DNA from: Lampropedia cohaerens
Lineage (GTDB): Bacteria > Pseudomonadota > Gammaproteobacteria > Burkholderiales > Burkholderiaceae_C
Direction: 5' to 3'
DNA length: 64,000 nt
Assembly: GCF_001005215.1 (NCBI RefSeq)
Contig: NZ_LBNQ01000037.1
Span: forward strand, 62,001 to 126,000
The notes beneath the pieces are model-generated. The model worked only from the letters and a program-made list of their open reading frames with translations, did not search any database and had not been told where the DNA came from. The position numbers and the translations under genes are program-made. Shown here one piece after another: positions 1-64,000 of the stretch. Position 1 is the stretch's first letter; every line of letters begins with the position of its first letter.

Positions 1-405
1 GGCCACATGGCGCACTTCCTCCTGGTTCTCAACCGCACAGGCCAGTGAGGAAGTTGAGACCATGCAGCCACGCGGACGCCGACTCCTGCAGAACTCGGTG
101 GCTGATTCCGTAAGGATGCGCTTGAAGGCCTCCAGTGCGGTCGGCTCCTGTTGCAGCGCAAGCGCAGTATAGGCACCAACTGTATGTTGGTAGTGGTGCA
201 ACGCTTCGCGATACAGCGCGGACTTGGAGCCGAATGCTGCATACAGGCTCTGTGCGGTAATGCCCATCGCCGCTGTCAGATCGGCAATGGACGCGCCTTC
301 ATAACCAAGCGCCCAGAACGTCAGCATGGCCTTTTTCAGCACCGCTTCGCGCTCGAAGCTCGGTGGCCGGCCTCGCCGGCGTGGGGAGGTTGCCTCTTTT
401 TTCAT
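1..405 (-). CDS. TetR/AcrR-family transcriptional regulator, C-terminus cut by window edge
   Basis: The minus-strand frame is open from an ATG at 405 to base 1, giving 135 residues without a stop. The N-terminus is basic (RRRGRPPSFER) and is followed by a typical TetR helix-turn-helix: ASIADLTAAMGIT then SLYAAFGSKSALY, about residues 38-65. That order of residues is characteristic of the family. The C-terminal ligand-binding half lies largely outside the window, so the effector cannot be guessed. The gene is divergent from the serine hydrolase that begins near 491, and an inverted repeat lies 11 bases upstream of its start. Local repression of itself and perhaps of the hydrolase is the usual arrangement, but that is inference. 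Confidence 0.85.
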   Translation of the reverse strand, partial: MKKEATSPRRRGRPPSFEREAVLKKAMLTFWALGYEGASIADLTAAMGITAQSLYAAFGSKSALYREALHHYQHTVGAYTALALQQEPTALEAFKRILTESATEFCRSRRPRGCMVSTSSLACAVENQEEVRHVA

Positions 406-416
406 ATCGATCACTG

Positions 417-432
417 TTGAAAATATGTTCAA
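417..432. promoter_or_regulatory. Inverted repeat in the TetR/serine hydrolase divergent spacer, candidate operator
   Basis: The 16 bases TTGAAAATATGTTCAA form a near-perfect palindrome with arms TTGAA/TTCAA. They sit just upstream of the TetR start codon, in an AT-rich spacer of about 85 bases. Size and position suit a TetR operator. No binding data can be read from the sequence. Confidence 0.4.
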
Positions 433-490
433 TCAAGTATAGATTTATGAGTGGTCATGGTGATTATTCTGGCGGCACGGTGGTGCATGC

Positions 491-1750
491 ATGACGGCAC
501 CAGCGACTTCCAGACTGTACGCAATGCTTGAATCAACCATGACGCTTTCTCGCCTGATGACCACGATGTTCGCCTCCGTCTTGCCCCTTGCCAATGCACA
601 GCCCCCCTCTTTCGCCGTACTGGATACGGCGATAGACCGCGCCATCGAGCACGGGCGCATTGTCGGTGCGGTGGTGCTGGTAGCCCATGAAGGGGAAATA
701 GTTTTCCGCCGTGCAGCTGGCTTCGCGGATCGGGAGCAGGGCCGACCAATGCGGGAGGATGCGATCTTTCGGCTGGCCTCCGTGACCAAACCCATCGTCT
801 CCGCGACGGTGTTGCGATTGGTGGAGCAGGGCAAAATGGACTTGCAGGAGCCGGTAACGCGGTGGTTGCCGCAATTTCAGCCCCGGATGCCCGATGGCAG
901 CGCGCCGCAGATCACCATCCACCAGCTGCTGACGCATACGGCAGGTTTGAGCTACGGATTTTTGGAGCCGATGGATGGTCCATACCGTCGCGCTGGCGTG
1001 TCTGATGGACTGGATGCGCAGCTGACGCTGGAGGAAAACTTGCGCCGTATCGCTGGCGTGCCGCTGGCATATGCGCCAGGCACAGGCTGGCACTATTCGG
1101 TGGCATTGGATGTGCTGGGCGCCGCCATGCAGGCCAGCGCAGGAAATGGACTTGCCGAGCTTGTGCGACAAGAGGTCACCGATCCTTTGGATATGCGCGA
1201 TACAGGGTTTCGTGTCATTGATGCGGGGCGCCTTGTCACTCCCTATCAGGATGGCAATCCAGAGCCTGTCAGAATGCCGGCTGTCGCCGAAGTGCCTTAT
1301 GCACAGGCAAGCATCCGTTTTCGACTCGACAACGCGACGACCCAGTCCGGCTATCCATCTGCAGGAGCTGGCATGAGCGGCACTGCGCTGGACTTCATGC
1401 GCTTCCTGCTGAGTCTTCGTGCCAACAGCCCCCACCGGCTGCTGAATCAGGAAACCATTGCGGCCATGATGCAGGCGCCCGTTGGGCAACAGGCGCAGAC
1501 GCAGGGGCCAGGTTGGGGCTTTGGCTACGGCTGGTCGGTGTTGGTGGATCCGCAGCTCGCCGGTACGCCCCAGGGTAGGGGGACGATCCAGTGGGGAGGC
1601 GTTTATGGGCACAGCTGGTTCTTCGATCCGGTGCACGACATCGCTGTAGTGGCACTGACCAATACGGCCATCGAAGGCATGGCAGGCGACTTTCCCATTG
1701 CGGTTCGCGACGCAGTGTATCGCGCGCTGAAAGACGTTTTGCCTCGGTAG
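491..1750 (+). CDS. Serine hydrolase of the class C beta-lactamase/esterase family
   Basis: The 419-residue protein belongs to the beta-lactamase-related (PF00144-type) serine hydrolases. The nucleophile motif S-x-x-K is SVTK at residues 97-100. The second motif is YSV at 202-204, where true class C beta-lactamases have Y-x-N. A GVYGHSW stretch near residues 371-376 replaces the KTG box. This pattern suits family VIII-type esterases or peptidases better than a real beta-lactamase. A signal peptide is likely: if translation starts at the ATG at 539 (residue 17), a hydrophobic stretch ends in ANA before QPP. No convincing ribosome binding site separates the starts at 491, 524 and 539. The substrate is unknown. 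Confidence 0.8.
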   Translation: MTAPATSRLYAMLESTMTLSRLMTTMFASVLPLANAQPPSFAVLDTAIDRAIEHGRIVGAVVLVAHEGEIVFRRAAGFADREQGRPMREDAIFRLASVTKPIVSATVLRLVEQGKMDLQEPVTRWLPQFQPRMPDGSAPQITIHQLLTHTAGLSYGFLEPMDGPYRRAGVSDGLDAQLTLEENLRRIAGVPLAYAPGTGWHYSVALDVLGAAMQASAGNGLAELVRQEVTDPLDMRDTGFRVIDAGRLVTPYQDGNPEPVRMPAVAEVPYAQASIRFRLDNATTQSGYPSAGAGMSGTALDFMRFLLSLRANSPHRLLNQETIAAMMQAPVGQQAQTQGPGWGFGYGWSVLVDPQLAGTPQGRGTIQWGGVYGHSWFFDPVHDIAVVALTNTAIEGMAGDFPIAVRDAVYRALKDVLPR

Positions 1751-1762
1751 GGGGCAGGTGAC

Positions 1763-3130
1763 TTATCTTCGCGTCCAGTCCTGCCGCAGGGCGCGCAGGG
1801 CCTGCGTGCGTTGTGCTTTCGTCAGGCCGGTCATTTGCTGCAGCACGTGGCGGGTGCGGGTTGTGTCGATGCGTCCGGTACGTGCCCAGCGGGTGGCGTG
1901 GTAGTCCGGGCGGTGCAGCATGGCCGCCAGCCAGGCGGCCTGGGCGGCGTTGAGTGCGCTGGCGGGAATGCCGAAGTAATGCTGCGCGGCTGCCTCGCCA
2001 CCGCACACACCTTCTCCCCAATGCACGCGCTGCAGGTATTGTTGCAAGATGGTGGCCTTGCCCAGCGTGGCCTCCATTTCCACAGCCAACAGCAGCTCGC
2101 GCAGCTTGCGCTGGGGAGTGCGTTCGTTGCCGGTATAGGTGATCTTGGCCAGCTGCTGGGTCAGGGTGCTGGCGCCGCGCAAGGGGCCTGCATCTGCGCT
2201 GGCGCGCTCCTGGTTGGTCTGCAGGCTGGCCTGCCACTCCGTCAGGTCGTAGCCCGGATGACTGTAAAAGCGTTGATCCTCGGCTGCGATGACGGCCCGG
2301 GCAAGCAACCCGTCGGGGGCGATCTGCACTTCGTCAAATCCGCAGCCGTTGGGGCGTGTGGGCAACGTTTCCGTGCCCATGCCGCGCACTGCAAAGCCGT
2401 GCAGTATCGGCTCGATGCGGACGTGCCAGCCCGGCAGCTCCAGCTGCGCATACAGGTCAAAGGTGCCACTGATGCGTGCCTGGTGTAAATCCGGGATTTC
2501 GCGCTCGAACAGGGCAAAGGCCGCTTGCAGAGGCTGCTGCTCCAGCTTCAGCGTGCCCCGGAAGTGCTGGCGTGTCAGTTGCCCCTGCCATTGGCCTTGC
2601 AGCGCCCCGGCGGTGATCGCTCCATGGAGCTGCGCGCCTGCACGCTGCAGGTCAATGCGTGCCTGCCCGATGCGTACGGGATGCGCGCCCAGTGCAGGGA
2701 GGGTGGCCGAGCAGGGGGCGCAGGAGATGGTTTGCGTGCTGCTTTGCGCATCCCAGCCAAGTTGGAACTGGCCAAAGGGTGTGGACCATGTCGTACCGGC
2801 CAGCCATTGCGCCACTGCAGGATGGGTCACCCACGCCACTGCCCTGGCAATGCCAATAGGGATGGTGACGGGGCGCCTGGTGTCGCCCGGGCCCTGTGAC
2901 GAGGAGGAGGCTTCATCGGTTGGGGATGTCCACTTTGCAGGCAGCCACCGCGCCAGCGGAGTGGCGATGGGCAGCCGCAGCGTGGTCTGCCAGTCGCCCG
3001 GTTGGGGTTGAAGCTGTTGCAACGCAGCGACGGCCAGCGTGCACGCGCCAGCCGCCAACAGCAGCGTGCTCCAGAGGGTGTGCAGAGTCGCGCAGGCGAG
3101 CAAAGGAAGGAAACGGCGAATGGACGACAT
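1763..3130 (-). CDS. Membrane-anchored GT51 peptidoglycan glycosyltransferase
   Basis: The C-terminal 180 residues carry the GT51 transglycosylase motifs in order: [12 protein letters not shown] with the catalytic Glu near residue 284, [25 protein letters not shown], and [12 protein letters not shown] followed by AAAQHYFG. This domain polymerises lipid II into glycan strands. No transpeptidase domain follows, so it is a monofunctional enzyme like MtgA. It is longer (about 455 residues) because of a large N-terminal periplasmic part after one membrane anchor (about residues 8-35). The start at 3130 gives the anchor directly. An in-frame ATG at 3172 is possible. It is divergent from lspA. Confidence 0.85.
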
Positions 3131-3330
3131 GGGCTGCTCGCATTGTTGCATTGCCGTCAGGGGAAAGCGCATGTTCCTTGACCGGAAATGTACAAGCCTT
3201 TGCGCACGGCAGCGCTGTGCGGCGCCGGGCCGGGGCCTCCATACCATGGCGCCCGCCCCATGCGTGCTGTGCTATTGTGCGTGGCTTTGTGGATGGCGCA
3301 CAGTGCCGCCTGTTGTTGCTTCGATGTTCC

Positions 3331-3867
3331 ATGACCCAATCGCATAGCTCGCTCGATTGTTCCTCCTCCAATACACCGCGGCCGTTCTGGCGCTGGATGG
3401 CCGTCGCTGCCGTAGTGGCCGTGCTGGACCAACTGACCAAGCAATGGATTCTGGCGACCTACCAATGGGGCGACGCCACGCCGGTGACCAGTTTTTTTAA
3501 CATCGTGCGCGTGCACAATACGGGGGCGGCATTCTCGTTTCTTGCCGGACATGGTGGCTGGCAGCGTTGGTTCTTCGTGGCCATTGCGGTTGTCGCTGCC
3601 ATCTTTATCCTGTGGCAGTTGCGCCTGCATGGCCAGCAGCGGCTGTCGTCATTTTCGCTGGCGCTGATCCTGGGTGGGGCGGTCGGCAATGTGGTCGATC
3701 GCATGCTGCATGGTTATGTGGTGGATTTCCTGGATTTTCACCTTGGCGGCAGACACTTTCCGTCGTTCAACCTGGCTGACACCGCCATCACCATCGGCGT
3801 GATTGGCATGCTGTTGGCCGAACTGCTGCGCTGGCGGCAGGAGCGGCGCACGAGCGTGCAAGGGTGA
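3331..3867 (+). CDS. lspA: Lipoprotein signal peptidase (signal peptidase II)
   Basis: The 178-residue inner-membrane aspartyl protease cleaves the signal peptide of diacylglyceryl-prolipoproteins. The family boxes are visible: DQLTKQWI (33-40), [10 protein letters not shown] (61-70), [10 protein letters not shown] with catalytic Asp123, and FNLADTAI with catalytic Asp150. Four membrane helices are evident and the length is normal for the family. The ATG at 3331 is chosen because the open frame extends upstream without family similarity. The gene is not preceded by ileS, its common proteobacterial partner. Here it is divergent from a glycosyltransferase gene. Confidence 0.96.
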
Positions 3868-3919
3868 CGGGCTCTGCTTCTACAATTAACGGCCATTGAC
3901 TTTCTGAAGGAACGTTGCC

Positions 3920-4594
3920 ATGCCGCAATCCATCGCCGATGACATTCTCGCGCAGCTGCGGGGAGGCTCCTTGGGCCAGATCGCCCAGCAACTGGGCGCG
4001 AGTGAACAGCAGACCGAAACTGCGGTCAGCACGGCCCTGCCATTTCTTCTCGGTGCGCTGGGCGACAGCGCGCAGCAGGGTGGGGTGCAGCAGCTGTTTG
4101 GCGCGGTACAGCGCGACCATGTGCCGCAGCAAGGAGAGTCCTCTGGTGGATTCGACGTGGCGGGCATGCTGGGATCTTTGTTGGGAGGAACCGGCGGCAG
4201 TGGCACCGGCGCGCTGGGAGCGCTGCTCGGCAGTGCAGGTGGGGGCGCATTCGATGGCGAAGGGATTCTGAGCCACATTCTGGGCGGCAAGACAACGCAG
4301 GCCGAGCACGGGCTGAGCCAGGCAACTGGGCTGGAGACCAATCGCGTGCACCAACTGCTGCTGATGCTGGCGCCAATCGTCATGGCATACCTGGGCAGGA
4401 AAGTCAGCAGTGGCGAGGTCGCCTCGCCCGAGGATTTGGGAGCGGTGCTGGGGCAGGAGCGTGAGCATGTCCGGCAACAGGGTGGCGCAGCAGGGGGATT
4501 ACTTGGCGCGCTGCTGGATCAGAATGGCGACGGCAAGCTTGACGTGGGCGACCTGTTCAAGCTTGGCGGGCAGCTTTTTGGCGGTAAGCGCTGA
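3920..4594 (+). CDS. DUF937 (YidB-like) protein with an EF-hand-like loop
   Basis: The 224-residue protein matches the DUF937 pattern: an N-terminal QLGASEQQTETAVSTALPFLLGAL helical repeat, Gly-rich linkers, and a second copy around GLSQATGLETNRVHQLLLMLAP. Its function is unknown. Near the C-terminus, DQNGDGKLDVGD has every ligand position of a 12-residue EF-hand loop (D1, N3, D5, G6, L8, D12), so calcium binding is plausible. A good Shine-Dalgarno (AAGGAA) lies upstream, and TACAAT near 3880 may be a -10 box. No signal peptide is seen. Confidence 0.8.
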   Translation: MPQSIADDILAQLRGGSLGQIAQQLGASEQQTETAVSTALPFLLGALGDSAQQGGVQQLFGAVQRDHVPQQGESSGGFDVAGMLGSLLGGTGGSGTGALGALLGSAGGGAFDGEGILSHILGGKTTQAEHGLSQATGLETNRVHQLLLMLAPIVMAYLGRKVSSGEVASPEDLGAVLGQEREHVRQQGGAAGGLLGALLDQNGDGKLDVGDLFKLGGQLFGGKR

Positions 4595-4743
4595 CGGTTT
4601 CGTCTGGCTGCCGTTGGGGAGGTATTCCTTCAACAGGCCGCCTGCGCGTTGCAGATCGTTGCGGAGTAGCGCGTCAGGTACGGCGACCCATGCCTCCATG
4701 CGCTGGCAGGCTCTGTGGTGTAAATGGGGCCGAGGGCAGCTTC

Positions 4744-5196
4744 TTAATGGGGTTTGGTTTCCTGCGTCAGATGCTCGGGTGGCTCGGGGCGGAACCAGAG
4801 CCAGGTTCCGACGATGGCCATGCACGATGACGCTGTGATCAGTGCCCACAGCGGCACACCCACCAGCACCATGATGAGGGCGCAGGCCAGCATGGTCAGC
4901 GCGGCCATGCGTTTGCCCTTGCGGCTGACATAGCCGCCAGCCTCCCAGTTGCGCAGGCTGGGGCCAAAGAGGCGGTGCTGGCGCAGCCATTCGTGCAGGC
5001 GCGGCGAGCTGCGCGCTGCCGCCCAGGCCGACATCAGAATGAAGACCGTGGTCGGCATGCCCGGAATGAAGGCACCGAGTATGCCGAGGAAAAGAAAGAG
5101 CAGTGCGAGCACATACAGTACGCCACGGCCCAGCCAGCTCGGGCAGCGCCGTGCGGAGGGCGCGTCTGGCTTGGAGGGCGGCGGAGGCGTGCTCAA
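4744..5196 (-). CDS. DUF454 (YbaN-like) inner-membrane protein
   Basis: The 150-residue protein has a proline-rich N-terminus, then a hydrophobic stretch LGILGAFIPGMPTTVFILMSA-type (about 36-60), a cytoplasmic segment with the DUF454 signature residues HEWLRQHRLFGPSLRNWE, and two further hydrophobic segments (about 97-130). This is the layout of YbaN-family inner-membrane proteins, whose function is not established. It stands alone between DUF937 (plus strand) and argF. Confidence 0.8.
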   Translation of the reverse strand: MSTPPPPSKPDAPSARRCPSWLGRGVLYVLALLFLFLGILGAFIPGMPTTVFILMSAWAAARSSPRLHEWLRQHRLFGPSLRNWEAGGYVSRKGKRMAALTMLACALIMVLVGVPLWALITASSCMAIVGTWLWFRPEPPEHLTQETKPH

Positions 5197-5256
5197 GGTG
5201 TCGGTTTCAGAATCAAAGTTGCAGCAGAAGACTATCAGTCATCCTGCAGGTGGCAA

Positions 5257-6189
5257 TCAATCCTCGCGGCGGCCTAGCATGAGGTATTCCATCAGCGCCT
5301 TTTGCACGTGCATGCGGTTCTCCGCCTCGTCCCAGACGACGGATTGCGGGCCGTCAATCACTTCGGCGTCGACCTCCTCGCCGCGGTGAGCTGGCAGGCA
5401 GTGCATGAACAGCGCATCGGGTTGCGCCACGGCCATCATGCGCTGATCGACCTTCCAGTCGGCAAAGGCGGCAAGGCGCTGCGCATTTTCCTCCTCATAT
5501 CCCATGCTGGTCCAAACATCGGTGGTGACGAGGTGCGCACCCCGGCATGCATCCAGTGGATTGGCAAACGTCTGGAAGTGGGCCGGATCGGCACTGCTGC
5601 CCAGTGCCAGCTTCTCATCCAGTTCATAGCCCCGCGGAGCGCTGACGTGCAGTTTGAAGTCCAGCAGCTGCGCCGCCTGCAGCCAGGTGTTGGCCATGTT
5701 GTTGCCATCGCCTACCCAGGCGACGGTCTTGCCCTTGATGGCACCTCGGTGCTCGATGAAGGTGAAGATGTCGGCCAGGATCTGGCAGGGATGGAACTCG
5801 TTGGTCAGGCCATTGATGACGGGCACGCGCGAGTGCTCGGCGAACTTTTCCAGCTTGCTTTGCTCGTAGGTGCGGATCATCACCAGATCGACCATGCGGC
5901 TGATGACGCGGGCACTGTCTTCGATGGGTTCCGAGCGGCCGAGCTGGCTGTCGCCAGTGGTCAGGTGCACCACTGAACCACCCAGCTGGTACATACCCGC
6001 CTCAAAGCTCACCCGCGTGCGGGTGCTGGCCTTCTCGAAGATCATCGCCAAGGTGTGGTCCGTCAGGGACTTGTGGTTCTCATAGCGCTTGAACTTCTGC
6101 TTCAGGCGTGCGGCGCGCTGCAGCAGATAGGCGTACTCGTCGGCGCTCAGGTCACTGAACTGCAGGTAATGCTTGATGGTGGCGGTCAT
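5257..6189 (-). CDS. argF: Ornithine carbamoyltransferase
   Basis: The enzyme condenses ornithine with carbamoyl phosphate to citrulline in arginine biosynthesis. The 310-residue sequence has the carbamoyl-phosphate motif STRTR (55-59), HPCQ (133-136), and the ornithine-binding HCLPAHRGEE with Cys264. These are complete and canonical. It lies downstream of argD on the same strand, separated by 106 bases that contain a strong hairpin. The argD-argF order is common in Burkholderiales, but argG does not follow here. Confidence 0.97.
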   Translation of the reverse strand: MTATIKHYLQFSDLSADEYAYLLQRAARLKQKFKRYENHKSLTDHTLAMIFEKASTRTRVSFEAGMYQLGGSVVHLTTGDSQLGRSEPIEDSARVISRMVDLVMIRTYEQSKLEKFAEHSRVPVINGLTNEFHPCQILADIFTFIEHRGAIKGKTVAWVGDGNNMANTWLQAAQLLDFKLHVSAPRGYELDEKLALGSSADPAHFQTFANPLDACRGAHLVTTDVWTSMGYEEENAQRLAAFADWKVDQRMMAVAQPDALFMHCLPAHRGEEVDAEVIDGPQSVVWDEAENRMHVQKALMEYLMLGRRED

Positions 6190-6250
6190 GGCAAATCCTT
6201 TGAATGGTGCAACAACCCTGGCCGTTGCCGCGCTGGGGCTGAAGACGACG

Positions 6251-6275
6251 CCTCAGCGTCAGGCAGACGCTGAGG
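6251..6275 (-). terminator. Strong hairpin between argD and argF, possible attenuator or processing site
   Basis: CCTCAGCGTC and GACGCTGAGG form a perfect 10-bp stem around the loop AGGCA. It is 20 bases beyond the argD stop and about 60 bases before the argF start. No U-run follows in the direction of transcription, so full intrinsic termination is doubtful. It may reduce readthrough or stabilise argD mRNA. Confidence 0.5.
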
Positions 6276-6295
6276 TCGCGATGTTGGCAGGTGGC

Positions 6296-7501
6296 TCAAT
6301 CGTGCGACTGTTCCAGAAATTCCCGCACGACCGGCAGCAGCCGCTCGACCAGTTCATCCGCGTCGGCTTGCGTGAAGATCAACGCTGGCAGCAGGCGGAT
6401 GACGCGGTCTGCGGTCACGCTGATCAGAAGGCCGGCATCGGCGGCCTGCTGGATCAAGGCGCCGCAGGGGCGGTCCAGCTCAATGCCCAGCATCAGGCCC
6501 TGACCGCGCAGCTGCACAAAACCGGGCAGCTTGCCGATGGTTGCAAGAATGCGCTGCTGCAGGTGTGCGCCGACCCTCTCGGCATTGGCCAGCAAGCCGT
6601 CTTCTTCAATGATGCGCAGCGTCTCGATGCCCGCGCGCATGGCCAGCGGATTGCCGCCGAAGGTGGTGCCATGGTTGCCCGGCTGGAACAGGTTTGCAGC
6701 CTTGGGGCCGGCGACGACTGCACCGATGGGAATGCCCGATGCCAGGCCCTTGGCCAGCGCCATCACGTCCGGTTTGATGCCCGTCCACTGGTGAGCGAAC
6801 CATTTGCCGGTGCGGCCCATGCCGCACTGCACTTCGTCAAGCATCATCAGCCAGTCGCGCGCGTCGCACAGCGCACGCACCTGCTGCAGATACTCAATGC
6901 GGGCAGGGTGGATGCCACCTTCACCTTGGATGACTTCGAAGAATACGGCGGTGACTTCGGGTTCATTTTCGACGGCACGCTTGAGCCCTTCGAAGTCATT
7001 GAACGGCACGCGGATGAAGCCCTCCACCAGCGGCAGAAAGCCTGCGTGGATCTTGGGGTTGCCGGTCGCGGACAGCGTTGCCAGCGAGCGGCCATGGAAG
7101 GCATGCTCGCAGACCACGATCTTGGGGTGCTTGTAGCCGCGCTCGTTACCGAGCTTGCGGGCCAGCTTCAATGCCGCCTCGTTGGCTTCCAGGCCGGAGT
7201 TGCAGAAGAATACGTTGGTCAGGCCGGACAGTGCTACGAGCCTGCTGGCCAACGCCTCCTGGCCCGGCACGAAGTAGTAGTTCGACGAGTGGATGATCTT
7301 GCCGATCTGCTCTCGCAATGCCGGCACCAATTTGGGGTGGTTGTGCCCCAAGGTGTTGACGGCGATGCCGCTCAGGGCATCCAGATATTCACGCCCTTGC
7401 GTGTCCCAGACACGCACGCCCTGGCCGCGCTCCAGTGCAATGTTGACACGCCCATAGGTGTGCATCACATGGGGCTCGGCGAGCCGGCTGTTTTCGCTCA
7501 T
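6296..7501 (-). CDS. argD: Acetylornithine aminotransferase (class III, PLP)
   Basis: The 401-residue class III aminotransferase converts N-acetylglutamate semialdehyde to N-acetylornithine in arginine synthesis; such enzymes often also serve as succinyldiaminopimelate aminotransferase. The PLP Lys is K251 in LAKGLASG, and the Asp holding the pyridine nitrogen is D222 in MMLDEVQCGMGRTG. The N-terminal GxEA-type box NSGLEANEAALKLAR is also present. The length is normal. It is the promoter-proximal gene of argD-argF and divergent from the hypothetical gene at 7706. Confidence 0.95.
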   Translation of the reverse strand: MSENSRLAEPHVMHTYGRVNIALERGQGVRVWDTQGREYLDALSGIAVNTLGHNHPKLVPALREQIGKIIHSSNYYFVPGQEALASRLVALSGLTNVFFCNSGLEANEAALKLARKLGNERGYKHPKIVVCEHAFHGRSLATLSATGNPKIHAGFLPLVEGFIRVPFNDFEGLKRAVENEPEVTAVFFEVIQGEGGIHPARIEYLQQVRALCDARDWLMMLDEVQCGMGRTGKWFAHQWTGIKPDVMALAKGLASGIPIGAVVAGPKAANLFQPGNHGTTFGGNPLAMRAGIETLRIIEEDGLLANAERVGAHLQQRILATIGKLPGFVQLRGQGLMLGIELDRPCGALIQQAADAGLLISVTADRVIRLLPALIFTQADADELVERLLPVVREFLEQSHD

Positions 7502-7705
7502 GGCATTTTCCTTGCGTAATCAGGCTTGGCAGCAAAGCAGCAATTCTATGCGAGCGCGATGCGGGCATGCGCTCCCATGCAGCGGCGTTCTTGCCCTGGG
7601 GGCTATCACGAATTTTTCGCACAGCTCTGTAGCATCGAGACTAAAGACGCTTGCGTTTTGCGATGAAAATGTTAATTTATTGAAACAAGTCACGGAAAGT
7701 CTTAT

Positions 7706-8821
7706 ATGGGGAATCCACGCATCCAGACCTTTCGGCTCGGGTACTTCGGCTTGCCTCCCATTGAGGTTGAGCTGCTGAAACTGCTCGTGCGTTTGGCTGG
7801 TGATGGCAGGACGTATGCGTGGCAGACCTGTCGCAAGGCGCCTTTTGATGCGTTGGTGACCGATGCGGCCAATGCCAACGATCCACGTCGCGTCAGGGCG
7901 ATCGAGCAGGTCGGCTGTCCCGTGATGTTCATTGGTCAAGCCGTCTCTGCCCAGAGCGACTGGACGTTCGAATCGGCGCATTTGCCAAGGCCCCTGTGTG
8001 CGGCGCCTCTGGGCGACTGGTTGACCGAGCTGGCACAGCGCGCGCTGCGCGTTGGCGCCAGCCCTTCGGGCCCCGCTCCGATCTGCGAGTTTGACTTGTC
8101 TCAGCCCCTGCCGCTTGACGTGGCACCACTGACGGCCGAAGTGCGGTCGGCGGCAACGCGCCGTTTCGCGCTGACCGGCGCTGACGGCACGCATCGCACG
8201 CAGTGGAACGCGGCCGGGCATGCGGTGGCACCGTCTGATGAACACGCGGGCGCAAAAGTGCCGAATGCAGCAGGCCATGGGACCGACGCGTTATTGGTGG
8301 CCAATGGAGGCACTACCAATCCCGCACCGGAGAGTGCCCCGCAAAGCCGCAGGCGCAGCGGCGCTTCCGCTGCCAGTGAGCGCTTTGGCAGCCTTGTCAA
8401 CGCCTGGCGCGAATGGCAGAAGCTGGGGGTGGAGGTCGACACGGCGCTGCGGTACAAGCTCGTGCGCTGGCCCAGCCAGGAGTGGCTCGGTAAGGATCCC
8501 GTACGCTTGCGGGTGGCCTCGTTGCTGGCGCGTCGGCCCCTGCTGCTCGACGAGGTGTGTGCCGCATCCAGCATTTCCTGGGTGCAGTGCCAGGCGATCT
8601 TCTGCAGCCTCAAGGCGGCGGGCTATCTGGACAGTGAGGAAAGTGGGCTCGTCAAATCCGCGTTGCCGATCGGCCCGGCAGTGCCTGCTGTCAGCGCTGT
8701 GGCGGGTGCGCCCGAGGCGTCGGTGATGGCGCCTGCAGCGGGAAATGCTGAAAACGGGCGCGCAAGCCGCGCCTGGGGCACGGAACTGGTCGCGCAGATC
8801 CGCCTGCGCCTGCAGACATAG
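7706..8821 (+). CDS. Unrecognised protein: degenerate receiver-like N-terminus plus winged-helix-like C-terminus
   Basis: I do not recognise a named family for this 371-residue protein. The first 115 residues (LGYFGLPPIEVELLKLLVRL, then APFDALVTDAAN, then CPVMFIGQ) alternate like a response-regulator receiver fold, but without a convincing acidic pocket. Residues 120-225 are Ala/Pro/Gly-rich and probably disordered. Residues 235-300 (SLVNAWREWQ, then RWPSQEWLG, VRLRVASLLARRPLLLDEV, then QAIFCSLKAAGYL) look like a winged helix-turn-helix. A GGAAAG ribosome binding site lies 6 bases before the ATG. Base composition matches its neighbours. A role in regulation is only inference. Confidence 0.7.
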   Translation: MGNPRIQTFRLGYFGLPPIEVELLKLLVRLAGDGRTYAWQTCRKAPFDALVTDAANANDPRRVRAIEQVGCPVMFIGQAVSAQSDWTFESAHLPRPLCAAPLGDWLTELAQRALRVGASPSGPAPICEFDLSQPLPLDVAPLTAEVRSAATRRFALTGADGTHRTQWNAAGHAVAPSDEHAGAKVPNAAGHGTDALLVANGGTTNPAPESAPQSRRRSGASAASERFGSLVNAWREWQKLGVEVDTALRYKLVRWPSQEWLGKDPVRLRVASLLARRPLLLDEVCAASSISWVQCQAIFCSLKAAGYLDSEESGLVKSALPIGPAVPAVSAVAGAPEASVMAPAAGNAENGRASRAWGTELVAQIRLRLQT

Positions 8822-9283
8822 AGGCCTGTTCACGATTTTTTCATATACGCGGTGCTGAGGAGGCGCTGTCAGCGCAGAGCGAGGTGACTCGCATGCGCGC
8901 GCTGTTTGTTTGGTAACTCCCTGAGCGGCGCGGGCGCCTTGCCTTCCGCGGTCTTGCTTGGCTGCGCAACGCATGAAAGGAGCGTAAACCTGTCCTTGCT
9001 GCCTGGCCGCTGTCTGCGAGCTGCCTGCAAAGGGAAGCCGGGCACTGCCGTAAGCGGCAGCGTTAGCGAAGCGCTTGGCGCGTGTGCGCGTGCCGTAGCG
9101 TCCTCGCTGCAGCACGCGCGAGCGGGAAATGGCTTCACCGCAGCGCCCGCCCATGGTGGGGGCATGCCTGTTCTACAATGCCGCCGACCCGGGTTTAGCG
9201 CGGCCGCTTGTGCTCGCTACAACGTCCGGCATCAAGTACCGAATCCCTTTTCGTTTCCATCACCACATCATCAATCGAACGCC
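8822..9283. other. 462-base non-coding spacer upstream of ppa, with repeat-like sequence
   Basis: No convincing gene is seen on either strand. Bases 8825-8934 resemble a segment at 56612-56726 at both ends: CCTGTTCACGAT here against CCTGTTGACGAT there, and GCGGCGCGGG in both. The CTGCCGTAAGCGGCAG hairpin lies near 9046-9062. TACAAT at 9174-9179 is a possible -10 box for ppa, with no clear -35. Confidence 0.5.
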
Positions 9284-9811
9284 ATGTCCCTGAACAACGT
9301 CACGCCTGGCAGCAAGGCTCCCGAAGTTTTCAATGTCATCATCGAGATCCCGCAGAATGCCGATCCGATCAAGTACGAGGTAGACAAGGAAACGGGGGCC
9401 ATCTTCGTGGACCGCTTCATCAACACGGCGATGTTCTATCCCGCCAACTATGGGTATGTGCCGCAGACTCTTGCCGGCGATGGCGATCCCGTGGACGTGC
9501 TGGTGCTCACGCCCTACGCGCTGTTGCCTGGTGTGGTGGTGCCGTGTCGGGCGCTGGGCATTCTGCGCATGGAAGACGAGTCCGGCGTGGACGGCAAGGT
9601 GCTGGCGGTGCCCACGGAGAAAATCCTGCCCGCCTACGCGCACATGCAATCCCTCAAGGATGTGAACGAAGGCACACGCAATGCCATCAGCCATTTCTTC
9701 GAGCACTACAAAGACCTGGAAAAAGGCAAGTGGGTGAAGGTGCTGGGCTGGGGCGATGTCAGCGAAGCCCATCAGGAAATTACCGAAGGGATTGCCAACC
9801 TCAAGCGCTGA
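9284..9811 (+). CDS. ppa: Inorganic pyrophosphatase (family I)
   Basis: The 175-residue soluble enzyme hydrolyses pyrophosphate to phosphate and so drives biosynthetic reactions. The family I signature DGDPVDVLV is at 66-74, with the metal-binding Asp66, Asp68 and Asp71. FYPANYGYVP precedes it. The length equals that of hexameric bacterial enzymes. The ATG at 9284 is the natural start, although the frame is open far upstream. The gene appears monocistronic and converges on ssrS. Confidence 0.97.
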   Translation: MSLNNVTPGSKAPEVFNVIIEIPQNADPIKYEVDKETGAIFVDRFINTAMFYPANYGYVPQTLAGDGDPVDVLVLTPYALLPGVVVPCRALGILRMEDESGVDGKVLAVPTEKILPAYAHMQSLKDVNEGTRNAISHFFEHYKDLEKGKWVKVLGWGDVSEAHQEITEGIANLKR

Positions 9812-9900
9812 CGGCCTGGGGCGGCGTTGCGTGGCGCCGTCTGCTGGCTTTCGAGAGGCTGCCTGCACAGAGTTGCTCCTGCAGACAGTGGGAAAAAGGT

Positions 9901-10073
9901 GTCTGCTTCGTGCCACCGGACCTGTCAGCCTGAACCGGAGGGTCAGGTGGGTACGGTCAATCTGGCGTTGGGTTCATCTGACGCGAGACGATCACGCTCA
10001 CCAGATGATGTTCCGAACCCGAGCTCAATGAGCATTGGTTCAAGGAAATATAGAGCCCGGCGGTGAAGCAGAC
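9901..10073 (-). ncRNA. ssrS: 6S RNA
   Basis: On the minus strand, a 9-base segment GTCTGCTTC (10073-10065) pairs perfectly with GAAGCAGAC (9909-9901) and closes a 173-nt molecule. Inside it, CCTTGAACC pairs with GGTTCAGG, and GGGTTC pairs with GAACCC. A terminal hairpin has TCATCTG/CAGATGA. This long, bulged rod is the 6S shape, and the CTTGAACC-type 5' arm resembles known 6S RNAs. TAAAAT lies about 6 bases upstream as a -10 box, and CTTTTT follows the 3' end. Position downstream of zapA on the same strand is the conserved 6S location. 6S RNA binds sigma70 RNA polymerase holoenzyme. Confidence 0.88.
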
Positions 10074-10219
10074 GCTGCCATTTTAACGTGGAAGCCCGCC
10101 GATTGCAGCCATGGCGCAGCGATGGCCTTTCATTGCGCGAATAGTGTGCTGGCATGTGGCACTGTGGGCAGGTCTCCATGCCCGGCAGAGATGTCGCCTG
10201 GGGCAAGCACTGGCCGTGT

Positions 10220-10591
10220 TCATGCGTTGTCAGAAAAGCCCGTTTGCTGCGCTGGTGTTCCGGCCTCGGCAGGGGCTGGGGCGGCCAGTACGGCGTCCAG
10301 GCGAGCCACGATCGCGGCAAGTGCGGCGGATTCTGTGGCCTTGTCGTTATCGGCAGTCTGTGTGGGCTGGGGCATGGATGCCATGGCCTGACGCAGGTCG
10401 GCGAGCTCGAACGCGAGATTGAGCGCTGCCAGCACCGCAATCCTCTCGCGCGCACGGACCTTGCCGGCATCATGGATGCGCGTCATGGCGTCATCGACTA
10501 CCCGCACCGCCTCCAGCAGGCGCTCTTCCTGTCCCGGTTTGCAGGCCAGCAGGTAGCTTTGCTGCAGGATCTTGGCTTGCACTTGGTTCAT
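10220..10591 (-). CDS. zapA: Cell division protein ZapA
   Basis: The 123-residue protein has the ZapA layout. The N-terminal domain runs MNQVQAKILQQSYLLACKPG then LLEAVRVVDDAMTRI, residues 1-45. A helix with RIAVLAALNLAFELADL follows at about 50-67. The tail is Ala/Pro-rich and longer than usual. ZapA binds FtsZ filaments and promotes Z-ring assembly. The start codon overlaps the stop of the upstream ZapB-like gene (ATGA, 10588-10591), so the two are translationally coupled. 6S RNA follows downstream. Confidence 0.9.
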   Translation of the reverse strand: MNQVQAKILQQSYLLACKPGQEERLLEAVRVVDDAMTRIHDAGKVRARERIAVLAALNLAFELADLRQAMASMPQPTQTADNDKATESAALAAIVARLDAVLAAPAPAEAGTPAQQTGFSDNA

Positions 10592-10815
10592 TTCTGCGTC
10601 TCCTCGCTCCCGATCTCGGGAGGCAATTGTGCGAGCACGGCATCCAGCCGCTCGCGCGCCTGGTGCATGCGTTCCTGCAGGGTGTGGTTCTCGGCGTTGA
10701 CGGTGGCCAGCTGCTGGCGCAGTTGCTGGTTGTCGGTCTCGGCAGCGGCAAGGCGTGCGAGCAATTGGTCGATTTGCCAGGCGAGGCGCTCGGTCAGGGA
10801 TTGCGGTGTGTCCAT
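10588..10815 (-). CDS. Small coiled-coil protein, ZapB-like (TIGR02449 type)
   Basis: The 75-residue protein is almost wholly coiled coil, with leucines at heptad spacing from LTERLAWQIDQLLARL through QQLRQQLATV to RERLDAVLAQL. It resembles the short division-associated proteins encoded next to zapA in betaproteobacteria. Direct similarity to enterobacterial ZapB is weak, so the assignment rests on length, coiled coil and coupling to zapA. The ATG at 10815 is chosen because the longer open frame upstream antisenses sbcB. Confidence 0.78.
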   Translation of the reverse strand: MDTPQSLTERLAWQIDQLLARLAAAETDNQQLRQQLATVNAENHTLQERMHQARERLDAVLAQLPPEIGSEETQK

Positions 10816-10926
10816 AGGCTGGAAATTGTAGTCGCGGCGTTCCAAGGCCCGCAGACCCGAGCCTGCGGGCAAATGCTGAAATAATCCACGCTGAACGGAT
10901 CCTCCGCGCCATTTTCTCACTCCTCC

Positions 10927-12369
10927 ATGCATTCCTTTCTCTGGCACGACTACGAAACCTTCGGCGCCGATCCACGCCGCGACCGTCCGGCGCAGTTTGC
11001 GGCCATACGCACCGACTGGCAGCTCAACGAAATCGGCGCGCCGATGGAGTGGTTCTGCCAGCCACCGCAGGACTACCTGCCCGACCCACAGTCCTGCCTG
11101 ATTACCGGCATTACGCCCCAGCAGGCATGGCAACAAGGCGTTCCGGAGTACACCTTCGCGCAGAGCATTGAGCAGGCCTTCGGGGAGCCAGGGACGGTGG
11201 GCGTTGGCTACAACACCATTCGGTTCGATGACGAGTTCACGCGTTTTCTGTTCTGGCGCAACCTGATCGATCCGTATGGGCGCGAGTGGCAGAACGGCAA
11301 CGGCCGCTGGGATCTGCTTGATGTCGTGCGCATGGCCTATGCCCTGCGTCCAGACGGCATCACCTGGCCGAGTGGTGAGGATGGCAGGCCGAGCTTTCGG
11401 TTGGAGTTGCTGACTGCTGTCAACGGCCTGGCGCATGAGGCCGCGCACGATGCGGTCTCCGATGTGCGAGCGACGATTGCGCTGGCGCGGCTGATCCGTG
11501 ACCAGCAGCCGCGGCTGTTCGAGTTTGCGCTGAAGCTGCGCGACAAGCGGCAAGTCGCCGCGGAGCTGGGCCTGCCAAGTGCGCCGGGGCAGGCCAGGCC
11601 ATTTGTGCACATCTCCGGGATGTTCCCGGCCGAGCAGGGCTGCCTGGCCATCATGTGGCCGCTGGCAAGTCACCCGAGCAATCGCAACGAATTGCTGGCC
11701 TGGAACCTTGCATTCGATCCCACCGAACTGGTCGAACTCGATGCCGAGACCGCGCGCCTGCGACTGTTTACGCGCCAGGCCGATCTGCCCGAAGGCGTGA
11801 CCCGCCTGCCGCTCAAGAGCGTGCATCTGAATAGGTCACCAATGGTGGTGGGCAATCTCAACGTGGTCACGCCCGCGCTGCGCGCGCGCTGGGGCCTGGA
11901 CTGGGACCGGCTGATGCACCATGCCGAACTGGCCCGCCGGCTGCCCGACCTCAGCGGGCTGTGGTGCGAAGTGTTTGCACGTCCACAGGCGCAGCAGACA
12001 CCGCTCCATCCCGAACAGGCGCTGTACGAAGGTTTTCTTGGCGACGCCGACCGGCAGCGGTTGCAGGCATTGCGTGCGTTGCCCCTGGCACAATGGGGCC
12101 AGCAGCAGCCCGCCTTCGACGATGCGCGGCTGCAGACGCTCGTGTTTCTCTGCCGCGCCCGCAATGCGCCGGAGAGTCTCAATGCCGCCGAGCAACAGCG
12201 CTGGCAGGCGCATCGCAGGGCGCGGCTGATCGACGGCACAGACGGCGCGCGCTCGGCCACCGAGTTGATGGCGCAGATCGATGCGCTGTCCGAGGATGCC
12301 AACGATGCGGAGCAGGAAATTCTTGGTGCACTGTACGAGTGGGCCGATTCCATCACCCCGGATGCCTGA
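10927..12369 (+). CDS. sbcB: Exodeoxyribonuclease I
   Basis: The 480-residue 3'-5' single-strand DNA exonuclease acts in mismatch repair and recombination. The DEDDh catalytic residues are visible: D8 and E10 in HDYETFG, an Asp in YNTIRFDDEF, and the His/Asp pair in HEAAHDAVSDVRATI. The remainder matches the SH3-like and C-terminal domains of ExoI (for example VNMNRSPM-like VHLNRSPMVV). The length is normal. The gene is divergent from zapB-zapA. Confidence 0.95.
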   Translation: MHSFLWHDYETFGADPRRDRPAQFAAIRTDWQLNEIGAPMEWFCQPPQDYLPDPQSCLITGITPQQAWQQGVPEYTFAQSIEQAFGEPGTVGVGYNTIRFDDEFTRFLFWRNLIDPYGREWQNGNGRWDLLDVVRMAYALRPDGITWPSGEDGRPSFRLELLTAVNGLAHEAAHDAVSDVRATIALARLIRDQQPRLFEFALKLRDKRQVAAELGLPSAPGQARPFVHISGMFPAEQGCLAIMWPLASHPSNRNELLAWNLAFDPTELVELDAETARLRLFTRQADLPEGVTRLPLKSVHLNRSPMVVGNLNVVTPALRARWGLDWDRLMHHAELARRLPDLSGLWCEVFARPQAQQTPLHPEQALYEGFLGDADRQRLQALRALPLAQWGQQQPAFDDARLQTLVFLCRARNAPESLNAAEQQRWQAHRRARLIDGTDGARSATELMAQIDALSEDANDAEQEILGALYEWADSITPDA

Positions 12370-12435
12370 TCCGTGCAGGCCGCGGAGGGGAAGAATTCAC
12401 TGATTCACTGGGCAGGTTGCAAGGACAGAATTTCG

Positions 12436-13326
12436 ATGCAGATTTCCTTTACCAAGATGCAGGGCGCGGGCAACGACTTCGTCGTGCTGGACGAAACCCG
12501 TGGTCCGCTGGGCCTGAGCGCGGCCCAGTACCGCTGGCTGGCTGATCGCCATTTCGGCGTGGGGGCCGACCAGATCCTATCGGTGCGTCCGGCGCCACAG
12601 GCCATGGCCGGGCAGGTCGACTTCGAGTATGTCATCCACAACGCCGATGGTGGCGAGGTCGAGCAGTGCGGCAACGGTGCGCGCTGCTTTGCGCGCTACG
12701 TGTTCGACAAGGGGCTGACGCGACAATCCCGGCTGCGGGTGCTGACCAAGGCCGGCGTGATCACGCCGCAGCTGCAACCCGATGGACGCGTGACGGTCAA
12801 CATGGGGCGCCCGCGCCTGGCGCCGCAGGAGGTGCCTTTCGATTCCGTCGGGTTGACTGCGCAGCGCGTGGGCCGCGCCGATGTCTGGCAGCTGCCACTG
12901 CAGGGGGTGGCCGGGCTGGATGCGGTGCAGGTGACGGTACTGTCCATGGGCAATCCGCATGCGGTGCAGCGCGTCGATGACGTCGCATCCGCGCCGGTAC
13001 AGCAGGTGGGTGCGGCGATCGAGCGGCACGCGGCCTTTCCGCAGCGGGTCAATGCCGGGTTTGTGCAGGTCCTGGCGCGCGATCGCATTGCGCTGCGCGT
13101 GTTCGAGCGCGGCGCAGGCGAGACGCTGGCCTGCGGCACGGGCGCCTGCGCCGCTGTCGTTGCGGGAATTCTGTGGGACGCGCTGGATTCGCGCGTGGAT
13201 GTCGTCACGCGAGGCGGTGTGCTCACCATAGAATGGTCTGCCGATCCGGCCTGCGACGTGCTGATGACCGGCCCGGCCGAGACGGTTTTCGAGGGCACGG
13301 TTTGCATTCCGGAGCTCTCTGACTGA
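12436..13326 (+). CDS. dapF: Diaminopimelate epimerase
   Basis: The 296-residue enzyme interconverts LL- and meso-diaminopimelate for lysine and peptidoglycan. Its two catalytic cysteines are Cys78 ([11 protein letters not shown]) and Cys233 ([10 protein letters not shown]). The start [13 protein letters not shown] is canonical. The ATG at 12436 is preceded by AAGGA; a GTG at 12373 opens the frame earlier but lacks family similarity. It leads the dapF, DUF484, xerC cluster conserved in proteobacteria. Confidence 0.96.
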
Positions 13327-13330
13327 CGCT

Positions 13331-13353
13331 GGGGCGCTGCGCGCTGGCGCCCC
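13331..13353 (+). terminator. Hairpin between dapF and the DUF484 gene
   Basis: GGGGCGC and GCGCCCC form a 7-bp GC stem around a 9-base loop, 4 bases after the dapF stop. Only a weak T stretch (AATTT) follows. It may be a partial terminator or an mRNA stabiliser rather than an absolute stop. Confidence 0.35.
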
Positions 13354-13382
13354 GCAATTTCTGCTCACATCGATTGAATGCC

Positions 13383-14171
13383 ATGACTGTTGATTCCCTG
13401 CCGCACGGCGGCCTCACCACGGAAGAGGACATTGCCAGCTATCTGTTGACCAACCCCGGCTTCTTCGAGCGTTTTGCCGAAGTGCTGGGCAGCGTGCAAC
13501 TGGCGAGCCCCCATGGCGGCAAGACGGTCAGCCTGCACGAGCGCCAGACAGCCATGCTGCGCGAGAAGATCAAGGGGCTGGAGGCCAGCATTGTCGAGAT
13601 GATGGGCTATGGCAGCGAAAACGCCCAGATCATCGCCAAGGCGCACGCGTGGACGGCGGCCATGCTGCGAGAGCAGGATGCCGCCAGACTGCCGGACGTG
13701 CTGACATGGCAACTACAGCGCTTGTTTGATGTGCCCCATGTCTACCTGCGGCTATGGGATCTGGATGCGGCCTACAGCGACCTGCCCCACGTGCAGCAGG
13801 TTATCGCCGAGAGCAAGGGTCACATCGCCGCGCTCGACAAGCCCTACTGCGGCCCGCGTGGCAGCATCGAGGGCCTGCAGAGCCTCGCTGGCACGCAGGC
13901 CGAACTGGCTGACGTGCAGTCGATTGCCCTGTTGCCGCTGCGCGCCGGAGCCATTGCGGAGAACCGCATGACCTTTGGCTATCTGCTGCTGACCTCGCCC
14001 GACAGCCACCGTTTTACCCAGGACATGGGCATTGACCTGCTCAACCGTCTGGCGGAACTGGCAGCTGCGGCCATGGAGCGCTTGCTGCCGCAGCAGACCG
14101 TTGCCTGGCTCAAGGAGCAGGAGCGGCTGGCCAGACAGGAAGGTGGTCAGGCGGAACTGCCGCTGGAATAG
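13383..14171 (+). CDS. DUF484 (GAF-like) protein
   Basis: The protein of about 262 residues is a typical DUF484 member. An N-terminal helix EEDIASYLLTNPGFFERFAEVL is followed by a coiled linker with SLHERQTAMLREKI. A GAF-like domain then runs from about residue 95 to 245. Family function is unsettled. Its conserved place between dapF and xerC (as in Pseudomonas and E. coli yigA) suggests a link with recombination or cell-cycle control. A TTG at 13374 is an alternative start; the ATG at 13383 is used here. Confidence 0.85.
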   Translation: MTVDSLPHGGLTTEEDIASYLLTNPGFFERFAEVLGSVQLASPHGGKTVSLHERQTAMLREKIKGLEASIVEMMGYGSENAQIIAKAHAWTAAMLREQDAARLPDVLTWQLQRLFDVPHVYLRLWDLDAAYSDLPHVQQVIAESKGHIAALDKPYCGPRGSIEGLQSLAGTQAELADVQSIALLPLRAGAIAENRMTFGYLLLTSPDSHRFTQDMGIDLLNRLAELAAAAMERLLPQQTVAWLKEQERLARQEGGQAELPLE

Positions 14172-14196
14172 GCGTCCATACAATCAGCCCGGGCGC

Positions 14197-15252
14197 ATGT
14201 CTGCTTCACCTTCGGCCTCGCCTGCCACTTCGAGAGCGACTGTGGCGCCGGTCGCATTGAGCGAGCCGGCGCGGCGTTATCTGGACTATGTGCGCGTCGA
14301 TCGTCGCCTGGCCGCACGTACCCTGGCGCTGTATCGCGAGGACTTGCACAAGCTGGAGCAGGTAGCCGCGGACGCAGGGGCCGCCGTGCTGGCACTGCGG
14401 CCCTTTCACATCCGCAAGGCGGTGGCCGGCATGCACAGCCGGGGCCGCTCAGCGCGTGGCATAGCGCTGATTCTCAGTGGCTGGCGCAGCTTCTACCGCT
14501 GGGCGGTGCAGGAGGGGCTGATCGTTGCCAACCCGGTGCAGGACGTGCGTGCGCCCAAGGCACCCAGGCCGCTTCCCAAGGCGCTGGCCATCGACGAAGC
14601 GGTGCAGTTGGCGGCCTTTCGCGCCCCTGCGCAGTCCGACCATGATGTGGCGCAATGGCTGGAGCGCCGCGACGCAGCGCTGACCGAGCTGCTCTACAGC
14701 AGCGGCTTGCGCATTGGCGAGGCATTGGGGCTGGACCTGCGCGCCAGTGCCCAGACCGAGCAGCAGGGCCGTGGCTACATCGACTGGGAAGCAGCCGAGG
14801 CGCACGTCATTGGCAAGGGCAGCAAGCGTCGCAGCGTTCCTATCGGTGCGCCGGCCATGCAGGCACTGCGGCAGTGGTGCGCCGTGCGTGATCTGTCGCA
14901 GCGCTGGCCGGACCAGCCTGCGCTGTTCATCAGCCTGCGAGGTGCGCGCATGAGTGCACAGAGCGCATGGCTGCGTATGCGCCAGCGCAGCCAGCAGGCC
15001 GGGCTGGCACAGCCGGTGCATCCGCACATGCTGCGCCACTCCTTTGCCAGCCATGTGCTGCAGTCCAGCAGCGATCTGCGCGCCGTGCAGGAATTGCTGG
15101 GCCATGCCAACATTGCGACGACACAGGTCTACACCCGGCTGGATTTCCAGCATCTGGCCAGGATCTACGATGAGGCCCATCCGCGCGCCCACCTGAAGCC
15201 GCAGTCCGGCGCTGCACCCGCCACAGACGCGGATGACGAGGTGGACGAATGA
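14197..15252 (+). CDS. xerC: Tyrosine recombinase XerC
   Basis: The 351-residue recombinase acts with XerD at dif to resolve chromosome dimers. The catalytic set is complete: R172 (SGLRIGEALGL), K207 (IGKGSKRR), H277 and R280 (HPHMLRHSFASH), H303 (LLGHANI) and nucleophile Y312 (TTQVYTRLD). The N-terminal core-binding domain covers about residues 22-110. An extra Ala/Ser/Pro-rich stretch of about 20 residues precedes it. Its position after dapF-DUF484 supports XerC rather than XerD. Confidence 0.94.
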   Translation: MSASPSASPATSRATVAPVALSEPARRYLDYVRVDRRLAARTLALYREDLHKLEQVAADAGAAVLALRPFHIRKAVAGMHSRGRSARGIALILSGWRSFYRWAVQEGLIVANPVQDVRAPKAPRPLPKALAIDEAVQLAAFRAPAQSDHDVAQWLERRDAALTELLYSSGLRIGEALGLDLRASAQTEQQGRGYIDWEAAEAHVIGKGSKRRSVPIGAPAMQALRQWCAVRDLSQRWPDQPALFISLRGARMSAQSAWLRMRQRSQQAGLAQPVHPHMLRHSFASHVLQSSSDLRAVQELLGHANIATTQVYTRLDFQHLARIYDEAHPRAHLKPQSGAAPATDADDEVDE

Positions 15253-15270
15253 GCGCGTGTACCTATACGC

Positions 15271-16575
15271 TCAAGGCCGCCGCGACGCGAAGTCGTCCGC
15301 CTCTTCGCCAGCCAGTTTCACGCGCGGGTACAGCCAGAAAAACAGCAGCACTGCCGGAACCGCCACCACGGCCGTGAGCACGAAGTAGCTGCCATAGCCC
15401 TGGTAGGTCTCGACGATGCGCCCGGAGAAAAATCCCAGTACCTTGCCCGGCAGCATGATCAGCGACGAGAACAGCGCGTACTGGGTGGCGGTGTAGCGCT
15501 GATTGACCAGCGCCGACATGTAGGCCACCGCCGTGGTGCCGAGAAAGCCCTGCGCCAGGTTCTCGCCCGAGATCACCAGGGTCAGCAGGCGCGTGTCGCC
15601 GTCGGCGCCGATCAGTGCCAGATACAGCAGGTTGCTGGCCGCGCCCAGCACGATGCCCGCCAGCAGCGGCCAGCGCACGCCCCAGCGGGCCACGGCCACG
15701 CCGCCGAGGAAGGCGCCGGCAATGCCGACCCAGATGCCGTAGACCTTGGTCACTGCCGCGATCTGGGTCTTGCTAAAGCCCTGGTCGAGATAGAACGGCC
15801 CGATGATGCCGCCGACGATGGCCTGGTCGGAAATCTTCATCGACAGGATGAACACCAGAATCATCAATCCCAGCGCGCCGCCGAAACGGCGAAAGAAGTC
15901 GGCAAACGGCTCGACCACGCCCTCGCGCAGGCCCTCGGCGAAGTTCTGCACCCGGACCCGCACCACGTCGGGCTCGCGCGCCAGCAGCACGGTGGCGATC
16001 GGCACCAGCATCAGCGCGGCCATGGCCCGGTAGACGTTCGGCCAGACTGTGTGGTCCGCCAGCACCAGCGCCAGTGCGCCGCTGGCAATGAGTGCGAGGC
16101 GGTACCCCAGTGAATACGTGGCGACCAATGCGCCCTGCGCCACGGGCGGTGCGATCTCCACGCGATAGGCATCCACCGCAATGTCCAGCGTGGCACCGAA
16201 CACGGCCACCGCAACGGTCACCCAGACGAACACGGTCAGCCGCTGCGGCGTGAGCCCGGCCATTGCCAGCAGGCCGAGCATCACCGCCAGCATCGCCAGC
16301 AGCAGCCAGCCGCGGCGCTGGCCCAGGCGCCCGAGGACGGGCAGCCGCCAGCGGTCCACCAGCGGCGCCCACAGGAACTTGAACGAGTACGCCATGCCGG
16401 CGCTGGCGATCATGGTGATGTCGCGCAGCTGCAGGCCGCCCTCGCGCAGCCAATAGGCCAGCGTGCCGGCCACCAGCAGGAACGGCAGGCCAGATGCGAA
16501 CCCGAAGAAGAACATCGTCCACGCCGCAGGTTGAGTGAAGGCCTGCCAGACGGAGGGTTTCTGAGTGTCACGCAT
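15271..16575 (-). CDS. AmpG-like muropeptide permease (MFS)
   Basis: The 434-residue polytopic protein has 12 to 14 hydrophobic segments and AmpG-type features: FFFGFASGLPFLLVAGTLAYWLR at the start, FKFLWAPLVDRW after helix 2, and DIAVDAYRVE in the middle. AmpG carries GlcNAc-anhydroMurNAc peptides into the cytoplasm for cell-wall recycling. The opening and WAPLVDR motifs make this subfamily likely. No ampD or beta-lactamase regulator is adjacent. It converges on xerC with an 18-base gap. Confidence 0.85.
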   Translation of the reverse strand: MRDTQKPSVWQAFTQPAAWTMFFFGFASGLPFLLVAGTLAYWLREGGLQLRDITMIASAGMAYSFKFLWAPLVDRWRLPVLGRLGQRRGWLLLAMLAVMLGLLAMAGLTPQRLTVFVWVTVAVAVFGATLDIAVDAYRVEIAPPVAQGALVATYSLGYRLALIASGALALVLADHTVWPNVYRAMAALMLVPIATVLLAREPDVVRVRVQNFAEGLREGVVEPFADFFRRFGGALGLMILVFILSMKISDQAIVGGIIGPFYLDQGFSKTQIAAVTKVYGIWVGIAGAFLGGVAVARWGVRWPLLAGIVLGAASNLLYLALIGADGDTRLLTLVISGENLAQGFLGTTAVAYMSALVNQRYTATQYALFSSLIMLPGKVLGFFSGRIVETYQGYGSYFVLTAVVAVPAVLLFFWLYPRVKLAGEEADDFASRRP

Positions 16576-16689
16576 CGTTAGGCAATCGGTGCAGATGAAG
16601 CGGAAGGGGCATGCGTGGCAGGCCCGGGGTGGGATTGTTCGTGGCCGCGCATGCTGGCAAGCTGATCGGCGCAGGCCGGCGCAACCGCG

Positions 16690-17328
16690 TCACGTGCCGC
16701 CAACGAAGGGGTTGCTGGCGCGTTCGCGCGCGAACGTGCTCTCCGGTCCATGGCCTGGCACGAACCGTGTGGCGCCGCCCAGTGGCCAGAGCTTGGTGAT
16801 GATGCTGTCGATGAGTTGCTGATGGTCGCCTCTTGGGAAATCGGTCCGCCCGATGCTGCCGGCAAACAACACGTCACCCACAAACGCCAGCGACGCGGCT
16901 GAAGAATGGAAGATCACGTGCCCGGGTGTATGGCCAGGCGTGTGGTAGACGTTGAGCGTCTCGTTACCGATCTGCACGGCGTCGCCATCGTCCAGCCAGC
17001 GGCTGGGAGTAAAGGACTGCGCCAGGGGAAAGCCGTAGGCCATGCTCTGCGCCGGCAGGCTGTCGATGAGAAACTGGTCTTGCGGATGTGGGCCGATGAT
17101 GGGCAGGGCGTGCGTTTGTGCCAGTTCGCCGGCCGCGCCGGCGTGGTCAATGTGCGCATGGGTGAGCCAGATGGCCTTGAGCCGCACACCCAGTTCCTTT
17201 ACCTTGGCGAGAATGCGCGGCAGCTCCCCGCCGGGATCGATGACCGCAGCATCCAGCGTGGCATCGCACCAGACGATGGAGCAGTTTTGCTGAAACGGCG
17301 TGACGACAATGGTGTGGTACTTGAGCAT
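16690..17328 (-). CDS. Metallo-beta-lactamase-fold hydrolase (glyoxalase II-like, YcbL type)
   Basis: The 212-residue protein has the full dinuclear metal site: THAHIDHAG (H57, H59, D61, H62), HTPGHTPGH, GDVLFAGSIGRTD and VPGHG. Length and the SIGRTDFPRGD box match the YcbL-like glyoxalase II relatives, which act on thioesters. The exact substrate is not known. The ATG at 17328 is used because the upstream extension (to 17430) is not family-like. It follows glnD by 118 bases on the same strand. Confidence 0.88.
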   Translation of the reverse strand: MLKYHTIVVTPFQQNCSIVWCDATLDAAVIDPGGELPRILAKVKELGVRLKAIWLTHAHIDHAGAAGELAQTHALPIIGPHPQDQFLIDSLPAQSMAYGFPLAQSFTPSRWLDDGDAVQIGNETLNVYHTPGHTPGHVIFHSSAASLAFVGDVLFAGSIGRTDFPRGDHQQLIDSIITKLWPLGGATRFVPGHGPESTFARERASNPFVGGT

Positions 17329-17446
17329 GACAGGGCGGCAGGCGAAGATCAGAGGTGGTGCGCTGCACGTGGGCAGCGTGCGGTTGCCTGCGATGGTAGC
17401 GCAGCGCGTGCGCTGCGCGCCAGGCCGCATTGCGGTGTAGGCAGAC

Positions 17447-20068
17447 TTAGCGGACCTGGCACTGCTGCGTCAGGTCGCGCTCGAGCATCAGCTGGGTTTG
17501 CGGGTTGCGCAGTGCCTTGCCGTCGATCAGGAAGCTGTCCTCGGCGCGCTCGCCCAGCGTGGTAATCTTGGCCAGATGGATGTCCAGATCGTACTTGGCC
17601 AGCGTCCAGGCAATGGAATACAGCAGGCCCGGACGGTCGGAGGCGGAGATGGTCAGCAGCCACAGCTCGCCCTTGTCATCGGGCTCCATGCGGATGCGGG
17701 TGTTGACCGGGAAATTGCGCGCGCGCCGCGAGGCACGGTGTGGCTTGGGCTCGGGCAGGCAGGAGGGCTGCTGCAGGTAGCCGCTCAGATCGCGTTCGAT
17801 GAAACGCGCGCGCTGCTCCAGATGGGTGCCGTCGTATTCGAGTGCTACCTGAAAGGTATCCAAGGCGTGGCCGTCTCGTGTGGTGTGAATGCGCGCATCG
17901 AGAATTTCATAGTCCGCCTGGTCAAAGTAGCTGGCGATGCGGGCAAACAGGTCCTCGCGGTCGGGAGCGTAGATGGTGACCTGCAGGCCCTCGCCGATGA
18001 CGGACTTGCGCGCCAGCACCGTGGCCTGGCCTTGATGATCGACCGGCAGCGCGGCCAGATGGCGTGCGTGCCAGGCCAGTTCGTCGGCGGTGTGGCGAGT
18101 GAAATAACCCGCATCCATGCGCGACCAGAAGGCATCGATTTGCGCGTTGCTGATGGGGTCGAGCGTCAGCAGCACGCGTGCCTCGCCCTTGTGCAGTTCG
18201 GTTTCCGCCTTGGGGTCGGGACGGGTGCCGCCGAGCACGCGCGAAGTCGCGCGGTACAGGTCTTCCAGCAGCTTGCCCTTCCACGCATTCCACACTTTGG
18301 GGCTGGTGCCGCGGATGTCGGCCACGGTAAGCAGGTATAGCGCGGTCAGGTAGCGTTCGTTGCCCACGCGCTGGGCAAAGGCGGCAATCACGTCAGGATC
18401 ACTCAGGTCCTGCTTTTGCGCGACCTGGCTCATGACCAGGTGCTCCTGGACCAGAAAGACCAGCAGGTCGGTGTCAGCCTTGGCGATGCCATGCTCCCGA
18501 CAGAACTTGCGCATGATGCGTGCGCCGATGTCCGAGTGGTCGCCTCCGCGCCCCTTGCCAATGTCGTGAAACAGTGCCGCAAGGTAGAGAATCCACGGCT
18601 TGTCCCAGCCGGAAGCGAGGCTGGCGCAGAAGGGATATTCATGTGCGTGCTCTGCGAGAAAGAAGCGGCGCACGTTGCGCAGCACCATCAGGATGTGCTG
18701 GTCAACCGTGTAGACATGAAACAAGTCATGCTGCATCTGCCCGACGATGCGTCGGAATGCCCACAGATAGCGCCCCAGCACGGAGGTGCGGTTCATCAGC
18801 CGCAGCGCGTGGGTGATCCCAGCCGGCTGCTGGATGATCTGCATGAACATCTGCCGGTTGACCGGATCGCGCCGGAACGCGGCGTTCATCACATGGCGTG
18901 AGTTGTAGAGCGCACGCAATGTGCGAGCGGACAGGTCCTTCAGGCCTACTTGCGTCTGGTAGAGCAGAAATGTCTCCAGGATGGCGTGGGGATTCTTCTC
19001 GTACAGATCGTCGCTGGCGACCTCGATCATGCCGCCCTTGTCGAAGAAACGCTCGTTGATGGGACGCAGCTGGTGGGCACTGGGGTTGAGCCGTTCCTCG
19101 ATGTTGAGCAGCAGAATCTGGTTGAGCTGTGTGACCGATTTGGCGCACCAGTAGTACTGGCGCATCAGCTGCTCGGAGGCGCGCATTGGCAGGCGGGAGC
19201 CCTGCTGCGTTTCCGAGCGATAGCCGAACAGCTCTGCCACGCTGCCCTGCAGATCGAAGATCAAACGGTCTTCATGGCGCGCGGACAAGGCGTGCAGACG
19301 CGCGCGGATGAGGCTGAGTTCGGCCTCGCAGGCGGCCAGTTCGTGCGCCTCGTACGCAGTGGCGATACCGTTGGCAGCCAGCTCTTCCCACGTCGCGCCC
19401 AGTCCGGCAGCGCGGGCGACCCAGATGATGACGTGCAGATCCCGCAGCCCGCCGGGTGATTCCTTGCAGTTGGGCTCCAGGGCATAGGGCGTGTTGTCGT
19501 ACTTGGCGTGGCGCTGGCGCATCTCCAGCGTCTTGGCGCGTAAAAACGCCAATGGGTCAATCGTCTGCGCAAAGCGTGCCTGGAAAGCGCCAAACAGCTT
19601 GCGGCTGCCGGCGAGCCAGCGCGCCTCCAGCATGGCGGTCTGGACGGTGATGTCCTGCAGCGCATCCTCTAGCGATTCGTCAATGGTGCGCAGGGAAAAG
19701 CCGATTTCCAGCCCCACGTCCCAGCAGCTGCTGACAAACTGCTCAATGCGTTGCTTGAGCGGGTTGTCCTCGCAATTGGTCTGCGTGCCCGGCACAAGCA
19801 GCAGCACGTCCACATCCGAGGCTGGAAAGAGCTGCTTGCGGCCAAATCCACCAACGGCGATCAGGGCGTGATCGCCCGGCATTTCGGCCACGCGCCAGAG
19901 CTGGCGCAGTAGCTTGTCGGCGTACTCGGCAAGGCGACGCAGCTGCGTGTGAATGCGCCGGCCCTGTTGGCCGGGATGCAGCAGGTCGGCAATGACGGCC
20001 TGCTTTTGTCGCCGGTATTGCTCGCGCAGTCCGGAGAGGGTGGCAGGGGGGACTTGGAGAACGGGCAT
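17447..20068 (-). CDS. glnD: Bifunctional PII uridylyltransferase/uridylyl-removing enzyme
   Basis: The 873-residue nitrogen sensor adds UMP to PII proteins when glutamine is low and removes it when glutamine is high. The nucleotidyltransferase motif is GGFGRKQLFPASDVDVL (about residues 73-89). The HD phosphohydrolase motif is ALFHDIGKGRGGDHSD (about 490-505). Two ACT domains lie at the C-terminus, one around DREDLFARIASYF and one around SDRPGLLYSIAWTL. All four domains are intact and the length is normal. It lies downstream of map, the usual pairing. Confidence 0.96.
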   Translation of the reverse strand: MPVLQVPPATLSGLREQYRRQKQAVIADLLHPGQQGRRIHTQLRRLAEYADKLLRQLWRVAEMPGDHALIAVGGFGRKQLFPASDVDVLLLVPGTQTNCEDNPLKQRIEQFVSSCWDVGLEIGFSLRTIDESLEDALQDITVQTAMLEARWLAGSRKLFGAFQARFAQTIDPLAFLRAKTLEMRQRHAKYDNTPYALEPNCKESPGGLRDLHVIIWVARAAGLGATWEELAANGIATAYEAHELAACEAELSLIRARLHALSARHEDRLIFDLQGSVAELFGYRSETQQGSRLPMRASEQLMRQYYWCAKSVTQLNQILLLNIEERLNPSAHQLRPINERFFDKGGMIEVASDDLYEKNPHAILETFLLYQTQVGLKDLSARTLRALYNSRHVMNAAFRRDPVNRQMFMQIIQQPAGITHALRLMNRTSVLGRYLWAFRRIVGQMQHDLFHVYTVDQHILMVLRNVRRFFLAEHAHEYPFCASLASGWDKPWILYLAALFHDIGKGRGGDHSDIGARIMRKFCREHGIAKADTDLLVFLVQEHLVMSQVAQKQDLSDPDVIAAFAQRVGNERYLTALYLLTVADIRGTSPKVWNAWKGKLLEDLYRATSRVLGGTRPDPKAETELHKGEARVLLTLDPISNAQIDAFWSRMDAGYFTRHTADELAWHARHLAALPVDHQGQATVLARKSVIGEGLQVTIYAPDREDLFARIASYFDQADYEILDARIHTTRDGHALDTFQVALEYDGTHLEQRARFIERDLSGYLQQPSCLPEPKPHRASRRARNFPVNTRIRMEPDDKGELWLLTISASDRPGLLYSIAWTLAKYDLDIHLAKITTLGERAEDSFLIDGKALRNPQTQLMLERDLTQQCQVR

Positions 20069-20265
20069 GGCGCGAAGGAGTGTCCTGAAATCAGACGTGC
20101 AGTTGACGGGAATGCCGACGCAGGCACGCGTGCATCGTGCTGCTGCGCGTGGTCAGCGCCGTTGCCATCGTTAACTACAGCCTTTCCCGCGCTGGGCGAC
20201 GCATCAACGCAGGGGTGAGCGGGGAGGAAGGCACGGCCGGCTTTCCAATCAGTGGGGTAGCGTGC

Positions 20266-21084
20266 TCACGTCTTGGTCGCGGTGACGAAATCCGGCGGCG
20301 GCGGCGAGCCGTCCGACAGCGTCAGCACTTCGTAGCCGGTGGGGGTGACCAATATTTGGTGCTCCCACTGCGCGGTCAGGCTGTGGTCCTTGGTCACGAT
20401 GGTCCAGCCATCGCGCCCCAGCTCCTTGATCTCGCGGCGCCCCAGGTTGAGCATGGGCTCGATGGTGAACACCATGCCCGGCTCAAGCACCTCCATGGTT
20501 CCCGGTCGCCCGTAATGCAGCACCTGCGGCTCCTCATGAAAGCGTCGTCCCACGCCATGCCCACAGAATTCGCGCACGACCGAGAGGCCATGGCCCTCGG
20601 CAAACTTCTGGATGGCGTGACCCACATCACCCAGACGGTTGCCGGGCTTGACTTGCAGGATGCCCAGCCACATGGCCTCGAAGGTCAGGCGGCATAGACG
20701 CTTGGCGGCGATGGAGACTTCGCCGATCTCGAACATGCGGCTATTGTCCCCATACCAGCCCTCGGGCGTAATGATGGTGACATCCACATTCAGGATGTCG
20801 CCTTTCTTGAGTGGCTTGTCATTCGGAATGCCGTGGCAGACCACGTTGTTGGGCGAGGTGCAGACCGAGCCGGGATAGGGCGGGTACTCGGGCGATGGCT
20901 GATAGCCCAGCGAGGCTGAGCGCGTGCCTTGCTTGGCCATGCACTCGGCAGCAAGCCGGTCGATCTCCTTGGTAGTGATGCCGGGCTTGATGAATGGGGT
21001 GATGTAGTCGAGGACTTCGGAGGCAAGGCGGCACGCCTTGCGCAGCTCGGGAAAGTCCGCCTCGGTGTAGATAGTGATGGACAT
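20266..21084 (-). CDS. map: Type I methionine aminopeptidase
   Basis: The 272-residue enzyme removes the initiator methionine from nascent proteins. The five metal ligands of the pita-bread fold can be placed: Asp in NVDVTII, Asp in YGDNSRMF, His in CGHGVGRRFHEEP, Glu in FTIEPML and Glu in AQWEHQI. The N-terminus (RKACRLASEVLDYI) matches type Ia enzymes. glnD lies 197 bases downstream on the same strand, and that spacer holds no gene. Confidence 0.96.
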   Translation of the reverse strand: MSITIYTEADFPELRKACRLASEVLDYITPFIKPGITTKEIDRLAAECMAKQGTRSASLGYQPSPEYPPYPGSVCTSPNNVVCHGIPNDKPLKKGDILNVDVTIITPEGWYGDNSRMFEIGEVSIAAKRLCRLTFEAMWLGILQVKPGNRLGDVGHAIQKFAEGHGLSVVREFCGHGVGRRFHEEPQVLHYGRPGTMEVLEPGMVFTIEPMLNLGRREIKELGRDGWTIVTKDHSLTAQWEHQILVTPTGYEVLTLSDGSPPPPDFVTATKT

Positions 21085-21155
21085 ATGCGACCAGATTATC
21101 CCACTAGCGATAGGGCGCTGCAGTGCTTGGAGCGCCCAGTCAGCGCGGCGTTCAT

Positions 21156-22631
21156 TCAGTTCTGCGCTGGAGCATCGGAGGCCGCCTCTGCCAGCCTAGT
21201 GATCTTGAGCAGGTTGGTGGTGCCGGGCGTGCCGAAGGGCACGCCGGCAGAGATCACGATGCAGTCGCCGGGCTTGGCAAAACCGGCTGCCAGTGCGTGG
21301 CGTTCGGCCACCTGCGAGAGCTGCTCGATGCGGGTGCCGACGGCCAGCTCCGGCGTGACGACCGGATGCACTCCCCACACCAGCGCGAGGCGGCGGGCTG
21401 TGGCTAGACGGGGGGTGAGGCCGATGATGGGGGCTGCGGGCCGCTCGCGGGACGCACGAATGGCCGCGTAGCCCGAGCTGGTGAAGGCCGCGGTGGCGGC
21501 AGCGCCCAGCAGGCTGATGGCGTGGCGGCTGGCCAGGCCAATGGCGTCCGCAACCGTGGCAGTGGGGGCCGACTGCGTGGCAGCCAGCGCATCGCGCCAG
21601 TTCGGGTCCGATTCACAGTGCGCGATGATGCGGCGCATCATCTGCACTGCTTCCACCGGATAGCGTCCGGCGGCCGATTCGGCCGAGAGCATTACCGCAT
21701 CGGCGCCCTCGTAGATGGCAGTGGCCACGTCAGATGCCTCGGCGCGGGTGGGTACCGGCGCGGCAACCATGGATTCGAGCATCTGCGTGGCGATGATGAC
21801 GGGCTTGCCGCTTTGCCGACAGGCGCGCACGATGCGCCGCTGCAGACTGGGAACCTGCTCTGCGGGAAGCTCCACGCCCAGATCTCCCCGCGCGACCATC
21901 ACTGCGTCGGTTGCCGCGATGATTTCCTCCAGCGCCTCAATGGCGGCGGGTTTCTCCAGCTTGGCGACGATGCTGGCGCGGCCTTCGACCAGCGCGCGCA
22001 ATTCGGTGATGTCCTGCGCCCTCTGCACAAACGACAGGGCCACCCAATCCACTCCCAGTTCCAAGGCAAAGTGCAGGTCGGCACGGTCCTTGTCGGTGAG
22101 CGCGGAAATCGGCAGCGGCACATCCGGCACGTTCACACCCTTGCGGTTGCGCAGTACGCCACCTGTCTCGACACGCGTGATGGCGTGCTGCGTATCGCAG
22201 GCGATCACACGCAGACGCAGCCGCCCGTCATCGAGCAGCAACTGCGCGCCAGGGCGCAGCGCTGCGAAGATTTCCGGATGGGGCAGAGCCACCCGCTGCG
22301 CGTCGCCTGCACGGGCAGTGTCCAGGTCCAGCACGAAGGTCTGCCCCGCCTCCAGCACCGCCTGATCGCCCGCAAAGGTGCCGATGCGCAGTTTCGGACC
22401 TTGCAGGTCGGCCAGCACCGCGATGGGCCGGCCGCACTGCTGCTCGACCGCGCGGACCGCCTGTAGGCGTTGGCGCATCTCGTCGTGGCTGCCGTGGCTG
22501 AAGTTGAGGCGAAATACGTCCGCGCCGGCCTTGTGCAACGCCTGAATGCTGGCCAGGTCCGGCGTGGCGGGGCCCAGCGTGGCGATGATCTTGGTTTGGC
22601 GCCATGGCGCGTTCTGGCAGAAAGTCGTCAT
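21156..22631 (-). CDS. pyk: Pyruvate kinase
   Basis: The 491-residue enzyme makes pyruvate and ATP from phosphoenolpyruvate. The N-terminus TKIIATLGPAT is canonical. The active-site signature IVAKLEKPAAIEALEEII is followed by DAVMVARGDLGVELP, and the B-domain and C-terminal allosteric domain are both present. Its ATG starts 1 base after the ttuD stop (TGA-C-ATG), so the two genes should be co-translated. That links glycerate phosphorylation directly with the final glycolytic step. Confidence 0.95.
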   Translation of the reverse strand: MTTFCQNAPWRQTKIIATLGPATPDLASIQALHKAGADVFRLNFSHGSHDEMRQRLQAVRAVEQQCGRPIAVLADLQGPKLRIGTFAGDQAVLEAGQTFVLDLDTARAGDAQRVALPHPEIFAALRPGAQLLLDDGRLRLRVIACDTQHAITRVETGGVLRNRKGVNVPDVPLPISALTDKDRADLHFALELGVDWVALSFVQRAQDITELRALVEGRASIVAKLEKPAAIEALEEIIAATDAVMVARGDLGVELPAEQVPSLQRRIVRACRQSGKPVIIATQMLESMVAAPVPTRAEASDVATAIYEGADAVMLSAESAAGRYPVEAVQMMRRIIAHCESDPNWRDALAATQSAPTATVADAIGLASRHAISLLGAAATAAFTSSGYAAIRASRERPAAPIIGLTPRLATARRLALVWGVHPVVTPELAVGTRIEQLSQVAERHALAAGFAKPGDCIVISAGVPFGTPGTTNLLKITRLAEAASDAPAQN

Positions 22632-22632
22632 G

Positions 22633-23904
22633 TCAGTCGATCAGAATAGCGCGAAAGTCGTTGACGTTGGTGCGTGTGGGCCCGGTGATGACCTGGGCCT
22701 GCAGCGCCTCGAAGAAGCGGTGCGCGTCATTGGTATCCAGGCACTGCGCCGCGTCAAGGCCTAACTCGCGGGCGCGCTGCAGTGTCGCCGGGGTGATCCA
22801 GGCGCCAGCCACCTCCTCCTCGCCATCGACACCGTCGGTGTCGGCCGCCAGCGCGTGAATGCCCGCCTCGCCGCGCAATGTCAGCGCCAAGGCCAGCGTG
22901 AACTCGACGTTGCGACCGCCGCGGCCGTTGCCGCGCACGGTCACCGTCGTCTCCCCGCCACTGAGCAACAGGCATGGACGCGGAAATGGATGGCCATGCC
23001 GCTTGACGCTCAGCGCCATGGCAGCCAGGACCTTGGCGACTTCGCGTGCCTCGCCCTCAATCGCATCGCCCAGGATGTATGCCTGAATGCCTTGCGCGCG
23101 GGCGACTTCGGCGGCGCGCTGCAGGGCCATCATGGGAGTGGCAATGAACACGGTTTCCGTCCTCGGCAACCTGCCATCGCCAGGTTTGAGCGTTTCCGCA
23201 TCATCGCTACTGAGCATGGCGGAAACGGAAGCGGGCACATCAATGCGGTAGCGTTCCAGCACGGCCAGCGCATCAGCACGGGTGGTGGGATCGGCCACCG
23301 TCGGGCCGGAGGCAATGTCATGTGCGCTGTCACCCGGTACATCGGAAATGATCAGGTTGAGCAGGCGTGCCGGCGCACAAGCTGCTGCCAATCTACCGCC
23401 CTTGATGGCCGAGAGGTGGCGGCGCACCGTATTCATCTCCTGGATGCTGGCGCCGCTTTTGAGCAGCGCCTTGCTGACGGCTTGCTTGTCAGCCAGCGAA
23501 ACTCCTGGCAGGGCCAGCGGCAGCAGCGAGGAGCCGCCACCCGAGATCAGGCAGACGACCAAGTCGTCTTCAGACAAACCTCGCACCATTTCCAGCATGC
23601 GAGTGGCCGCTTGCTCACCCGCTGCATCAGGTACTGGATGCGAGGCCTCCACGATCTCCACCCGCGAGCAAGATTCTGCGTGCCCGTAGCGGGTCACGAC
23701 CAGCCCTTGTAGCGAAACGTCAGGCCAGGCCTGTTCCAGTGCACGCGCCATCGCCGCCGATGCCTTGCCCGCGCCAATGACAATGACTCGCCCGCGCGGT
23801 GGTGCTGGCAGATGTGCTGCCAGTTGCAGTTGCGGGCTGGCGGCCTGCACGGCGGCATCAAAGCATGCGCGCAGAAGTCGCAGCGTCTCGGAGGGGGCGG
23901 TCAT
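22633..23904 (-). CDS. ttuD: Glycerate 2-kinase / hydroxypyruvate reductase (MOFRL family)
   Basis: The 423-residue protein belongs to the TtuD/GckA group: an N-terminal Rossmann-like DUF4147 domain (VIVIGAGKASAAMA, LISGGGSSLLPLP-like, then NTVRRHLSAIKGGRLA) and the C-terminal MOFRL domain (LLLSGGETTVTV, GRGGRNVEF, ADTDGVDG). Such enzymes phosphorylate glycerate to 2-phosphoglycerate, which enolase passes on to pyruvate kinase. Older annotation as hydroxypyruvate reductase comes from the same family. The ATG at 23904 has AAGGAG nine bases upstream. It is coupled to pyk. Confidence 0.9.
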   Translation of the reverse strand: MTAPSETLRLLRACFDAAVQAASPQLQLAAHLPAPPRGRVIVIGAGKASAAMARALEQAWPDVSLQGLVVTRYGHAESCSRVEIVEASHPVPDAAGEQAATRMLEMVRGLSEDDLVVCLISGGGSSLLPLALPGVSLADKQAVSKALLKSGASIQEMNTVRRHLSAIKGGRLAAACAPARLLNLIISDVPGDSAHDIASGPTVADPTTRADALAVLERYRIDVPASVSAMLSSDDAETLKPGDGRLPRTETVFIATPMMALQRAAEVARAQGIQAYILGDAIEGEAREVAKVLAAMALSVKRHGHPFPRPCLLLSGGETTVTVRGNGRGGRNVEFTLALALTLRGEAGIHALAADTDGVDGEEEVAGAWITPATLQRARELGLDAAQCLDTNDAHRFFEALQAQVITGPTRTNVNDFRAILID

Positions 23905-24037
23905 GATGGTGTGCTCCTTGAGAAAATCTATTGGCGCGCTGCAAACGGGGCAGGCGCTGGCGCGTGGCAATTGCCCGTAGAATAGCGCGCTTGCCAAAGA
24001 CTGCGGCGCGCCTGGCTAAATTGGCGCAGGAATGTCC

Positions 24038-24125
24038 GGAAGGGTGGCAGAGTGGTCGATTGCAGCGGTCTTGAAAACCGCCGATGGGCAACCATCCGTG
24101 GGTTCGAATCCCACCCCTTCCGCCA
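24038..24125 (+). tRNA. tRNA-Ser (anticodon TGA)
   Basis: The 88-base cloverleaf has a GGAAGGG acceptor pairing with CCCTTCC, a D-arm around GGCAGAGTGG, anticodon TGA in GTCTTGAAAAC, a long variable arm as class II tRNAs require, and a T-arm GTGGGTTCGAATCCCAC. G is the discriminator base and CCA is encoded. It reads UCN serine codons. A strong terminator follows directly. Confidence 0.97.
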
Positions 24126-24131
24126 AAATCA

Positions 24132-24166
24132 AGGCCAAGCAATGGCATATTGCTTGGCCTGTTTTT
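24132..24166 (+). terminator. Rho-independent terminator of tRNA-Ser
   Basis: AGGCCAAGCAAT (24132-24143) pairs perfectly with ATTGCTTGGCCT (24149-24160) around the loop GGCAT, and GTTTTTATT follows. This is a textbook intrinsic terminator 7 bases after the tRNA 3' end. The ilvD stop lies about 60 bases further on the other strand. Confidence 0.93.
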
Positions 24167-24224
24167 ATTGGCACCGCGTATGTTGCAACGCGGCGCGATT
24201 GGGTTTGCGTGCGCTCGCTGCCGA

Positions 24225-25943
24225 TCAGATTTCGTCGTAGGCGTCCAGCACCGCGCCCTTGCTGGCGCTGGCGGCGTTGTGGGCAAACTTGGCCAGCACG
24301 CCCCTGGTGTAGCGCGGCTCGGGGCGCTTCCATGCCTTGCGGCGCTCGGCCAGTTCCTCGTCGCTGACGTGCAGTTGCAGCAGCAGTTTGTGCGCGTCGA
24401 TGGTGATGGTGTCGCCTTCATGCACCAGCGCAATGGTGCCGCCTTCGTAGGCTTCCGGGGCGACGTGGCCGACCACCATGCCCCAGGTGCCGCCGGAGAA
24501 GCGCCCGTCGGTAATCAGGCCGACGCTCTCACCCAATCCGGCGCCAATCAATGCCCCGGTGGGGGCCAGCATCTCCGGCATGCCAGGGCCGCCCTTGGGG
24601 CCGAGATAGCGCAGCACCATCACGTCACCGGCCTTGATCTTGCCGTCCAGAATGGCCTGCAGGGCCGACTGCTCGTCGTCGAACACGCGCGCCGGGCCGG
24701 TGATGGAGGGATTCTTGAGTCCGGTGATCTTGGCCACTGCGCCTTCCGGGCTGAGGTTGCCGCGCAAAATGGCCAGATGCCCGTGGGCATAGAGTGGCTT
24801 GTCGATCGGGCGGATCACGTCCTGGTCGGCGCGCGGTGTGTCGGGCACGTCGGCCAGCGTCTCGGCAATGGTCTTGCCGGTGATGGTCAGGCAGTCGCCG
24901 TGCAGCAGCCCTGCGTTGAGCAAAATCTTCATGACCTGCGGGATGCCGCCTGCACGGTGCAGGTCAACGGCCATGTACTTGCCCGATGGCTTGAGGTCGC
25001 AGATCACCGGCACTTTCTGGCGGATGCGCTCGAAGTCGTCGATGCTCCAGTCCTCGATGCCTGCGGCGTGCGCAATGGCCAGAAAGTGCAGCACGGCGTT
25101 GGTCGAGCCACCCGTTGCCATGATGACGGCCACCGCGTTTTCCAGTGCCTTGCGGGTGACGATGTCGCGGGGCTTGAGGTCGTTCTTGATAGCTTCGAGC
25201 AGGACCTTGGCTGATTCCTTGGCCGAGTTCTGCTTCTCGTCATGCGGATTGGCCATGGTGGACGAGTAGGGCAGGCTCATGCCCATGGCCTCGAAGGCAC
25301 TGGACATGGTGTTGGCGGTATACATGCCGCCGCAGGAGCCGGTGCCGGGGATGGCGCGGCGCTCGATCTCCTTGAGCTCTTCGTCGCTCATGTTGCCTGC
25401 AGCGTTCTGGCCGACGGCTTCGAACACGCTGACGATGTTCAGGTCCTGCCCGTTGTAGCGGCCTGGCAGGATGGTGCCGCCGTAGACGTAGATGGCCGGT
25501 ACGTTGGCGCGCAGCATGCCCATCATGCCGCCTGGCATGTTCTTGTCGCAGCCGCCGATGACGAGCACGCCATCCATCCATTGGCCGCCGACGCTGGTCT
25601 CGATGCAGTCGGCAATGACCTCGCGGCTGACCAGCGAGTACTTCATGCCCTCGGTACCCATGGACATGCCGTCGGAAATCGTTGGCGTGCCGAATACCTG
25701 CGGGTTTCCACCTGCTTCACGGATGCCCTCGATGGCCGCGTCCGCCAGCTTCTGCAGGCCGGCATTGCAGGGGGTGATGGTGGAGTGGCCGTTGGCGACG
25801 CCGACCATGGGCTTGTTGAAGTCCTCCTCGGTATACCCCAGCGCGTAGTACATGGAGCGGTTGGGCGCGCGCGACTTGCCCTGCGTGATGTGGGCGCTGC
25901 GCGCGTTGGCGGGGCGGATGGGGATAACTTTCTTGTCGTTCAT
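24225..25943 (-). CDS. ilvD: Dihydroxy-acid dehydratase
   Basis: The 572-residue Fe-S enzyme dehydrates dihydroxy acids in valine, leucine and isoleucine synthesis. Cluster-binding cysteines are seen in [15 protein letters not shown] and [14 protein letters not shown]. The C-terminal [19 protein letters not shown] is also canonical. The start at 25943 ([13 protein letters not shown]) is chosen because the open frame upstream to 26363 runs antisense to the LysR gene. The gene is divergent from that LysR regulator, which may control it. Confidence 0.96.
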
Positions 25944-26063
25944 GATTCTCGTGGGGGAGCTGTGGGAGCAAGCAAGGAATGCACCGTGCGGCAGGTCGGC
26001 TGCCGGGGCATTATTGTCGGCGTGCATGACGCACAAATCCAATTGTTTCTGACACGCAGATTG

Positions 26064-26078
26064 ATATGCTGCGCATAT
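26064..26078. promoter_or_regulatory. Palindrome at the LysR start in the ilvD/LysR spacer, candidate autoregulatory site
   Basis: ATATGCTGCGCATAT is a perfect 6-bp inverted repeat with a 3-base centre. It contains the T-N11-A pattern of LysR-type boxes. It overlaps the first bases of the LysR start codon at 26077, so binding there would block the regulator's own translation start region or promoter. Confidence 0.45.
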
Positions 26079-27009
26079 GAATATGGCATCGATTGATATT
26101 GATTTGCGTGCCTGGCGGCAATTTGTTGTCCTGGCCGAGGAGTTGCATTTCGGCCGCGCCGCCGAGCGGCTGCACATGACGCAGCCACCGCTGACGCAGG
26201 CCATCGCCCAGCTGGAGCGACGCCTTGGCGTGCGGCTGTTTGAGCGTACCAGCCGCAAGGTGGCGCTGACGGCGGTGGCCAGGCAGCTGTTGCCGCAGGT
26301 GCAGGCCCTGCTGCTGCAAGCCGAGCGCCTGCCAGCCATGGCGCAGGCCATGCAGCAGGGCACGCTGGGGCAGCTGCGGCTGGGGTTTGTCTCGACCGCA
26401 GGCTATGACCTGATTCCGCACTGGGTCCGCCTGCTGCGCGCGCACTATCCCGGTGTGCGACTGTTGTTGCAGGAAGCCACTGGAGACCAGCAGCTGCGCG
26501 CACTGCGCAAGGGTGAACTGGATGCGGGACTGATGCTGCATGTACCGGGCAGCCTGCCGCAGGATCTGCAGGCCGTGCCGGTGCGCATGGAGACGCTGCG
26601 GCTGGCCATTCCCAGTAGGCATGCGCTGGCGGCAGGCGATGCAGCGGAGCCCGTCGCCGTGTCACAGCTTGCAGGGCAGTGGCTGGTGTCCACCCCGCGG
26701 CACATCCTGCCGTCCCTGCACGACGCGCTGGTGCGCCTGTATCGCCAGCATGGCATGGCGTTCGATGTGGTGCAGGAAGCGATTCAGATGCAGACACTCG
26801 TCAACTTGGTTTCGGCGGGTCTGGGGTTGGCCTGGGTGCCGCAGAGTGTGCAGGCGTTCCAGCGCGAGGGCGTCGTGTATCGCAGGGTCGCCGCGCAGCA
26901 CGGCACGCTGCCGTCGCTGGAGTGCAGCCTGGTGTGGTCCGATGCCGCGCCGCTGCAGCCCGCGCTTGAGCCGGTCGTGCAATGGTTGGGCGAGCACCCG
27001 CTTGAGTAG
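26077..27009 (+). CDS. LysR-family transcriptional regulator
   Basis: The 310-residue regulator has a classic N-terminal winged helix ([21 protein letters not shown], then [19 protein letters not shown], residues 15-60). A linker helix and a periplasmic-binding-like effector domain (about 95-300) follow. The [10 protein letters not shown] stretch is typical of the BenM/CatM-like LysR subgroup. It is divergent from ilvD with a spacer of 133 bases that contains a palindrome. Control of ilvD is the simplest inference; the effector is unknown. Confidence 0.9.
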
Positions 27010-27090
27010 CCCGCATGGCACCGCAGCGTTGCTCCGCAGAGATGGGGAACAGAGGCCGTAAGGCCTCCGTAGACGCGTGCCTTGGCAGTC

Positions 27091-28266
27091 TCAGAACCGG
27101 TGACGAATCCCGATGGTGACCCCGGTGCGACTCTTGGCGCCATTGTCCGCGCCGCTGGTGTCGGTCAGCGAAAGGCGATCGCCGCTGAGCTTGGTGTAGT
27201 CCACGCCGGCGTAGGCATCGGTTCGCTTGGAGAATGCATAGTTGAGCAGAATGGAGCCGAAATGCGCCTTGCCATCGCCCATTTCGGTGCGGCCGGTCTG
27301 GCGGGCGTACCAGTAATGTGCGCCGAGATTGAGCTGTGGCGTGAGCTGGTAGCCCACGCCGACGGTGGCCATCTGCCGCTTGTTGGCAGCAAGAAATGCC
27401 GGGCCACTGAAGCCGCCATTGACGGTGCCTTGCCAGAGGCTGCTCAGTGTGGCGTAGTCCACGTTGCACTGAATGTTCGCGCCGCAGTTGGCCTGGCCAT
27501 CCAGGTTGTGCTTGTTCTCGGCGTAGGCGGTGTTGAAGTACCAGGGACCGGTGCGGTAGGAGCCTCCGAGCGCCCACGCCTTGAGCTTCTTGCCCTCGCT
27601 GCCAAAGTCGCGCTCCAGGTAACCGGCACCGATGGCCAGGCCGCCGTCGGCATAGCGCAGGTAACCGCCGCGGGACTTTCCTCCGGTCGAGTACACCCCG
27701 GGAACGCCCGGCACCGTGGTGGTGCCCTCACCCTTGAACGTGGCCTGCAGGCTGATGCGGAATTTGCCGAATTCGGCGAGATACTTGACCAGATCGTTGC
27801 TGCGCGCGCCCAGCGACATGCCGATTTCGGGCTTGAACACCTCCATGTACGGCGAATAGGGGTAGGAGGCGAAGGTGCTGGTGTAGAGATCGAACAGGGC
27901 GTTGTATTGGCGACCCACGGTGAGGCGACCGAATCGGCTGCTTTGCAAGCCCACCCAGCTTTGCTGAAAGCCCGACCCGCTGGGGTGAACGATGCTGCCA
28001 TCGGTGCTGTTGATGCGCTGCTCCAAATTGGCGATGGCTTTGAGGCCGTTGCCGAGATCCTCGGAGATGTTCAGGCCGATGCGGCTTTGTGACATGCCGC
28101 CTCCGACCAGCCCGGTGCGAGAGCTGTCGTGGTTGCCAGCAGGTCCCTCGTTGGTGGTGTGGCGCACTGCTACGTCGATGATGCCATACAGCTGCACGGA
28201 GGACTGTGCATACAGCGGCGCGGCAGCGCCTGCAGCCAGCACTCCCAGGGCGAGTGTTTTTTTCAT
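27091..28266 (-). CDS. Gram-negative porin (OmpC-like, Burkholderiales type)
   Basis: The 391-residue outer-membrane protein has a cleavable signal peptide (MKKTLALGVLAAGAAAPLYA, cut before QSS). SSVQLYGIIDVAVR opens the barrel, and RFGRLTVGRQYNALFD is the typical porin stretch near residue 115. The barrel ends in a C-terminal aromatic (IRHRF) needed for BAM insertion. The pattern is that of trimeric 16-stranded porins of Burkholderiales. Specificity cannot be read. An upstream 14-base palindrome lies at 28407-28420. Confidence 0.92.
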   Translation of the reverse strand: MKKTLALGVLAAGAAAPLYAQSSVQLYGIIDVAVRHTTNEGPAGNHDSSRTGLVGGGMSQSRIGLNISEDLGNGLKAIANLEQRINSTDGSIVHPSGSGFQQSWVGLQSSRFGRLTVGRQYNALFDLYTSTFASYPYSPYMEVFKPEIGMSLGARSNDLVKYLAEFGKFRISLQATFKGEGTTTVPGVPGVYSTGGKSRGGYLRYADGGLAIGAGYLERDFGSEGKKLKAWALGGSYRTGPWYFNTAYAENKHNLDGQANCGANIQCNVDYATLSSLWQGTVNGGFSGPAFLAANKRQMATVGVGYQLTPQLNLGAHYWYARQTGRTEMGDGKAHFGSILLNYAFSKRTDAYAGVDYTKLSGDRLSLTDTSGADNGAKSRTGVTIGIRHRF

Positions 28267-28406
28267 TGCGATGTCTCCTGTAATGGCGGCGTGCCTCGCC
28301 GGTCATTGAATTTGGCACGACCGTGCTATTTTTCGCCAGGAGACAGTCTGGGACCAGTGATTTATCGCTATCGTTTTCCCGCAGCTGTGGCGGTATGCGA
28401 ACGGAT

Positions 28407-28420
28407 GCTATCGGGATAGC
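28407..28420. promoter_or_regulatory. Perfect 14-base palindrome upstream of the porin gene
   Basis: GCTATCGGGATAGC is a perfect inverted repeat about 140 bases upstream of the porin start codon, in the 220-base spacer between the porin and glcF. It may be an operator for the porin. No regulator is assigned. Confidence 0.3.
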
Positions 28421-28445
28421 CCCTATTGTGGCGCGCCCGCGTGAG

Positions 28446-28464
28446 GGAAAACACGAGGTTTTCC
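28446..28464. terminator. Hairpin downstream of glcF
   Basis: GGAAAAC and GTTTTCC form a 7-bp stem around ACGAG, 23 bases beyond the glcF stop. In the glcF direction there is no clear U-run, so it is a weak candidate for the end of the glcDEF transcript. Confidence 0.35.
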
Positions 28465-28486
28465 GAGGCTTTTAATAAACGAGGTC

Positions 28487-29716
28487 TCAGGCGTGCAGTG
28501 CCTCGTCGATAACCTCTATCCAGTGCCGCACGGGCGTGCGTCCAGCGCCATCAAGGTGGCTCTGGCAGCCGATGTTGGCGGTGACGATGCGATCGGGGTG
28601 GCCACTCTCGAGGGCATCAAGCTTGTTGTCGCGCAGATTTTTTGCCAGCTCAGGCTGGGTGATGGAGTAGGTGCCCGCCGAACCGCAGCACAAATGTGCG
28701 TCAGGCACCGTGGTGAGGTTCAGCCCCAGCCGCGTCAGCACCTGCTGCGCCAGCGCACCGAGCTTTTGCGCATGCTGCAGCGTGCAGGGGCAGTGAAAGG
28801 CGATTTTCTCCTCCGATTGGATACGAATGGATTCGAGATCCTGTTGTGCCAGGACTTCGAACAGATCCAGTGCCTTTGCACTGACGGCGCGGGCTTTCTC
28901 GGCATACTGCGGGTCATCGCGCAGCAAATAGCCGTACTCCTTGATAAAGGCGCCGCAGCCACTGGCGGTCTGGATGATGGCCTCGGCACCGTGCTGCAGC
29001 CTGGGCCACCAGGCATCGATGTTGCGGCGCGCCCGCGCCAGTCCATCCCGCTGACCACTCCACGTGCCGGCATGAAAGTCGACCGCGCCGCAGCAGCCGG
29101 CTTCGCGCACCGGCTCGATGCTGATGCCAAGACGGTCCAGCACGCGTGTCGCCGCCGCATTGGTATTGGGTGAGAGGGTGGGCTGCACGCAGCCTTCGAG
29201 CATCAGCATGCGGCGCGTGTGGCGAGGCTGCGGACGCTGGCCGGGCGCAGGAATCTGGCGTGGCATCTTGCTGGCAAGGCGGCGTGGCAGCAGCGGTTTG
29301 AGGGCCTGACCGGTCCTGAACAGTGCACGGAACAGTCCTGGGCGAGGCAGCGCCTGGCGCAGTCCTTCGTGCAGCAGCCGCTCGCTGGCCGGGCGCCGCA
29401 CCCGCGCGTCGATGGCAGGGCGGCCAATGTCCAGCAGCTTGTGGTATTCCACGCCGGAGGGGCAGGTGGTTTCGCAGTTGCGGCAGGTCAGGCAGCGATC
29501 CAGATGCTCCTGTGTCGCGGCGCTGACCACATCGTGTTCAAGGAACTGCTTGATCAGATAAATGCGCCCGCGCGGGCCATCGAGCTCGTTGCCCAGCTCC
29601 TGGTAGGTCGGGCATGTGGCGTTGCAAAAGCCGCAATGCACGCAGTTGCGCAGGATGCGTTCGGCCTCGTCCGCATGGGGCAGGGCGCGGGCAGCGTCGG
29701 AGAAGTTGGTTTGCAT
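28487..29716 (-). CDS. glcF: Glycolate oxidase iron-sulfur subunit
   Basis: The 409-residue subunit carries electrons from the flavin subunits of glycolate dehydrogenase to the respiratory chain. Two 4Fe-4S motifs are visible: CVHCGFCNATCPTY (about residues 25-38) and CLTCRNCETTCPSG (about 76-89). Cys-rich CCG-type boxes follow (EAGCCGAVDFHAG, FHCPCTLQHA, HLCCGSAGTYS). The start at 29716 (MQTNFSDAAR) lies 10 bases after the glcE stop. The long upstream frame to 29869 overlaps glcE and is rejected. It is the last gene of glcDEF. Confidence 0.95.
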   Translation of the reverse strand: MQTNFSDAARALPHADEAERILRNCVHCGFCNATCPTYQELGNELDGPRGRIYLIKQFLEHDVVSAATQEHLDRCLTCRNCETTCPSGVEYHKLLDIGRPAIDARVRRPASERLLHEGLRQALPRPGLFRALFRTGQALKPLLPRRLASKMPRQIPAPGQRPQPRHTRRMLMLEGCVQPTLSPNTNAAATRVLDRLGISIEPVREAGCCGAVDFHAGTWSGQRDGLARARRNIDAWWPRLQHGAEAIIQTASGCGAFIKEYGYLLRDDPQYAEKARAVSAKALDLFEVLAQQDLESIRIQSEEKIAFHCPCTLQHAQKLGALAQQVLTRLGLNLTTVPDAHLCCGSAGTYSITQPELAKNLRDNKLDALESGHPDRIVTANIGCQSHLDGAGRTPVRHWIEVIDEALHA

Positions 29717-29726
29717 GGCGTGGGGT

Positions 29727-30830
29727 TTAGAACTCGGGGTACATACGGCCCGGATTGAACAACCCGTGCGGGTCAAGACGCGTCTTGAGGTTGCGATGCA
29801 GCTGCAGCAGCGCCGGTGCGAGGGGATGGAAGGGCAGATTGACGTGGCCGCGGGTGAAGCAGCTAGCATGACCGCCAGCTGCCTGTGCGGCGGCGCGGAT
29901 CATGGCCGCGTCGGCGTCGCTGCGCAGCCAGCGCTGCGCGCCGGCCCAGTCGATCAGCTGGCTGCCCGGCAGGCTCAGCGGCGGCGCCCAGGCTGGCACC
30001 GACAGCCGCCACAATGGCCGCGTATCTCTGGTCGTATCGAAGAACGGCAGGCGCAGCTCACGCAAATCCGCCCACCAGTCGGCTTCGATGGGCTCACCGC
30101 CAATGCGCTCGTGCGCGGCGCGCACCGAGCCTTCATTGCCTTCGAAGCGCAGCCGAAGTCGCGTGCCGTCATGGGAGGCAGCCGTGATGGGTAAGGGCTG
30201 CTGGCCCCATTCCGCCAGTCTTGCAAGGGCCTGCTCGAGCGGCATTTCCAAGCCCACGCTGACCGTGCAGCGCGGCTTGGGCAGTACCTTGAAGGAAACC
30301 TCCGTGATCACGCCCAGACAGCCGAAGCTGCCGGTCAACAGGCGCGAGACGTCATAGCCCGCCACATTTTTCATGACTTCGCCACCAAAGCGCAGGTGGG
30401 TACCGAATCCGCTGATCAGGCGCGTGCCGAGCACGAAGTCACGCACCGCGCCCGCCCAGGGGCGGCGCGGGCCGGACAGCCCCGCGGCCACCATGCCGCC
30501 CACGGTGGCGTTAGCGCCGAGGGAGGGCGGCTCACAGGGCAGCATCTGGCCGCCTCTGTCCAGCGCGCGGTGCAGTTCGGTCAGCGGTGTGCCGGCCCGC
30601 GCGGTGATGACAAGCTCGGTCGGGTCGTAGGCGACGATGCCGCGGTGGCCCCGCACATCCAGCACCTGCGTGGCATGGTCTTGCGCCGGCTGGCGGCCCA
30701 GGAACTGCTTGGTGCCGCCGCCGCGAATGGCCAGCGGCTGGCGGCTGGCAATGGCTTGGCGGACTTGCTCTAGCAGCTGCTCGGCCAGATCCTGCCCGGC
30801 ACCGGCGTCAAACAAGACGGCATTGGGCAT
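29727..30830 (-). CDS. glcE: Glycolate oxidase FAD-binding subunit
   Basis: The 367-residue flavoprotein has an N-terminal PCMH-type FAD domain (LAIRGGGTKQFLG at about 34-46, then TPLTELHRAL and GANATVGGMVAAGLSGPRR). A shorter C-terminal half than GlcD follows, as in known GlcE. It forms the GlcDEF complex that oxidises glycolate to glyoxylate. Its start codon overlaps the glcD stop by one base (TGATG), which implies translational coupling. Confidence 0.94.
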   Translation of the reverse strand: MPNAVLFDAGAGQDLAEQLLEQVRQAIASRQPLAIRGGGTKQFLGRQPAQDHATQVLDVRGHRGIVAYDPTELVITARAGTPLTELHRALDRGGQMLPCEPPSLGANATVGGMVAAGLSGPRRPWAGAVRDFVLGTRLISGFGTHLRFGGEVMKNVAGYDVSRLLTGSFGCLGVITEVSFKVLPKPRCTVSVGLEMPLEQALARLAEWGQQPLPITAASHDGTRLRLRFEGNEGSVRAAHERIGGEPIEADWWADLRELRLPFFDTTRDTRPLWRLSVPAWAPPLSLPGSQLIDWAGAQRWLRSDADAAMIRAAAQAAGGHASCFTRGHVNLPFHPLAPALLQLHRNLKTRLDPHGLFNPGRMYPEF

Positions 30831-32329
30831 CAGAAGCGCTCCAGTTCGGGAAATGGCAGCTGTCCGCCACGAATGTGCATGGCGCCGTACTCGGCGCAGC
30901 GCTGCAGCGTGGGGATGTTCTTGCCGGGGTTGAGCAGGCCTTCCTCGTCAAAGGCGGCCTTGACGGCGTGAAAGAAGGTGATCTCGTCGCTGCCGAACTG
31001 CGCGCACATCTGGTTGATCTTCTCGCGGCCCACGCCGTGCTCGCCAGTGATGCTGCCGCCGACTTCCACGCACAGCTCGAGGATCTTGCCGCCCAGCTGT
31101 TCGGCGCGCTCGAGCTCCCCGGGCGTGTTGGCATCGAACAGGATCAGCGGATGCATGTTGCCGTCCCCGGCGTGAAACACGTTGGCCACGCGCAGACCGT
31201 ACTGCTGCGAGAGCGCTTCGATGCCCCGCAGCACCCGCGGCAGCTCGCGGCGCGGGATGGTGCCATCCATGCAGTAGTAGTCCGGCGAGATGCGGCCCAC
31301 TGCGGGAAAGGCGTTCTTGCGTCCGGCCCAGAACCTGGCGCGCTCGGCCTCATCCCTGGCCTGCTGCACCTGAGTGGCACCGGCTTTCCTCAATACGTCA
31401 TAGACCAGCTGACAGTCTTCGTCCACGTCCGATTCGACGCCATCGAGCTCACACAGCAAAATCGCCTCGGCATCAAGCGGATACCCGGCGTGGATGAAGT
31501 CCTCGGCAGCATGGATGGAAAGCCGGTCCATCATCTCCAGACCGCCCGGAATGATGCCGGCGGCGATGATGTCGCCCACGGCGCGGCCGGCTTTCTCGAT
31601 GTCGTCAAAGCTGGCCATCAATACCTTGGCGACGACCGGCTTGGGCAACAGGCGCACGGTGACTTCGGTGACAATGCCCAGCAGCCCCTCGGAACCGGTA
31701 AACAGTGCCAGCAGGTCAAAGCCCGGTGCATCCAGCGCGTCGCTGCCCAGCGTGACGGGCTCGGCGTCGATGGTCAGCATCTCGACCTTCAGCACGTTGT
31801 GCACGGTCAGGCCGTACTTGAGGCAGTGCACGCCGCCGGCGTTCTCAGCCACGTTGCCGCCGATGGAGCAGGCAATCTGCGAGGACGGATCAGGCGCGTA
31901 GTACAGGCCGTGCGGCTCGGCCGCCTGCGAGATGGCCAGGTTGCGCACACCCGGTTGCACGCGGGCAAAGCGCCCGGCGGGGTTGACTTCCAGAATGCGC
32001 TTGAAGCGTGCCATCACCAGCAGCACGCCTTTTTCCAGCGGCAGTGCGCCGCCGGAGAGCCCCGTGCCGGCGCCGCGCGCCACCACCGGCACCTTGCGCT
32101 GCCTGCAAATGCGCAGCACGCTGGCGACCTGCTCGATGTGCTCGGGCAACACCACCAACAGTGGCCGGGTGCGGTACATGGACAGGCCATCGCATTCGTA
32201 GGGGCGCAGCCGTTCATCCTCGTCGAGGATTTTCAGCGTTGGCTCCGCCGCGCGCAGCGCCGCAGCCAGTGCGTCGCGGTCGACCTCCGGCAGGGTGCCG
32301 TCAATGCGTTCGTCGTAGAGGATGTTCAT
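30830..32329 (-). CDS. glcD: Glycolate oxidase catalytic FAD subunit
   Basis: The 499-residue subunit contains the FAD-binding PCMH domain (VPVVARGAGTGLSGGALPLE at about 82-101, PSSQIACSIGGNVAENAGG) and the FAD-oxidase C-terminal domain (NVFHAGDGNMHPLILFD, GGSITGEHGVGREK). The HAGDGNMHP box is typical of D-2-hydroxyacid dehydrogenases such as GlcD. The start at 32329 is chosen because it begins MNILYDERIDG; the frame to 32452 lacks similarity. It is the first gene of glcDEF and divergent from a FadR-type regulator. Confidence 0.95.
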   Translation of the reverse strand: MNILYDERIDGTLPEVDRDALAAALRAAEPTLKILDEDERLRPYECDGLSMYRTRPLLVVLPEHIEQVASVLRICRQRKVPVVARGAGTGLSGGALPLEKGVLLVMARFKRILEVNPAGRFARVQPGVRNLAISQAAEPHGLYYAPDPSSQIACSIGGNVAENAGGVHCLKYGLTVHNVLKVEMLTIDAEPVTLGSDALDAPGFDLLALFTGSEGLLGIVTEVTVRLLPKPVVAKVLMASFDDIEKAGRAVGDIIAAGIIPGGLEMMDRLSIHAAEDFIHAGYPLDAEAILLCELDGVESDVDEDCQLVYDVLRKAGATQVQQARDEAERARFWAGRKNAFPAVGRISPDYYCMDGTIPRRELPRVLRGIEALSQQYGLRVANVFHAGDGNMHPLILFDANTPGELERAEQLGGKILELCVEVGGSITGEHGVGREKINQMCAQFGSDEITFFHAVKAAFDEEGLLNPGKNIPTLQRCAEYGAMHIRGGQLPFPELERF

Positions 32330-32423
32330 CGTGGGCTGGCTGGCTCCTGCAGGAGCCTCGCATCGTCGTGAGGGCAGCTGCGCATTATGAAGAGCTGGTC
32401 TGCCTGCGACAATGAGAAAATCT

Positions 32424-32438
32424 ACTGGTCCTACCAGT
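32424..32438. promoter_or_regulatory. GntR/FadR-type operator in the glcD-regulator spacer (site 1)
   Basis: ACTGGTCCTACCAGT is a perfect palindrome with the TGGT-N3-ACCA core of FadR, PdhR and GlcC-like regulators. It lies 95 bases upstream of the glcD start and about 80 bases upstream of the regulator start. It is well placed to control both promoters. The same 11-base core recurs exactly 100 bases away. Confidence 0.75.
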
Positions 32439-32517
32439 TTTCGTATATGCAAAGCGTATATATTTCCCTATATTCTCCAAGCAGTTACGGGTTTTCCCTT
32501 ATCTTGTTTTTTTATTC

Positions 32518-33348
32518 ATGCCATCTGGTCCTACCACTATAAGTCTCTCGCCTTCCTCCGCGCTGGCTGGCGCAGGGCATGCGATATCCAGGCGTGCCGA
32601 CCAGGTTGCCGCGTACATCGAGCAATTGGTGGCCGACAGCGTACTCAAGGTCGGCCAGGCACTGCCGTCCGAGCGCCGCCTGATGGAGCGGCTGCACTGC
32701 TCGCGCTCAGCCTTGCGCGAGGGTCTGCGCATGCTGCGCGCACGCGGCATCATCCGTACCGAGCACGGGCGAGGCTCGTTTGTGGCTGCCGCCGTGACAA
32801 CCCAGTCGGTGAACCCTTTGCTGCACTTGTTCGCATCGCAACCGCGCACGCTGTACGACGTGCTGGAAGTGCGTCTGCTGCTGGAGGCGGAAGCGGCGCG
32901 GCTGGCGGCCTCGCGCGCAACCGGCGCTGATCTGGTGCTGATCCGGCGGCACTTCGAGCGCTGGCAGGCCGCCCAGCATGCGCCAGCGGGTCAGACACTC
33001 AGCGCCGAGGAGCATGCCCGCCGCGACCATGCCTTCCATCGCGCCATCACCGAAGCAGCGCACAACCCGGTGCTGGTGCATACACTGGAATCGCTCAGCG
33101 AGCTGATGCTTGCCAGCGTCATGGCATCGGCACACCACCTCTACACGCGGCCGATCTACAAGCAGCAGATCGATCGCCAGCACCAACGCATCTTCCGCGC
33201 CGTCATGCAGCGCAAGCCAGAAGCGGCCTATCGTGCAGCGCGCGAGCACGTGCTGTCCGTGCGGGAGAATCTGCGCGAGGTCGATAACGAGGCCGAGCGC
33301 CTCACGCGCGCGACGCTGCGCCTGCAGTCCTTCGAGTCGGATGTGTGA
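32518..33348 (+). CDS. GntR/FadR-family regulator, GlcC-like
   Basis: The 276-residue regulator has a GntR winged helix (VGQALPSERRLMERLHCSRS, then ALREGLRMLRARGIIRTEHG, about residues 43-82) and an FCD all-helical effector domain (about 115-260, with RRDHAFHRAITEAAHNP and QHQRIFRAVMQRKPEAA). GlcC and LldR are the nearest logic: they sense glycolate or lactate. Divergence from glcDEF makes a glycolate sensor likely. A second operator-like site overlaps codons 3-7. The helix-turn-helix starts unusually far from the chosen ATG, but no better in-frame ATG exists. Confidence 0.88.
   Translation: MPSGPTTISLSPSSALAGAGHAISRRADQVAAYIEQLVADSVLKVGQALPSERRLMERLHCSRSALREGLRMLRARGIIRTEHGRGSFVAAAVTTQSVNPLLHLFASQPRTLYDVLEVRLLLEAEAARLAASRATGADLVLIRRHFERWQAAQHAPAGQTLSAEEHARRDHAFHRAITEAAHNPVLVHTLESLSELMLASVMASAHHLYTRPIYKQQIDRQHQRIFRAVMQRKPEAAYRAAREHVLSVRENLREVDNEAERLTRATLRLQSFESDV
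32526..32536. promoter_or_regulatory. GntR/FadR-type operator core inside the regulator's first codons (site 2)
   Basis: TGGTCCTACCA repeats the core of the site at 32426-32436, exactly 100 bases away, with the same central CCT. It covers codons 3-7 of the regulator gene. Binding here could block elongation and give autorepression. 100 bases is about 9.5 helical turns. Confidence 0.6.
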
Positions 33349-33429
33349 GGCGGTCATGAAGGCTGGTCGCGCGCCAACCTCCGGCGTGTGGCAAGCAGAA
33401 GTTTTCAGAAACAACGGTGAGGAACCACG

Positions 33430-33783
33430 ATGGAAATCAAGGGATTGCAAGGGCTTGCAGCACTGTTGGTGCTGCAGGTGCTGGGCGAGCTGCTGGCGCG
33501 GGCGCTGGCGTTGCCAATACCGGGCCCGGTCGTTGGCATGGTGCTGCTGTTGCCGGCCCTGCAGTGGGTTTGGCTGCGCCAGCGCGTGGCGGTGATCGCC
33601 GGTTTTCTGCTGCAGCATCTTTCGCTGCTGTTCGTGCCCGTTGGCGTGGGGGTGATGGTGCATCTGCCGCTGCTGCAGGCCTACGGGTGGCGCATCGCGC
33701 TGGTGGTGGTGCTGTCCACCGGCATCGGGCTGGCGGTCACGGCCGCGCTGCTGCACTACTGTCTGCGCCGCAGCGGGAGTTGA
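33430..33783 (+). CDS. LrgA/CidA-family small membrane protein
   Basis: The 117-residue protein has four hydrophobic segments and the CidA/LrgA signature LPIPGPVVGMVLLLPAL (about residues 28-44), followed by LFVPVGVGVM (67-76). LrgA proteins work together with LrgB; the pair has been linked to autolysis control and to pyruvate or glycolate transport. It follows the regulator gene by about 80 bases and precedes lrgB by 4 bases, on the same strand. Its Shine-Dalgarno (GAGGAA) is good. Confidence 0.9.
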   Translation: MEIKGLQGLAALLVLQVLGELLARALALPIPGPVVGMVLLLPALQWVWLRQRVAVIAGFLLQHLSLLFVPVGVGVMVHLPLLQAYGWRIALVVVLSTGIGLAVTAALLHYCLRRSGS

Positions 33784-33787
33784 GGCC

Positions 33788-34516
33788 ATGCAGGATTTCG
33801 TCGAGCTGTGGGTTTATCTCTCTGCCACGCCGCTGTTTGGCCTGACCGCAACGCTGGTGGTGTATCTGGCGATGCTGGCCTGCTACCAGGCGCTGGGGCG
33901 CTCTCCGCTGGCCAATCCGGTGCTGTGGACGGTGGTGGCGCTGGCCGGGCTGCTTTCCGCCACCGGCGTGCCTTACCAGAGCTATTTTGCGGGCGCGCAG
34001 TTCATTCACTTCCTGCTGGGGCCAGCCGTGGTGGCGATGGCTTGGCCGATGTGGCAGCGCCGTGCTGCGTTGCGGCGGCACGCGGTGGTGCTGATGGTGG
34101 CCGCGCTGGTGGGCGGTGCGGCTGCCGGGGGCTCAGCCGTGGCACTGGCCTGGGCGCTGGGCCTGCCGCTGGACGTGGTGCGCAGCATGGCGCCGAAGTC
34201 GGTAACCGCCCCCGTGGCCATGGGCATTGCCAGCGCCATAGGAGGAGTGCCGGCGTTGGCTGCGGTATTTGCGGTGCTGACCGGCATCGTCGGAGCGGTG
34301 CTGGGCAAGTACATCTTCGATGGTCTGCGCATTCCGCGCGACGAGGCCGGCATGGTGGCGCGTGGCTTTGCGCTGGGCACCGCGTCCCACGGGGTGGGTG
34401 CTGCACGTGCGATGGAGGTCAACGCCACGGCGGGGGCCTATGCTGGTCTGGCACTGGGCGTGCAAGTCGTGCTCGCGGCGGTGCTGATTCCGCTACTGGC
34501 GCGCCTGCTGGCCTGA
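33788..34516 (+). CDS. LrgB-family membrane protein
   Basis: The 242-residue polytopic protein carries the LrgB signatures APKSVTAPVAMGIASAIGG (about residues 136-154) and FALGTASHGVGAARA (about 198-212). Six or more hydrophobic segments are visible. It is coupled to the lrgA-like gene 4 bases upstream. In plants, PLGG1 (an LrgA-LrgB fusion) moves glycolate and glycerate across the plastid envelope; in Bacillus a homologous pair takes up pyruvate. Location beside glcDEF and its regulator suggests a 2-hydroxyacid carrier. That is inference. Confidence 0.9.
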   Translation: MQDFVELWVYLSATPLFGLTATLVVYLAMLACYQALGRSPLANPVLWTVVALAGLLSATGVPYQSYFAGAQFIHFLLGPAVVAMAWPMWQRRAALRRHAVVLMVAALVGGAAAGGSAVALAWALGLPLDVVRSMAPKSVTAPVAMGIASAIGGVPALAAVFAVLTGIVGAVLGKYIFDGLRIPRDEAGMVARGFALGTASHGVGAARAMEVNATAGAYAGLALGVQVVLAAVLIPLLARLLA

Positions 34517-34520
34517 GCCG

Positions 34521-35573
34521 TCACTGGGGGCGCAGCTGCAGGCGGGCCGTCAGCCGCGAGAAGCGCCGCAGATCTGCGCGCAGCAGTTCGGCAAATGCCT
34601 CTGGGGACTGCTGCGGACCTTCGGTGAGCGTGTAGCCCAGTGCTTGCAGATCAGCCCGCATCCCGGGCTGCTGCAATGCGTGTGCCAGGATTGCGTTGAG
34701 ACGCTGGATCACGGCAGGCGGCGTGCCAGCGGGCGCCAGCAGGCCATGCCACTGATCCAGTGCATACCCTGCCACCCCCTGCTCCGCGACAGTGGGCACT
34801 TGTGGCAGCTGGGGGCTGCGCGCGGGGGAGGTGACGGCCAGCGCGCGCAGTCGACCGCTGGCCAGCATGGGCGCTGCGCTGCTGGTGGTGACGATGCCCA
34901 CGCCAACATGGCCGGCTGCCACGTCGGCCAGTGCCGGCCCGCAGCCCTTGTAGGCAACCTGCTGCATCGCTGTGCCGCTGGCAAGGTACAGCATTTCGCC
35001 GGCCAGATGCTGCGGCGTTCCCGCCCCGCAGCTGGCAAACAGGATGGGATCGGCCGGTGGGCGACCAGCCTGCAGTAGGTCTGCCAGCGTTTGCAGTGGC
35101 GAGTGCGCCGGCACCACGATCACCGAAGGCACGAAGCCGACATTGATGACGGCGGTGAAGTCCCGTGATGGCGAAAAGTTCAGTGGCCCATATACGCCGG
35201 GGTTGATGGCAAACGAGCTGTTGACCATCAGCAAGGTGTGCCCATCCTGCTCGGCGCGTGCGACGTGGCTGGCGCCGATGTTGCCGCTGGCACCGGGCCG
35301 GTTGTCAACGATGACGGGCTGGCCCAGCGCCGTCTCCAGCACCGCCGCCAGTTTGCGTGCCAACAGGTCCGTGCCGCCGCCCGGCGCGAACGTCACCACG
35401 ATGGTAATGGGGCGCTGCGGAAAGGAGGCGGCAGCAGCCTCGCCCGCATGGGCGGGAGTGGCGATCAGCCATGCACTCGCTGCCGCCATGGCAGCAGACC
35501 GGGCGTGGGCGAGCAGGTTTCGTGTCCATCCGCGTAGGCGGATACGCAGTGGTGCGCGGCTTCGGTTCAACAT
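34521..35573 (-). CDS. Bug/TctC-family periplasmic solute-binding protein
   Basis: The protein of about 350 residues has a long N-terminal signal region ending in ATPAHA, then WP-like FPQRPITIVVTFAPGGGTDLLAR (about residues 50-72) and VIVDNRPGASGNIGA, the hallmark of Bug proteins. These bind small carboxylates, often without a dedicated transporter next to them. The ATG at 35573 is preferred over the GTG at 35594 because AAGGAG lies 9 bases before it. It follows nadC by 30 bases on the same strand. This suggests a ligand in NAD precursor metabolism, but the ligand is unproved. Confidence 0.9.
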   Translation of the reverse strand: MLNRSRAPLRIRLRGWTRNLLAHARSAAMAAASAWLIATPAHAGEAAAASFPQRPITIVVTFAPGGGTDLLARKLAAVLETALGQPVIVDNRPGASGNIGASHVARAEQDGHTLLMVNSSFAINPGVYGPLNFSPSRDFTAVINVGFVPSVIVVPAHSPLQTLADLLQAGRPPADPILFASCGAGTPQHLAGEMLYLASGTAMQQVAYKGCGPALADVAAGHVGVGIVTTSSAAPMLASGRLRALAVTSPARSPQLPQVPTVAEQGVAGYALDQWHGLLAPAGTPPAVIQRLNAILAHALQQPGMRADLQALGYTLTEGPQQSPEAFAELLRADLRRFSRLTARLQLRPQ

Positions 35574-35603
35574 GAAAATGGTCTCCTTGATCACCTACGG
35601 GTG

Positions 35604-36473
35604 TTACGCGTCCAGCCCGACATCCAGCGTGCGGGCGCTGTGGGTGAGCCAGCCCACGGCCAGCAGGTCAACCCCCGTTTCGGCGATGGCTGCGGCGTTG
35701 TCTATTTGGATGCGCCCGGACGCTTCCAGCACTGCGCGTCCGCCGTTGAGCGCCACCGCCTGCTGCAGCGTCGCAACGTCCATGTTGTCAAGCAGCACGA
35801 TGGGAACCTGCAGTGCCAGCGCCTGCTGCAGCTGCTCCAGTGTGTCCACCTCCACCTCGATCTGCACCATGTGTCCTGCGTGGGCACGGGCGCGTGTCAC
35901 GGCCTGCTCAAGCCCTCCGGCAATGGCGATATGGTTGTCCTTGATCAGCATTGCATCGTCCAGGCCGAAGCGGTGGTTGCAGCCACCACCGACGCGCACA
36001 GCGTATTTCTGCAGCGCACGCAGGCCCGGCAGGGTCTTGCGGGTACAGGTCACGCGTGCGGGGGTATGGGCGATGGCTTCGGCCACCTGTGCGGTGGCGC
36101 TGGCCACGCCGCAGAGATGCCCCAGGAAGTTCAGCGCCGTACGCTCGGCAGCGAGAATGGCGCGTGCCGGGCCCTCGATCGTGGCGATAAGACTGCCGGG
36201 AACGAGTTGCGCACCATCGCTGAGTGCGGGTTGCCAGCGAAGCTGTGGGTCGTACAGCGTAAAGGCGAGTCTGGCCAGGTCAATGCCTGCCAGCACGCCT
36301 GCTTGCCGCGCCGTCAGACGCAGGCAGCTGCGTGCATGCGGCGCGATGACCGCTGCGCTGGTAATGTCCCCAGCGCGCCCGAGATCCTCGCGCAGTGCGT
36401 CGCGCACAAGCGGTTCGAGCATCACGTCAGGCAGCGGTGCAAGGTAGGCGTTGGGAAATTCAGAAATGCTCAT
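35604..36473 (-). CDS. nadC: Nicotinate-nucleotide pyrophosphorylase (quinolinate phosphoribosyltransferase)
   Basis: The 289-residue enzyme makes nicotinate mononucleotide from quinolinate and PRPP in de novo NAD synthesis. The QPRTase motifs are present: REDLGRAGDIT near residue 29, ERTALNFLGHLCGVA (about 110), TRKTLPGLR (about 143), GGGCNHRFGL, and KDNHI. nadA and nadB are not in the window. A Bug solute-binding gene follows at 30 bases. The AbrB-family gene is divergent. Confidence 0.96.
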   Translation of the reverse strand: MSISEFPNAYLAPLPDVMLEPLVRDALREDLGRAGDITSAAVIAPHARSCLRLTARQAGVLAGIDLARLAFTLYDPQLRWQPALSDGAQLVPGSLIATIEGPARAILAAERTALNFLGHLCGVASATAQVAEAIAHTPARVTCTRKTLPGLRALQKYAVRVGGGCNHRFGLDDAMLIKDNHIAIAGGLEQAVTRARAHAGHMVQIEVEVDTLEQLQQALALQVPIVLLDNMDVATLQQAVALNGGRAVLEASGRIQIDNAAAIAETGVDLLAVGWLTHSARTLDVGLDA

Positions 36474-36868
36474 ATTGAGTATTTTGGGCCGCGAAAAATC
36501 CGGAACGCATTGGCGATTCCGGCTGAGAATGATTGTAATCTAAATGAGCATAAGTCGTGGATTTTGTCTTCCGCGGGGCAAGGCGCGGGCGGCGGTGCTG
36601 CCGTGTACAGCGATGACAAGGCATGGCGCAGGCGATAATGCCGCGCCATATTCAATATTCAGTCCGCCACCCAGCACCTGTTTGCGATGATGGCTTGGCA
36701 GCCTCTGCGCGCGACCTGCCAGTGGTGCATCGGCCTTACGATGCCTCGCCGAGTGGCCAGTCAGACGCGCCCCTTGCGTCGCCGTCGCTTAGCGGGTCGA
36801 TGCGATGCAAAGATCGCGCACAGGCTTTCTGGGCAGTTGTTGCCCTTTGTTGATTCCATTTGCTTTGC
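36474..36868. other. 395-base divergent spacer between nadC and the AbrB-family gene
   Basis: No convincing gene is seen. The nadC-proximal part is AT-richer (36480-36550) and likely holds the nadC promoter. A short open frame at 36623-36853 lacks recognisable features. I looked for a Fur box near 36525 and found only about 11 of 19 matches. Confidence 0.4.
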
Positions 36869-37894
36869 ATGCCTGCAGCCGCTCGGATTGTCATTGGCCT
36901 CCTGCTTGCCCTCATGGGCGCCGGGCTGGCGCTGGCCGTGGGGCTGCCGCTGCCTTGGTTGCTGGGGCCGCTGCTGGTGACGGCGGCCACGCGCATGATG
37001 GGCTGGCCGGGGCGTTGTGCAAGGCCGTTCAATATCTTCGGGCGCTGGATGATTGGCCTGGCGCTGGGCCTGTATTTCACACCGGCTGTGATGGCCAGCC
37101 TCAAGACGCAGTGGCCGCTGGTGCTGCTGGGGGCCGTCTATGCGCTGGCGCTGGCCGGGCTAGGGTACTGGGTGCTGCGGCGCATGGCGGGGCTGGATGC
37201 GGCGACTGCCTGGTTCTCTGCCGCCATCGGCAGTGCCAGCGAGATGGCAAGCATGGCGCAGCGCCATGGTGCGCGGGTCGATCAGGTCGCGTCGGTGCAC
37301 AGCCTGCGCGTGCTGCTGGTCGTGGTCATCGTGCCGTTCGCATTCCAGTGGTGGTATGGCTTGCCGCCGAATGTGATGGTGGCCGTGCCGGTGCAATGGG
37401 GTGGGCTGGCGCTGCTGATGGCGGGCGCTGCCGTAGCGGGCGCCGTGATGCAGCGGCTGGGTGTTCCGAGCGGCTGGATGATGGGCGCGCTGGCATTTGC
37501 GGGCGTGCTCTCGGTGGCGGGAATGCCGCTGTCGGGGCTGCCGCCCTGGCTGTCCTGGGCGGGCCAGCTGTGCATCGGCTGGTCGCTGGGCGATCGTTAC
37601 CACCCCTCATTCCTGCGTTCGGCCCCTCGCCTGATGGCAGTGGTTGCGGGCACCACGCTGGCGTTCATGGCCGTCTCAGTCGTACTGGCGTGGATCGTCA
37701 CGCAGGTGGTGGATGTACCGCTGGGGACGCTGATGCTGGCGCTGGCGCCCGGCGGCATTGCCGAGATGACGATCACGGCCAAGGTGCTCAATCTGGGCGT
37801 GCCGCTGGTGACGGCCATGCATGTGACGCGGCTGGTTGTCGTGGTGATGACGACCGGCTGGCTTTATCGGCATTTTGTGCGGACACGTGCCTGA
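36869..37894 (+). CDS. AbrB-family (YbfB-like, formerly 'ammonia monooxygenase') membrane protein
   Basis: The protein of about 341 residues is a polytopic inner-membrane protein with an internal repeat. Each half has the family core: GLPLPWLLGPLLVTAATRM near residue 25 and LGVPSGWMMGALAFAGVLSV near 206, followed by PGGIAEMTITAKVLNLGVPL near 295. The old label ammonia monooxygenase is not supported; the family's substrate is unknown. The ATG at 36869 is preferred to a TTG at 36860. It is divergent from nadC. Confidence 0.85.
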   Translation: MPAAARIVIGLLLALMGAGLALAVGLPLPWLLGPLLVTAATRMMGWPGRCARPFNIFGRWMIGLALGLYFTPAVMASLKTQWPLVLLGAVYALALAGLGYWVLRRMAGLDAATAWFSAAIGSASEMASMAQRHGARVDQVASVHSLRVLLVVVIVPFAFQWWYGLPPNVMVAVPVQWGGLALLMAGAAVAGAVMQRLGVPSGWMMGALAFAGVLSVAGMPLSGLPPWLSWAGQLCIGWSLGDRYHPSFLRSAPRLMAVVAGTTLAFMAVSVVLAWIVTQVVDVPLGTLMLALAPGGIAEMTITAKVLNLGVPLVTAMHVTRLVVVVMTTGWLYRHFVRTRA

Positions 37895-38119
37895 AACGGT
37901 AGCGCCCGGTCGCAGACGCCCGGCGAAGGCCTATGATGCGATGACAGGCTGTGAGCGCCTGGCCACACGCTTCGCGTGCGATGCACCGCCAGCGCCGATT
38001 GCGCCTGGCGTCGGGTACGGCAGTTTCCGGCAGTTCCGCGCGGTCCAGGCGAGGGCGTGAACAGACTTGTGAGGATGTTTCGACGCCGATGGGATCCCCC
38101 AATACGATCAGGAGATACG

Positions 38120-38575
38120 ATGAAGATACTGCTTCCGGTGGATGGCACCCCCCACTCCGAGGTGGAGGTGCGTTTTGCGTTGCAACTGGTCAGTGAAGGG
38201 CTGCGGGCCGAGTTTCTGCTGGCGAATGTGCAGGAGCCGCCGAGCTTCTACGAACTGCTGACTACCCAGGACCCGGATGCACTGCAGGAGGTGGTGCAGG
38301 GCTCTGGCGAGGACATGCTGCGCGGTGCCGCGCAGCTTCTTGCGCAGGCGAATGTGCCCTTTACCACGGCAGTGCTGGCTGGGCCTGATCCGGCGACCGC
38401 GCTGCTGGATCTGATCGAAGCCGAGGGCGTTGCGATGGTCATCATTGGCGCGCGCCCGATGGGGGTGCTGCGCACGGCGCTGGAGGGTTCGACCTCGCGT
38501 CGGCTGGCGCAGTATGCGACCGTGCCGGTGCTCATTCTCAACCCGCCCCGGCAGGACGTGGCACAGCTTGATTGA
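38120..38575 (+). CDS. Universal stress protein (UspA family)
   Basis: The 151-residue protein opens with MKILLPVDGTPHSEVEV, the usual UspA strand and loop. It ends with AMVIIGARPMGVLRTALEGSTS and VPVLIL, matching the nucleotide-binding loop region, although spacing departs from the strict ATP-binding pattern G-x2-G-x9-G(S/T). The start at 38120 has GGAGA upstream. It stands alone between the AbrB-family gene and folC. Confidence 0.88.
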   Translation: MKILLPVDGTPHSEVEVRFALQLVSEGLRAEFLLANVQEPPSFYELLTTQDPDALQEVVQGSGEDMLRGAAQLLAQANVPFTTAVLAGPDPATALLDLIEAEGVAMVIIGARPMGVLRTALEGSTSRRLAQYATVPVLILNPPRQDVAQLD

Positions 38576-38704
38576 GCACTCTCGGCGCAAGCTGGCACGG
38601 CAATTGGCCAACGCTGGCACAATCGCTTCCTTTTCGTATTCGCGGTAGTGCCGCGGTCAGTGGTTCCATAGGGTGGGGCGCTGGCGGCGAGCGTCGTTCT
38701 GACC

Positions 38705-40066
38705 ATGACTGAAGTGTGTTCTGAGGCATCCCGGCAGCCTGCCCGTTTCGCCAGCCTGAACGAGTGGCTGGCGTATTGCGAGCGTATCCACCCGGCGACC
38801 ATCGAGCTGGGGTTGGAGCGCGCCGCGCAGGTGCGTGATGCGCTGGCGTTAAGGCTTGACTGCGCGGTTATTACCGTGGCTGGCACCAACGGCAAAGGGT
38901 CCAGCTGCGCGATGCTGGAGGCCATTGCGCTACAGAGTGGTTATCGCACGGGCGTGTACACCTCGCCGCATCTGGTGCGCTTCAATGAACGTTGCCGTGT
39001 GAATGGCGAAATCGTCACCGACGATGCGCTGCTGCCCCATTTCGAGGCTGTGGAACAGGCCCGCTTTGTGGCCGGCGGCAGCAGCGGGCCGGTGTCGCTG
39101 ACCTATTTCGAATTCACCACGTTGGCCATCGCGCGACTGCTGGCCCATGCGCAGCTGGATGTGGCGATTCTTGAGGTCGGTCTGGGCGGAAGACTGGATG
39201 CGACCAATCTGTTCGATTGCGACTGTGCCCTCATCACCAGCATCGACATCGACCACACGGAATTTCTGGGCCCCGACCGTGAGAGCATCGGACGTGAGAA
39301 GGCTGGCATCATGCGCGCGGGCAAGCCTGCTGTGGTTGCCGATCCGGTGGCGCCGCACTCCGTCATTGCGCATGCGCAGGCCATCGGTGCCGATTTATGG
39401 CTGGCCGGGCGCGATTTCAATTATTCGGGCGATCGCCAGCAATGGGGCTGGGCTGGCCGTGGCAAGCGCATGGCGGGGCTGGCCTATCCAGCCCTGCGCG
39501 GAGCCAACCAGCTCGTCAATGCCGCGGGTGTGCTGGCGGTGCTGCAGGCATTGCGGCCGGTGCTGCCGGTAACAGCGCAGGCGATTCGCCAGGGCTTTGC
39601 ACTGGTGGACGTGCCGGGGCGATTCCAGATCGTCCCGGGTCAGCCAGCGCTGGTGTTGGACGTGGCGCATAACCCGCATGCCGTCGGTGCGCTGGCGGCC
39701 AATCTGGATGCGATGGGCTTTTTCCCGACGACCCACGCGGTGTTCGGTGCCATGCATGACAAGGACCTGACCAAGGTCTTTCAGCGCATTGGTCCGCTGA
39801 TCGACCGCTGGTACTTCACCGACCTGCCATTGGCACGTGCCGAAAAGGCGGCGGACCTGCTCAAGCGGTGGCAGGCCCTGCAGGTGGTGGCTGAACGGCC
39901 ACGCCAGGTACCGGCACAGGCATTCGCCACTCCCAAAGCGGCTTTGGCGGCTGCGGTGGCGGCTGCAGAGCCGGCTGATAGAATCGTGGTCTTTGGCTCC
40001 TTCTATACGGTAGGCGGGGTGGTGGCCGATGGAATTCCCCGTCTTGGTGGCGCGCACGTGGCGTGA
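38705..40066 (+). CDS. folC: Bifunctional folylpolyglutamate synthase/dihydrofolate synthase
   Basis: The 453-residue Mur-ligase-family enzyme adds glutamate to dihydropteroate and to folates. The P-loop is VAGTNGKGSSCAML (about residues 58-71). YTSPHLVRFNERCRVNG and ILEVGLGGRLDATNLFD then follow in the family order. The C-terminal domain includes VLDVAHNPHAVGAL. Length is normal. folC, SPOR, cvpA and purF follow in the conserved order, but accD, which normally precedes folC in related genomes, is elsewhere. Confidence 0.96.
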   Translation: MTEVCSEASRQPARFASLNEWLAYCERIHPATIELGLERAAQVRDALALRLDCAVITVAGTNGKGSSCAMLEAIALQSGYRTGVYTSPHLVRFNERCRVNGEIVTDDALLPHFEAVEQARFVAGGSSGPVSLTYFEFTTLAIARLLAHAQLDVAILEVGLGGRLDATNLFDCDCALITSIDIDHTEFLGPDRESIGREKAGIMRAGKPAVVADPVAPHSVIAHAQAIGADLWLAGRDFNYSGDRQQWGWAGRGKRMAGLAYPALRGANQLVNAAGVLAVLQALRPVLPVTAQAIRQGFALVDVPGRFQIVPGQPALVLDVAHNPHAVGALAANLDAMGFFPTTHAVFGAMHDKDLTKVFQRIGPLIDRWYFTDLPLARAEKAADLLKRWQALQVVAERPRQVPAQAFATPKAALAAAVAAAEPADRIVVFGSFYTVGGVVADGIPRLGGAHVA

Positions 40067-40176
40067 CCTGGTGCGTGCCGGGTGGGAGTGGCCGCACGCA
40101 GGGATGTGCTTTTCTGCGGCGCGCCGGGCGGCCCTAGGGCCAGTTTGTTGTCTGAACCTGGAATTTCTCGCTAGCC

Positions 40177-41121
40177 ATGGCCTTGTTTGAATCGCGCAAA
40201 GCCGAGCCGGCCGAGCCCGCCACCAAGCGCGCCTCGCGTCGCGCGGTCGATTCCGTCGATGAGATGCGCAGACGTGCCCGCCATCGTCTCATTGGCGCCT
40301 GCGTGCTGGTACTGCTGGCAATCATGGTGTTTCCGCTGGTGTTTGATACCGAACCGCGTCAGATGCCGGTCACTGCCGAGGTGCGCGTGCTCGGGGCTGA
40401 AAACGATGCGAGCGGTGGTGCTGCGCCCTCGCAGGTCGCGGTGACGCAGGCGCAGGCAGGCCAGGGGCTCGACGAGGGCGAGGAGCTGGTGGACATGGCC
40501 GCGGCGCAAGGCAGCAGTGGCGATGATGCAGCCCAGCCCGTGCCTGCCGCCGCGCCGTCTCCTGCCCCAGCGGTCAGTGTGGCGCAACGTGCTGCGCAGC
40601 AGGTGCAGCAGGTGCAGCAGGTGCAGCAGGTGCAGCAGGTGCAGCAGGTGCAGCAGGTGCAGCGTGATGCAGGCGATGCGCAGCCCAATCCCCAGCCGGA
40701 GAAACCGGCTACCCAGCCAGAAAGGCCCGCCGAGCCTGCCGTTCGTGCCGCCGCAGTCGTTCCCCCGCCGCCCGTGTCGGCGACTTCGAGCGCTGCCGCG
40801 CGGGAGGCCGAGCGCGCGCGCGCCTTGCTGGAAGGTCGTACCGTCGCCAGTGCTGCACCGGCAGCCCAGGCGGCCTCGGGGCGTGCCGAGGAAGGGCGCT
40901 TCATCGTCCAGGTCGGGGCATTTTCCGATGAATCCAAGGTCCGTGAAATCCGCACGCGGCTGGAGGCCATGGGGCTGCGCACCTACACGCAGGTGGTGCA
41001 GACCGGCTCCACACGGGCCACACGGGTGAGGGTGGGGCCGTTCAACAGCCGGGCCGACGCGGACCGCGCTGCCAAACGCGTTCAGGATGCCAATCTGCCG
41101 GCTGCGATTCTGTCACTGTGA
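40177..41121 (+). CDS. SPOR-domain membrane protein with a QQV repeat tract
   Basis: The 314-residue protein has one membrane helix (about residues 38-55). A long Ala/Pro/Gln linker follows, with a seven-copy QQV tract at residues 141-161. The C-terminal SPOR domain (about 235-314) begins GRFIVQVGAFSDESKVREI and contains RVRVGPFNSRADADRA. SPOR domains bind denuded septal peptidoglycan, so the protein is probably septal, like DedD. Its place between folC and cvpA supports a DedD-like role. The tract could let the linker change length in 3-residue steps. Confidence 0.88.
   Translation: MALFESRKAEPAEPATKRASRRAVDSVDEMRRRARHRLIGACVLVLLAIMVFPLVFDTEPRQMPVTAEVRVLGAENDASGGAAPSQVAVTQAQAGQGLDEGEELVDMAAAQGSSGDDAAQPVPAAAPSPAPAVSVAQRAAQQVQQVQQVQQVQQVQQVQQVQRDAGDAQPNPQPEKPATQPERPAEPAVRAAAVVPPPPVSATSSAAAREAERARALLEGRTVASAAPAAQAASGRAEEGRFIVQVGAFSDESKVREIRTRLEAMGLRTYTQVVQTGSTRATRVRVGPFNSRADADRAAKRVQDANLPAAILSL
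40597..40659 (+). repeat. Seven perfect tandem copies of a 9-base unit (CAGCAGGTG)
   Basis: The unit starts at 40597, 40606, 40615, 40624, 40633, 40642 and 40651, without a mismatch over 63 bases. It encodes QQV repeats in the SPOR protein. Because the unit is a multiple of three, slippage would keep the frame. Confidence 0.95.
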
Positions 41122-41269
41122 ACACCGATGTCATGGGTCGGCCTTGCAGGCACCACATCCGTCCACACGCGCCCAGTCGCAGGTCGCTGCGGGGCGTCAG
41201 CATCGCGTCGCGGGATGCTGCCATGCCTGCCTATCGGGCAGGCAGCGCCGGGCTGAGAGGTGAGTGGCC

Positions 41270-41833
41270 ATGGCACTGAATGGTTTCGATCTGGCCTTTC
41301 TGATGCTGGCTTTCCTGTCGGTGGCATTTGGCGCGTGGCGCGGATTTGTGTTCGAAAGCATCAACGTGCTGGGCTGGGTCGTGGGCTTCTTCGCCGCCAT
41401 GGGGCTGGGCCCATTGGTTGGCGGCTGGCTGCCCGGCGGCGAGAGTCTTGGCGAAGGGGTGCGGCGTGTGCTAGGCATGCTGGCGGTGTTCGTGGTCGCT
41501 ATCTTTGTGTCGTCGCTGCTGGCCTCACTGGGGCGGCGGTCTGTGCGGGCGCTGGGCATGGGGGCGGCGGACAGGCTGGTGGGGGCGCTGTTTGGTGTGG
41601 CCCGCATCCTGCTGGTTGGCGTGGCCGTTGCCGTGATCGTGCATGCCCTGCAGTGGCAGGATTCGCCCTGGTGGGCCAGTTCCGCCTCCGGACCGTGGCT
41701 GGACGTGGCGCGCCAGGAGCTGGCGGCGCTGCTGCCGAGCTGGAAGATCCTGCAGCCGCCCTCTGCTGCGCTGGTGGTGCCGGCTGGCGCCATGCCGCAG
41801 GTGTTGCATGGACTGCCGTCCGCATCGCCATGA
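41270..41833 (+). CDS. cvpA: CvpA family membrane protein
   Basis: The 187-residue protein has four membrane segments. It opens FDLAFLMLAFLSVAFGAWRGFVFE with INVLGWVVGFFAA, the CvpA signature (about residues 5-42). The family is needed for colicin V production and envelope processes; precise function is open. Its position directly before purF is the classic cvpA-purF pairing. The ATG at 41270 follows GAGAGG; a GTG at 41264 is an alternative. Confidence 0.92.
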   Translation: MALNGFDLAFLMLAFLSVAFGAWRGFVFESINVLGWVVGFFAAMGLGPLVGGWLPGGESLGEGVRRVLGMLAVFVVAIFVSSLLASLGRRSVRALGMGAADRLVGALFGVARILLVGVAVAVIVHALQWQDSPWWASSASGPWLDVARQELAALLPSWKILQPPSAALVVPAGAMPQVLHGLPSASP

Positions 41834-41918
41834 TTCGATAGGCCCGATCAATCCGCTTGCTTGTTCGCTGCAGTGCCTGCAGAAAAATCAGAATCACTTT
41901 TGCCTTGGAGTCGCTCTC

Positions 41919-43430
41919 ATGTGTGGAATCGTCGGCGTTGTCAGCCGCAGCCCCGTCAACCAGCTGATCTATGACGCATTGCTGCTGCTGCAGCACCGTG
42001 GCCAGGACGCCACGGGCATCGTCACCCAGCTCGACCGCAAGTTCTTCATGCACAAGGCCAAGGGCATGGTGCGTGACGTGTTTCGCACCCGCAACATGCG
42101 CGCGCTGCCTGGCTCGATCGGCCTTGGGCAGGTGCGCTATCCGACCGCAGGCGATGCCAACAGCGAGGAAGAGGCGCAGCCGTTTTATGTCAATGCCCCG
42201 TTCGGCATCGTGCTGGTGCACAACGGCAACATCACCAATGCCAAGGCGCTGCGCAAGGAACTGTTCCTCACCGATCACCGCCACACCAACACCACCAGCG
42301 ATTCCGAGGTGTTGCTGAATGTGCTTGCGCATGAGTTGGATCGTGTCACCATCGGTGGGGAGCTCTCCCCCGAGCTGGTGTTTGCCGCCGTGCGGGCCGT
42401 GCATCGCAGGGTGCGCGGCTCCTATGCCGTCATTGCCATGATCGCCGGTTACGGCATGCTGGCGTTCCGCGATCCCTATGGCATTCGTCCGCTGTGCATG
42501 AGCGCACCACAGGACGACGGCAGCGTGATGTTCGCCAGCGAGTCGGTGGCGCTTGAAGGCACGGGCTTTACCCTCAGCCGCGACATCCGGCCCGGTGAGG
42601 CAGTGCTGGTCGATCATGATGGCAAGGCGCATCATGCGCTCTGCGTGGAGCCCGAGACAGCGCAGCTGCACCCCTGTATCTTCGAGTACGTGTATCTGGC
42701 GCGGCCCGATTCGGTACTGGACGGGATCTCCGTGTATCGCGCGCGGCTGAACCTGGGCGAGACACTGGCCAAACGGGTGCTGTCGACGGTACCGCCCAAG
42801 GATATCGATGTGGTCATTCCCATTCCTGAGTCCAGCCGTCCCAGTGCCATGCAACTGGCCGAGCTGATTGGCAGGCCCTACCGGGAGGGCTTCGTAAAGA
42901 ACCGCTATGTCGGTCGCACCTTCATCATGCCCGGGCAGAGCGTGCGCAAGAAGTCGGTACGCCAGAAGCTCAACGCCATAGGCAGCGAGTTTCGCGGTCG
43001 CAACGTGCTACTGGTGGACGACTCCATCGTGCGAGGCACGACCTCGCGCGAGATCGTGCAGATGGCCCGTGAGGCTGGCGCCCACAAGGTCTATCTGGCC
43101 AGTGCCGCGCCACCGGTGCGCTACCCCAATGTCTACGGCATCGACATGCCGACGGCCGAGGAGCTGGTTGCCAATGGTCGCACGGTCGAGCAGATCCGCG
43201 AACTGATTGGCTGTGATGCGCTGATTTATCAGGATGTGGAGGCGATGAAGCAGGCGGTCGGCTCGCTCAATCCTTCCATCCAAGGTTTTGATGCCTCCTG
43301 CTTCGATGGCATCTACGTCACGGGCGACGTCACGGCCGAATCCATCAGCCAGCTCAACGAGGGCCGCAATCGCGGCGGCTCCGAGGATGAGGTGGACGCA
43401 TCGCGCCTGACATTGCCCAACGCTTCCTGA
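41919..43430 (+). CDS. purF: Amidophosphoribosyltransferase
   Basis: The 503-residue enzyme commits PRPP to purine synthesis. MCGIVGVVSRSPV puts the Ntn glutaminase nucleophile Cys at position 2, exposed after Met removal. ALLLLQHRGQDATGI and GLGQVRYPTAG follow. The PRPP loop is VLLVDDSIVRGTTSREI (about residues 364-380). Both domains are complete. The ATG at 41919 is used because upstream frame overlaps cvpA. Confidence 0.97.
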   Translation: MCGIVGVVSRSPVNQLIYDALLLLQHRGQDATGIVTQLDRKFFMHKAKGMVRDVFRTRNMRALPGSIGLGQVRYPTAGDANSEEEAQPFYVNAPFGIVLVHNGNITNAKALRKELFLTDHRHTNTTSDSEVLLNVLAHELDRVTIGGELSPELVFAAVRAVHRRVRGSYAVIAMIAGYGMLAFRDPYGIRPLCMSAPQDDGSVMFASESVALEGTGFTLSRDIRPGEAVLVDHDGKAHHALCVEPETAQLHPCIFEYVYLARPDSVLDGISVYRARLNLGETLAKRVLSTVPPKDIDVVIPIPESSRPSAMQLAELIGRPYREGFVKNRYVGRTFIMPGQSVRKKSVRQKLNAIGSEFRGRNVLLVDDSIVRGTTSREIVQMAREAGAHKVYLASAAPPVRYPNVYGIDMPTAEELVANGRTVEQIRELIGCDALIYQDVEAMKQAVGSLNPSIQGFDASCFDGIYVTGDVTAESISQLNEGRNRGGSEDEVDASRLTLPNAS

Positions 43431-43670
43431 GAACCTGCTTGCAGGCTTCTAGGCGTTGCCGCCTGGCTGCCGCTGGGGTTGGAGCCGCCAGTGGCAATTG
43501 GGCGTTGCAGATGCGCACTGGGCAATTGGCTCGGCTTGCGCCTCGCATGGCATCCCTGGGCGGGGCAATGCCAAGCATGAAAAAGGTCGCTAGCAATAGC
43601 AGGCTCTGCTATCTGCGCCACCGGCAGGCAGGCGCCATGCGGTGGCCTTATCGGCTGCGAGTCGGAGGCT

Positions 43671-44627
43671 TTACTGCGGCGAGGCGGGCTTGACGGCCGC
43701 CGCCTTGGCAGCAGGTGCTGCGGCAGCTGGTTTGGTGGTGGCCGCAGCGATCTCGCTGCGCACGGTGGCAGGCTGGTGCGTGAGGATGGCCAGGTTCTGC
43801 GCGATCACGTCACGCAGCGAACGCCGGTCCACGATCATATCGATGGCACCTTTTTCGAGCAGAAATTCGGCGCGCTGGAAGCCCTCTGGCAATTTCACGC
43901 GCACGGTCGATTCGATCACGCGCGGCCCGGCAAAGCCCACCAGAGCCTTGGGCTCGGCAATCACCAGATCGCCCATGAAGGCAAAGCTGGCGCTCACGCC
44001 GCCCATGGTCGGGTCGGTCAGCACGCTGACGAAGGGCTGGCCCTGCTGGGCAAAGCGCGCCAGCGCCGAGTTGGTCTTGGCCATTTGCATCAGCGACAGC
44101 AGGCCTTCTTGCATGCGCGCGCCGCCGGTGGCCGTAAAGCAGATGAAAGGCACCTTTTTCTGTTCGGCAGCCTGTACCGCACGCACGAAACGCTCGCCCA
44201 CGACGCTGCCCATGCTGCCGCCCATGAAGTCGAACTCGAAGCAGGCAACCACGACGGGCAGGCCATGCACGGTGCCGCCCATGGCGACCAGCGCATCGGT
44301 TTCATCCGTGGCCCGGCTGGCTTCCTTGAGGCGCTCGGTGTACTTGCGGCTGTCCTTGAAGCGCAGCGCATCGACAGGCGTGACTTCCTGACCGATCTCA
44401 TAGCGCTTTTTCTCGTCCAAGAAGGCGTTAAGCCGCGCGCGCGCGCCAATGCGCTGGTGTGCGCCGCAGTGCGGGCAGACGTTGAGGTTTTTCTCGAGGT
44501 CGGTGCGGTAGAGCACCGTTTCGCAGGACGGGCACTTGGTCCACAGGCCCTCGGGAATCTGGTGACGCGTCGCGTTTTCGCCGCTTCGGATGAGGCGCGA
44601 TGGAATGATTTTGTCTAACCAGGACAT
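43671..44627 (-). CDS. accD: Acetyl-CoA carboxylase carboxyltransferase subunit beta
   Basis: The 318-residue subunit has an N-terminal zinc ribbon ([10 protein letters not shown] at 33 and CPHCGAHQ at 52) and a crotonase-fold carboxyltransferase domain ([31 protein letters not shown]). A short Ala/Pro tail ends it. It makes malonyl-CoA with AccA, AccB and AccC. It lies on the minus strand next to purF instead of its common place just upstream of folC, and it is the last gene of a minus-strand run. Confidence 0.96.
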
Positions 44628-44702
44628 GCGTGGGTGGAATGGAAAAGCGGCCCATGGCGGGCCGGAGCGACGATTGTAGTCAATTTCACTTTCGGCAAGC
44701 CG

Positions 44703-44903
44703 TCATGGCTCGTCCTCGGTGCGCTCGGGCGGACGGGCTGGAATCCGGAAGGATTCGCTGGCCCAGGCGCCCAGGTCGATCATCCGGCAGCGTTCGCTGC
44801 AAAACGGGCGCCAACGGTTGGTGGGTGCGAAAACGCTGGGCTTGCCGCACTGCGGGCACGGCACCTGCAGGGTTTCGGCACGGGAAGGGGAAGGCGTGTT
44901 CAT
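44703..44903 (-). CDS. yacG: DNA gyrase inhibitor YacG
   Basis: The 66-residue zinc protein has the four ligands [10 protein letters not shown] and [14 protein letters not shown], and the WASESFRIP stretch that is typical of YacG. It binds GyrB and inhibits supercoiling. It follows zapD by 42 bases, the standard order coaE-zapD-yacG without coaE. Confidence 0.93.
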
Positions 44904-44945
44904 GCCAGTTCAGATCGGGGCACGTGTGAAAAAGTCCAGCCTGCG

Positions 44946-45704
44946 CTATAGCCCGCAGATGGCGACTTCGAGCGAGAGGTCCTTTTGTGTCTGGCTGGGC
45001 TTGCCTTCGAGGTTGGGCTCCATGAATCGCACCGAAATCAGCAGCCGGTTGGCGCTGATTTCCGGTGTGACGTCATCACGCGGGTCAATCCACAGGCGCA
45101 GCAGCTGAAATCCCCGTGTGGCAGGCAGGTTTTGCTGGAACTGCCCGCGTGTGACTGCCACGCGATGCGCGGTGCCCGTGTCGCGGATGAGCTTGAGCAG
45201 CAGGAACACCGTGTCGGCGACCGGTGTGAGGCTGTTGGCCCAGAACTCCAGATCGCGCAGGCGGGTGGCCGAAGGCCGGTGCTTCCAGTGGTGGAACTGC
45301 GGCAGATCGAAGTTGCAGGTGCCACCCGGGATGCCCATGCGGCTGCGCACGGCATTGAGCCACTCGTTGTCGCTGATCAGCTGTCCGGGCTTGCCGGCCA
45401 TGGTGTTCAGGTTCTTGGCGCAGTAGTCGATGCGCGTGAAGATGCGGTCGAGCACGCCATGATCAATGTCGGGATAGTCCTTGTAGATTTGCAGCGCGGC
45501 CCTCTGGCGCTCCAGATCCTTGAGCATGTCGGTCTTCAAGTCCGTGCGGCTGGCTACTTCGGTGGCTTCGAAGATGGTCTGCAGCGCGTACTGGTGGTCA
45601 GTGACGTCCGAGCGACTGAGCAGCTCTTGCAGGCGCAGCAGCAGGTATTCCAGCCGCAGGTAGGTGCGGATGCGCTCGTTGAATGGGTACTCGTAAAGAA
45701 TCAC
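44946..45704 (-). CDS. zapD: Cell division protein ZapD
   Basis: The 252-residue protein crosslinks FtsZ filaments at the division ring. It opens with LYEYPFNERIRTYLRLE, the near-invariant ZapD start. The helical domain and the beta domain with CNFDLPQFHHWKH (about residues 130-142) are both present. Length is normal. Together with zapA and the ZapB-like gene at 10 kb, it is the third Z-ring factor in the window. Confidence 0.95.
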   Translation of the reverse strand: MILYEYPFNERIRTYLRLEYLLLRLQELLSRSDVTDHQYALQTIFEATEVASRTDLKTDMLKDLERQRAALQIYKDYPDIDHGVLDRIFTRIDYCAKNLNTMAGKPGQLISDNEWLNAVRSRMGIPGGTCNFDLPQFHHWKHRPSATRLRDLEFWANSLTPVADTVFLLLKLIRDTGTAHRVAVTRGQFQQNLPATRGFQLLRLWIDPRDDVTPEISANRLLISVRFMEPNLEGKPSQTQKDLSLEVAICGL

Positions 45705-45931
45705 GCTGGGGGTGCCGAAAGCGTTTGCAAGACAAAAATGACAGGCTACTGATGATTGCGTCGCAATTTGTTGATCTAGAAGATGAAAGCGTTGCGCGCA
45801 GCCGATAAGTCCATTCTAAGCGAATGTGGGCGGGCATCCCAAGCCAGTGCGGCGCGGCAAACGTTCCTGCAAGCATGGCCTAAGAACCTGTCAGGCAGTG
45901 CGCGTTCCGCTTGCGCTCGCGTCAAAAATTA

Positions 45932-46438
45932 TTACGGCTCGTTGCGTTTCTTTCCGACGCTGAATGGGCCACCGCGCAGCCTGGCGCCAGCTTCTATCTT
46001 GCGCTTGGCGAACCAGCCCTGGTTCATCTCCAGGACATACCGCACCGGCTCGGTCGAGCAATGCTGCTCGGTGGTCATTGGCGCCATGTCGGCAAGATTG
46101 ACGATGCGCCCGTCATCGGCAACGAACGCGGCCGTGAGGGGCAGCAGGGTGTTGTGCATCCAGAAGCACTGCACGCCAGCACGTTCGAACACGAACAACA
46201 TGCCTTCCTGCTCGGGCATGTGGGTGCGGTACATCAGGCCGACCTGGCGTTGCAACGGCGTGGCGGCAACTTGCGCGTCGATGCGATACATGTTGACAGA
46301 GAGGTCCACGCGTGGCAGGTCCAGCTGCGCTTGCCCGGCAGGCACTGCAGTGGCTTGCGCCAGCGCCAGCAAGGGGCAGCTCAGCAGGGCTGTCAGCCAG
46401 GCACGGCAGGAGAAAAGGGGTCGGAAAGCTTGTGTCAT
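45932..46438 (-). CDS. Exported DUF192 protein
   Basis: The protein of about 168 residues carries a signal peptide (LTALLSCPLLALAQA, cut near residue 30) and a DUF192 domain: QVGLMYRTHMPEQEGMLFVF, then CFWMHNTLLPLTAAFV and YVLEMNQGWFAKRKIEAG. DUF192 proteins are small, secreted and of unknown function. It follows the spermidine-synthase-like gene by 37 bases on the same strand, so they are probably co-transcribed. Confidence 0.86.
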   Translation of the reverse strand: MTQAFRPLFSCRAWLTALLSCPLLALAQATAVPAGQAQLDLPRVDLSVNMYRIDAQVAATPLQRQVGLMYRTHMPEQEGMLFVFERAGVQCFWMHNTLLPLTAAFVADDGRIVNLADMAPMTTEQHCSTEPVRYVLEMNQGWFAKRKIEAGARLRGGPFSVGKKRNEP

Positions 46439-46475
46439 GGCCAGGAAAAGGGTGTTCGGCAGGAAAAAGGGGACA

Positions 46476-47267
46476 TTAATTGCCGCCAGCCTCGACCGGT
46501 TGCCAGCGCTGCAGCGCATGGACCCACAGGCGTGCGGGCAGCTTCCAGCGCGCCTCGATGGCTTCGGCGCGCTGGCGCAGCAGCGGGCGTTCGACCGCCA
46601 CAGGGTTCTTGCGCGCAAGCACGACGGTGTTGCCCTCGCGCGTGGGCTTGAAGAACTGCAGATGCTCGCTGCCGAAGGCGCTGGCGATATTGTCCATGTT
46701 GCGCGAAAAGCTCGCGTGGCGGCCAAACAGGTTGACCGTCATGCAACCGTTGTCGGCCAGCATGGCGTGGCAGTCGGCATAAAAAGCCGCACCGTCGAGC
46801 ACCGGGCCGGCTGCCTCATGGTCGTAAAGGTCCACCTGCAGCGCGTCGACTTCGCCGTGCCAGTCGATGTCCTGCACGGCCTGCGCGGCATCGGCCACCA
46901 GCACCTGCAGGCGATCATCGTTATCGGGCAGGCGGAACCAACGCATGCAGGCGGCCACCACCTGCGGATTGAGCTCGATGACAGTGGTGCGCATGCCCAA
47001 CCGCTTGTGGCAGAACTTGGTCAGCGCGCCTGCACCCAGACCCAACTGCATCGCATGCAGTTGCGGCACCTCGTCAGGATCGACAAACAGCAGCCAGGCC
47101 ATCATGCGCTGCACGTACTCCAGCTCGATGTCGAGCGGCTTGGCAATGCGCATCGAGCCCTGGATCCAGGGCGAGTCCAGGTGCAGGTGGCGCACGCCGT
47201 CTTCTTCGGACAGGCTGACATCGGGCAGGACATGGCGATCAGCCTTGGGGGAGCGGGGAATTCTCAT
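46476..47267 (-). CDS. Spermidine-synthase-like Rossmann methyltransferase-fold protein
   Basis: The 263-residue protein has the SAM or decarboxylated-SAM binding region LHAMQLGLGAGALTKFCHKR (about 71-90), VIELNPQVV and VLVADAAQAV, followed by VDLYDHEAAGP. These parallel the spermidine synthase core. It lacks the full N-terminal domain and characteristic active-site GG(G/D)D of true SpeE, so its substrate is uncertain. Genes on both sides are close: the glycosylase stop is 8 bases upstream, and DUF192 follows at 37 bases. Confidence 0.8.
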   Translation of the reverse strand: MRIPRSPKADRHVLPDVSLSEEDGVRHLHLDSPWIQGSMRIAKPLDIELEYVQRMMAWLLFVDPDEVPQLHAMQLGLGAGALTKFCHKRLGMRTTVIELNPQVVAACMRWFRLPDNDDRLQVLVADAAQAVQDIDWHGEVDALQVDLYDHEAAGPVLDGAAFYADCHAMLADNGCMTVNLFGRHASFSRNMDNIASAFGSEHLQFFKPTREGNTVVLARKNPVAVERPLLRQRAEAIEARWKLPARLWVHALQRWQPVEAGGN

Positions 47268-47274
47268 GCGGCGA

Positions 47275-47790
47275 TTATCGCAGCGGCTTCAGCGCCGGCA
47301 GCAGCGCCTCCTGCCAGACGCGCTGCTTGCGCGCCAGCGACCAGCTGGCGTTGGCCGGGCTGGTCGAGGGCAGCTTGACCACGGGCAACCCCAGCGCGGC
47401 GGTGACCTTGTGGTGGCGCCAGCTCTCACCGCCGTTGTGGGCAATCAGTGCAAGGGCCGGCATGGTCTGCACCAGCTCGGCCAACGGATTGCGCACAGCG
47501 GCGCGGATGGCCGTGTCCAGACTGCCCTGGCGTTCACAGCTGGCGTAGACATCCCACACGCCGATGTGATGCGCCAGCAGCCAGGCGCAGCGCCCGGCGT
47601 AATCGGCCGGCATGGGATCGTGCGGGCACAGGGTGGCGAGGATTGCCCAGAACTGGTTGCGTGGGTGCGCATAGTACTGCGCGGCGGCCAGCGACGCGGC
47701 ACCGGGAAAGCTGCCGAGAATCAGCACGCGGGTGTGGGCATCGGCAATCGGCGCCAGCCCCTGCAGGCGGGATGCGTCAGTCGGCGGCAT
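47275..47790 (-). CDS. DNA-deoxyinosine (hypoxanthine/uracil) glycosylase, UDG superfamily
   Basis: The 171-residue protein has the UDG superfamily motifs LILGSFPGAASL (about residues 23-34), YYAHPRNQFW, and LPSTSPANA (about 141-149). This combination marks the small family known as hypoxanthine-DNA or DNA-deoxyinosine glycosylases, relatives of Mug. It excises deaminated bases. Its start overlaps the 3' end of tatD by 14 bases. Confidence 0.88.
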   Translation of the reverse strand: MPPTDASRLQGLAPIADAHTRVLILGSFPGAASLAAAQYYAHPRNQFWAILATLCPHDPMPADYAGRCAWLLAHHIGVWDVYASCERQGSLDTAIRAAVRNPLAELVQTMPALALIAHNGGESWRHHKVTAALGLPVVKLPSTSPANASWSLARKQRVWQEALLPALKPLR

Positions 47791-48616
47791 GCGAATGCAT
47801 CAGGGGGGCAAGCCGGGGCAGGACCGCCAGCGCATTGGCGCTGGTCTGCTGTTGCCATTGCGCCATGGAGACACCGCGCAGCGCAGCCAGCGCCGCCGCA
47901 ATGCGGGGCAGCTCGGCCGGGCTGTTGCGGCCGTGCGCCATGCCTTGCGCGCGCTGCTGCGCCGTGGTGTAAAGCCAGTGGGGTGGCATGTCGGGCGCGT
48001 CGGTTTCCACCACGATGGCCTCGGCCGGCAGCTGCGCCACCAGCGAACGCAGGCGCGTGGCCCGTTCAAAGGTGCTGGCGCCGCCAAAGCCGAGCTTGAA
48101 GCCGAGGTCCAGAAATTGGCGGGCCTGCTGCAGGCTGCCGTTGAATGCATGGGCGATGCCGCCCTGGTCGAAGCGGGTGGCACGCAGGTGCTGCAACACC
48201 TTGTCGACGCTTTTGCGCACGTGCAGCAGTACCGGCAGGCGGTGGGCCTTGGCCAGCAGCAGCTGCGCGTGAAAGGCGCGCTGCTGCCAGGCATCGTCCA
48301 GTGGGACGAAGTAGTCAAGTCCGATCTCACCGACGGCGACCAGCCGTGCATCGGTGCGATGCGCCTGCAGCTGCGCATCCAGCGTGGCCAGATCGGCCTC
48401 GCTGCTGTGCGGAGTAAACAGGGGGTGGATGCCCAGCGCGTAGGCGTCGCCAAAGGCGTGGGCGGTGGCGCGCGCTGCGGCAAATTCCTGGCTGCAGACC
48501 GCCGGGATCACGCACAGCGTCACGCCCGCGGCGCGGGCCCTGGCGCGCTCGGTGCTGCGGTCGGCGTCGAACTCGGGCGCGTCAAGGTGGCAGTGCGTGT
48601 CGATCCAGCCAGCCAT
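47777..48616 (-). CDS. TatD-family metal-dependent hydrolase (deoxyribonuclease)
   Basis: The 279-residue TIM-barrel hydrolase begins IDTHCHLDAPEFD with the metal-binding HxH. E in VGEIGLDYF, H in VLLHVRKS, H in GIAHAFNG and D in VVETDAPDMPP complete the metal ligands. TatD proteins are 3'-5' exonucleases linked to DNA repair. It overlaps the glycosylase gene, which places two DNA-acting enzymes in one operon. The PanE-like gene ends 9 bases upstream. Confidence 0.9.
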   Translation of the reverse strand: MAGWIDTHCHLDAPEFDADRSTERARARAAGVTLCVIPAVCSQEFAAARATAHAFGDAYALGIHPLFTPHSSEADLATLDAQLQAHRTDARLVAVGEIGLDYFVPLDDAWQQRAFHAQLLLAKAHRLPVLLHVRKSVDKVLQHLRATRFDQGGIAHAFNGSLQQARQFLDLGFKLGFGGASTFERATRLRSLVAQLPAEAIVVETDAPDMPPHWLYTTAQQRAQGMAHGRNSPAELPRIAAALAALRGVSMAQWQQQTSANALAVLPRLAPLMHSHAAD

Positions 48617-48625
48617 ACCAGCCCG

Positions 48626-49597
48626 TCAGTGCAAGGTTGCGGAATCGCTGCCGCGTGCCTCCAGCAGCTTGATGGTGACAGCCAGCGTGCGGTTGACGGG
48701 CGTGGCAATGCCAAGTTCGGCCCCCTTGCGCGCGACATAGCCGTTGAGGTGGTCAATCTCCGTGGGTTTGCCGCGGGCCAGATCCTGCGCGGTCGAGGAG
48801 CGCTGTTCGGGCATGGAGGCGGCCAGGCCCAGGACACTGTCCATGCCCGGATGCGTCAGTGCAAGGCCACTGGCCTGGGCGACCTGCACGCATTCGTTGA
48901 CGACATCGGTCATGACTTGGCAGATTTCGCCAGTCTGCAGCAACCGGCCATAGGGTAGCTGCGTGATGGCCGACAGTGCGTTGTAGGCGCAGTTGACAAT
49001 CAGCTTGTTCCACTGCCGCAGGCGTACGTCGGCATCAATGGTCAGCGGGATGCCGGCCTGCGCGAACGCGGCCACCACTGCCTCGCAGCCCGGCCAAGGG
49101 CCGGTGATGAGTTCCCCCCGACCATGGTGCAGCACATGGCCGGGCCCCGCCATCTCGGCGGCGACGTAGACCACGCCCGGTACGACGGTTTGCGTAGCGA
49201 GCAGCGGCGCGATGCGTTCGGGGTTGTCGACGCCGTTCTGCAGCGATAGCACTGCCGTGCCCGGGCGCAACACTTTGGCCAGCGCGCGCGCGGCGGTTTC
49301 GCTGTCGGCGGACTTGACGCACAACAACACGAGGTCCGCGTCGGCCAGCGCTGCGGCGTCGGTCACCGCAGCCAGCGGCACATGCGCATCCCAATTGGTG
49401 TGGCTCACGCGCAGACCGTCCGTGGCGACTGCTTCAACCAGGGCGGGGCGGCCCACCAGGGTGACGGCATGGCCGGCCCGGGCCAGCAGCGCGCCGTAAT
49501 AGCAGCCCACGGCGCCGGCGCCCATGACGCCGATGCGCATTTCGGGACCGGTCGATGGCACGGCGAGGGAGGAAAGATGGAGATCGGGGGAGGTCAT
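48626..49597 (-). CDS. Ketopantoate reductase family protein (2-dehydropantoate 2-reductase)
   Basis: The protein of about 323 residues has an N-terminal NADPH Rossmann motif MRIGVMGAGAVGCYYGALLARAG (about residues 20-42). The NALSAIT stretch and the catalytic Lys region (LRQWNKLIVNCAYNALSA) lie near 195-212. A C-terminal helical domain carries EIDHLNGYVARKG. Such enzymes make pantoate for coenzyme A, but Burkholderiales carry several paralogues, so a true PanE role is not certain. The ATG at 49597 is used; a GTG lies 6 bases upstream. Confidence 0.85.
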   Translation of the reverse strand: MTSPDLHLSSLAVPSTGPEMRIGVMGAGAVGCYYGALLARAGHAVTLVGRPALVEAVATDGLRVSHTNWDAHVPLAAVTDAAALADADLVLLCVKSADSETAARALAKVLRPGTAVLSLQNGVDNPERIAPLLATQTVVPGVVYVAAEMAGPGHVLHHGRGELITGPWPGCEAVVAAFAQAGIPLTIDADVRLRQWNKLIVNCAYNALSAITQLPYGRLLQTGEICQVMTDVVNECVQVAQASGLALTHPGMDSVLGLAASMPEQRSSTAQDLARGKPTEIDHLNGYVARKGAELGIATPVNRTLAVTIKLLEARGSDSATLH

Positions 49598-49624
49598 AGG
49601 CACAGACAGGCGGTGCAGGCACCA

Positions 49625-50353
49625 TCAGGATGGAGTGAATTGGTCGGGGTGCCCGGCGGCGGAGACCATCTCGCGCAACTGGCCCGATTCCATGTGCAGC
49701 TGGCGGTCACAGCGGTCGGCCAGTGCCTGGTCGTGTGTGACGAGCACGAATGCCGTGCCATGGTCGCGAGCGAGTTCCAGCATCATCGCAAAGACCTTGT
49801 CGGCCGTGGCACGGTCGAGATTGCCGGTGGGCTCGTCCGCCAGCACGCAGACCGGCTCGGTCACCAGCGCGCGGGCAATTGCCACGCGCTGGCGCTCGCC
49901 GCCGGAGAGCTCGGCCGGGCGGTGGCGCACGCGCTCGCCCAGGCCAACCTTCTCCAGAATCGCGGTGGCCTTGCTGCGCCACTCCTGCGCGCTGGCGCGG
50001 CGGATGCGCAGCGGCATGGCCACATTCTCCAGCGCCGTCAGCTCTGGCAGCAGGTGGTGAAACTGGTAGACGAAGCCAAGCTTGCGGTTGCGCACCACGG
50101 CGCGCTGGTTGGCGCTGAGGCCCTCCAGCGGCTGGCCTTGCAGCAGTACACTGCCGCTGCTGGGCCTGTCCAGCCCACCCAGGATGTGCAGCAGCGTGCT
50201 CTTGCCTGAGCCTGAGGCGCCGACGATGGCCAGCGTCTGGCCGGCCAGAACCTGCAGTGACAGGCCACGCAGTACCGTGACGTCCAGCGGCCCTTCCTTG
50301 AAGCGTTTGACCAGGTCTTGGGCGACCAGCACGGTTTCGCGTTGTTCACTCAT
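49625..50353 (-). CDS. lolD: Lipoprotein-releasing ABC transporter ATPase LolD
   Basis: The 242-residue ATPase powers extraction of lipoproteins from the inner membrane. Walker A is GASGSGKST (45-53), the signature is [15 protein letters not shown] (about 148-162), Walker B is [13 protein letters not shown], and the LolD-type [12 protein letters not shown] is present. The ATG at 50353 overlaps the last 8 bases of lolC, so both are coupled. Confidence 0.94.
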
Positions 50354-51602
50354 GGCGCAGTGCCTCGGCGGGGTTGATGCGGCTGGCACGCCAGCTCGGG
50401 TACAGGGTGACGACGAAGGCCAGGATCAGGGCCACGGAACATATTGCAACGATGTCGTGCAGCTGCGGATCGCTGGGGATGGTGTTGATGAAGTAGACCT
50501 CCTCGGGCAGGAACTTGAAGCCCAGCAGCCGCTCGATGAACGGCACGATCACGTCAATGTTGAGCGCCACCAGCAACCCCAGCGCCAGACCCGCCAGCGT
50601 GCCGAGGATGCCGACCATGGCGCCCTGCACGACGAAGATCGCCATGATGCTGCCGGATGTGGCCCCTAGCGTGCGCAGAATGGCGATGTCAGCGCGCTTG
50701 TCGGCCACTGTCATCACCAGCGTGGCTACGAGATTGAAGGCGGCCACCCCGACGATGAGCGTGAGGATGATGAACATCATGCGCTTTTCCATCTGCACGG
50801 CGATGAACCAGTTGCGGTTCTGCATGGTCCAGTCGCGCAGCAGCAGTGGGTCGGTCAGGGTGGCTGCCAGTTCGCGGGTGACGCGGGGCGCCTCGTGCAG
50901 GTCGCGCAGCTTCAGGCGGATGCCGCTGGGCGCCTCCAGGCGAAACAGGCGCTGCGCATCCAGGTAATGCATCATCGCCATGGACGAGTCGTATTCGTAG
51001 TGGCCGGACTCGAAGGTGCCGACCACTGTCATTTGCTTCAGGCGCGGCACGACGCCGGCCGGGGTGACCTGGCCGGATGGCGCGACCACCGTGACCTTGG
51101 CGCCCGGGCGCACCCCAAGTTTGTTGGCCAGTTCGCTGCCCAGCACAATGTGGAAGTCGCCGGGGGTCAGCTGGGCGAGGGTGGACTGGTCCATCTGGCT
51201 GGCCAGGTCGGTGACCTGAGGCTCAAGCGCCGGATCGATGCCGCGGATGATGGCGCCCTGCATGTCATCGCCGCGTGCCACCAGCGCCTGCACCGAGACG
51301 AAGGGCGCGACGCCAATGACCTCAGGATGTTGCCTGACCTGGCTGGTCACTCGCTCGACGCTGGGCAGAACGCCGCCGCGCGGGGCGAATATCTCGATGT
51401 GGGAGACGACCGAAAGCATCCGGTCTCGCACGTCGCGCTGAAAGCCGTTCATGACCGACAGCACAATGATCAGCGCCGCTACGCCCAGCGCGATGCCAAT
51501 CGCCGAGATGCTTGCCACGAAGGACAGCAGGCCCTTGCTGCGGCTGTTGCGTCCCGCGCGCGTATAGCGCCAGCCCAGGGCCCATTCATAAGGGGTGTGC
51601 AT
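50346..51602 (-). CDS. lolC: Lipoprotein-releasing ABC transporter permease LolC/LolE
   Basis: The 418-residue permease has an N-terminal helix ([21 protein letters not shown]), a large periplasmic MacB-like domain (about 50-270) and three C-terminal helices. The first 20 residues match LolC ([12 protein letters not shown]). Only one permease gene accompanies lolD here, so the complex may be a homodimer (LolF-type) or use a LolE encoded elsewhere. Confidence 0.92.
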
Positions 51603-51996
51603 AGAGAAACGATAAGAGATCGGTGGAGAATGTGCCGGACACTGGCCCAGGTCATCAGGTTATATGGAATGCACTGTGCGCTGGCCGCAGCAGGGTGCGC
51701 GCCACGAAGGCGGCCATTGTGCATGAAAGCGATTGCCAGCAACATGCCACGCACCGCACGCCTGCCGGATAAGCCCGCTTACAATGTGCGGCGCATCGGC
51801 GCCCTGTATGGGAGCGCTTGCTGTGCCGGGAGGTTCCCGCAGAGCGCATTTCCGGTGGTGCCTTGCTTATGTGTGCCGCCCGAAACGCCGAGGTCTGAGC
51901 GGGGTTGCAGACCTCCCCTTATTTTTATCAACTGAATGTGGCCCGGGCATGGGGGAAGCCACTCCATCCATGCGTGCTGGCGGAAATCGGAGAGTT
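51603..51996. other. 394-base divergent spacer between lolC and the OmpA-like gene
   Basis: No convincing gene is seen. The open frame that runs into the OmpA-like gene from 51733 lacks any family similarity upstream of 51997. TACAAT near 51780 may be a -10 box for the OmpA-like gene. Confidence 0.4.
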
Positions 51997-52902
51997 ATGT
52001 CCCAAGAGCAAGACAAGGATACGCGCATCGCGCTGTTGATCGTGTTCGCGTTGATTGCGGCCATCGTGGTCGGCGTTCTGTGGTTTGGCGCCTCTACCGT
52101 CCTCAAGCGGGACGGAGCTCGCTCCGCGGCATTGGTAAGCACGCAGGAGAGTCCTGAACCTGTGCATGTGCCAGGTCGGGTACTGGTGCCCTTTGTGGCG
52201 GTTGACGGCGCGGTGGCTGCCTTCCATTTCGAACCCGGCGCAGCCCAGCTTTTGACCGATGCGCAGGTGCAGGCGCAGCTCGGTGAGTTGCTTGAGCGCC
52301 TCAGAAGCGGCGCCATCGGCATGATTGTTCCGTTTGGCGGCAGCCAGCCCGAAACGGGGGTGGACGCTGGTTTGGCCGAGCAACGCGCGCATGCAGTGCG
52401 TGATGCGCTGGTGCGCCTTGGCGTTCCGGCTGCGCGCCTGACCGTTGCACCGCTGCAGATTGACAGTGGTGCCACCGACCTGCAGCGTGCCCAGCGCGTC
52501 GAGTTGATTGTTGCCGACGGTACGCTGGCGCAAGAGCAGGCCGAGGCGGCGGCGCCCGCTGGCGAGGATGCGGGCCCGCGCGTACAGGTGGCCGATGGTA
52601 TCGTCACGTTCTACTTTGCGGTAGGCAGCGCGGAACTGGCGCCCGGCGCCAACGAGGCGCTCAAGGATGTGGTGGATGCCGTGGCTGCTGGCCGTCGTGC
52701 AGTGCTTTCGGGATTCACCGACCCGACCGGTGATGCGGCACTCAATGAGGAGTTGGCCAAGCAGCGTGCCTTTGCCGTGCGCGATGCCCTCGTCAGCCTT
52801 GGGGTGCCGCAAGAGCGTATTGAGCTCGAGCGCCCAGTCAGCTTTACCGGCACCGGTAGCCTCGCTGAGGCGCGGCGCGTGGAAGTGCGCCTCGAAGACT
52901 GA
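51997..52902 (+). CDS. Inner-membrane-anchored protein with two OmpA-like domains
   Basis: The 301-residue protein has an N-terminal membrane helix (about residues 11-31). Two related OmpA-C-like domains follow, about 65-170 and 195-301. Both share an aromatic FxF/FYF start (VAAFHFEPGAAQL; IVTFYFAVGSAEL), a helix with QRAHAVRDALVRLGVP or QRAFAVRDALVSLGVP, and an RRVEV/QRVEL end. OmpA domains usually bind peptidoglycan. The duplication within one chain and the short linker are unusual. The start at 51997 has GGAGAG before it. A terminator follows. Confidence 0.88.
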   Translation: MSQEQDKDTRIALLIVFALIAAIVVGVLWFGASTVLKRDGARSAALVSTQESPEPVHVPGRVLVPFVAVDGAVAAFHFEPGAAQLLTDAQVQAQLGELLERLRSGAIGMIVPFGGSQPETGVDAGLAEQRAHAVRDALVRLGVPAARLTVAPLQIDSGATDLQRAQRVELIVADGTLAQEQAEAAAPAGEDAGPRVQVADGIVTFYFAVGSAELAPGANEALKDVVDAVAAGRRAVLSGFTDPTGDAALNEELAKQRAFAVRDALVSLGVPQERIELERPVSFTGTGSLAEARRVEVRLED

Positions 52903-52958
52903 AGCGTCGCGAAGGCGTTTGGCAGGGGGCTCGCGCTCCCTTTGCGTGATGTGTCTGC

Positions 52959-52986
52959 AGGCCGCATGTTGCGGCCTTGCTGTTTT
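52959..52986 (+). terminator. Intrinsic terminator after the OmpA-like gene
   Basis: AGGCCGCA and TGCGGCCT form an 8-bp stem around TGT, and TGCTGTTTT follows. It lies 57 bases after the OmpA-like stop and 63 bases before the MFS gene, so it should separate the two transcripts. Confidence 0.75.
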
Positions 52987-53039
52987 AGGAGGCGGGTATC
53001 GGACGCACCGCCGCCGCGTTCTTGAATCTTGGGGGTGCG

Positions 53040-54236
53040 ATGTCCCTTTCCTTCGTGCGCATGGCTTTGCTGCTGGGCCTGCTTTCAGCCATCGGGCCTT
53101 TTGCCATCGACATGTACCTGCCGGCGCTGCCGCTGATCGGTCAGGCGCTGCGCACCGACATGGCCACCGTGCAATTGAGTCTGACGGTGTTCTTCATTTC
53201 CGTGGGGTTCGGCCAGCTGCTCTACGGGCCGCTGTCGGATCGGTTCGGGCGCAGGCTGCCGCTGTCTCTGGGGCTCGCGCTGTTTGCCGCGGCCAGCATC
53301 GGCTGCGCACTGGCGGGCTCGGCCACGCAATTGCTGCTGTTTCGCTTTCTGCAGGGGCTTGGCGCGGCGGCGAGCATGTCGATTCCGCGCGCTGTGGTGC
53401 GCGACCTGCACACCGGTCACGAGGCGGCACGGCTGATGTCGCTGCTGATGCTGGTGTTCAGCGTCTGCCCCATTCTGGCGCCGTTGGCGGGCAGCTTCCT
53501 GATCGACATGCTGGGCTGGCGTGCCGTGTTCTGGTTCATCACGTTGCTTGCGCTGGCAGGGATTGCGGCCACGGTCTACTGGTTGCCTGAGACCTGGGGC
53601 GCAGAGCGGCGCAGCCCCGTCGATGGCCAGGCGCTTGACCGTGCCTGGCAGGCCTACCGCACGTTGCTCAAGGATGGCCGTTTCGTCGGCCTGGTCGTCA
53701 CCGGTGGCTGTGCGATGGCGTGCTTTTTTACTTACCTGGTCAGCTCCTCATTTGTGATGATGGGGCACTTTGGCCTCACCCCGCGCCAGTACGCGCTGGC
53801 CTTTGCGCTCAATGCCATTTCCTTTTTCGGCATGGCGCAGTTCAATGGCACGCTGGGCCGGCGCTTTGGGTTGGCCAATCTGGTGCGTGTGGCGGCGCTC
53901 GCAGGCTTCCTGGTACTGTTGACCTCGACGTTGGTGCACTGGCGCCTGCAGGAGCACATTGCGCTGCTGATCGGCACCTATTTGCTCTCCGGTGCGTGCT
54001 TTGCGCTGGTCGTGCCCAATACGGTGGTATTGGCGATGGATGCGCATGGGCCGATTGCTGGCGCGGCATCCGCCCTGATGGGCACTTTGCAGATGCTCAT
54101 CGGTGCGGCTGCGATGGCGCTGGCCTCTCAGTTCACCGATGGCACGCCGCTGCGCATGGTGCTTGCCACGGTGCTGTGCGCAGCCTGCGCGCTGGTCGCC
54201 ACCGCGCTGACACTGGGGCTGCGCTGGCGCGCGTGA
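53040..54236 (+). CDS. MFS multidrug exporter, Bcr/CflA type
   Basis: The protein of about 398 residues has 12 membrane segments and the DHA1 motifs: GPFAIDMYLPALPLI in helix 1, GQLLYGPLSDRFGRR as motif A (about 65-80), and RFLQGLGAAASMSIPRAVVRDL as motif B and C-type region. The DMYLPALP start is typical of Bcr/CflA drug exporters. The substrate cannot be read. The ATG at 53040 is chosen over a TTG at 53022. Confidence 0.92.
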   Translation: MSLSFVRMALLLGLLSAIGPFAIDMYLPALPLIGQALRTDMATVQLSLTVFFISVGFGQLLYGPLSDRFGRRLPLSLGLALFAAASIGCALAGSATQLLLFRFLQGLGAAASMSIPRAVVRDLHTGHEAARLMSLLMLVFSVCPILAPLAGSFLIDMLGWRAVFWFITLLALAGIAATVYWLPETWGAERRSPVDGQALDRAWQAYRTLLKDGRFVGLVVTGGCAMACFFTYLVSSSFVMMGHFGLTPRQYALAFALNAISFFGMAQFNGTLGRRFGLANLVRVAALAGFLVLLTSTLVHWRLQEHIALLIGTYLLSGACFALVVPNTVVLAMDAHGPIAGAASALMGTLQMLIGAAAMALASQFTDGTPLRMVLATVLCAACALVATALTLGLRWRA

Positions 54237-54269
54237 TACCGGCATGCAGCCGAGGATGTCGGTAAGGGG

Positions 54270-55463
54270 TTAGCGCCGCCGCATGCTGAGCAGCACCAGC
54301 AGCAACGCGAGCCCGGCCAGCGCCGCCCCGACAGCCATGACAGCGCTGTACCCCAGACGCAGGCGCAGCACCAGTGCGCCAGCGGCCGCACCCAGCGCAT
54401 TGCCAAGGTTGAAGGCGCCGATATTGATGGACGAGGCCAGGCCGGGTGCTTCGGCTGCGGCGCGCATCACCCGCATCTGCACCGGTGGCACCACCGCAAA
54501 GGCGGCAATGCCCCAAATCAGCAAACCCACGGCCGCGCCCAGTTGGCTTTGCGCCAGCCAAGGAAAGGCCAGCATTGACAGGGCTAGCAACAGAAAAAAT
54601 CCGATCAGGGTAGCATTGGCGGCGCGGTCTGCCAGCTTGCCGCCCAGCGCATTGCCGATGGTAAAGCCGATGCCGATCAACACCAGCATGGCTGTGATGA
54701 ACAGGGGCGAGGCCTGCGTGAATGTTTGCAGCGAAGGGTTGACGTAGGTGTAGAGCGTGAACATGGCCGCCGAGCCAAGCACCGTGGTCAGCAGCGCCTG
54801 CAGCACCACCGGGCGTGTGAGCACCTTGAGCTCGGCCCCCACATTCGGAGTCCGGCCCTTGCTGCCAATGGGCAGGGACAAGCGCAAGGCAAGCATCGCC
54901 AGCACGCCCAGCATGGCAATGGCCAGGAAGGACTGGCGCCAGCCGATGTGCTCGCCCAGCCAGGCAGCCGCCGGCACGCCGCCGATGTTGGCGATCGTCA
55001 AGCCCAGAAACATCGCGGCAACCGCGCTGGTTTGCTTGTCGCGCGGCACCAGGCTGGCCGCCACCACCGAGCCTATGCCGAAGAAGGCACCGTGGTTCAA
55101 GCTCGTGATCACCCGCGCCACCAGCAGGCTGGCATAGCCGGGCGCCAAGGCCGAAAGAATGTTGCCGAGGGTGAAGATCGCCATCAGCGCCATCAGTGCC
55201 CTGCGTCTGGGCCAGCGTGCCAGCAGCAAGGTCATGAAGGGTGCGCCCACCATCACGCCTACGGCGTAGGCGGATACCAGCAGGCCCGCCTGCGGGATGC
55301 TGGCATGCACCCCATCAGCGATGGTGGGCAGCATGCCCATGGGGCCGAACTCGGTGGTGCCAATGCCGAATGCGCCAACGGCCAAGGCCAGCAAAGGCAG
55401 GCGCGCGCTGCCTGGAACGGGTTGGGCGGCATCGGGCGCCGCTGGGGTGGAAGTGGTGGTCAT
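54270..55463 (-). CDS. MFS transporter, arabinose/drug efflux-like (AraJ type)
   Basis: The protein of about 397 residues has 12 hydrophobic segments. Motif-like stretches are FGIGTTEFGPMGMLPTIADG at residue 30, SAYAVGVMVGAPFMTLLLARWPRRRAL as motif A, and TSLNHGAFFGIGSVVAASLV. The TTEF start is typical of the DHA1 sugar-efflux and AraJ group. It converges on the Bcr-type exporter and is divergent from a LysR gene, which may control it. The start at 55463 is used; 28 residues upstream look non-coding. Confidence 0.9.
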   Translation of the reverse strand: MTTTSTPAAPDAAQPVPGSARLPLLALAVGAFGIGTTEFGPMGMLPTIADGVHASIPQAGLLVSAYAVGVMVGAPFMTLLLARWPRRRALMALMAIFTLGNILSALAPGYASLLVARVITSLNHGAFFGIGSVVAASLVPRDKQTSAVAAMFLGLTIANIGGVPAAAWLGEHIGWRQSFLAIAMLGVLAMLALRLSLPIGSKGRTPNVGAELKVLTRPVVLQALLTTVLGSAAMFTLYTYVNPSLQTFTQASPLFITAMLVLIGIGFTIGNALGGKLADRAANATLIGFFLLLALSMLAFPWLAQSQLGAAVGLLIWGIAAFAVVPPVQMRVMRAAAEAPGLASSINIGAFNLGNALGAAAGALVLRLRLGYSAVMAVGAALAGLALLLVLLSMRRR

Positions 55464-55579
55464 GATGGTGGTTGATGTTGTATTCGGACTGCGCAGAAGA
55501 GGGCGGGCGTAGTCCACTGAAAAAATGCAGCGCTGCAAACAAGTCAAATAGGGCGCTATTGTGGGTTGTTAGTTTTGCG

Positions 55580-55596
55580 TTTTATACGATATAAAA
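55580..55596. promoter_or_regulatory. 17-base AT-rich palindrome between the MFS gene and LysR
   Basis: TTTTATACGATATAAAA is a perfect inverted repeat (TTTTATA-CGA-TATAAAA) centred 37 bases upstream of the LysR start and about 125 bases from the MFS start. In a divergent LysR/exporter spacer it is a strong operator candidate, and its TATA content overlaps likely -10 boxes. Confidence 0.55.
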
Positions 55597-55624
55597 ACAA
55601 ATATTTTTTGCATAAATTGAGAAA

Positions 55625-56569
55625 ATGAAAATCACTTTGGAAGAGTTGCAGGTCTTTCTCTCTGTCGCGGACTCAGTCTCGTTGAGCGCTGCGGCGCAGA
55701 AGCTCGATCAGCCAGTTTCCACGGTCAGCCGTGTACTGGCGCGCCTTGAAGACAAGCTGCAGACCACGCTCATCAGCAGGACGACGCGGCGCCTGCACCT
55801 GACCGATGAGGGCAGCAGCTTTGTCGAGGATGCACGGAACATCGTCAGTGCCGCCGAGCGTGCCGAGGAACGCGTGCTGCTGCGCCGCGGCCAGCCTGCG
55901 GGTTCACTGCGCGTGGATGCCGCTACGCCGGTCATGTTGCATGTGCTGGCACCGCTGCTACCTGGTTACCACGCCAAGTTCCCCGAGGTGCGGTTGCAGC
56001 TCAGCAGTAACGAAGGCTTCGTGGACCTGCTGGAGCAGCGTATCGACCTGGCCATCCGAGTGGGCGAGTTGAAGGACTCCAGTCTGCACAGCCGTCTGCT
56101 CTGCCACAGCCCCATGCGTGTGCTGGCCAGTCCAAGCTATCTGGCCAGGCATGGCATGCCCGAGAAGGTCAGTGACCTGGCCCAGCATGTCATCCTGGGC
56201 TTCAGCCACCCTTCGCAGCTCAACGTCTGGCCGTTGCCAGCCGAGCATGTCGGCACACGCTTTTTCCAGGCCCGTCCAACCCTTGGAGCCAGCAGCGGTG
56301 AGACCTTGCGTGCGCTTGCGGTGCAGGGCATGGGAATCACCGCGCAAGCCGATTTCATGACGCATGAAGATCGGGCAACTGGGCGACTGGTGGAAGTGCT
56401 GGCCGCGCATCGCGTGGAGTTACTGCGGCCCGTGCACGCGGTTTATTACCAGCATACAGCGGTGTCTGCACGGATTGCCTCAATGGTGCAGTATCTGGCG
56501 AATGCATTGCCCGGCGCGCCGGGGATGCAGCGCGTCCAACCTGCTCGGCGCAGCCGCCATGTAGGTTGA
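55625..56569 (+). CDS. LysR-family transcriptional regulator
   Basis: The 314-residue regulator has an N-terminal helix-turn-helix (LQVFLSVADSVSLSAAAQKL, then QPVSTVSRVLARLEDKL, residues 8-44). An effector domain follows (about 90-295), with the CrgA-subgroup stretch LLEQRIDLAIRVGELKDSSL. It is divergent from the MFS gene with a 161-base spacer containing a palindrome. Control of that exporter is the usual arrangement. Confidence 0.9.
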   Translation: MKITLEELQVFLSVADSVSLSAAAQKLDQPVSTVSRVLARLEDKLQTTLISRTTRRLHLTDEGSSFVEDARNIVSAAERAEERVLLRRGQPAGSLRVDAATPVMLHVLAPLLPGYHAKFPEVRLQLSSNEGFVDLLEQRIDLAIRVGELKDSSLHSRLLCHSPMRVLASPSYLARHGMPEKVSDLAQHVILGFSHPSQLNVWPLPAEHVGTRFFQARPTLGASSGETLRALAVQGMGITAQADFMTHEDRATGRLVEVLAAHRVELLRPVHAVYYQHTAVSARIASMVQYLANALPGAPGMQRVQPARRSRHVG

Positions 56570-56816
56570 TTTTGCCAAGCAGTGGTTGGCATCGGGCAGA
56601 GATCCTGAGAACCTGTTGACGATCCTGCCATACGTCAAGTTGACCCGCCGGGGGAGGCGATGCAAGGCGCAAACCGCAAGCTGGTCTGGTGCGGCGACGA
56701 TTTGCAACGCCGCAGCGCGGCGCGGGAATGGCCGGCGAACACACGGTTGGCCTGCTATGCGGCAGCTGCGCGCCTGCGGTACATTTATCTGTTGACCTCT
56801 TGCTACCGACCGGCCC

Positions 56817-58919
56817 ATGCAGCAGCGTTCTTCTTCCGCGCAGACATTGCCTGACACATCCGTCCCGACCGACACCTCGCGGCAGAAGCAGGGCGTGTTC
56901 GTGACTTTCGAGAATTCGCCTTTCCAGCTCTATCAGCCGTATCCGCCTGCCGGAGACCAGCCTGCAGCGATTGATGCGCTGGTCGAGGGCGTGGAGAACG
57001 GCGAGGTGTTCCAGACCCTGCTGGGCGTGACAGGCTCGGGCAAGACTTTCACGATGGCCAACACCATTGCCCGGCTGGGGCGGCCGGCCATCGTGTTCGC
57101 GCCCAACAAGACGCTGGCGGCGCAGCTCTACAGCGAGTTCCGCGAGTTCTTCCCGAAAAATGCGGTGGAGTACTTCGTCAGCTACTACGACTACTACCAG
57201 CCCGAGGCCTATGTGCCCCAGCGCGACCTGTTCATCGAGAAGGACAGCGCCATCAACGAGCACATCGAGCAGATGCGGCTGTCGGCCACCAAGAGCGTGC
57301 TGGAGCGCCGTGACGTGGTGATCGTGGCGACCGTCTCGGCCATCTACGGCATCGGCGCGCCTGAAGACTATATGGAGATGCGGTTGATCCTGCGCCAGGG
57401 CGGGCTGGCCAACCAGCGCGACCTGATCGCCCAGCTGGTGCGCATGCAGTACCGCCGCAGCGACATGGACTTTGCGCGCGGCACGTTTCGCGTGCGCGGC
57501 GACACGGTGGACGTGTTTCCGTCCGAAAACTCCGAGCTGGCGCTGCGCATCGAGCTGTTCGACGACGAGGTCGAAAGCCTGCAGCTGTTCGATCCGCTCA
57601 CCGGCCACATCGTGCAGAAAGTGCCGCGTTTCGTGGTCTACCCGAGCAGCCACTACGCCACGCCGCGTGACAAGGTCTTGGCGGCGGTCGAATCCATCAA
57701 GCTGGAGCTGCGCGAGCGTCTGGCCGAGCTGACCAGCATGGGCAAGCTGGTCGAGGCCCAGCGGCTGGAGCAGCGCACGCGCTTTGACCTGGAGATGCTT
57801 GCCGAGGTGGGGCATTGCAAGGGCATCGAGAACTACAGCCGGCATCTTTCGGGCGCCAAACCGGGCGATCCGCCGGCAACGCTGACCGATTACCTGCCGC
57901 CCGATGCGGTCATGTTTCTCGACGAGAGCCACCAAATGATCGGCCAGCTCAACGCCATGTACAACGGCGACCGCGCCCGCAAACAGACGCTGGTGGACTA
58001 CGGCTTTCGCCTGCCTTCGGCGCTGGACAACCGGCCGCTGAAGTTCGAGGAATTCGAAAAGCGCATGCGCCAGGTCATCTTCGTCTCGGCCACGCCGGCA
58101 GCCTACGAGCAGGCGCACTCGAGCAACGTCGTCGAGCAGATCGTGCGGCCCACCGGCCTGGTCGACCCCGAGGTGGAGGTGCGCCCGGCCACGCACCAGG
58201 TCGATGACGTGCTGCAGGAGATCCGCCTGCGCACCGAACAGGGCGATCGCGTGCTCATTACCACGCTGACCAAGCGCATGGCCGAGCAGCTGACCGATTA
58301 CCTGACGGAAAACGGCGTCAGGGTGCGCTATCTGCACAGCGACATCGACACCGTCGAGCGCGTCGAGATCATCCGTGACCTGCGCCTGGGCACTTTCGAT
58401 GTGCTGGTGGGCATCAACCTGCTGCGCGAGGGGTTGGACATTCCGGAAGTCTCGCTGGTGGCGATTCTCGATGCCGACAAGGAAGGCTTTCTGCGCGCCG
58501 AGCGCAGCCTGATTCAGACCATTGGCCGCGCCGCCCGCAACGCGCGCGGCAAGGCCATTCTGTATGCCGACCGCATCACCGACTCGATGAAGAAGGCCAT
58601 GGACGAGACCGCGCGCCGGCGCGAGAAGCAGATTGCCTTCAATACCGCGCATGGCATCACGCCGCGCACCATCCACAAGCAGGTGCGCGATCTGATCGAT
58701 GGCGTCTACAGCGACAAGGCGGCCAAGGCCATGGAAGTCAAGGCCGAAAAGCAAGCCTATGCGAGCGAGCTGCTCGAGATGACGGAGAAGGAAGCAGCGC
58801 GCGAACTCAAGCGGCTGGAAAAGCAAATGCTCGAGCACGCGCGCAATCTGGAGTTCGAGAAGGCGGCGGCGCTGCGCGACAAGCTGCAGCAGCTCAAGAG
58901 CCGACTGTTTGGGGCGTGA
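56817..58919 (+). CDS. uvrB: UvrABC system protein B
   Basis: The 700-residue helicase-like core of nucleotide excision repair verifies damage and recruits UvrC. Walker A is [13 protein letters not shown] (about 67-79), the beta-hairpin is [12 protein letters not shown], motif II is MFLDESHQM, motif VI is [12 protein letters not shown]. The C-terminal UVR domain ends in [14 protein letters not shown]. About 28 extra residues precede the standard start. No LexA box was recognised upstream. Confidence 0.97.
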
Positions 58920-59064
58920 AAATGGCGTGCCTACTTTTTAGGCAGTGAACCCCGCTTCAGAGGCTGATCCCGACCCGTTCGACAAGTTGTGCACAATCTT
59001 ATCCACCAGCGCTGTGCATAGACGCAGTGCGGAAGCCGCGAGTCAGATGCCAAGGAGTGGCGCG

Positions 59065-59628
59065 ATGCCAGCAATGACGCACCATGTGACGATCGATAGC
59101 CCGATAGGGCCATTGCTGCTGGCTGCAGCGCACGAGCAGCTGTGCCTGATCCAATTTTCCGGGGAGCGCAGGCCGCACTTGCCGCCGCTCCAGTCGCAGC
59201 GGCTCGAGCGTGCCACGGACCACCCGACGCTGGGCGAAGCGCAGCGGCAGCTGCAGGAATACTTCGCTGGTGAGCGGCAGCAGTTTGCACTGCCATTGCT
59301 GCTCGTAGGCACGCCGTTTCAGCAGCAGGTGTGGCAGGCGCTGGCAAGCATCCCTTACGGGGAGGCCATCAGTTATGCCGAGCTGGCGCAGCGGGTAGGG
59401 CGCCCGACAGCGGTGCGGGCCGTCGGTGCTGCCAACGGCCGCAACCCGCTGCCGATCGTGCTGCCGTGCCACCGTGTGATCGGTGCAGACGGCGCGCTGA
59501 CGGGGTTTTCTGGCGGGCTTGCGTGCAAGGCCTACCTGCTGTGGCTGGAAGGCAGCAGCGCGCCCTCAGGCGCAGCCCAAGGCAGTCGGCAGCCAGATCT
59601 GTTCGCCGCTGCCCCAGCCCGTCTGTGA
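59065..59628 (+). CDS. ogt: Methylated-DNA--protein-cysteine methyltransferase
   Basis: The 187-residue suicide enzyme removes O6-alkyl groups from guanine. The acceptor Cys is in [12 protein letters not shown] (PCHR). FQQQVWQAL and [23 protein letters not shown] precede it in normal order. The start at 59065 has AAGGAG upstream; the frame opens earlier at 58945. A Gly/Ser/Ala-rich C-terminal tail of about 20 residues is extra. It follows uvrB, so two direct or excision repair genes are adjacent. Confidence 0.93.
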
Positions 59629-59645
59629 CGGGCACTTGCCCGTCA
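59626..59645. terminator. Hairpin between convergent ogt and tpx
   Basis: TGACGGGCA and TGCCCGTCA pair perfectly over 9 bp around CT. The element lies in the 27-base gap between the convergent stops of ogt and tpx, where it could help end both transcripts. There is no U-run on either side. Confidence 0.5.
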
Positions 59646-59655
59646 CCGTGCATCC

Positions 59656-60156
59656 TCACTGCAGCGCGGCCTTGGCGGCGGCGTAGTCGGGTTCCTGGCT
59701 GATTTCGCTGACCAGCTCGACGTGCAGCACCTTGTCGTTCTCATCCAGCACGATGACGGCACGCGCTGCCAGTCCCGCCAGCGGGCCCGAGGCGATGGCC
59801 ACGCCATAGTCGTGCAGGAATTCACGCCCGCGCATGGTCGAAAGCGTTACCACCTGATTCAGCCCCTCGGCACCACAAAAGCGGGCCTGTGCAAACGGCA
59901 GGTCAGCGGAGATGCACAGCACGACCGTGTTGGCCAGTGCGGCAGCTTCCTGGTTGAAGGTGCGCACCGAGGTGGCGCACGTGGGCGTATCCACGCTCGG
60001 AAAGATGTTCAGGATCTTGCGCTTGCCGGCAAAGTCTCCGAGTGAGACATCGTTGAGGGATTTGTCGACCAGCTTGAAAGCGGGCGCCTGCTGACCCACC
60101 TGGGGCAGCGTGCCTTCGACGGTGACGGGATTGCCTTTGAGTGTGACTTGGGACAT
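59656..60156 (-). CDS. tpx: Thiol peroxidase Tpx (2-Cys peroxiredoxin)
   Basis: The 166-residue thioredoxin-dependent peroxidase reduces hydrogen and organic peroxides. The peroxidatic Cys60 is in [12 protein letters not shown]. The resolving Cys94 is in QARFCGAEG. The N-terminus [12 protein letters not shown] is canonical. It lies downstream of the encapsulin-peroxidase pair on the same strand, 92 bases away, giving a local group of peroxide-handling genes. Confidence 0.95.
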
Positions 60157-60248
60157 GGATAACCTCCTGTTGAAACAGTGAACGGAAAGAGGTCCATTGT
60201 TGCATCGCCCGGCTGCGCCTGCTCGCCAGCGCCGGAGTACCCGTGGCG

Positions 60249-61055
60249 TTACTGTGCCGCGCCGCGCAGCGGCACGGCCGCTTCGGCCGTCAACATGCGG
60301 AACGTCAGCGTCTCCTTGAGGTACAGGGCGACGTTCTCCGCGTCATGGTGGCTGTAGCCGATGCTCAGATCAATGCCCAGATGCAGTGCGTAGTCGCCGC
60401 CGCGCATGCTCAGCACGCATCCTCCCTCGATGGCCGATGACCAGAAGATTTCGCCCTTGATCAGTCGCTCGATGTGCTGGATGACAGGATAGCCCTGATC
60501 GCTGCCTTCACTCAGCGCGGTGTAGGCGTCAGCGCCGAGCACCACAGCGTAGGGCCCCTCCACCCCTTGCAGTCGCAGTTGCTTGAGGGCTTCGGCAACG
60601 ATGTCCGGGTAGTTGGCCGGTTCGCTGCCCAGCGACAGCGTGAGGTTGGAGGCGCCATCGCGGATACCGGTGATGCCGGCTGCGCGATAGCCGTCGAAGA
60701 TGGTGCGGTCTTCCGCGATGGCCAGGGTGGTCGCAGCATCTTTGGCGGGCTGCCAGTCCGAGTCCTGCGAGCCGCGCTCGACCGCATCGATCTGCGCGCG
60801 CGCGAGCGTGAATGGCACGCGCAGTTCGATCAGCGGCATGACCTCGCGCTGATGTGCCAGGACGCCTTCGACAGGCGCCTCAATGCGGCGCTGGTGGCCA
60901 GTGCCGACGCTGGAAAAGGCCGGACCTTCCGGGCCGCGCAGCTCGACGATGCGGCGCCCGGCGACCGAGCGCTTGAAGGTGCGGGCCACTTCCTCCTCGA
61001 TTTCGGCCCATGCAGAGGCCGAGATAGGGGCCAGTTCGCGATGCAGGTTATTCAT
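60249..61055 (-). CDS. Encapsulin shell protein (family 1, Linocin-M18 type)
   Basis: The 268-residue protein has the HK97-like encapsulin sequence: [39 protein letters not shown] at the N-terminus with the N-helix that holds cargo, [22 protein letters not shown] in the E-loop, and ILSM-like [21 protein letters not shown] near the C-terminus. Sixty such subunits typically self-assemble into a 20-25 nm icosahedral compartment. Its ATG overlaps the last 8 bases of the DyP peroxidase gene, so cargo and shell are translated together. No phage genes are near, so this is not a prophage capsid. Confidence 0.95.
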
Positions 61056-62094
61056 GGTGCGTTTGTCCTTTCAGTGAGCCAATGCAAAGGCTGCCGGTGT
61101 AGCCGTCGGCAGTGGGCGGCGCCGGCTCGGATTGCGGATCGCGCTCGGACAGTGCCTGCAGCAGATCCTGGGAGGGAACGAAGAACAGGCCGCCGGTGAC
61201 GGCCGTGCTGAAGTCCAGCAGGCGGTCGTAGTTGCCGGCGGGCTTGCCGACGAACATGTTTTCCAGCATCTGCTCAATCGGCCGGGGCGAGCGGGCATAG
61301 CCGATGAAGTAGGTGCCGAATTCGCCCATTCCGGGCCGGCCAAACGGCATGTTGCCGCGGACAATGTCGATTTCCTCGCCGTTCTCGTCCTCAATCACCG
61401 TCAGCGCATTGTGCGCCCAGCTTGGTTTGGTGGCGTCGTCGAGCTCGATGTCCGAGAGCTTGGTGCGGCCGATGATGCGCTCCTGCACTTCCACTGGAAG
61501 CGCATTCCAGCCCTGCATGTCGTGCAGGTATTTCTGCACGATGACGTAGCTGCCACCGGCGAAGTCGGGATCCTCGGCACCGATCACCGTGGCAGCCACA
61601 GCCTCCTGACCCTGCGGGTTCTCGGTGCCGTCGACGAATCCGATCATGGAGCGCATGTCGAAGTTGCGAAAGCCGTGCACTTCGTCCACGGCGGTAAAGC
61701 CCGGGCCAAGCGCTGCCACCAGATGCGTGGCCAGCTCGAAGCACAGGTCCATGCGGTCGGCGCGCAGGTGCAGCAGCACATCTCCGGGCGTGGCAACGGC
61801 GCGTCGCTCGGGTGGACCGTACTCAATGAACGGATGCAGTTCGCGTGGTCTTGGCGCGCCGAACAGGCGGTCCCAGGCCTCGGCGCCAAAGCCTGCAACG
61901 CAGCTGAGATGGTCTTGCGGCGCGCGATGACCGACGGCGCGCACCAGCGCGGCCAGGTCGCCGCACCAGGCACGTACTTGTGCGTGGGTGGCCGCATCGT
62001 CGGCAAGGGTCCCTACGATGAAAATGGCCGCCGCAGTGGCCGGTTCGGCAACGGGTTGTGGTGGAGAAGGTGGCGGCACAGAAGTAGTGGTCAT
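61048..62094 (-). CDS. Dye-decolorizing peroxidase (DyP) with encapsulin-targeting tail
   Basis: The 348-residue heme peroxidase belongs to the bacterial DyP group B. The catalytic Asp155 lies in the GFVDGTENP motif, the proximal heme His228 in SWAHNALTV, and Arg246 and Asn248 in RGNMPFG. These numbers run two ahead of DypB from Rhodococcus jostii (Asp153, His226, Arg244, Asn246). The last 16 residues contain GSLCIGSLKG (334-343), the consensus cargo-loading peptide, after a Pro/Glu-rich linker. It is therefore encapsulin cargo. The start at 62094 removes a non-similar extension of 63 residues. Confidence 0.95.
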   Translation of the reverse strand: MTTTSVPPPSPPQPVAEPATAAAIFIVGTLADDAATHAQVRAWCGDLAALVRAVGHRAPQDHLSCVAGFGAEAWDRLFGAPRPRELHPFIEYGPPERRAVATPGDVLLHLRADRMDLCFELATHLVAALGPGFTAVDEVHGFRNFDMRSMIGFVDGTENPQGQEAVAATVIGAEDPDFAGGSYVIVQKYLHDMQGWNALPVEVQERIIGRTKLSDIELDDATKPSWAHNALTVIEDENGEEIDIVRGNMPFGRPGMGEFGTYFIGYARSPRPIEQMLENMFVGKPAGNYDRLLDFSTAVTGGLFFVPSQDLLQALSERDPQSEPAPPTADGYTGSLCIGSLKGQTHHE

Positions 62095-62394
62095 AACACT
62101 GTGGCAGAAGGGGCCTGGCAAGGCGCGAACCGCAGGCGCTGACGCGTGCTGCGGTGGCGAGATGCTCATGCAGCGCGATAGGACAAGTGTAGACGCGCTG
62201 GCGGTGCCGGGCATTGCGCGCGGTGAGAAACGGACTGCGGCATTCAGGCTTGTGCGGCGTGATTGACAGGAGCGGTGCGCCATATCTGGCAGACTAGTGC
62301 GTATCTACACGGGCGACAATAGCGTCCGTATGCGCCGTTGCCACCATGTGTGCGGCGCGAATGCGACCTTGCCATTCAAGAGGAGCTCATCGAT
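62095..62394. other. 300-base divergent spacer between the DyP gene and the lipoprotein gene
   Basis: I see no convincing gene. It should hold the promoter of the DyP-encapsulin operon on the minus strand and that of the lipoprotein on the plus strand. I found no clear OxyR, SoxR or Fur site. Confidence 0.4.
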
Positions 62395-63126
62395 ATGCAT
62401 CGCACTCCATCATCGCGCCTGGCGATGGTTTTGACATCCTGCGCCGCCGCCGTCCTGCTGGCGGCGTGCCAGACGCCCCCGTCGGGGGACACCGCCGCGC
62501 AGGAAGCTCAGACGCTGGCGGCACAAGCCGCCGAGTTCGCCAAGACCTCCCCTGTCTCCGTGCTGGCGACAGACGAAGCGGGGCGTGGCGTGATCGCCTA
62601 CTTCGGCGCACCGGGCACGGAGCAGGAAGGCATGCGCTATGACGTGCAGCAGCCTGGCGGCTTCTATCGCGTCTACATGGGCCGCGATGCGGCCGGTCAC
62701 CACCGGGTGCAGGACTTCTACCAGGCCAGCGGCACGCCGCTGACCAGCGTGTTTCCCGTCGCGGCCGATGCCTCGCTCGTCGAGTGGGATACCCTGCCGC
62801 TGCAGGGGGAGGTGACGTTTTATCGCCCCAATGGCCAGGTGCGCTCGGTGACGCACTATCAGAACAGCCAGCTGCACGGGCGGGATGTGTACTACAACGA
62901 TGATGGCAGCGAGCGCTCCGTGTTCCACTGGGCCAACGACATGCTCGATGGTCCGTTCGTGGCGCGTGAGCCGGGCACGCTGCGGTCCGTTTCGGGGCAG
63001 GCCCGTGAAGACCAGATCATCAGCCTGCACGCCACCGGTGCCGATGGCGCGGAGTTGCCGCAGGACGAGGCGCTGGAGCTGCTGGAGGCGTCGCTGATGC
63101 TGTGGTATCAGGACATCTTCAACTGA
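62395..63126 (+). CDS. MORN-type (YwqK-like) lipoprotein
   Basis: The 243-residue protein has a lipobox LLAAC at residues 21-25 (lipidated Cys25) after a hydrophobic signal segment. The region 135-195 (GEVTFYRPNGQVRSVTHY then QLHGRDVYYNDDGSERSV) contains MORN-2/YwqK-like repeats. Function is unknown; such proteins are often envelope associated. The ATG at 62395 has AGGAG upstream. Its stop overlaps the end of the convergent phosphatase gene by 8 bases. Confidence 0.84.
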   Translation: MHRTPSSRLAMVLTSCAAAVLLAACQTPPSGDTAAQEAQTLAAQAAEFAKTSPVSVLATDEAGRGVIAYFGAPGTEQEGMRYDVQQPGGFYRVYMGRDAAGHHRVQDFYQASGTPLTSVFPVAADASLVEWDTLPLQGEVTFYRPNGQVRSVTHYQNSQLHGRDVYYNDDGSERSVFHWANDMLDGPFVAREPGTLRSVSGQAREDQIISLHATGADGAELPQDEALELLEASLMLWYQDIFN

Positions 63127-64000
63127 GCAGGGGCGCAACGCCGCGACCGAAATGGATGGTCTCGCACTGCTGGCCATCATCGAAGACCAGGGTGCGCTCC
63201 GGCCAGCGCAGCGCAGCCAGGCGAAAGCGGCTTTGTGACGGGTCGGTGCGGCCCTGCAGGCGCTCGCTCCAACGTGCGCCGACGGAGTAGTCCACGCAGA
63301 AGACGTTGTGGCGCAGGCCATGCCAGGCGTTGCTGGGCACGCAGGCAAACAGATCGCCATCAGGAGGCGCGCTGGCAGCCTCGGTGGCGGGTGCAAGGGC
63401 CGCTGGTCGCTGTGGATCGCGCCACATGCGCCAGTAGTGGCCGATGACGACCGGTGTCGGAGCCTCGTAGCGGTCCCACCAGGGCTGACGCTCGACAAAG
63501 CGCCACTTGCCGCCGGCGTAGAAAGGGACTGGCGCGGCGGCCTCCACGCCGGTCGTGAGCACTTTCAGGGGGTTGGTCATCTGCTTGAGCAGCTCGCGCT
63601 CGCCATGCGCGCGCAGCAGCGGCGGGCGCAGCTGACTGTCCTCCACATCGTGGGGCCACAGGGCTTTTTCGCGCTGGAGGCGCTGCTGCAGGCTGCCTGC
63701 GCGGGCAGCGTGCTCGGCCTGTTGCTCGAACCGGTCGTAGTGCTGGCGTGCGCTGCCGCGCGGCATCGTGCGTGCCGCCTCGATCTGCGGCTGCATCCAT
63801 GCGGCATGGACGATGCGCAGATCGGCGCGCTCCAGCGCCACGGGCAGGGCGGCGCACACGGCAAGATAGCGCTGGCGCTGCGCCGGTGACGCAATGGCAA
63901 AAGGCGCGTACTTGGCGCGATCACGTTCGGTGCGGCTGTCGAAAAACCAGCCGGCACCATCCTTGGCGTCCTCGCGGATCAGGTTGATTTCATGGTTGCC
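63119..64000 (-). CDS. Metallophosphatase-family protein, N-terminus cut by window edge
   Basis: The frame is open from the window edge at 64000 to a stop at 63119, giving 293 residues. It starts inside a calcineurin-like phosphoesterase domain with GNHEINL at the visible N-terminus and VVIGHYWRMW further on (about 195). Both are metal-ligand motifs of Ser/Thr and bis(5'-nucleosyl) phosphatases. NVFCVDYSVGARW is also family-like. The first D-x-H and GD motifs lie outside the window. It overlaps the lipoprotein gene by 8 bases at the 3' ends. Confidence 0.82.
   Translation of the reverse strand, partial: GNHEINLIREDAKDGAGWFFDSRTERDRAKYAPFAIASPAQRQRYLAVCAALPVALERADLRIVHAAWMQPQIEAARTMPRGSARQHYDRFEQQAEHAARAGSLQQRLQREKALWPHDVEDSQLRPPLLRAHGERELLKQMTNPLKVLTTGVEAAAPVPFYAGGKWRFVERQPWWDRYEAPTPVVIGHYWRMWRDPQRPAALAPATEAASAPPDGDLFACVPSNAWHGLRHNVFCVDYSVGARWSERLQGRTDPSQSRFRLAALRWPERTLVFDDGQQCETIHFGRGVAPLLS

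Follow-up and report, generated by a model that had tools for sequence, protein, structure and literature searches.

The window analysed here, a stretch of 64,000 nucleotides from the draft genome of Lampropedia cohaerens (41 contigs), contains a gene for a DyP-type haem peroxidase located directly upstream of a gene for a family 1 encapsulin shell protein, and the two are predicted from their overlap to form one operon (Table 1), which is likely located on the chromosome. The 8-base overlap of the two genes that had been reported in a preliminary description of this DNA was recovered exactly. The length of the peroxidase follows from the ATG picked in that description; the frame remains open upstream of this codon to position 62283 and no clear Shine-Dalgarno sequence was found by eye in front of it. 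This ATG is likely the true start. A search of positions 59600-62500 yielded no consensus sigma-70 promoter, and the two terminator-like sites found in the same interval are no more than expected by chance.

Table 1. Features of the encapsulin locus and its immediate neighbours (positions in the window)
Feature	Position	Strand	Basis
DyP-type haem peroxidase, encapsulin cargo, 348 aa	61048..62094	-	Protein families, residues, ORF list
Family 1 encapsulin shell protein, 268 aa	60249..61055	-	Protein families; sole encapsulin match in the whole genome
Overlap of cargo and shell genes, ATGAATAA, 8 bases	61048..61055	-	Contains the shell ATG and the TAA that ends the cargo
Codons of the targeting peptide GSLCIGSLKG, DyP residues 334-343	61066..61095	-	GSLxIGSLK consensus (PMC10960027, in part)
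AAAGGA, codons of K342-G343; putative shell Shine-Dalgarno sequence, ending 10 nt upstream of the ATG	61066..61071	-	
tpx, thiol peroxidase, downstream neighbour without targeting peptide	59656..60156	-	
Divergent putative lipoprotein, one weak sub-threshold MORN_2 match	62395..63126	+	

Cargo, shell and targeting peptide

The cargo protein matches the NCBIfam family TIGR01413 (280.8 bits) and carries both Pfam DyP domains, PF04261 and PF20628. Its best sequence match is the Mycobacterium DyP 7bok (E 1.7e-125), the tag of which reads GSLGIGSLKG, and DypB of Rhodococcus jostii (3qnr) is a related enzyme that aligns to residues 11-344 (enzyme sequence only). The four active-site residues named in the preliminary description (D155, H228, R246 and N248) are all found at the positions given there and are invariant in all 89 distinct DyP rows (repeat rows of the same genome, L083 and L089-L092, are excluded from this and the other distinct-row counts). 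The same description had proposed that the tail of the protein is an encapsulin loading signal, and this reading holds: GSLCIGSLKG, which is located five residues from the C-terminal end, fits the consensus GSLxIGSLK derived from 1,193 encapsulated DyPs (PMC10960027, in part). The linker that precedes the tag, LLQALSERDPQSEPAPPTADGYT, had been characterized as rich in both proline and glutamate; the former is apt, the latter less so (4 Pro and 2 Glu in 23 residues).

The shell protein matches NCBIfam NF041155, the family 1 encapsulin shell (343.2 bits, with a cut-off of 100), and Pfam PF04454 (Linocin_M18, of the HK97 fold, 312 bits), and a comparison at the sequence level aligns it without gaps to the shell of Klebsiella (8u50) over positions 1-263. 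In the Klebsiella shell, the Leu, Ile and Leu side chains of the tag occupy a pocket, the tag Lys pairs with shell Asp38, the tag backbone bonds to Arg34 and Asp229, and the modelled tag peptide ends at the Lys (PMC10960027, in part). Among the 90 distinct shell rows, R34 is kept in all, the window included, and D229 in 88, again including the window, whereas position 38 is Asp in 88 rows, Pro in one and Glu in one, the latter being the window. The residues predicted to bind the targeting peptide are kept, with Asp38 to Glu as a conservative change.

The window also is the only one among the 89 distinct DyP rows with Cys at the variable tag position (Cys337). These two singular residues, the second at a site where Asp forms a salt bridge with the tag Lys in Klebsiella, might be taken as signs of a decayed or poorly loading system. 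We consider such decay very unlikely given that the variable tag position tolerates 10 residue types, that Glu preserves the charge, that the catalytic residues and the other contact residues checked are intact, and that the frames of cargo and shell are both open. Both Cys337 and Glu38 are conservative changes or lie at tolerant sites.

The claim that a family 1 encapsulin with DyP is an established system is amply confirmed by the related loci. In all 80 loci compared, which are the best 80 of 373 shell relatives from the scan of named genomes, the shell is paired with DyP. Lack of conservation of the tail in orthologues had been named beforehand as one of the findings that would refute the assignment; G[ST]LxIGSLKG is present in 80 of these 80 loci. 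The two genes overlap by 8 bases in 55 of the best 80 loci and by 4 bases in 17, lie one base apart in 2, and are separated by 443-1,034 bases in the remaining 6. The Burkholderia and Sphingomonas plasmid pairs are already labelled as such in public annotation, and 2,383 family 1 operons and 1,505 DyP encapsulin systems, 519 of the latter in Proteobacteria, have been catalogued (PMC8346489, in part). The compartment of the window was called correctly and is an ordinary one, one more case of a populated class. We found no paper on encapsulin in Lampropedia in the open-access literature.

The source genome yields a single encapsulin match. When the 3.16 Mb genome was searched for a second cargo with a DNA pattern that corresponds approximately to Lx[IV]GSL[KR], the only hit was DyP itself. 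A similar tag pattern occurs at 35 places in 20 other encapsulin-bearing genomes, 30 of which were made into loci and 29 of which were readable; among these 29, the C-terminal matches in frames longer than 80 residues are all known cargo genes. Three of the loci (L205, L212 and L214) contain frames of 17-65 residues that end soon after a tag-like motif. Secondary cargos, whose genes do not precede a shell gene, have been named for myxobacteria (PMC8229669, in part).

Genomic neighbourhood and lineages within the genus

The preliminary description had placed the organism in Burkholderiales, correctly; the same-genus genome G001 is Lampropedia puyangensis, and the family is Comamonadaceae. The emphasis on the adjacency of tpx, in contrast, finds no support among the relatives. 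The thiol peroxidase gene is present in 10 of the 10 genomes of the genus and the operon in none of the nine other tpx regions, one of which (G003) shows the arrangement uvrB-ogt-tpx without the operon and is the only one of the nine with uvrB and ogt beside tpx. That Tpx could be a functional partner of the compartment, with a common operon and common peroxide chemistry, is suggested by the position of its gene on the same strand 92 bases downstream of the shell gene. We nevertheless regard this partnership as highly improbable: the tag pattern has its only match of the genome in DyP, and tpx and the encapsulin gene are located on different contigs in G001, G003 and G006. Tpx was rejected both as a partner and as a second cargo on the grounds of the missing tag and the non-conserved adjacency, which looks incidental.

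The shell gene is found in 4 of the 10 genomes of the genus, and an encapsulin match in 11 of 399 genomes of the family, two of these matches being weak. On the other side of the operon, the putative lipoprotein has no NCBIfam match and no match above the Pfam cut-off. Its gene lies beside the operon in three of the four encapsulin-bearing genomes of the genus, namely the window, G001 and G006 (45-50% identity), and was found in three of the 96 loci searched (L002 and L089, both from G001, and L091 from G006), 12 of the 96 being shorter than 4 kb and thus too short to reveal it.

Tree building united the window with G001 and G006 (support 100/100 and 100/99) near Burkholderiaceae and Alcaligenaceae, whereas the pair of G003 clusters with other genera of its family, which implies two encapsulin lineages within the genus. 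On these counts and groupings, the genus may have acquired the pair by horizontal transfer. An origin from a mobile element was rejected: there is no Rfam match, the only repeats are short and imperfect, and GC and GC3 are like those of most neighbours. The plasmid shells of Sphingobium, Sphingomonas and Methylobacterium (H24-H29) all show the same 60.8% identity to the window at near-equal scores, and at two loci (L163 and L164) the operon is located between uvrA and PRC-barrel genes; the equal identity and the uvrA/PRC-barrel setting of the plasmid operons suggest recent spread.

The end of the tag and the start of the shell gene

In the window, the codons CTG AAA GGA (Leu-Lys-Gly) set the hexamer AAAGGA 10 bases ahead of the shell ATG, and by eye this is the sole Shine-Dalgarno-like run in the 30 bases before that codon. 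Complementarity to the anti-Shine-Dalgarno sequence is found at a workable distance from the predicted shell start and within the tag codons; the duplex of AAAGGA with ACCUCCUU (-4.6 kcal/mol) is tied for the weakest of the 76 loci in which the genes overlap or abut.

These 76 loci are part of a codon comparison of 83 loci (the window, L002-L082 and L084), from which L083 was omitted because it shares its genome with L002. Without correction for the kinship among the 76 loci, Gly343 is encoded by GGA in 76 of 76, a codon used for 3.3% of the 1,777 remaining glycines of these genes, and Lys342 by AAA in 75 of 76, compared with 18.4% of 441 Lys codons. At the seven loci where the genes are separated, Gly343 is encoded by GGC (five) or GGG (two) and never by GGA, but Lys342 remains AAA in six. 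The same holds within Burkholderia alone, where Gly343 is GGA in all 14 overlapping loci and in none of the six separated ones. Two of the latter, L056 and L069, the only two included in the trees, cluster there with overlapping loci. The shell start of the separated loci is preceded by a different short purine stretch (tgaggc). These loci look like a natural experiment in which the genes were parted and the Gly codon drifted to the common one. The choice of codons appears to exceed the needs of the peptide and to be lost when the genes are apart. The separated Burkholderia loci are L056, L058, L059, L063, L067 and L069; the gap of L063 contains, at 5160-5681 on the reverse strand, a reading frame of opposite orientation that matches GIY-YIG below the threshold.

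Two observations temper this comparison. GGA likewise encodes Gly339 in 51 of the 76 loci, although this residue lies too far upstream to belong to the core site, so that part of the codon shift may reflect A-richness or shared descent. When the 76 loci were recoded at random with synonymous codons, equal or better pairing was obtained in a median of 7% of the trials (17% in the worst case, 6.7% in the window, and 5% or less in 21 of 76 loci), and most loci taken singly are therefore without significance.

The set was then enlarged to 116 with 33 more DyP loci, taken from additional genera of the family, from the order and the phylum and from 22 plasmids, among them those of Klebsiella, Escherichia, Rhodococcus, Streptomyces, Nocardia and Tsukamurella. 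The genes overlap or lie at most 7 bases apart in 104 of the 116 and are separated in 12. In all but one of the 104 close loci, the shell start follows the last Leu of the tag at a distance of 13-17 nt (16 nt in 75, 17 nt in 20, 13 nt in four, 14 nt in three and 15 nt in one; 28 nt in the exception), while the cargo stop ranges from -8, inside the shell gene, to +7, before it. This spacing spans Burkholderiales, alphaproteobacteria, enterobacteria and actinobacteria. The residues that follow the Leu are diverse (Lys-Gly, Lys-Glu, Lys-Asp, Lys-Lys, Arg-Lys, Lys-Arg, Lys-Gln, Asn-Arg and Gln-Glu), and lineages in which the residue after Lys is Glu, Asp or Lys, or in which Arg-Lys takes the place of Lys, still use purine-rich codons that pair with the anti-Shine-Dalgarno sequence (AAAGAAGAGG, AAAGATGAGG, AAAAAAGAGG and AGGAAAGGGG). 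For the Lys-Glu, Lys-Asp and Lys-Lys tags, the recoding values are 0.42-1.0, since purines mostly result whatever codon is used, so that codon usage carries little information in these tags.

The ten bases after the Leu codon are 81% purines in the 104 close loci versus 69% in the 12 separated ones, and the median pairing energy right after this codon is -7.2 versus -3.0 kcal/mol (rank test, p about 3e-6, kinship ignored). Three separated loci (L058, L084 and L119) still pair at the tag, at -6.0 to -7.2. The Streptomyces locus L169 has no Shine-Dalgarno site, and in the Paracoccus locus L170 the site lies outside the tag, 12 bases further on. Tags of deviating form occur at several loci: in L084 and L090, both from G003 of the same genus, the tag of DyP is internal, with 22 further residues behind it; L122 (G261) has a similar extension; and L118 and L119, from two genomes of another genus of the family, have the degenerate tags IGALE and IGALK followed by an extension. 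Upstream of the shell start, the nearest 20 bases of L118 and L119 show no pairing with the anti-Shine-Dalgarno sequence.

A similar layout is seen in operons with another cargo enzyme, encapsulated ferritin (EncFtn, TIGR04535), which encode the cargo upstream of shells about 24-50% identical to that of the window. Of another 25 loci, all lacking DyP, 18 could be read, and in 12 of these 18 (by eye; two are from one genome) the codons of the tag, [IV]G.L[KR], spell the Shine-Dalgarno sequence of the shell gene. The loci of encapsulated-ferritin type with the site in the tag are L140, L145-L148, L151, L153-L157, L160 and L085, the cargo being typed for part of them, and they extend the arrangement to ferritin cargo in other proteobacteria. 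No site, or no clear one, lies within the tag of L141, L142, L143, L144, L150 and L159; in L142 it follows the stop. Ten cargos of the loci without DyP were typed, that of L142 among them, and all are encapsulated ferritin-like proteins.

The solved proteins of most similar sequence include components of DyP encapsulins from Mycobacterium, Klebsiella and Rhodococcus. In Klebsiella pneumoniae (shell 8u50/8u51, DyP 8u4z; PMC10960027, in part), DyP is encoded upstream and GSLxIGSLK, R34 and D229 are as in the window, and the Klebsiella plasmid operons L172 and L175 likewise have the -8 overlap and the 16-nt spacing. The Klebsiella tag differs in running Lys-Lys-Glu where the window has Lys-Gly, the shell in having Asp38 instead of Glu38, and the operon in its location on mobile DNA, together with rpoH and genes for formate dehydrogenase (PMC10960027, in part). 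The Mycobacterium shells 7boj, 7p1t and 9bkx are actinobacterial, unlike that of the window. Rhodococcus plasmid loci of strains other than the DypB source (L176 and L178) have GGLKG tags with AAAGGA. In Mycobacterium tuberculosis, the DyP stop overlaps the shell start (PMC11676171, in part), and the available part of that paper makes no mention of an embedded ribosome-binding site.

Proposed mechanism and its implications

Codon choice, spacing and the separated loci together argue for a dual use of the tag codons, which probably encode the end of the peptide and at the same time provide the ribosome-binding site of the shell gene. Very probably, the window contains a two-gene operon for a family 1 encapsulin that encloses DyP, with AAA GGA at the end of the tag serving as the shell Shine-Dalgarno sequence. 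By analogy with relatives, the shell would assemble from 60 subunits to a diameter of roughly 24 nm around DyP. Hexamers of DyP would be recruited during assembly, as in solved relatives, with the Leu-Ile-Leu side chains of the tag and Lys342 binding to the inner pocket of the shell, and the packaged enzyme would reduce peroxide while oxidising some donor. If the codons AAA GGA act as the Shine-Dalgarno sequence of the shell gene, as we propose here, a ribosome that completes the cargo tag is already at the shell start site, and the sequence of the tag and the translation of the shell cannot vary independently. The tag Lys appears to be retained for shell binding, and the next residue and its codon for the ribosome-binding site.

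Extended to family 1 operons in general, the proposal that the loading tag and the shell ribosome-binding site constitute one dual-coded element under joint selection seems to us the better bet, with considerable room for doubt. It competes with another account, to which we attach a smaller though appreciable probability, under which the Shine-Dalgarno sequence in the tag is a mere necessity of tight gene overlap, without a link to cargo loading. Embedded sites for downstream genes are common among overlapping bacterial genes, the upstream gene often holding the site, and for overlaps of -8 and -4 the geometry alone dictates that it falls in the tag. The account is also in line with published statements that the tight packing or operon arrangement of encapsulin genes is a sign of strong translational coupling (PMC8229669 and PMC7925596, both in part). 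Against it, the tag-to-ATG distance is 13-17 nt also in 10 of the 11 loci without overlap whose genes are 1-7 bases apart. This and the persistence of the purine run while the amino acids after Lys vary point to an arrangement that is kept, although neither demonstrates a benefit to loading. The embedded site as a mechanism is ordinary; what seems unusual in the dual-coded tag is the coincidence with the cargo-loading signal and the apparent shaping of that signal.

We found no description of a ribosome-binding site inside an encapsulin targeting peptide in the open-access literature, seen in part, which is weak evidence of absence. A dual-coded tag would provide a concrete basis in the DNA for the coupling between cargo and shell that papers infer from operon packing. 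Because the tag codons carry the apparent ribosome-binding site of the shell gene, deletion of the tag within the operon would also affect shell translation, which would confound the removal of the last 15 residues that the preliminary description suggested as a check on loading, and codon optimisation of native operons might alter shell expression as well as loading. Expression of a native two-gene operon in E. coli gave lower loading and little haem compared with staggered expression (PMC12140327, in part), a difference that makes the role of translation in the cargo/shell ratio a live question.

If the tag is indeed dual-coded, its Lys-Gly end (or Lys-Glu, Lys-Asp or Lys-Lys in other lineages) would be shaped by translation initiation in addition to shell binding, which would account for the strong conservation of the Gly, a residue outside the modelled tag peptide. 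There would also be a reason at the sequence level for the placement of a C-terminal tag on a cargo encoded upstream of the shell. Synthesis of the shell would be tied to the completion of tagged cargo, such that loss of the tag would reduce the shell too and empty compartments would be rare.
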